Virus record (IMG/VR): IMGVR_UViG_3300037076_000476 | Coordinates: 1-21,172 of that record | Length of the DNA stretch: 21,172 nt | DNA from: a virus | Direction: 5' to 3' (one strand) | Part shown: piece by piece, positions 1 through 21,172 of the stretch | Numbering within the stretch: the first letter of the stretch is position 1 | Layout of the letters: every line of letters begins with the position of its first letter | Notes under the pieces: model-generated | The model's input: only the letters and a program-made list of their open reading frames with translations | What the model was told of the DNA's origin: nothing | Database searches by the model: none | Made by a program: the position numbers and the translations under genes

Positions 1-1572
1 ATGGCGACACTTCCGGCGACCATAACGCCCGCGATGGCACGGCGCATCGAAATCTGGCCGACCGACCGGCTGGTGCCATACGCCAGGAACGCGCGCACGC
101 ACTCTGCCGAACAGATAGCGCAGATCGCGGCGTCCATCTTGGAGTTCGGCTTCACCAATCCGATCCTGGTTGACTCGATGGACGGAATTATTGCCGGCCA
201 CGGTCGTCTCCTGGCTGCCCGCAAGTTGGGCCTCGCCGAGGTGCCGGTGGTGGTGCTGGACCACCTCAGCGAGACGCAGCGGCGGGCATACATCCTCGCA
301 GACAACAAGCTCGCGATGAATGCCGGGTGGGACGAGAAAATGCTCGCCAGCGAACTGCGCGAACTCGAAACAGACGGCACGGACCTCGCGCTCATTGGCT
401 TCAGCGACGAGGAACTGGAGGCGCTGCTCGAAGACGGCGACGCACCGTCGGAGGATGTGACCGACGAGGTCCCCGAACCGCCAGCCCAGCCGGTAACCCA
501 GCCCGGCGACGTGTGGTTGATCGGAGCCCACCGCCTGATCTGCGGCGACTGCCGCGACGGTGGAACGATTCGGGTTCTGTTCGGCGATGCGCTGGCCAAC
601 GTGGTCGTGACCTCGCCACCCTACGCAACGCAGCGCGAGTACGACGCCACCAGCGGCTTCAAACCGGTACCTCCGAACGAGTACGCCGAATGGTTTGGCG
701 CGGTCGCGGCTGGGGTCGAATCGATTCTGGCGCCCGATGGCTCCTACTTCCTCAACATCAAAGAGCACGCCGACGACGGTGAGCGGGATCTGTACGTGAT
801 GGATCTCGTCATCGCGCACCGGCGGCAGTGGGGCTGGCGATTCGTAGACACGTTCTGCTGGCGCAAGACCGATAACGGCGTGCCGGGCGGCTGGGGAAAC
901 CGATTCAAGAACGCCTGGGAACCGGTATTTCACTTCTGCCGCCAGCAGCAGATTAAGTTTCGGCCGCAGGCCGTGAGCCACGAGTCGGAGGACTGCTTCG
1001 ACTACTCCCCGAACAATCCGAAATCAAACTCCGGGAGCGGGCTCCTGGGAACCGGCGCTCGGGGCGCGGCCGCAGACGGGGGGAAGAACCAGAGTGCGTG
1101 GCAGCGCAGCAGGAACAGTCTGTCCGACGATTCGGATGGCCGGCACTCCGGACTGGCGCGCCCAAGCAACGTGATCGAGGTCAAGAGCGAGTCGAGTCAA
1201 GGCTCGCACTCCGCTCCGTTCCCGCGCGCGCTGGTGGAGTTCTTCTTGCTGGCATACTCCGATGCCGGCGACCTGATCTTCGATCCGTTCATGGGGAGCG
1301 GCACGACAATGGCCGCAGCGGCGTTACTCGGTAGGACCGGTTACGGCTGCGAGATCAGCCCGGCCTATTGCGATGTGATCGTGCGGCGGGTTATGAATCT
1401 GACCGGCGAGAACCCGGTCCTCGCGGCCACTGGCGAGACGTTCGCCGCCGTCGCGGAGTCTCGCGGCGTCCCGGCAGACGAGGCACTGAATCCGAAGCAG
1501 AACGACGCGCGGCGCATCCAGCACCACGGACCCAATCCGCACTACGGACCGAAGAGGAAAGCCCAGGCATGA
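1..1572 (+). CDS. ParB-like N-terminal domain fused to DNA methyltransferase (TSPPY type)
   Basis: A two-domain DNA modification protein of 523 residues. Residues 14-110 form a ParB/Srx-like domain, with the NARTH segment near residue 30 and the IIAGHGRL box at 63-70. Residues 167-465 form an S-adenosylmethionine-dependent amino-methyltransferase. The catalytic motif TSPPY is at 204-208 and the AdoMet-binding FDPFMGSGTT at 427-436; this order is that of the beta class. An SPPY-type motif is more typical of N4-cytosine enzymes, but adenine cannot be excluded. A Gly/Ser-rich insert lies at about 335-390, between the two motifs. The window opens on this ATG, so an upstream start cannot be ruled out. 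The stop overlaps the next methylase start as ATGA, so the two are translationally coupled. No restriction endonuclease gene is visible, which suggests an orphan methylase. Confidence 0.9.
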   Translation: MATLPATITPAMARRIEIWPTDRLVPYARNARTHSAEQIAQIAASILEFGFTNPILVDSMDGIIAGHGRLLAARKLGLAEVPVVVLDHLSETQRRAYILADNKLAMNAGWDEKMLASELRELETDGTDLALIGFSDEELEALLEDGDAPSEDVTDEVPEPPAQPVTQPGDVWLIGAHRLICGDCRDGGTIRVLFGDALANVVVTSPPYATQREYDATSGFKPVPPNEYAEWFGAVAAGVESILAPDGSYFLNIKEHADDGERDLYVMDLVIAHRRQWGWRFVDTFCWRKTDNGVPGGWGNRFKNAWEPVFHFCRQQQIKFRPQAVSHESEDCFDYSPNNPKSNSGSGLLGTGARGAAADGGKNQSAWQRSRNSLSDDSDGRHSGLARPSNVIEVKSESSQGSHSAPFPRALVEFFLLAYSDAGDLIFDPFMGSGTTMAAAALLGRTGYGCEISPAYCDVIVRRVMNLTGENPVLAATGETFAAVAESRGVPADEALNPKQNDARRIQHHGPNPHYGPKRKAQA

Positions 1573-2870
1573 CGGCGAAATTGCGCACTACGAATCGGGA
1601 GGTCGCCAGTATTGGCGCGGCATCTCCACGCTTCCGTGACCTCGCCGTACAGATTTGGCCCATCGACAAGCTGATCCCGTACGCCCGGAACGCCCGGACG
1701 CACACGGACGAACAGGTGGCGCAGGTTGCCGCCAGCATCATCGAATTCGGCTGGACGAACCCGATCCTTGTCGGTGCCGACTGCGTAGTGATCGCCGGGC
1801 ACGCGCGCCTGGCGGCTGCTCGACGCCTGCGTATGGACGAGGTGCCGGTCATTGTGCTGGATCACCTCTCGGAAACACAGAGGCGTGCGCTCATTCTCGC
1901 GGACAACCGCCTGGCCATGAGCGCGGGATGGGACGAGGAGATGCTGCGGGTCGAACTCGAATCGCTGAAGGAGGACGCGTTCAATCTCGATCTGGTCGGT
2001 TTCACGGACGAGGAAGTGGAGGAGTTGCTCCGCGAGCCGGAGACCACGCAGGACGGGCTGACCGATCCGGACGCGGTTCCGGCTGAGCAGGAGGCCATCG
2101 TCACGGTGCGCGGCGACGTATGGGTTCTCGACCAGCACCGGTTGCTCTGTGGGGACGCCACGCAGATGGCCGACATCGAAAAAGTCCTGGCTGGCGGGCT
2201 GGCCGACATGACGTTCACCGATCCGCCGTACAACGTCGCGTATGAAGGCAAGACGGCGAAGAAGCTCACCATCGACAACGATGCTCTCGGCGGCAAGTTC
2301 TATGAGTTCCTGCGGGACGCCTCGGCCAACATGCTCGCGATGACGAAGGGCGCCATCTACATGTGCATGTCCTCGTCGGAGTTGCACACGCTCTACCGGG
2401 CGTTCTCCGACGCCGGAGTTCACTGGTCCACCTTCGTGATCTGGGCCAAGCACCATTTCACTTTGGGCCGGTCGGACTACCAGCGGATGTACGAGCCGAT
2501 CCTGTATGGCTGGCGCGACGGGACGCAGCACTTCTGGTGCGGCGACCGGAACCAGGGTGACGTGTGGTTCATCAAGCGGCCCATGGCGAACCTGGAACAC
2601 CCGACCATGAAGCCGGTGGAACTCGTCGAGCGCGCGCTTCGGAACAGCAGCAAGACCCGCGACACGATCCTCGATCCGTTCGGCGGGTCGGGGACGACGC
2701 TGATCGCGTGCGAGCGCGCCAACCGCCAGGCGCGCGTCGTCGAATTGGACCCGAAGTACTGCGACGTGATCGTGCGCCGGTGGCAGGATTACACGGGCGG
2801 CAAGGCGGTTCTCGATGGCGGCGGGACCTTCGATGATGTTGCGCCGGAGCGATTAAAGAATGCGGTTTGA
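1569..2870 (+). CDS. ParB-like N-terminal domain fused to DNA methyltransferase (DPPY type, probable N6-adenine)
   Basis: A 433-residue paralogue of the preceding gene. The ParB-like domain is about residues 25-130, with NARTH and the VIAGHARL box, and is very similar to its neighbour's. The methyltransferase domain carries DPPY at 218-221 and DPFGGSGTT at 369-377, the beta-class order typical of N6-adenine enzymes. The ATG at 1569 is chosen because it makes an ATGA overlap with the upstream stop and follows a GAGGAAA ribosome site. An open frame continues upstream to 1368, but that part is a shadow of the first methylase. The C-terminus (GTFDDVAPERLKNAV) looks like a natural family end. The frame immediately beyond its TGA stays open and coding-like; see the next entry. 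Confidence 0.92.
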   Translation: MTAKLRTTNREVASIGAASPRFRDLAVQIWPIDKLIPYARNARTHTDEQVAQVAASIIEFGWTNPILVGADCVVIAGHARLAAARRLRMDEVPVIVLDHLSETQRRALILADNRLAMSAGWDEEMLRVELESLKEDAFNLDLVGFTDEEVEELLREPETTQDGLTDPDAVPAEQEAIVTVRGDVWVLDQHRLLCGDATQMADIEKVLAGGLADMTFTDPPYNVAYEGKTAKKLTIDNDALGGKFYEFLRDASANMLAMTKGAIYMCMSSSELHTLYRAFSDAGVHWSTFVIWAKHHFTLGRSDYQRMYEPILYGWRDGTQHFWCGDRNQGDVWFIKRPMANLEHPTMKPVELVERALRNSSKTRDTILDPFGGSGTTLIACERANRQARVVELDPKYCDVIVRRWQDYTGGKAVLDGGGTFDDVAPERLKNAV

Positions 2871-3074
2871 ATCGAACGGTGCCACAAGGAGATTGCGGCA
2901 ATCGAAGCGGAGATCCGCGCCGGGAATCCCGACCTTCAAGGCCTGTGCCTGGCTCTCTCGGACTGGTCGGCGGAGTTGCGGATCATTAAAGACGAGCAAC
3001 GCCGCCTGCGGCGAGGCGGCGATTGGCAAGCTCTGTGGAACTGCGGGGAGGGTCCTACTTCAGGAGGTCCGTGA
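2871..3074 (+). CDS. Small coding-looking ORF with no canonical start, directly after the methylase stop
   Basis: The frame right after the TGA of the second methylase reads as a plausible soluble helical protein of 67 codons. It begins IERCHKEIAAIEAEIRAG, continues with LCLALSDWSAELRIIKDEQ and ends at TGA 3072-3074. Codon choice matches the neighbouring phage genes. No ATG, GTG or TTG occurs at its beginning; the first codon is ATC, in the same frame as the methylase. It may be a separate gene whose start was lost, a gene starting at ATG 2860 with a one-base indel, an ATC or reinitiation start, or a readthrough extension of the methylase. The function is unknown. The last 20 bases overlap the convergent gene on the other strand. 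Confidence 0.4.
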   Translation: MERCHKEIAAIEAEIRAGNPDLQGLCLALSDWSAELRIIKDEQRRLRRGGDWQALWNCGEGPTSGGP

Positions 3075-3357
3075 TCTCGTAGGCGATGCGGTAGTCACCG
3101 TCGATTCCGCGAGCCCAGACCTTGTACGTGTACGGGCAGATCCCCGGATCTTCTCCCCGCTCGATGCGGCGCATCCGGCCGCGCAGGTCGCTTTCGGCGA
3201 TCTCCTTCGCCTCGTTGATCGTGCTGGCGACTGCGACCGGCTCGTGGTGCCCTTCCTCGTCCTCGGCGATCAGCATCGCCAGGCCCAGTTCGGTGTCGGG
3301 CTGCAGCGGGAACGCAAATCCGTTGTAACTCGTGGTCTGCTTCTTGGTTCGTGCCAT
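3055..3357 (-). CDS. Conserved-looking small protein of unknown function
   Basis: A 100-residue protein starting MARTKKQTTSYNGFAFPL. The start at 3357 is chosen because AAGGAGA lies 9 bases upstream; the frame extends to 3399, but that part is the leader repeat. The N-terminus is basic. The middle is acidic and hydrophobic (LGLAMLIAEDEEGHHEPVAV), followed by a likely helix (INEAKEIAESDLRGRMRRIE). The C-terminus has aromatic residues (YTYKVWARGIDGDYRIAYE). No signal peptide or membrane segment is visible. I do not recognise the family. It lies on the strand opposite to the phage genes, upstream end next to the first copy of a 39-bp repeat that also precedes the DUF3489 gene, so the two are probably co-regulated but separately transcribed. 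Confidence 0.75.
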   Translation of the reverse strand: MARTKKQTTSYNGFAFPLQPDTELGLAMLIAEDEEGHHEPVAVASTINEAKEIAESDLRGRMRRIERGEDPGICPYTYKVWARGIDGDYRIAYEITDLLK

Positions 3358-3372
3358 CTGGTTCGTCTCCTT

Positions 3373-3411
3373 GCATGACGATTCATCACTCCGGCGCACC
3401 CGGAAGGCAAG
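3373..3411 (-). repeat. 39-bp leader repeat, copy 1
   Basis: A 39-base sequence matching 3953-3991 at 36 of 39 positions, 580 bases apart and in the same orientation. It lies 15 bases upstream of the minus-strand start at 3357. Read on the minus strand it contains TCCGG-N5-CCGGA. All three differences between the copies fall in the five-base centre, leaving both arms intact. TTGCCT, a 17-base gap and GATGAA could be a weak promoter with the inverted repeat as spacer. A shared operator or promoter is inferred, not shown. Confidence 0.8.
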
Positions 3412-3432
3412 GCAATAATCGCGGAGTGCCGT

Positions 3433-3460
3433 AAAAAAAGCCGCCCGTTTCCAGGCGGCT
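3433..3460 (-). terminator. Rho-independent terminator of the DUF3489 gene
   Basis: On the minus strand, AGCCGCC pairs with GGCGGCT around an 8-base loop (TGGAAACG), followed by a run of seven T. It lies 20 bases past the stop of the DUF3489 gene and before the leader repeat of the next minus-strand gene. The two minus-strand genes are therefore probably separate transcripts. Confidence 0.85.
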
Positions 3461-3479
3461 GATTGGGAGGCAAGCGTGC

Positions 3480-3920
3480 CTACTTGGCAACGCGGTATGT
3501 CCGCTCGCCGGCTTCGTTCTTGGTGGACTCGACCGTGAGGCCCATTTTCTTGGTGAGGTTTCCGCTGATGAAGCCCCTGATGCTATGGTTCTGCCAGTCG
3601 GTGGCCTTGGCGATCTCGGCCATCGTCGCGCCCTTGGGGCGGCGCAGGAGGTCCAGGATGATGTTCTTTTTCGAGAACTCGCGCGGCACTTTGGCTTCTT
3701 TCACTTTGGCGGCCTTCTTGCTGGCGACCTTCTCCTTGGCCTGCTTCTTCGGTGCGGCCTTGGCTTGCTTGGCGGCTTTCTTCGCGCCCTTGTTGGCCTT
3801 GGGCGCGCCCTTCTTCTGGCTGGCAGCCTTCTTCGAGGCGGCCTTCTCCGGGGCGACCTGCGCGCCCTGTTCCGCAACGGCGGCGGTTTCGGTGGTGTTG
3901 GTAGCTTCTGCGTTTTTCAT
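3480..3920 (-). CDS. DUF3489 family protein with histone H1-like Lys/Ala-rich N-terminus
   Basis: A 146-residue protein in two parts. Residues 1-88 are low complexity, dominated by Lys and Ala (repeats such as KKAAKQAKAAPKK), like the disordered tails of bacterial H1-like DNA-binding proteins. Residues about 90-146 form the compact domain I recognise as DUF3489 (SKKNIILDLLRRPKGATMAEI, ATDWQNHSIRGFISG, KKMGLTVES, GERTYRV), with a winged-helix pattern. A role in non-specific DNA binding or transcription regulation is inferred. The start at 3920 is preferred to 3956 because AAGGAT lies about 10 bases before it and the longer version would run into the leader repeat. The gene is divergent from the terminase operon and has its own terminator. 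Confidence 0.88.
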   Translation of the reverse strand: MKNAEATNTTETAAVAEQGAQVAPEKAASKKAASQKKGAPKANKGAKKAAKQAKAAPKKQAKEKVASKKAAKVKEAKVPREFSKKNIILDLLRRPKGATMAEIAKATDWQNHSIRGFISGNLTKKMGLTVESTKNEAGERTYRVAK

Positions 3921-3952
3921 GGTGGTGTTTATCCTTTTGGCGGTTGATCCGC

Positions 3953-3991
3953 GCATGACGATTCATCACTCCGGTGGCCCCGGAAGGCAAG
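3953..3991 (-). repeat. 39-bp leader repeat, copy 2
   Basis: The second copy of the leader repeat, 32 bases upstream of the DUF3489 start at 3920. It differs from copy 1 only inside the five-base centre of TCCGG-N5-CCGGA. It lies in the divergent gap between the DUF3489 gene and the small terminase gene, so a factor bound here could also affect the packaging operon. Confidence 0.8.
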
Positions 3992-3994
3992 GGC

Positions 3995-4009
3995 TTATTT
4001 CGGGAATAA
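3995..4009. promoter_or_regulatory. Short palindrome upstream of the terminase operon
   Basis: TTATT and AATAA arms flank TCGGG, ending 4 bases before the small terminase ATG at 4014. It is A/T-rich within a GC-rich region. It could be an operator, or a small hairpin masking the ribosome site; no clear Shine-Dalgarno sequence precedes this start. Confidence 0.25.
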
Positions 4010-4013
4010 ACAC

Positions 4014-4508
4014 ATGCCAGTAATGAGCCAGCGGGCGTACTCCCGACAGCGCGGAGTCTCGGCGAGCACCGTCCAGAAGGCAATCGCGTCTGGTCGCATC
4101 CACACCTTGCCCAACGGCCAGATCGATTCCGAGATTGCCGACGCCGAGTGGGCGCGCAACACCCAAACCCAAGCGCCACCAGTGGACCGGCGCGGCCAGC
4201 AACCAGAAGACGACGCGGAGGTCTTTGGCGCGTCGCAGTACACGAAGGCGCGGGCGGTGCGGGAACACTACCAGGCGCGCCTCGCCAAGATCGATTACGA
4301 GGAACGGATCGCGAAGCTCGTCTCGGGCGAAGAAGTCCAGGTCGCCGCCTTCAATAAGTTCCGCCAGTTCCGCGACGCGATGATCAACCTCCCCGACCGC
4401 CTGGCGGCGATGCTTGCCGCCGAGACCGTAGAGGCCACCGTGCATGCGCTCCTCACGAATGAGATCCGGAAGGCCCTGAATGATTTTGCCGACGAATCTA
4501 ACGGCTGA
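4014..4508 (+). CDS. Phage terminase small subunit (Nu1-like)
   Basis: A 164-residue protein that should recognise packaging-initiation DNA and recruit the large terminase. The first 35 residues look like the winged-helix DNA-binding domain of Nu1-type proteins (SQRAYSRQRGVSASTVQKAI, then SGRIHTLPNGQID). A polar linker follows, then a helical region (about 80-160) with YTKARAVREHYQARLAKIDYE and FRQFRDAMINLPDRLAAMLA, as in many small terminases. An alternative ATG lies 9 bases downstream at 4023; neither has a strong ribosome site. The end overlaps the large subunit by 29 bases, which supports coupled translation. Confidence 0.85.
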   Translation: MPVMSQRAYSRQRGVSASTVQKAIASGRIHTLPNGQIDSEIADAEWARNTQTQAPPVDRRGQQPEDDAEVFGASQYTKARAVREHYQARLAKIDYEERIAKLVSGEEVQVAAFNKFRQFRDAMINLPDRLAAMLAAETVEATVHALLTNEIRKALNDFADESNG

Positions 4509-6405
4509 AGAGATCTACGGTGCAGCCGCGGCGGCTGGCGCGCGGCCGGACCCGTTGCTTACGATTTCTCAGTGGGCCGACCGCTATCGCTGGCTCTCGC
4601 AACGCGCGTCCGCAGAGCACGGGCGCTGGCGCACGGAGCGAACGCCCTACCTGCGCGAGATCATGGATTGCCTTTCGCCCATGTCGCTCATCGAGCGTAC
4701 GGTGTTCATGAAGGGCGCGCAGATCGGCGGCACGGAGTGCGGCAACAACTGGATGGGCTACATCATCCACCAGGCGCCGGGCCCGATGATGTCGGTGCAA
4801 CCGACCGTCGAGATGGCGAAGCGCAACTCGAAGCAGCGCATCGATCCGCTGATCGAAGAGTCGGAGGTCCTGCGGAAACTCGTCCGTGATCCCAGGTCGC
4901 GCGATTCCGGCAACACGGTTCTGTCGAAGGATTTTCCGGGCGGCGTGCTGGTGATGACCGGCGCGAACAGCGCGGTCGGCCTGCGGTCGATGGCGGCGCG
5001 ATATCTGTTCCTCGACGAGGTGGACGCTTACCCAGGTGATGTGGAGGGCGAGGGCGACCCGATCACGCTGGCGATGGCGCGCACGCGCACGTTCGCGCGC
5101 CGCAAAGTGTTTCTGGTATCGACACCGAAGATCACCGGCATGAGCCGGATCGAGTCGGCGTATGAGGAGAGCGACCAGCGGAAGTACTGGGTCCCGTGTC
5201 CCACGTGCCGCGAGTTCCAGATCCTGAAGTTCGCGCAACTGCGGTGGCCAAAGGGCGATCCGCAGAGTGCGGTTTACGTCTGCGAGCACTGCGGCCAGGA
5301 GATTCGCAACCATCAAAAGCACTCCATGCTGGCGCGCGGCGAGTGGCGGGCCGGCGCGAAAGGCGATGGTAGGACGGCGGGCTTCCATATCTCCAGCCTG
5401 TACAGTCCGGTCGGTTGGTTCTCGTGGGGCGACGCCGCCAAGCAGTTCGAGCAGGCGCAGAAAAACCCGGCGTTGCTTCAGGTCTTCGTCAACACCGTTC
5501 TGGGCGAGACGTGGACGCTGTTGGGAGAAGCGCCGGAGTGGCAGAAGCTTTATGACCGGCGCGAGTCGTACAAGATCGGCACGGTGCCCCCAGGCGGGCT
5601 GTTCCTGACGGCTGGCGCGGACGTCCAGAAGGACCGCATCGAAGTTGAGATTACCGCGTGGGGCCGGGGCAAGGAGTCGTGGTCGGTCGATTACCGGGTG
5701 CTCGAAGGGGACACTTCGCGACCGCAGGTTTGGGAGAAGCTAACCGCGCTCTTGAGTGAGACGTTCCCGACGGCGTCCGGTCTGGAGTTGCAGATCCTGC
5801 AACTCGCCGTGGATTCGGGCTTCGCCACCATCGAGGTGTACCAGTGGGCGCGAAGGCAGGGTGGGCGCGTGCTGGTGATCAAAGGCGATTCGCGGACGCC
5901 CGCTCTCATTGGGTCGGCGTCTCCGGTGGAGGTGGGCCCGGCGGGCGCGAAGCTGAAGCGCGGCGTCCGGGTTTGGCCGGTCAATTCCGGCATGGCCAAA
6001 GAGGAACTGTACCGTTGGCTTCGGCTTGACCGACCCACTGATGAGGATCTCTCGAAGGGAATTCCCTTTCCTCCGGGGTATTGTCACCTCCCGCGCTACA
6101 GCGAGGAGTACTTCAAGCAGATCACCGCCGAACAGTTGGTGACGAAGATCGTCAAAGGCTATCGCCGGCACGAGTGGCAGAAGATGCGCGAGCGTAACGA
6201 GGCGCTCGATTGCCGCGTGTATGCGCGCGCGGCCGCTGGACGGGTCGGCATCGACCGTTTCCAGGAGAAGCACTGGGGCGACCTTGAGCACCGAGTGGGC
6301 GCGCCTCGGGTGCAGGAAGTGAAACAAGCACAGCAGCAGCAAACGCAGAGCGCGGATGGCAGGCAGACCGCGCGTAACCGCGTGCGTTTCAGGATGGAGG
6401 TTTGA
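4480..6405 (+). CDS. Phage terminase large subunit, GpA family
   Basis: The 641-residue packaging motor and nuclease; lambda gpA has the same length. The ATPase domain has a Walker A-like loop KGAQIGGTE at 78-86, Walker B YLFLDEVD at 175-182 and VSTP at 213-216. Two Cys pairs, CPTC at 240-243 and CEHC at 268-271, form the zinc-binding insert typical of GpA proteins. The C-terminal nuclease half includes LTAGADVQKDRIEVE and AVDSGF with Asp445, a likely metal ligand. It cuts concatemeric phage DNA and drives it into the prohead through the portal. In lambda the gene is followed directly by W; here about 2 kb of unrelated sequence intervenes. Confidence 0.97.
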   Translation: MILPTNLTAEEIYGAAAAAGARPDPLLTISQWADRYRWLSQRASAEHGRWRTERTPYLREIMDCLSPMSLIERTVFMKGAQIGGTECGNNWMGYIIHQAPGPMMSVQPTVEMAKRNSKQRIDPLIEESEVLRKLVRDPRSRDSGNTVLSKDFPGGVLVMTGANSAVGLRSMAARYLFLDEVDAYPGDVEGEGDPITLAMARTRTFARRKVFLVSTPKITGMSRIESAYEESDQRKYWVPCPTCREFQILKFAQLRWPKGDPQSAVYVCEHCGQEIRNHQKHSMLARGEWRAGAKGDGRTAGFHISSLYSPVGWFSWGDAAKQFEQAQKNPALLQVFVNTVLGETWTLLGEAPEWQKLYDRRESYKIGTVPPGGLFLTAGADVQKDRIEVEITAWGRGKESWSVDYRVLEGDTSRPQVWEKLTALLSETFPTASGLELQILQLAVDSGFATIEVYQWARRQGGRVLVIKGDSRTPALIGSASPVEVGPAGAKLKRGVRVWPVNSGMAKEELYRWLRLDRPTDEDLSKGIPFPPGYCHLPRYSEEYFKQITAEQLVTKIVKGYRRHEWQKMRERNEALDCRVYARAAAGRVGIDRFQEKHWGDLEHRVGAPRVQEVKQAQQQQTQSADGRQTARNRVRFRMEV

Positions 6406-6496
6406 TTTCCGGTGGAGGAAATCATCAACTTCCCATTTTGCTACCTCATTTGTGGTACTCTTTTGGGTAGTTAGGCGATCATGCCTGAAGGAGACT

Positions 6497-7153
6497 ATGG
6501 GTTCACCGTTACTTCTCTACTTCGACCAGTCGGAAGTAGATCAAAGGCTTGCGGCACTTGGACTGGATATGGAAGTGCTCACTACGGCGGCATTGCAGGG
6601 ACTTGCTGGCTGGGCGTCATGCACATTGAATCATCCTCCTACGTACCCCGGCACGGTTGCGTGGGCGGAAGGCACCCGTGCTCTTCGCGAGGGGCTATTT
6701 GCTCGCGGGTGGATGCGTAAAAACGAAACGAACCTCCCATTGGTTGTTAATGCGGCTGAGACGATTGCTATCGCCTTTACATCAGGGGACGCGGACACTG
6801 GGCGAAAAGATGGGTATCCATCGACCAGGTCGGCAAAAGGTCCAAAAACTGCACAGGCGGTCCGAGTCAACCAGAGGCAGGAACAATTCGCCTTTATGGA
6901 CCCTGGTGCGGTCATCGCGTCGATCAAGACTGCTGGCAGGTCTACTTGGCTGCTTTTGACGTATCGGGACACCGCTTCCAGGGAGCTGCGCTCCGAGCTG
7001 TCTCGCCCGATTGATATGACGGAAGACGGCCATGTCAGCAAATGGGCCGAGAGAATTATCTTGACTGCATTCCCGCTTGATGAAAACCCACAGTTTGAAA
7101 GCGACGATGCTAATCAAAGTCCCGAGATCACCGTTGAAATCAACAAGTTGTGA
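6497..7153 (+). CDS. Unknown protein, partner of the HTH-metalloprotease gene
   Basis: A 218-residue soluble protein. The ATG at 6497 is preferred because AAGGAG lies 3 bases upstream; the frame is open to 6356 but overlaps the terminase. Visible segments are LQGLAGWASCTLNHPPTYPGT, WAEGTRALREGLFARGW, an AIAFTSGDADTGR stretch, a polar SAKGPKTAQAVRVNQ segment and a beta-rich STWLLLTYRD. No catalytic motif is certain. From memory, proteins with the NHPP-YPGT and WAE-RALRE pattern occur next to HTH/ImmA-IrrE fusions, but I could not check this. The two genes overlap and so are probably one operon. Base composition is more A/T-rich than the flanking phage genes, which suggests a later acquisition. 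A toxin-antitoxin or anti-phage role is inference only. Confidence 0.8.
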   Translation: MGSPLLLYFDQSEVDQRLAALGLDMEVLTTAALQGLAGWASCTLNHPPTYPGTVAWAEGTRALREGLFARGWMRKNETNLPLVVNAAETIAIAFTSGDADTGRKDGYPSTRSAKGPKTAQAVRVNQRQEQFAFMDPGAVIASIKTAGRSTWLLLTYRDTASRELRSELSRPIDMTEDGHVSKWAERIILTAFPLDENPQFESDDANQSPEITVEINKL

Positions 7154-8258
7154 TAGCGACAACAATGCTAGTGTCCCAACGCCGAGCCGAATTCGGCTTG
7201 CCCGTAAACGGCGAGGCTTAACTATAAGCGAGTTCGCCGCCAGAATCGGCGTTGATCGCAAATCAGTAACTGCATATGAGTCCGGAAAACATGCTCCTGT
7301 CAAGGAGGATGGGATGGCTAAGATTTCTGCAGCTACCGGATTTCCTCCAGAGTTCTTCTTTGGTGAAGACTTAGATGAGCCCAGCTTAGACAGCGGGAGT
7401 TTTAGATCCATGTCGAAGATGAGCGCGCCGCAACGCGATATGGCCTTGAGTCAAGCGGCGCTCGGACTCTATTTCAGCGCCTGGCTAGACAAGCGGTTCG
7501 GATTGCCGAAATCCGCCATTCCCGACATTGGCCGCGAACCTGATCCCGAGGCCGCGGCAGAGTCCGTACGGCGCGAGTGGGCGCTAGGGGTGCTCTCAAT
7601 CAGGAACATGATTCATCTCCTTGAGGCGAAGGGGGTGCGAGTGTTTTCTCTGGCTGTCGATGCGAGAGAAGTCGATGCGTTTTCCATGTGGAAGGGACAG
7701 ACGCCATTTGTATTTCTGAACACCAATAAGTCTTCTGAGCACAGCAGATTTGATGCCGCCCACGAATTGGGCCACTTGGTTCTCCACAAGCACGGAACGC
7801 CTCAGGGAATAGAGGCCGAAAAGCAAGCGAACGCCTTTGCTTCTGCGTTCTTGATGCCTCGGGCTAGCATCTACGCATCCGCTCCTAGATTTCCTACCTA
7901 CTCTGGCTTAGTGAACCTCAAACAACAATGGACTGTATCGGTCGCAGCGCTTGCATATCGATTGCACGGATTGGGCTTAGTGAGCGATTGGCAGTACAGG
8001 GGCGTATGTATTGAAATTGCTAAGCGAGGCAGGGACTGTGAGCCAAATAGTGCGCCGCAAGAAAGATCGGTGATTCTGCCCAAAGTGCTGGCGGACTTGT
8101 ACGACTCCGGCGTCAACCGCTCGCAGATTGCCAAAGAACTGTCGATCCCCACTTCGGAGTTGGAGCAACTGCTATTCGGCTTAACGATCACGGGAATAAA
8201 GGGCGGAGGAAACCGCCAATCTGGCTCAACCCCAGCTAACATCAGTCGCGTGAAATAG
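7107..8258 (+). CDS. Xre-family HTH regulator fused to ImmA/IrrE (COG2856-like) metallopeptidase
   Basis: A 383-residue fusion. Residues 27-80 are an Xre/Cro-type helix-turn-helix (RIRLARKRRGLTISEFAARI, VDRKSVTAYESG). The metallopeptidase domain (about 165-300) has the zinc motif HELGH at 219-223 and a third-ligand helix with EKQANAFASAFLMP. A C-terminal HTH-like segment (NRSQIAKELSIPTSELEQLL) is at about 337-356. ImmA/IrrE proteins cleave HTH repressors such as ImmR or DdrO; fusions of this kind have been proposed as toxin-antitoxin components. The ATG at 7107 overlaps the upstream gene by 47 bases; ATG 7080 and TTG 7077 are alternatives, and none has a good ribosome site, which suggests translational coupling. 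It could instead be a phage-state regulator, but its place inside the packaging operon argues for cargo. Confidence 0.9.
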   Translation: MLIKVPRSPLKSTSCDSDNNASVPTPSRIRLARKRRGLTISEFAARIGVDRKSVTAYESGKHAPVKEDGMAKISAATGFPPEFFFGEDLDEPSLDSGSFRSMSKMSAPQRDMALSQAALGLYFSAWLDKRFGLPKSAIPDIGREPDPEAAAESVRREWALGVLSIRNMIHLLEAKGVRVFSLAVDAREVDAFSMWKGQTPFVFLNTNKSSEHSRFDAAHELGHLVLHKHGTPQGIEAEKQANAFASAFLMPRASIYASAPRFPTYSGLVNLKQQWTVSVAALAYRLHGLGLVSDWQYRGVCIEIAKRGRDCEPNSAPQERSVILPKVLADLYDSGVNRSQIAKELSIPTSELEQLLFGLTITGIKGGGNRQSGSTPANISRVK

Positions 8259-8323
8259 CCCACGATAGCTCCTGAATCGGTCACTCGGAAACATCCACAT
8301 GGACTGGTAGTCTGCGTCTCCGA

Positions 8324-8340
8324 GAGATGACTCTCATCTC
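8324..8340. promoter_or_regulatory. Perfect 7-bp inverted repeat between the cargo insert and the head genes
   Basis: GAGATGA and TCATCTC flank CTC. It lies in the 141-base gap between the HTH-metalloprotease gene and the gpW-like gene. No T run follows, so it is not a standard terminator. It could be an operator for the HTH protein or mark the insert boundary. Nothing else is recognised in this gap. Confidence 0.35.
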
Positions 8341-8399
8341 ACGGGCGGGATTACGCTTGGCGCCTGATCCGTGCTGCGAATCCAGCCCAATACATTCAC

Positions 8400-8612
8400 A
8401 TGCCGTTCACTCAGACCGATCTCGATGCTCTCGACGCTGCGCGGAAGCAGGGCGCGAGGCGAGTCCGTTTTCAGGATCGTGAGTTCGAATTCGATTCCGT
8501 GGACGATTATCTGAAACTCCGGAATTTGATCCTGAATGACGTAGCCCAGCAGTCCGGGCCGCAGCAAGTGCGCCAGGTGCGCATCTACACGACCAACGGG
8601 TGGGGCCACTAA
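8400..8612 (+). CDS. gpW-like head-tail connector protein
   Basis: A 70-residue protein; lambda gpW has 68. It has the family pattern of an N-terminal helix (DLDALDAARKQGA), a two-strand basic hairpin (RRVRFQDREFEFDS) and a second helix (VDDYLKLRNLILND) with a polar tail. gpW closes the portal after DNA packaging and provides the platform for tail attachment. Its place just before the portal gene matches lambda order. The ribosome site is weak. The portal start follows 6 bases after its stop. Confidence 0.85.
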   Translation: MPFTQTDLDALDAARKQGARRVRFQDREFEFDSVDDYLKLRNLILNDVAQQSGPQQVRQVRIYTTNGWGH

Positions 8613-8618
8613 CTCGCC

Positions 8619-10217
8619 GTGCCAATTGAAACCTTGATGACGCTTGCCCGCCAGGCCGGGCACGAGCCGATGCCGATCCCGCGCGTCCCACGTACCCGCG
8701 CCATGGGGACGTTCCCGTTCGATGCCGCCGGTCGCGGGCGTCGGGGAATGGGATGGAACCCGCCGTCCCTCGGCCTCAACACGCTCCTGTTTTCGCATGG
8801 CCTGGAGTTGCAGGCGCGCAACCGGGACGCGGTTCGAAACAGTGCGTGGGCGGCGGCAGCCGTCGATTCCTACGTCGCCAACGCCATCGGGCGCGGCATT
8901 CGCCTGGTGCCGCACCATCCGGACGATAAGATCCGCGACCTGATCACCAGGAAGTGGAATCGATGGATACGCGAGTGCGACGTTGAGTACGACCCGCGGA
9001 ATCCCGCGTCTGGCCAGACGGATTTCTACGGGCAGCAGATGGTGATCGCACGCGAAGTCATGGAGGCCGGCGAGTGCTTCGTCCGGTTCCGGCCGCGCTC
9101 CGTGAAAGAAGGGCTGACAGTTCCGCTGCAACTGCAGCTCATCGAGGCCGAGCAGTTACCGTTGTGGCGCACGGCGGTCGAGCGGATGCCTCCGAACAAC
9201 TCTGTGCGGTGCGGCATCGAGTTTCAGACCGATGGGCGGCGCGCGGCGTACCACTTCTGGAAGTCGCATCCCGGCGAAACGATGTTCTTCCCGATGGATG
9301 CTCTATCGGTTGAGCGGGTGCCAGCGACCGAGGTGCTGCACGTCTACAAGCCGATTCGCGCGGGCCAGTTCCGGGGGCAGCCGTGGCTCACGTCGGTGAT
9401 CGCGAAGCTCTACGAACTGGAGCAATACACGGACGCCGAGATCGTCCGCAAGAAACTCGCGGCGATGATCACCGGGTTCATCACGCAGGCCAGCCCGGAC
9501 AATCCGATCATCCCTCCGGATCAATACCAGAACGGGCCGACCCAGACAGATCCAGGGACGCAGATCAGCAAGCTCGAACCCGGCACGTTCCAGGTTCTGA
9601 ACTTCGGCGAAGAGGTGCAGTTTGCCGAAGCGAAGGACAGTGGCGATTTCAAATCGTTCATTCGGACGTGCCTGCAAGCTTTTTCGAGTGGCGCCGGGCT
9701 CGCCGAGTATCAGATCAGCGGTGATCTGTCGGGGATCAACTATTCTTCGATCCGCGCCGGCCTGTTGGAGTTCCGCCGCAAGTGCGAACAGTATCAGCAT
9801 TCGGTTTTCATTTTCCAGGTCTGCCATCCGGTCTATAAGCGATGGCTGCGTGAGGCGATGCTGGCGCTGGTGTTCGGCGTCGATTTATTGAACGCCTATA
9901 GCAAAGATCCCGAGCCATTCGAGGAAGTGCAATGGGTGACGCCCGGCTGGCCGTGGGTTGACCCGGAGAAGGACATCAAGGCTTCCAACGACGCCATTCG
10001 CAGCGGTCTATCCACCCGTTCCACCGAGGTGGCGGCGCAAGGGCGCGATGCCGGGGCCGTGGATGCGGAGCAGGCAGCGGACAACGAGCGCGCCGACAAG
10101 CTCGGTCTCTCTTACGACAGCGATGGCCGGAAGGTCCTGACCGGGCGCAACGCCGGATTAACGGAAGCCGAGATCCAGCAGGATGCGAGCAAGGGAGAAG
10201 TGGACGTGAAGCCATGA
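8619..10217 (+). CDS. Phage portal protein, lambda gpB family
   Basis: A 532-residue portal subunit, close to lambda gpB (533). Family features include the N-terminal LQARNRDAVRNSAWAAAAVD region, VANAIGRGIRLVPH, the EVMEAGECFVRF segment, the FRGQPWLTSVIAKLYELEQY helix and the LSGINYSSIRAGLLEFRRKC motif. The dodecameric ring forms the DNA entry channel of the prohead and docks the terminase. The start is GTG at 8619, giving near-full length; ATG at 8637 is the alternative and would lose six residues. The stop overlaps the next start as ATGA, coupling portal and head protease. Confidence 0.96.
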   Translation: MPIETLMTLARQAGHEPMPIPRVPRTRAMGTFPFDAAGRGRRGMGWNPPSLGLNTLLFSHGLELQARNRDAVRNSAWAAAAVDSYVANAIGRGIRLVPHHPDDKIRDLITRKWNRWIRECDVEYDPRNPASGQTDFYGQQMVIAREVMEAGECFVRFRPRSVKEGLTVPLQLQLIEAEQLPLWRTAVERMPPNNSVRCGIEFQTDGRRAAYHFWKSHPGETMFFPMDALSVERVPATEVLHVYKPIRAGQFRGQPWLTSVIAKLYELEQYTDAEIVRKKLAAMITGFITQASPDNPIIPPDQYQNGPTQTDPGTQISKLEPGTFQVLNFGEEVQFAEAKDSGDFKSFIRTCLQAFSSGAGLAEYQISGDLSGINYSSIRAGLLEFRRKCEQYQHSVFIFQVCHPVYKRWLREAMLALVFGVDLLNAYSKDPEPFEEVQWVTPGWPWVDPEKDIKASNDAIRSGLSTRSTEVAAQGRDAGAVDAEQAADNERADKLGLSYDSDGRKVLTGRNAGLTEAEIQQDASKGEVDVKP

Positions 10218-11887
10218 GGGATCTGACTCGTGTTGCCTCGCGGTTTGTGAACACGCCGCTCATGATTCACCCGCCCAAGCTGGACGTGATCGTCCAGGCG
10301 CTGGGGCCACGGCTGGGGATCATTCCGGTGGCCGGCGTGAAGCCCGCGGAACCGTTCGCCGCCGCGTACATGGAGCAGGCGGATGACAGCGGCTACCAGG
10401 TGATCGACGGCGTGGCGATCATTCCGATCCAGGGCGTGCTGACGAAAGCGGAATCCTGGGTTTCGGCGCTGAGTGGTTGCAGTTCCTATGCGCAGATCGG
10501 CGGCTACCTTCGGGACGCGGTCAACGACGCCGGAGTGCGGGCGATCCTTTTGCAGGTGGATTCGCCGGGCGGCGAGACCACGGGATGCCTGGAACTGTCC
10601 GACTACATCTACTCGATTCGCGGCGCGAAGCCGATCTTCGCGGTCGCCGACGACTTCGCATTCTCAGCGGCCTACGCTCTGACCAGCGCTGCCGACAAGA
10701 TCTTCGTCACGCGCATGGGAGCGGTCGGGTCCGTCGGCGTGGTGGTACTGCATACCGAGGATTCGAAGTTCAACGACGAGCAGGGGCTCAAGTACACCTA
10801 CGTCTTCAAAGGCGACAAGAAGGTCGATGGGAACCCGCATGAACCGCTGTCGGAGCGGGCCGAGAAGGACATCCAGTCCGAGATTGACCGGCAGTACGAG
10901 CAGTTCGTAGCAACGGTTGCGCGGAACCGGAAGGCTGACGCAGAAAAGATCATCGCGACACAGGCTGGCGTGTACTGGTCGGAGAATGCCGTTCCGCTCC
11001 TGGCCGACGAAGTCGGAACGCTGGGCGATGCCATGAACGCGCTTCGTCAACTGCTTGGCGAGCCTGTCCAGAGTTCAACGGCGGCGATTGCCGCAAGATC
11101 CACAACCAAGGAGGTTACAGCAAGTATGCCCAACGAAACGCTCACAATCGCCGCCGAGGGCAAGAAGCCGGGCGACGGTGGCGGCGACGAGAAGACCAAC
11201 ACCGAGCCGAAGTATTGCCACGCGTGCGGAACCAAGCTCCACGCAGACGCAACGTTCTGCCATGCCTGCGGCACGAAGGCCGAAGGCGAGGCGTCCGGTA
11301 AGTTCTGCCACGCCTGCGGTGCCGAGCTGCGCAAAGGCGCGGAGTACTGCCATGCCTGCGGCGAGAACGCAAAGAGCGACGCCAAGAAACCGGAGGGCAT
11401 GGCACCGCTCGCTGGCGTCGCTGCCTTGGCCGGCGTGCCGCTCAGGATGCGTCCGGAAGGCGACATCGAAGCCATCGGCGCGCTGTGCAAGATGGCCGGT
11501 TGTCCCGACAAGGCCGCGGAGTTCCTCACTAAGAAGAAGTCCACGGGCCAATACTTCAGCGTGGCGGAAATCAGCGAAGAGCTGACAGCCGCCCGCGTGA
11601 TGGAAAGCGAGAGGAGCATGATTACTTCCCACGTCAACCCGAACCAGGGCGCGGTTGGTTCGCTTCAGGAGATTGAAGCCCAAGCCACCAGCTACGCCCG
11701 CCAGAATCGCGGCAAAGAGACTCCGAATCTTTACGCCGAAAGCGGTACCACCAAGCTGACCAAGGAGCGCGCCTACGCCCTAATGCTCGAAGAGCATCCC
11801 GAGGTTTACGGCGCGTTCGTGGCGCAGCACAACGCGAAGGGCCTGATCGCCACGCTCGAGCGGGCTGGCGTTCGCCTTGCCCGGTAG
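10214..11887 (+). CDS. S49-family head maturation protease fused to scaffold, with four CHACG zinc knuckles
   Basis: A 557-residue protein in the lambda gpC/Nu3 position. Residues 60-280 are an S49 (SppA/ClpP-fold) protease: LLQVDSPGGE at 112-121, the probable catalytic Ser151 in DDFAFSAAYAL, GAVGSVGVV at 169-177 and a Lys-rich FKGDKKVDGNP loop at about 198-207 that should hold the catalytic Lys. It processes scaffold and portal inside the prohead. The second half (305-557) is the scaffold region, with helical ends (AYALMLEEHPEVYGAFVAQH). Four Cys pairs at 335/338, 349/352, 365/368 and 379/382 form two apparent zinc ribbons, which I do not know from lambda gpC. An internal start at 11126 probably yields scaffold alone. 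Confidence 0.93.
   Translation: MRDLTRVASRFVNTPLMIHPPKLDVIVQALGPRLGIIPVAGVKPAEPFAAAYMEQADDSGYQVIDGVAIIPIQGVLTKAESWVSALSGCSSYAQIGGYLRDAVNDAGVRAILLQVDSPGGETTGCLELSDYIYSIRGAKPIFAVADDFAFSAAYALTSAADKIFVTRMGAVGSVGVVVLHTEDSKFNDEQGLKYTYVFKGDKKVDGNPHEPLSERAEKDIQSEIDRQYEQFVATVARNRKADAEKIIATQAGVYWSENAVPLLADEVGTLGDAMNALRQLLGEPVQSSTAAIAARSTTKEVTASMPNETLTIAAEGKKPGDGGGDEKTNTEPKYCHACGTKLHADATFCHACGTKAEGEASGKFCHACGAELRKGAEYCHACGENAKSDAKKPEGMAPLAGVAALAGVPLRMRPEGDIEAIGALCKMAGCPDKAAEFLTKKKSTGQYFSVAEISEELTAARVMESERSMITSHVNPNQGAVGSLQEIEAQATSYARQNRGKETPNLYAESGTTKLTKERAYALMLEEHPEVYGAFVAQHNAKGLIATLERAGVRLAR
11126..11887 (+). CDS. Internal in-frame start giving a Nu3-like scaffold protein
   Basis: Codon 305 of the protease gene is ATG (MPNETLTIAAEG), preceded by a full AAGGAGG ribosome site at 11108-11114 with an 11-base spacer. 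This is a stronger signal than that of most gene starts nearby. Translation from here would give a 253-residue protein without the protease domain but with the zinc knuckles and scaffold helices. In lambda, Nu3 scaffold is made exactly this way from inside gene C. The product would line the prohead core and be digested by the full-length protease. The spacer is a little long. Confidence 0.7.
   Translation: MPNETLTIAAEGKKPGDGGGDEKTNTEPKYCHACGTKLHADATFCHACGTKAEGEASGKFCHACGAELRKGAEYCHACGENAKSDAKKPEGMAPLAGVAALAGVPLRMRPEGDIEAIGALCKMAGCPDKAAEFLTKKKSTGQYFSVAEISEELTAARVMESERSMITSHVNPNQGAVGSLQEIEAQATSYARQNRGKETPNLYAESGTTKLTKERAYALMLEEHPEVYGAFVAQHNAKGLIATLERAGVRLAR
11213..11362 (+). repeat. Four tandem CHACG zinc-knuckle repeats
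   Basis: Four copies of a Cys-His-Ala-Cys-Gly unit, each preceded by Tyr or Phe, within the protease/scaffold gene. Spacing between the pairs is 10, 12 and 10 residues, so repeats 1-2 and 3-4 look like two duplicated double-knuckle ribbons. The DNA copies are also similar (TGCCAYGCSTGCGG in all four), which suggests tandem duplication. Confidence 0.9.
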
Positions 11888-11908
11888 GGCGAAAGGAGAC
11901 CAACAGAC

Positions 11909-12292
11909 ATGGCATTCGAACAGACATTACGCACTGTAGGACTTCCGGCGGCGGCGGACCTCACGAGTGGTGGAACTGTGAATCCGCAGTTCTATCTCGT
12001 GACCGTCAATTCGTCCGGGCAGATCAACTTCACGGGCGCTGGCGCCGTCGCCGATGGCGTGGTCCAGGACAAGCCCAACGCGCAGGGAGTCGAGGGCGAG
12101 GTCGCCATCCTCGGCATCACCAAGCTGGTGACCGGCGCTGCCGTAAACAACGGCGATCCGCTTATGGCCAACGCCAGCGGTCAGGCCATCACGGCGACCT
12201 CCGGCAATTTCGTGCGGGCGCGCGCACTGGCGGCATCGGGGGGCGCTGGCGTCATCATTCCCGCGCTGCTTCTGGGCCCGTACAAGATGTAG
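11909..12292 (+). CDS. Capsid cement/head decoration protein (DUF2190-like)
   Basis: A 127-residue, beta-rich, Gly/Ala/Val-rich protein lying between scaffold and major capsid, the place of lambda gpD. The sequence TSGGTVNPQFYLVTVNSSGQ, then GVVQDKPNAQGVEGEVAILGI and a TGAAVNNGDPLMANASGQ segment fit the DUF2190 capsid cement family as I know it. Such proteins bind the outer face of the expanded head and stabilise it. A good AAAGGAGA ribosome site lies 11 bases upstream. The family assignment is by pattern only. Confidence 0.8.
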   Translation: MAFEQTLRTVGLPAAADLTSGGTVNPQFYLVTVNSSGQINFTGAGAVADGVVQDKPNAQGVEGEVAILGITKLVTGAAVNNGDPLMANASGQAITATSGNFVRARALAASGGAGVIIPALLLGPYKM

Positions 12293-12319
12293 CCGTTCAT
12301 CAAATAGGAGAAATCACAA

Positions 12320-13333
12320 ATGCCTCAGCCAACACTACAAGACGTCCACGTCAACCGACCGCTGACGAACATCTCCGTGGCCTACCTTCAGGAGGCCGCC
12401 GGAGTCGAGTTCGTCGCGGACAAGGCCTTTCCGGCGGTCCCGGTCGAAAACAAAAGCGACCTGTACTACACCTACGCGCGAGCGGATTTCAACCGCGACG
12501 AGATGCAGAAGCGCGCGCTTTCCGCTGAATCCGCCGGAACGGGTTACAACCTGAATTCCACCGGTACGTACAACTGCGACGTCTGGTCGCTGCACAAGGA
12601 CGTGGATGACCAGATCCGCTCCAACAGCGACTCGCCTCTCGCACCCGACCGCGATGCCACGATTTTCCTGACGCAGAAGGCGCTGATCCGGCGTGAAAAC
12701 CAGTGGGTCTCGAAGTTCTTCGGCACCGGGATCTGGACCAATCAGGCCAGTGGCCAGGCGACCGCGGACTCCACGCACGTCGTCTACTGGGACTCTGGGA
12801 ACTATCCGAACGGCAACCCCATCACGGACATTCGCCACGCGAAGACCCAGATGCGGCTGTCGAGCGGCGGATTCGCGCCGAACATCTTCGTGGTGAGCCG
12901 CCCGGTATTCGATAAACTCGTGGATCACCCCGACTTCATCGACCGCACCAAGTACGGCCAGACCGCGCCGAACCCGGCAGTGGCCACCCGTCAGATCATG
13001 GCCGAGATTCTCGAACTCGAAGAGGTCCTGGTCATCGACGCCGTCTACAACACGGCGGCGGAAGGCGCGGCCGAATCCAACTCGTTCATCGGCGGCCTGA
13101 GCGCGGCGCTGTTTTACCGCCCGAAGAATGCCGGCCTGATGACTCCCAGCGCTGGGTACGTGTTCAACTGGACGGGCCTGATCGGAACCACCGGCGGCGC
13201 CGGCGTCCGCATCAAGACTTTCCGCATGGAGCACCTGGCTTCGGATCGCGTGGAGATCGACTCGGCGTTCGATATGCGCCTGGTTTCTGCGGATCTGGGG
13301 TTCTACTTCAACAACGTGATCTCGGCGGTGTAG
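12320..13333 (+). CDS. Major capsid protein
   Basis: A 337-residue protein, close to lambda gpE in length (341) and in the gpE position after the decoration gene. The N-terminus (LTNISVAYLQEAAGVEFVAD, KAFPAVPVENKSDLYYTY) is typical of HK97-fold capsid proteins of this group. A central segment, FAPNIFVVSRPVFDKLVDHP, and a C-terminal MEHLASDRVEIDSAFDMRLV also fit. It should assemble the icosahedral shell around scaffold and portal. TAGGAG lies 11 bases before the ATG. No N-terminal maturation region is obvious. Confidence 0.93.
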   Translation: MPQPTLQDVHVNRPLTNISVAYLQEAAGVEFVADKAFPAVPVENKSDLYYTYARADFNRDEMQKRALSAESAGTGYNLNSTGTYNCDVWSLHKDVDDQIRSNSDSPLAPDRDATIFLTQKALIRRENQWVSKFFGTGIWTNQASGQATADSTHVVYWDSGNYPNGNPITDIRHAKTQMRLSSGGFAPNIFVVSRPVFDKLVDHPDFIDRTKYGQTAPNPAVATRQIMAEILELEEVLVIDAVYNTAAEGAAESNSFIGGLSAALFYRPKNAGLMTPSAGYVFNWTGLIGTTGGAGVRIKTFRMEHLASDRVEIDSAFDMRLVSADLGFYFNNVISAV

Positions 13334-13335
13334 CC

Positions 13336-13626
13336 ATGATGCTTCGTCGTGAATCATGGGCGCGGCTGACCAGGGGCCTGGTCCCGCCGCTTTACGTCCT
13401 GCGCCCGTTGCAGGGCTTTACGCCGTCAGACATCGGCGATGAGTATCCCGCTCCCGATGCCACAAACAAGGTCCAGTTGACGCGCGCGCGGCAGCTTTAC
13501 GAGCAACGCCGGATCGGGACGCAGGCAGAAGCGGAGCGGGCGTTCTCCAAGCTTCCCAAACAAGAACCGGCTAAACCCGGAAAGGAAAAGAGGCATGGCA
13601 ATCAAAGTGGAAAAAACGCCCATTAA
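13336..13626 (+). CDS. Small phage protein of unknown function downstream of capsid
   Basis: A 96-residue, basic protein starting MMLRRESWARLTRG, 2 bases after the capsid stop. It has a middle segment VQLTRARQLYEQRRIGTQAE and a Lys/Pro-rich tail. Its position matches small head-assembly proteins such as lambda FI, but I see no sequence similarity that proves it. Its last 32 bases overlap the next gene in another frame, and its tail region supplies that gene's ribosome site. The family is unrecognised. Confidence 0.75.
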   Translation: MMLRRESWARLTRGLVPPLYVLRPLQGFTPSDIGDEYPAPDATNKVQLTRARQLYEQRRIGTQAEAERAFSKLPKQEPAKPGKEKRHGNQSGKNAH

Positions 13627-13903
13627 CGCTCCGGAGTTTCAGAGCGCGGGTCCGCAGCCCAACTTCAAAGGCAGCTACCCATCGAAGCAGAAGCAGTTCT
13701 TGTCGGCAGTGCAAACGGGCAACGGTGCGCAGCAGAGCATCGCGCACGGACTGGGGGCGGTGCCCGCAGGCGTTCTGATCTCCTGCGCCGACAACAGCGG
13801 GAGTGCCAACGTCTTCACGGTGACCGAGGGAACGCACGACTCGACCAACGTGAAGGTGACCGTGACCACCAGCGCGAAGTACAAGATCCTGGCCTGGCTC
13901 TGA
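13595..13903 (+). CDS. Small beta-rich virion protein
   Basis: A 102-residue protein with AAAGGAAAAGAGG just upstream of the ATG. The core reads QSIAHGLGAVPAGVLIS, followed by alternating strands (FTVTEGTHDSTNVKVTVTTS) and a C-terminal AKYKILAWL. The HGLG-VP motif and regular Thr/Val strands are common in phage surface or fibre beta-sandwich domains. A decoration or head-surface role is inferred. It lies between the capsid and tail joining genes. It may pair with the following, similarly sized protein. Confidence 0.78.
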   Translation: MAIKVEKTPINAPEFQSAGPQPNFKGSYPSKQKQFLSAVQTGNGAQQSIAHGLGAVPAGVLISCADNSGSANVFTVTEGTHDSTNVKVTVTTSAKYKILAWL

Positions 13904-13908
13904 TTCCG

Positions 13909-14235
13909 ATGAAAGCAAAATCGTTCGGCAAGATCCCCGTCCCCACGCCGGGGACGCCCGTGCCCGTTACCAGTGACACGAATCTGCGCGTGGAGCGGAT
14001 GCGCTTCGCGGCGGCCATCGGCGATACGGGGCGTGTGTTTCTCGGCGTCGCCGCCATGAACAAGGCGAACGCTACGGGCGTGGTCAAAGAGTTCTGGCCC
14101 ACGGGTTCAGGTGGCGGCGTCGCGGATTCATTCGACATCTGGGCGGAAGACTCCAGGCATTTGCTAGTGCCATCGGATTACTACGTCGATGCCAACAACG
14201 CGGGCGAAGGACTGATCGTCGCCTACTGGACGTGA
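13909..14235 (+). CDS. Small virion-associated protein of unknown function
   Basis: A 108-residue beta-rich protein starting MKAKSFGKIPVPTPGTPVPV. Later segments include RMRFAAAIGDTGRVFLGVA and SFDIWAEDSRHLLVPSDYYVD, ending GLIVAYWT. The Pro-rich start followed by beta strands suggests a structural protein, perhaps a decoration or connector component. No catalytic motif is seen and I do not recognise the family. It begins 5 bases after the preceding stop and ends 1 base before the next ATG, so it is part of the same transcript. Confidence 0.75.
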   Translation: MKAKSFGKIPVPTPGTPVPVTSDTNLRVERMRFAAAIGDTGRVFLGVAAMNKANATGVVKEFWPTGSGGGVADSFDIWAEDSRHLLVPSDYYVDANNAGEGLIVAYWT

Positions 14236-14236
14236 G

Positions 14237-14563
14237 ATGCCGAACTGGCCAAGCATTGAAGCGTTCGTGGACGGCGTCATCTCACAGACGTTCGGCGAGC
14301 CGGTGGTGTACCAACCGGTGCAAGCAGGCGCGGCGCAAGGAAGCGCGTTCACGGTGACGGCGGTGCGCCACCTGCGCGTGCGCGAGGAGTCCGGCGCGAT
14401 GGCGAACTTCGAAGAGATCTCGGTGAATCCTTCCGACTTCTCGAATCCGCCGGCAAAGGGCGATTGGGTGACCGCGTGGGGTACGCAGTACGTGGTGACG
14501 ACGGTGCGGCAGCCGGATGCTTACGGCATGCTCAACCTGGCACTGCTGCAGCGCGCGAGTTGA
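14237..14563 (+). CDS. Probable head-tail joining protein (FII-like)
   Basis: A 108-residue protein in the lambda FII position. Its second half has the FII-like pattern of two strands, a GDW turn and a closing strand: EISVNPSDFSNPPAKGDWVT, TQYVVTTVRQPDAYGMLNL. FII-type proteins attach the finished tail to the gpW-capped head. The match is by pattern and gene order, not by close sequence identity. The ATG follows 1 base after the previous stop and no strong ribosome site is visible. Confidence 0.65.
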   Translation: MPNWPSIEAFVDGVISQTFGEPVVYQPVQAGAAQGSAFTVTAVRHLRVREESGAMANFEEISVNPSDFSNPPAKGDWVTAWGTQYVVTTVRQPDAYGMLNLALLQRAS

Positions 14564-14570
14564 CGGCTCC

Positions 14571-15074
14571 GTGATCAATCCGAAAACAATACTTGGCGAG
14601 TGGGTGACTGCGCTCCAGTCCTGCCCGGACTTGGTCGATGCGCTGGACGGCGACGGCGAAAACATCCGTGCATTCATGGAAGGCCTGGCTACCGACAACA
14701 ATCTTCGGTTGGCCATCCTCCAGATGCCGCCTGGCTCGATTCTGGTTGCCTGGAATGGCACCACGCCGCGGCGTCTCACTGGCGGATCACTGCACTTCGC
14801 GCATCGCTTCTCGATCTACTTGCGGGCGCCGGAACAGAATTCCACCGCGACGTATGCCGATCTGTTCTGGCTGCTGGTGAGCGCAATACCAACGGGTGCT
14901 CCATCGTGGGCGTCGCTTCTGCATTTCCAGATCGATCCCGATTGCTACCCAATGGACATGGATCTGCCCTCCGCGCAGCGAAACACGGTGGTGGTGAGCG
15001 CGGACGGGGCGACCCTCGACTATTTCGAAGTTCAGGCAACGCTGGTGGAGCAAGGCAATCCCGGCGGGGAATGA
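14571..15074 (+). CDS. Probable minor tail protein or tail terminator
   Basis: A 167-residue protein. GTG at 14571, 7 bases after the preceding stop, is chosen (M)INPKTILGEWV; ATG 14517 would add 18 Cys-rich residues that overlap the previous gene. Features include helix-forming LQSCPDLVDALDGDGENIRA and strands GSILVAWNGTTPRRL and HFAHRFSIYLRAPE. This alternation and the position before the tail tube gene fit a tail terminator or completion protein (lambda U or Z), but I cannot tell which. Confidence 0.7.
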   Translation: MINPKTILGEWVTALQSCPDLVDALDGDGENIRAFMEGLATDNNLRLAILQMPPGSILVAWNGTTPRRLTGGSLHFAHRFSIYLRAPEQNSTATYADLFWLLVSAIPTGAPSWASLLHFQIDPDCYPMDMDLPSAQRNTVVVSADGATLDYFEVQATLVEQGNPGGE

Positions 15075-15084
15075 GGAGAACGGT

Positions 15085-15240
15085 ATGGATTCAGTTTTCA
15101 TGCGCTCGCCTGAGGGCGAAGTGAAAGAAGTCGAGGCGACCGCGGAAGCACTTTCACCTTTGATGAGCAGCGGATGGCATCAGGTTCCCGCGCCAGCGGC
15201 GGCGCAGAAGCCGGTAGTTGTGGCTGAGGAGGAAAAGTAG
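15085..15240 (+). CDS. Short protein upstream of the tail tube gene
   Basis: A 51-residue ORF starting MDSVFMRSPEGEVKEVEAT, with LSPLMSSGWHQVPAP in the middle and an acidic VVVAEEEK tail. AGGAGA lies 5 bases upstream of the ATG. It fills the gap between the tail terminator-like gene and the tube gene, and its 3' end supplies that gene's GAGGAGG ribosome site. The EVKEVEATAEALSPLMSSGW part resembles short phage proteins that describe a residue-position check; I do not know the function. It is likely a tail accessory component. Confidence 0.75.
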   Translation: MDSVFMRSPEGEVKEVEATAEALSPLMSSGWHQVPAPAAAQKPVVVAEEEK

Positions 15241-15242
15241 CA

Positions 15243-16271
15243 ATGGCAAACATCAGTGAATTGCTGAACGGTTGGGGATTCGGCAAACAGACCGCCATCG
15301 GAACGGCGAATCTGGTCGCCACCATCTGGCGTCACACGAATCTCAATACCAAACCGTGGGCGAAGGTCCCCGTGAACGAGGATGACCGGGCGGAAATCGG
15401 CAAAGGCCACGAGTTCCCGACCCAGCTTTTCAAGTCGCATTACAACATGCCGGCCTACGAGCTCTCGAAGTACGCCTCGTCGGAGTTCCTCGCGTGGGCG
15501 CTGTCCTTCTCCATGGGCAATGTTGTCGTGAGCGGTAGCGGTCCGTACGTTTACACCATCGTTCCGGCCCTGGGAGCGACGAACCCGACCGGCCTGGAAC
15601 TGCCCTACTTCTCGTTCGTGCAGCAGATCCGACCCGGTGGGTCGGCGGTGTTGGACGAAATGCTGGTGGGCTGCGCGGTGAAGGGCTGGAAGCTCTCCAT
15701 CAAGAACTCTCCAGGCCGCGCCAGTGCGATGTGCGCGGTGGAGTGCGTCACCACCGGCCAGTACACTTCGCCCAGCGGCATCACGCTGCCGGCCATCTCC
15801 ACGCCGCATGAATTCAATGCTGGCATGATCAGCACTCTGACGTTCAACGGCATCAACTATCTTACCGGCGGCAGTGCCAAGCAGTTCGTGTCGATGGAAG
15901 CTTCCTGGGAAAACAACTTCCGGCCCGGCTTCTTCCCTGGCTCGGGAGCCCAGGATGGCTACCAGATCCAGGGGCGTTTCGAGTGGGGTGATCGCGCATT
16001 CGCGGTCCAGTTTGTGGTGCGCGTGCAGGCGGGATCGACCGAGTACTCGAACCTGATCAACCTGACCACCGGGACGGCCACGTTCACCATGACCCGCGAC
16101 GCCAACAACTCGTTCACGATGCTCATCCAGAAAATGGGCTTCAACGTCGCCGAACTCGGAAACACCGATGGCATCGTGACGCTCCAGATCACCGGCGTTC
16201 AACTCTACGACCCCACCAACGGGATGGTGACGATGACAATCACCACTCCGCTACAGGGCATCTGCCAGTAG
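15243..16271 (+). CDS. Tail tube (major tail) protein
   Basis: A 342-residue beta-rich protein with GAGGAGG 11 bases upstream. It starts MANISELLNGWGFGKQTAIG, the pattern of siphophage tube proteins that begin with a test for a starting array. Further on are GYQIQGRFEWGDRAFAVQF and TGTATFTMTRDANNSFTMLI. It is followed by chaperone and tape measure genes, as expected. It polymerises around the tape measure to form the DNA channel of a long, non-contractile tail. It is larger than lambda gpV (246), so it may carry an extra domain. Confidence 0.85.
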   Translation: MANISELLNGWGFGKQTAIGTANLVATIWRHTNLNTKPWAKVPVNEDDRAEIGKGHEFPTQLFKSHYNMPAYELSKYASSEFLAWALSFSMGNVVVSGSGPYVYTIVPALGATNPTGLELPYFSFVQQIRPGGSAVLDEMLVGCAVKGWKLSIKNSPGRASAMCAVECVTTGQYTSPSGITLPAISTPHEFNAGMISTLTFNGINYLTGGSAKQFVSMEASWENNFRPGFFPGSGAQDGYQIQGRFEWGDRAFAVQFVVRVQAGSTEYSNLINLTTGTATFTMTRDANNSFTMLIQKMGFNVAELGNTDGIVTLQITGVQLYDPTNGMVTMTITTPLQGICQ

Positions 16272-16280
16272 GAGATTCAC

Positions 16281-16889
16281 ATGGAAATCGAAAAGAAAGC
16301 AGGCTTCGATGCGTCGAAGCCGTTTGTGGTGCCGATCCTGTCGGGCGGCGAGAAGAGTTGCGAGGTGCGGTTCCCCTCGGACGAGGAATGGTGCGCCTGG
16401 GCTCGTGCGCAGCGTACCGTCCGTCATTTTCTCGGGCGCGGGAAGTCGCAGAGCGAAGACGTGGACCTGCCGAAGATCAACGCTGAGTTGTTCGCCAAGA
16501 TCCGCACCGACAAGGACGGCACCGCCTTCGATGATGCCGAGGCCGGCATGGTGATTGGTCGAATCGAGCGTTGCACCGTGGCCGACGTTGAGCGCGAGGG
16601 GATCAACTACCGAATCGAGATGAAGGTCCCCGGCGCGCGCGTGGTTCATGTGCTGCGCATGCCCACCGCCAAGGAGATGCAGGACCATGAGCGGGCTTCG
16701 ACCAGCGTCGTGGCCGCCCGCAGGTCCGTCGAGACGCGCGCGTTCCTGGAGCCGAGCGGTGCGCTCTACGACAAGCTGCACGTCTCGCACGATGGCTATG
16801 CCTGCGCGGTGCCGATTGTGCACAAGTCGGCCGCCGTGTCCGAGGTCATCGCGCAACTGGCAATCGAGGCAGACGAAGACCCGGAATAG
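16281..16889 (+). CDS. Tail assembly chaperone (lambda gpG-like position)
   Basis: A 202-residue protein following the tube gene. It begins MEIEKKAGFDASKPFVVPIL, contains DEEWCAWARAQRTVRHFLGRG and a C-terminal VIAQLAIEADEDPE. The position, the acidic end and the overlapping zinc-ribbon frame match the G and GT chaperones of lambda-like phages, which hold the tape measure before tube assembly. The stop is TAG at 16887. A strong hairpin begins 3 bases later and the -1 frame is open and coding-like beyond it. Sequence similarity to gpG itself is not evident. Confidence 0.72.
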   Translation: MEIEKKAGFDASKPFVVPILSGGEKSCEVRFPSDEEWCAWARAQRTVRHFLGRGKSQSEDVDLPKINAELFAKIRTDKDGTAFDDAEAGMVIGRIERCTVADVEREGINYRIEMKVPGARVVHVLRMPTAKEMQDHERASTSVVAARRSVETRAFLEPSGALYDKLHVSHDGYACAVPIVHKSAAVSEVIAQLAIEADEDPE

Positions 16890-16923
16890 CCACGCCCGGC
16901 GACTGGCCGGAAGAGCCGGGCGT
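16880..16923 (+). promoter_or_regulatory. Candidate -1 ribosomal frameshift site and hairpin
   Basis: A 9-bp perfect stem (ACGCCCGGC at 16892-16900, GCCGGGCGT at 16915-16923) with a 14-base loop starts 3 bases after the chaperone TAG. Just upstream, CCC GGA A allows tRNA-Pro to re-pair from CCG to CCC, 5 to 8 bases before the stem, the spacing known from -1 frameshifts. No classical X XXY YYZ heptamer is present, which lowers confidence. Confidence 0.5.
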
Positions 16924-17305
16924 TCGCTTCCTGATCCGGTCGGTCCTGCACCAGGGCGGGCTGTGTGGGCCTGACGAAGAATGCCCCGACCGCATCTTTC
17001 GCTGCCGCCGGTGTGGGTACTCAGCGCAGGCCGAGTTGGATGGCTGCCCCGCGTGCGGCGCGGACTGGAAGGCCATCGACGTCAGCCATGGCCCCGGCTG
17101 TCCCAAGAACCTGCTCGAAGAGGCGATGGATACCCCCAGCGGCGCATTGGTGCGGCGGTGCTTTCGCATCTTGAACGCCAAGAGCATCGGGCTGACGATC
17201 ACGCTGGCGGATATCACCGAGGAGGAGTTCCGGGTGCTGGAGCTGATCGAAGCGGAGCGACAGGAGCAAATCAAGGCCGGCGACGGCCATTCTAGCCCTC
17301 GGTAG
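16886..17305 (+). CDS. Zinc-ribbon T-like frame without canonical start (probable frameshift product)
   Basis: The -1 frame relative to the chaperone gene is open from 16691. From about 16886 it reads like a real protein: TPGDWPEEPGVRFLIRSVLH, then a zinc ribbon with CRRC and CPAC pairs, ASP/GLU-rich ITEEEFRVLELIEAERQEQI, and a stop at 17303. No ATG, GTG or TTG lies in this frame until TTG at 17036, which would cut the ribbon in half. Either it is joined to the chaperone by a -1 shift, as in lambda G-T, or it starts at the ATA that overlaps the TAG as ATAG, exactly where an ATGA overlap would normally be. The fusion would be about 340 residues. It lies before the tape measure gene. Confidence 0.65.
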   Translation: MATPGDWPEEPGVRFLIRSVLHQGGLCGPDEECPDRIFRCRRCGYSAQAELDGCPACGADWKAIDVSHGPGCPKNLLEEAMDTPSGALVRRCFRILNAKSIGLTITLADITEEEFRVLELIEAERQEQIKAGDGHSSPR

Positions 17306-17324
17306 TAAAGAAAGGAACACAAAG

Positions 17325-17543
17325 ATGGAACTCGTAATCGATCCCGACGTCAAAACCGTTGCTGAGTTTATGCAGGGCCGATTCTCTGCGGCCCGCCTCG
17401 TTGCCGTTGCTAACGGACTAGCCTCAATCGCTCCGCTTCTGTGGGGCCGATATCAGCCAGAGGAAGTCCAGACGCTCCGACTTGCCTGTAATGCCCCTAC
17501 TTCGCTTGATGATCGGCATACACAATCAGGCGCCAACGAATAG
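17325..17543 (+). CDS. Small unknown protein, possibly truncated
   Basis: A 72-residue ORF with AAAGGAAC about 8 bases before the ATG. It starts MELVIDPDVKTVAEFMQGRF and has a helical SAARLVAVANGLASIAPLLW and YQPEEVQTLRLACNA. The last 16 codons overlap the convergent minus-strand gene and read like a shadow (TSLDDRHTQSGANE), which suggests the original end was replaced when that gene arrived. I do not recognise the family. It could be a tail accessory protein. Confidence 0.55.
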   Translation: MELVIDPDVKTVAEFMQGRFSAARLVAVANGLASIAPLLWGRYQPEEVQTLRLACNAPTSLDDRHTQSGANE

Positions 17544-17733
17544 GTTGAGGTGGCGTGTGCTGGTGATGATTCTGCGGCGGGAGTGGCTTGTGTTGCTCCG
17601 AGACAAGTTCGTGTCCGCACGCCATGCAGCGATAGATACCGGAAAACGGAGTTGCATCTCCTGGCTTATGATCAGTGTCGTAAGCCGCGTTATCGCTTTT
17701 CTTTAGATGTTCGCCGTATTTGTACCATGCCAT
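17497..17733 (-). CDS. Small CxxC protein with GIYRCxxCG and PLPPQNHHQH motifs
   Basis: A 78-residue protein on the opposite strand to the tail genes. Motifs are HKPGDATPFSGIYRCMACGH (one CxxC pair), KPLPPQNHHQH and IRWRLIVYA. From memory, this pattern occurs in small bacterial proteins of unknown function, some labelled protein L; I could not verify it. The His cluster and Cys pair suggest metal binding. The start at 17733 is preferred to 17739 because AGGGG lies about 9 bases upstream. It has its own putative promoter and sits as an independent gene inside the tail operon, a typical moron layout. Confidence 0.8.
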   Translation of the reverse strand: MAWYKYGEHLKKSDNAAYDTDHKPGDATPFSGIYRCMACGHELVSEQHKPLPPQNHHQHTPPQPIRWRLIVYADHQAK

Positions 17734-17775
17734 GGTCATTTGCCCCTGTACACTGTCGGAAAAGCCTCAGACCCT

Positions 17776-17794
17776 CATCTCCGTTGGGGAGATG
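17776..17794 (-). promoter_or_regulatory. Hairpin in the leader of the minus-strand CxxC gene
   Basis: CATCTCC and GGAGATG form a 7-bp stem with a 5-base loop, between the putative promoter and the start at 17733. A leader structure or operator is possible. No T run follows on either strand, so a terminator is unlikely. The rest of 17740-17943 holds no gene that I can support. Confidence 0.3.
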
Positions 17795-17837
17795 CGAAAG
17801 AGCGTTCGTTCTTCGGGTCAATGGTCTCACCTTTACG

Positions 17838-17867
17838 ATTATGTAACGACGGCAGGCTTCCCGACAA
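17838..17867 (-). promoter_or_regulatory. Putative sigma-70-like promoter of the minus-strand CxxC gene
   Basis: On the minus strand, TTGTCG (17862-17867) and CATAAT (17838-17843) are separated by 18 bases. The -10 matches TATAAT at five of six positions, the -35 is weaker. Transcription would begin near 17831 and leave a leader of about 100 bases before the ATG at 17733. This supports independent expression from the phage late operon. Confidence 0.4.
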
Positions 17868-17943
17868 CTAGGGCGGCACTCTTTGCTCGCGGCCGCTCCT
17901 TGCTGGGGTAGTAGCTTCCGCGCTTTGTCCCACGAAGGTAAAC

Positions 17944-18402
17944 ATGCCCCGCTTTCAAACCGTCATCAAACGCGCTCGCTTCGTGTACTCGCCCTACACA
18001 GCGACCGAGATGCAGGGCTTCGCGCAGGTGCTGGCGGATGCGATCCGGGCCCGCATCCAACACGGTCAGAACATCTACGACCAGGCTGCCGCTCCGCTGA
18101 AGCCCGGCCAATCAGGCCGCCGTGGTTATCCCGATTACAAGGCGGCGCGAGGCCTCCGGCCAATCCGCGATTGGACCTGGAGCGGCCACACTCTGCGGTG
18201 TCTGAAGGTCCTGACCGCGAACGAGAACCGCGCGGCAATCGGGTTTCTCGACGAGAGCCTTCCTGGCCGGCGAATGACGGCGTCGCAGGTCGCCGCCTTC
18301 AACAACCGACGCGAGGCGCAATGGGGCGTGTCGCCACGCGACCGCCAGGCGGTTCTCACCGCGTTCCAGGCGCGTCCCTTCGTGATGCTCAAGGCAGCGT
18401 GA
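17944..18402 (+). CDS. Phage morphogenesis/tail completion-like protein
   Basis: A 152-residue basic protein between the CxxC insert and the tape measure gene. Segments include MQGFAQVLADAIRARIQHGQ, a Pro/Gly linker, DYKAARGLRPIRDWTWSGHT, LKVLTANENRAAIGFLDE and VSPRDRQAVLTAFQARPFV. The RDWTWSG-HT-RCLKV pattern resembles virion morphogenesis proteins of the gp10/tail completion kind, but I cannot name the family with certainty. GAAGG lies 6 bases upstream of the ATG. The tape measure start follows 1 base after its stop. Confidence 0.75.
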   Translation: MPRFQTVIKRARFVYSPYTATEMQGFAQVLADAIRARIQHGQNIYDQAAAPLKPGQSGRRGYPDYKAARGLRPIRDWTWSGHTLRCLKVLTANENRAAIGFLDESLPGRRMTASQVAAFNNRREAQWGVSPRDRQAVLTAFQARPFVMLKAA

Positions 18403-18403
18403 A

Positions 18404-21172
18404 ATGGCAGACCAAGCGGAACGCGTAATCCTCGAAGCCGAGGACCAGGTCACCCCGATAACGGACAAGGCCAACGCTGCCCTCGACGGCTTTGAGAAGA
18501 AAGCGGAATCGTCGCACGGGAAAGTAATCCGGATTTCGGATCAGACCCGGTCCTCGGTCCAGCGGCTCATCGCCTCCCTTGAAAAGCAGGCCGAGACCTA
18601 CGGCAAGAGCGGTGTGGATCGGCTGATCACCCAGCGGGACCAGCTTCTCCAGCGATATAACCGCGAGCCGCAGGCCATCGACGCGATCACCCGGTCCTAC
18701 GAAAAGATGATCGCCATGGAGGAGAAAGCCGCCCGCGAAGCTCTCGCGGTTAAGGCGGCCAAGGAAGCCGAAGAGGCACTGCGGAAGCAGTCCGAAGCCA
18801 TCACCTCGTTCGGCGACCGTGTGAGCCAGTTCATGGAGAACCCGCTCCAGGGAGCGAAGGGCGCGATCTCGTCTGTGCTTACGGCTCTTGGTCCCTTCGG
18901 CATCGCGGTCACTGCCGGCGCTGCGGTACTTGGCACCATTGCGGCGTCCGCATTCGAGGCCGCAAAGAGCTTGGGGGAATATGGCACGCGCGTGAAGGAC
19001 GCGGAGTTGCGTACCGGCCTGACCGCGAAGGAAGTCGGGCAGTTCGGCTTCGCGGCGCGCGCGGTTGGACAGGACATCTCGATTGTCGAGCGCCTGATGC
19101 GTGGTCTGTCCCAGGCTGCCGACGACAATTCCAGGGAAGGCGAAAAGGCGCGGGCCACCTTGCGCGGAATGGGCATCGATTTTCACACCGCCACGGGAGA
19201 GATGAAACCCACATCCGAGATTCTGACGGAAATCTCCGAGGGTCTGAACAAGCTTCCGGAAGGCCTTCAGCGGGACGCCGCCGCCATGGACCTGTTCAAA
19301 AAGGTGGGCGTGGAGGCGATTCCGTTCATGACGGAACTCAACGAGAACCTGCGCGTTGCCCACGAGCAGGGCTTCGGGCCAACCGAGGAGGACATTCACC
19401 GCTTTGCCGAGTACCAACGCGAAGTGACGGTGCTCGAAACCAAGTGGGACGCGCTGGTCCGCAAGTTCAAAGAAGGGCTGGTCGTCACCGTGACATGGGT
19501 CGGTAAGGGCGTCGATTGGTTCCTAAATAACATCAGCACCGCCGGAGACGATGAACGGCAGCGCCGCGAAGAGGAACAGGCGATGCAGGACGCCGCCGAC
19601 ATTCGGGCGGCGGGCGGCATTGGGGCGAGGATGTCGATCTCCGGTCATCGTCAACAGGTGGCTGACATGGAGCGACAGGCGCCCGAGATCATGAAGAACC
19701 GCGATGCCACCTTGAAGCGCATCGAGGATTTGCGGGCCCAACAGCAAGGGCTGGTCGGCGATTTCGGCATCCTGCAAGCGATTGCGCCCACCCGCGACGA
19801 GGAGGCCCGAGCGAAACGCGCGAGCGAAATCCAGGACCAGATCCAACAGTTGCAGAAGATGCTGCGGGATGCCGAGGCAGCCACCAAGCGGACAGACCTG
19901 CGTGCAGGCAAGGAAGAAACGGATCGGATTCGCGCCCGGTTCTTCGGCACGCACGATGGCATGGAGAAGGCATACGCCGACGCCAAGAAGGATGTCGAGC
20001 GGCTCCAGAAGCAACTGCTCGAACCGGACAAGCCGTTGACGAAGGCTCAGGCACAGGATCTGGGCCAGCAACTCCACACCGCGGAAGCTACCGAGGCACG
20101 CCGCAAGGCGGCATTGGACGCGGTGGCAAAGGGCGCGGAGCAGCTCAAGGATTTCCGTCGCCAGGCTGCCGAGTTCGAAAAGAAGGGCGATGAAGCCGAA
20201 CTCGACGCGATCGGCAAGATCTACTATCAGCGCGACCAGCTTCTGCAGCAGGCCGCGAAGGTGAAGGCTTCGGAATCGGAGATTGCCGCGATCCGCAGGG
20301 CTGCGGACGAGCAGGCTGCCGTGCTCTCGAAAAAGGCATGGGAGGAGTTCGAAAAGTACGCCGACAAGCAAGCGGCCGAGCAGCAGAAGAAAATGCTCGC
20401 CCTCATGATGCCGAGCAAAGAGCAGATGAAGGAGTGGGAGGAAGGCTTCGCCGCGCAGGAGCGGATTGAGGATATCGGAGTCCAGGCGCAGCGCGATGAA
20501 TTGCGGCGGCGCGCTGCGCGGTCCGCGCGCATCGCGGAACTGACTGCCGGCCAGGAAACGCCTATGGCCATGTCTGAGGCCGAAAAGCGGGAGTTGTCGG
20601 CGCGAAAGGAAGAGGCAGCGGCGCATCAAGCCTACCAGATCCGGCTCGATCTGGCCGTCCAGTTGGCGGGCATCGAAGCCGAGCGGATATCGAAAGAAGA
20701 GAACGCGGCCAAGCGCTCCGTCCTGGCGGCGCAGGCGCAGAAGGATCTGTACACGGAAATAGCCCAGGCGCAAGACCAGCTTGAGGAAAAGCAGGCGCAG
20801 CTCCAGCAGAAACGCCAGCAGGAGATCCAGTCGCAGTTCGACAGCCTCCAGAAGCAGGCAGAAAAGCTGATCGACGTTCTGTTCACCAAGCCCAAGAACT
20901 TCGGCAAGGATCTGCTGAGTACGGTCCACGCCGCAGTGCTCAAGCCGGTGACCGAAGCGCTGGGCGGCATGGCGGCGAACGTCCTCCATCCGATCATCTA
21001 CGGCGCGGATGGGCAGGGCGGGCTCGCTGGCGTGTTCAAGGGCGGTAAGCAGGACCCGGTCCGCGTGTCCACCGACCAGAACACCGCCGCGACCATGCAG
21101 AACAGCGCGGTGATGGCGGCGTTGACGGCTATCCTGGCCGCAGGCATGGGAGTGGCTGCTCCATCATTGCAG
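18404..21172 (+). CDS. Tail tape measure protein, 3' end outside the window
   Basis: An open frame of at least 923 codons that runs off the window end. It starts MADQAERVILEAEDQVTPIT, 1 base after the preceding stop. Residues about 155-190 form a hydrophobic Gly/Ala segment (VLTALGPFGIAVTAGAAVLG), followed by a TMP-like region with LRTGLTAKEVGQFGFAAR and MDLFKKVGVEAIPFMTELN. Residues about 400-830 are an almost unbroken coiled coil, rich in Gln, Glu, Lys and Ala. This layout is that of phage tape measure proteins, which set tail length and are ejected with the DNA. No tail tip genes are in view. The ribosome site is weak. Confidence 0.92.
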   Translation, partial: MADQAERVILEAEDQVTPITDKANAALDGFEKKAESSHGKVIRISDQTRSSVQRLIASLEKQAETYGKSGVDRLITQRDQLLQRYNREPQAIDAITRSYEKMIAMEEKAAREALAVKAAKEAEEALRKQSEAITSFGDRVSQFMENPLQGAKGAISSVLTALGPFGIAVTAGAAVLGTIAASAFEAAKSLGEYGTRVKDAELRTGLTAKEVGQFGFAARAVGQDISIVERLMRGLSQAADDNSREGEKARATLRGMGIDFHTATGEMKPTSEILTEISEGLNKLPEGLQRDAAAMDLFKKVGVEAIPFMTELNENLRVAHEQGFGPTEEDIHRFAEYQREVTVLETKWDALVRKFKEGLVVTVTWVGKGVDWFLNNISTAGDDERQRREEEQAMQDAADIRAAGGIGARMSISGHRQQVADMERQAPEIMKNRDATLKRIEDLRAQQQGLVGDFGILQAIAPTRDEEARAKRASEIQDQIQQLQKMLRDAEAATKRTDLRAGKEETDRIRARFFGTHDGMEKAYADAKKDVERLQKQLLEPDKPLTKAQAQDLGQQLHTAEATEARRKAALDAVAKGAEQLKDFRRQAAEFEKKGDEAELDAIGKIYYQRDQLLQQAAKVKASESEIAAIRRAADEQAAVLSKKAWEEFEKYADKQAAEQQKKMLALMMPSKEQMKEWEEGFAAQERIEDIGVQAQRDELRRRAARSARIAELTAGQETPMAMSEAEKRELSARKEEAAAHQAYQIRLDLAVQLAGIEAERISKEENAAKRSVLAAQAQKDLYTEIAQAQDQLEEKQAQLQQKRQQEIQSQFDSLQKQAEKLIDVLFTKPKNFGKDLLSTVHAAVLKPVTEALGGMAANVLHPIIYGADGQGGLAGVFKGGKQDPVRVSTDQNTAATMQNSAVMAALTAILAAGMGVAAPSLQ

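Follow-up and report, generated by a model that had tools for sequence, protein, structure and literature searches.

Two-gene systems of the RosmerTA type, for which PMC12795458 cites Millman et al. 2022 as the source, include several pairs that have been tested experimentally. The pair carried by Gordonia phage Kita is toxic, is neutralized in part, and protects against some coliphages; its toxin RmrT-D5 depolarizes membranes (PMC10440598). RipAB (Spr1630/Spr1629) of Streptococcus pneumoniae, a member of the Rosmer family, is a working toxin–antitoxin pair in which RipA acts on the DnaN sliding clamp (PMC12795458). Against most of the phages tried, RosmerTA homologs of S. thermophilus proved inefficient (PMC12322248). 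RosmerTA toxins are diverse, and the Kita and RipA mechanisms therefore do not transfer to the toxin described here.

The window—the whole 21,172-nt stretch of DNA analyzed, from virus record IMGVR_UViG_3300037076_000476—carries a pair of this known type between the large-terminase (terL) and gpW genes. We consider it very probably a RosmerTA-type toxin–antitoxin (phage-defense) cassette, carried as exchangeable terL–gpW cargo by an uncultivated, lambda-type tailed phage of an at least partly temperate lineage. The terL–gpW hotspot and the boundary element found there are the newer part.

The rmrTA pair and its predicted operator

Five features define the pair:
6424..6475, + strand: predicted RmrA operator overlapping the rmrTA promoter, a nested palindrome (PWM and symmetry)
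6497..7153, + strand: rmrT, RosmerTA toxin, 218 aa (PADLOC RmrT PDLC03935, 203.9 bits, E = 5.5e-61)
7107..8258, + strand: rmrA, RosmerTA antitoxin, Xre-HTH + M78/ImmA-IrrE fusion, 383 aa (PADLOC RmrA PDLC03949, 474 bits, E = 5.2e-143)
7191..7352, + strand: Xre-type HTH of RmrA, residues 29–82 (domain search)
7761..7775, + strand: HELGH zinc-peptidase motif of RmrA, residues 219–223 (alignment of 19 sequences)

An earlier, sequence-only reading had described a 218-residue protein overlapping an Xre-HTH/ImmA-IrrE fusion with an intact HELGH motif and had named RosmerTA as a defense model to search. Both descriptions are borne out, and both proteins match the RosmerTA models. rmrT starts at ATG 6497 and overlaps rmrA by 47 nt when rmrA is read from ATG 7107, a start preferred over the in-frame ATG 7080 because the related contig L003 conserves a counterpart of the former and has none of the latter. 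RmrA contains PF06114 (Peptidase_M78; E = 1e-26) and HTH_3 (E = 2.8e-9) domains, and its HELGH motif and downstream E238 are invariant across the 19 aligned sequences. The locus thus combines an RmrA-type fusion with an intact HEXXH, an RmrT-model partner, and an adjacent, one-operon arrangement. RmrT itself has no sequence match in Pfam, NCBIfam, PHROG, or PDB, and PDB sequence searches with RmrT singly or as a profile returned nothing credible. The expectation of a defined two-component pair stands; that of a partner of wholly unknown kind does not, since a PADLOC model covers the RmrT subfamily.

The L003 proteins are 91–93% identical to those of the window. Relative to L003, rmrT has a dN/dS of 0.079 and rmrA one of 0.115, with somewhat lower values for gpW (0.044) and portal (0.046); by this measure all four genes are under purifying selection.

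Pairing was counted from both partners. Searched alone, RmrT homologs appeared in 2 phage records, 24 plasmid records, and 12 viral contigs, and RmrA lies directly downstream of RmrT in all 30 phage, plasmid, and viral loci examined. Because wide RmrT alignments had no conserved stretches, the genome census was run through RmrA only, taking the best 80 loci, which span many phyla. RmrT is directly upstream of RmrA in 79/79 assessable loci: 77 of the 80 by the automatic rule and two more inside long open frames, which the distance rule did not catch, with a contig end interrupting the upstream region of the remaining one. This figure is valid for the present RmrA subfamily (the 80 closest relatives), not for all RmrA proteins, and within that subfamily the counts identify RmrT and RmrA as obligate partners. 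The sequence-only reading had treated the two genes as a unit, a view that an RmrT lacking an HTH/ImmA-IrrE neighbor would have undercut; the two occur together essentially always.

Within the 130 bp 5′ of rmrT at 76 loci, CCTCA-N2-TGAGG and its flanking words are strongly enriched relative to shuffles. The family consensus, TTCTTGTTTTTCnnCCTCAnnTGAGGTAnAAnAAnCGGAA, is a nested palindrome located mostly 38–60 bp 5′ of the toxin start, and its core is flanked by hexamers like TTGTTT and TAGAAA at a spacing of 17 bp. The window copy has the arms AACTnCCCA...TACCTCA-tt-TGtGGTA...TGGGnAGTT. Using a PWM built from 29 loci, with the window and L003 excluded, the top site in the whole 21-kb window is 6424–6475 (26.7 bits; runner-up place, 11.1). 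Symmetric pairs number 14 of 23 (P = 0.0015 in shuffles), and departures from consensus in one arm tend to recur in the other (e.g., L170, L098, and L148). The operator is kept ahead of the toxin gene in several phyla, among them Pseudomonadota, Actinomycetota, Acidobacteriota, and Gemmatimonadota. A sigma-70 consensus scan of 6300–8500 found no promoter; the rmrTA promoter call is based on the conserved family alignment. The palindrome resembles the site of a dimeric HTH repressor and is a plausible binding site for RmrA, and the conserved operator/promoter predicts rmrTA autorepression.

The terL–gpW junction as a cargo site

The site is delimited by the following features:
4480..6405, + strand: TerL (large terminase), left flank of the cargo site (phrog_15, E = 4.7e-265)
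8312..8399, + strand: right-boundary element, ~87 bp, directly 5′ of gpW (leave-one-out profiles)
8400..8612, + strand: gpW-like head–tail adaptor (Ad1), right flank of the cargo site (phrog_2545, E = 8.9e-14)

The terL stop codon occupies 6403–6405 and gpW starts at 8400; the portal gene of the window also has a PHROGs match. The intervening ~2 kb holds the two overlapping genes and is lower in G+C, as the sequence-only reading had observed: 53.6% in the insert (6408–8311) vs. 62.6% in the remainder of the window, where every 1.9-kb stretch is at least 59.9%. GC3 differs likewise (0.56–0.57 for rmrT/rmrA vs. 0.81 for terL and 0.79 for portal). Relatives with an empty site have 2–4 nt between terL and gpW; DNA homology to them ends at 6398, and homology to cargo-bearing relatives ends at 6405–6407. 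These borders, drawn from relatives without the pair, support the proposed insertion of cargo into a late operon. The insert is real: the 2-nt gap in relatives, the homology stop at 6398, and purifying selection relative to L003 exclude chance. An artifact or decaying insert is ruled out by the dN/dS values (0.08 and 0.12) and by the presence of the RosmerTA pair at terL–gpW in contigs L002 and L003.

Judged by TerL, the closest isolated phages are Wolbachia phage WO (57–59%) and Rhodobacter phages (55%); the gpW-annotated records of Wolbachia phage WO KX522565 and Rhodobacter phage RcBaka have terL, gpW, and portal side by side. Of the 12 long contigs from relatives, 5 carry a tyrosine integrase, which suggests that this lambda-type lineage is at least partly temperate; the window phage has no recognized integrase within its 21 kb. 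Three other regions of the window stand out. Homology to many close relatives jumps from 3067 to 3421, leaving out ~350 bp; a 114-aa ORF on the reverse strand, which may be a further small cargo gene, falls mostly within this stretch. Positions 1–2870 contain two consecutive ~500-aa genes, each with a ParB-like N terminus and a DNA methyltransferase by eye, which suggests a tandem duplication. In the head maturation protease at 10214–11887 (phrog_53), the C-terminal half carries CHACG repeats that resemble zinc ribbons, which makes it an unusual fusion.

The junction is polymorphic among related phages. Counts were taken from two scans, limited to the best-scoring 80 loci each, and are not population frequencies: 70 unique junctions (gpW at least 75% identical) comprise 51 empty and 19 occupied sites, and at gpW identity of at least 90%, uncollapsed, 67 sites are empty and 24 occupied, including the window copy. 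The recurrent occupants are as follows:
RosmerTA: window, L002, L003
LmuA–LmuC–LmuB (Lamassu/ABC-3C): L007, L192, L193
Ser/Thr kinase between two unknowns: L008, L191
HATPase/REase-like protein + cytosine methyltransferase (type II) + Vsr: L194, L195
GMT-wHTH protein + DUF5131 (PADLOC PDC-M30A/B): L196, L201

Elsewhere the site holds proteins of HATPase, ankyrin, or HEPN-like type, and several occupants are without any match. This pattern indicates that the terL–gpW junction is an insertion hotspot in related phages, and a limited literature search, weak as evidence of absence, found no description of one there. With Lamassu/ABC-3C, restriction-modification-like, and still unnamed cargos at the same site, reading this junction in phage metagenomes offers a cheap route to new defense genes.

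Several individual junctions merit record. Cargo genes lie on the opposite strand in L009, L027, L032, L034, L058, L061, L227, L238, and L242; most are without a family match, some look membrane, ankyrin, HEPN-like, or HNH-like by eye, and they are candidates for novel defense or exclusion genes. Homing-endonuclease insertion was considered, and none was recognized among the occupants examined; the L238 occupant has an N terminus that is HNH-like by eye, with no Pfam match. A second low-G+C stretch of the window (17325–17867, ~54%) carries two small genes, one per strand, and shares 67% DNA identity with the L211 cargo (1589–2140), which sits at terL–gpW; this similarity identifies the islet and the L211 cargo as one cassette that occupies different positions in related phages. 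Junctions L200 and L206 lie on a single 85.6-kb contig, IMGVR_UViG_3300048503_000180—one empty, the other with a 420-bp insert—which represents either a tandem pair of related prophages or an assembly join.

The right-boundary element is common to eight occupied sites with otherwise unrelated cargos. Leave-one-out profiles recovered each omitted copy (E = 5.6e-9 to 3e-18; window, E = 2.8e-10), and the same procedure on the neighboring 90 bp recovered none. The element was not found at empty sites, and ~4 Mb of searched strands contained no convincing further copy. It is not universal at occupied sites: L003, also with RosmerTA cargo, and several others gave no significant match. A conserved RNA structure is not supported (of 8 pairs, 2 show double changes, and the covariation term is slightly unfavorable), Rfam returned no match, and a promoter within the element is not supported, its sigma-70 hexamers being too degenerate and spaced 19–20. 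Candidate roles are a promoter/leader for gpW or homology for cassette exchange. We see roughly balanced prospects for the fuller interpretation, that terL–gpW is an unreported defense hotspot with an ~87-bp cis element retained across cassette exchange and serving gpW/head-gene expression and/or recombination homology. The element raises the question of how cargo can sit inside a head-gene run without loss of downstream expression.

Proposed function and alternative readings

Because related phages leave the slot empty or fill it with unrelated defense genes, the pair most likely serves as exchangeable anti-phage cargo. The toxin–antitoxin/defense-pair lead of the sequence-only reading thus holds at the level of model matches, pairing, and the borders seen in relatives. 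We propose that RmrA, through its Xre-HTH, occupies the nested palindrome at 6424–6475 and represses the overlapped promoter. RmrT would be translated first from the coupled, overlapping operon and neutralized by RmrA; infection by another phage, or RmrA ceasing to function, would free it. This step may involve the M78 metallopeptidase of RmrA, which possibly cleaves an HTH domain, as ImmA acts on ImmR (PMC2701414). Freed RmrT would then arrest the cell, shielding both the resident prophage and the population of lysogens against competitors. The dual role of RmrA as repressor and neutralizer, and the release of toxin on loss of control, are proposed by analogy with the tested RosmerTA pairs (PMC10440598, PMC12795458).

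The predicted structure bears on how RmrT might act. AF2 models (pLDDT 90 for the window RmrT and 91 for that of L118) predict a compact globular α/β protein, not membrane-localized. For both models VIA-align ranked NaeI first, with EcoRV, Holliday-junction resolvases, and SPARDA nuclease domains also high, and the fold appears weakly reminiscent of restriction-endonuclease cores. These rankings would suit a toxin of nuclease-like type (PD-(D/E)XK fold), with DNA or RNA as its target and RmrA acting as both repressor and inhibitor. We hold this version to be tentative and on balance unlikely: the scores against NaeI fall in the chance range of Z below 8 (window, Z 6.5, rmsd 4.1, 149 aligned; L118, Z 7.5, rmsd 3.6, 135 aligned), Foldseek with the RmrT models gave no E below 0.001 and headed the L118 list with histidine-kinase chains, and the D...(D/E)xK catalytic motif was not found in the RmrT alignment, where D98 is conserved in 72%. 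A BFVD fold search with RmrT gave no match under E 0.001. The most conserved polar residues are R64, T101, K114, N125, E167, S169, and R186. A nuclease-like RmrT would refine the RosmerTA explanation rather than compete with it.

A genuine competitor is a plain addiction or maintenance module, stabilizing its carrier prophage or plasmid and without an anti-phage role. The same pair does occur on plasmids—some conjugative or mobilizable—and on chromosomes, and its predicted autoregulated toxin–antitoxin architecture fits such a module. We nevertheless think this improbable, as the slot is otherwise filled partly by known anti-phage systems and protection against phages has been reported for other RosmerTA systems (PMC10440598).

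The idea that RmrA is a CI/ImmR–ImmA-like lifestyle regulator, with RmrT as accessory or anti-repressor in a lysogeny control unit, draws on its match to phrog_2439 'transcriptional regulator' (E = 1.1e-88) and on the control of ICEBs1 and some prophages by HTH + M78 pairs (PMC2701414), but we reject it as very improbable because most relatives are without the pair at terL–gpW, where core regulators would be expected in all, the same partners reside on plasmids and chromosomes, the predicted operator of RmrA lies at its own promoter, and HTH and M78 are fused rather than a separate repressor and protease.

With the RosmerTA cassette as the preferred explanation, an anonymous late-operon insert becomes a defined toxin–antitoxin cassette. 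Its obligate partner, predicted operator, and clear empty site make this RmrT subfamily directly testable.

Comparison with known systems

Like other RosmerTA systems, the locus has two adjacent genes, an HTH + ImmA/IrrE fusion antitoxin and an RmrT toxin gene, and is of a kind that is phage-borne among other settings. It departs from the Kita pair in its position between terL and gpW and in its toxin, predicted to be globular α/β and not membrane-localized, unlike RmrT-D5. With RipAB it shares the Xre-ImmA antitoxin architecture and a toxin gene in the same operon; against NF052239, the NCBIfam model for spr1629, RmrA nevertheless reaches 105.9 bits, below the cut-off of 335, and in this differs from RipB. 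ImmR/ImmA of ICEBs1 and related HTH-COG2856 regulators likewise combine an Xre-HTH with a HEXXH metallopeptidase, but as two separate proteins controlling a mobile element, whereas RmrA is one fusion paired with a toxin (PMC2701414).

As a site, the junction recalls the P2/P4 hotspots, where a fixed phage locus beside packaging genes receives interchangeable defense cassettes (Rousset et al. 2022, PMC9122126). The P2 hotspot lies beside cos, between gpA and portal gpQ (PMC9122126). The terL–gpW site differs in lying within the run of packaging and head genes and in having a boundary element that unrelated cargos share.
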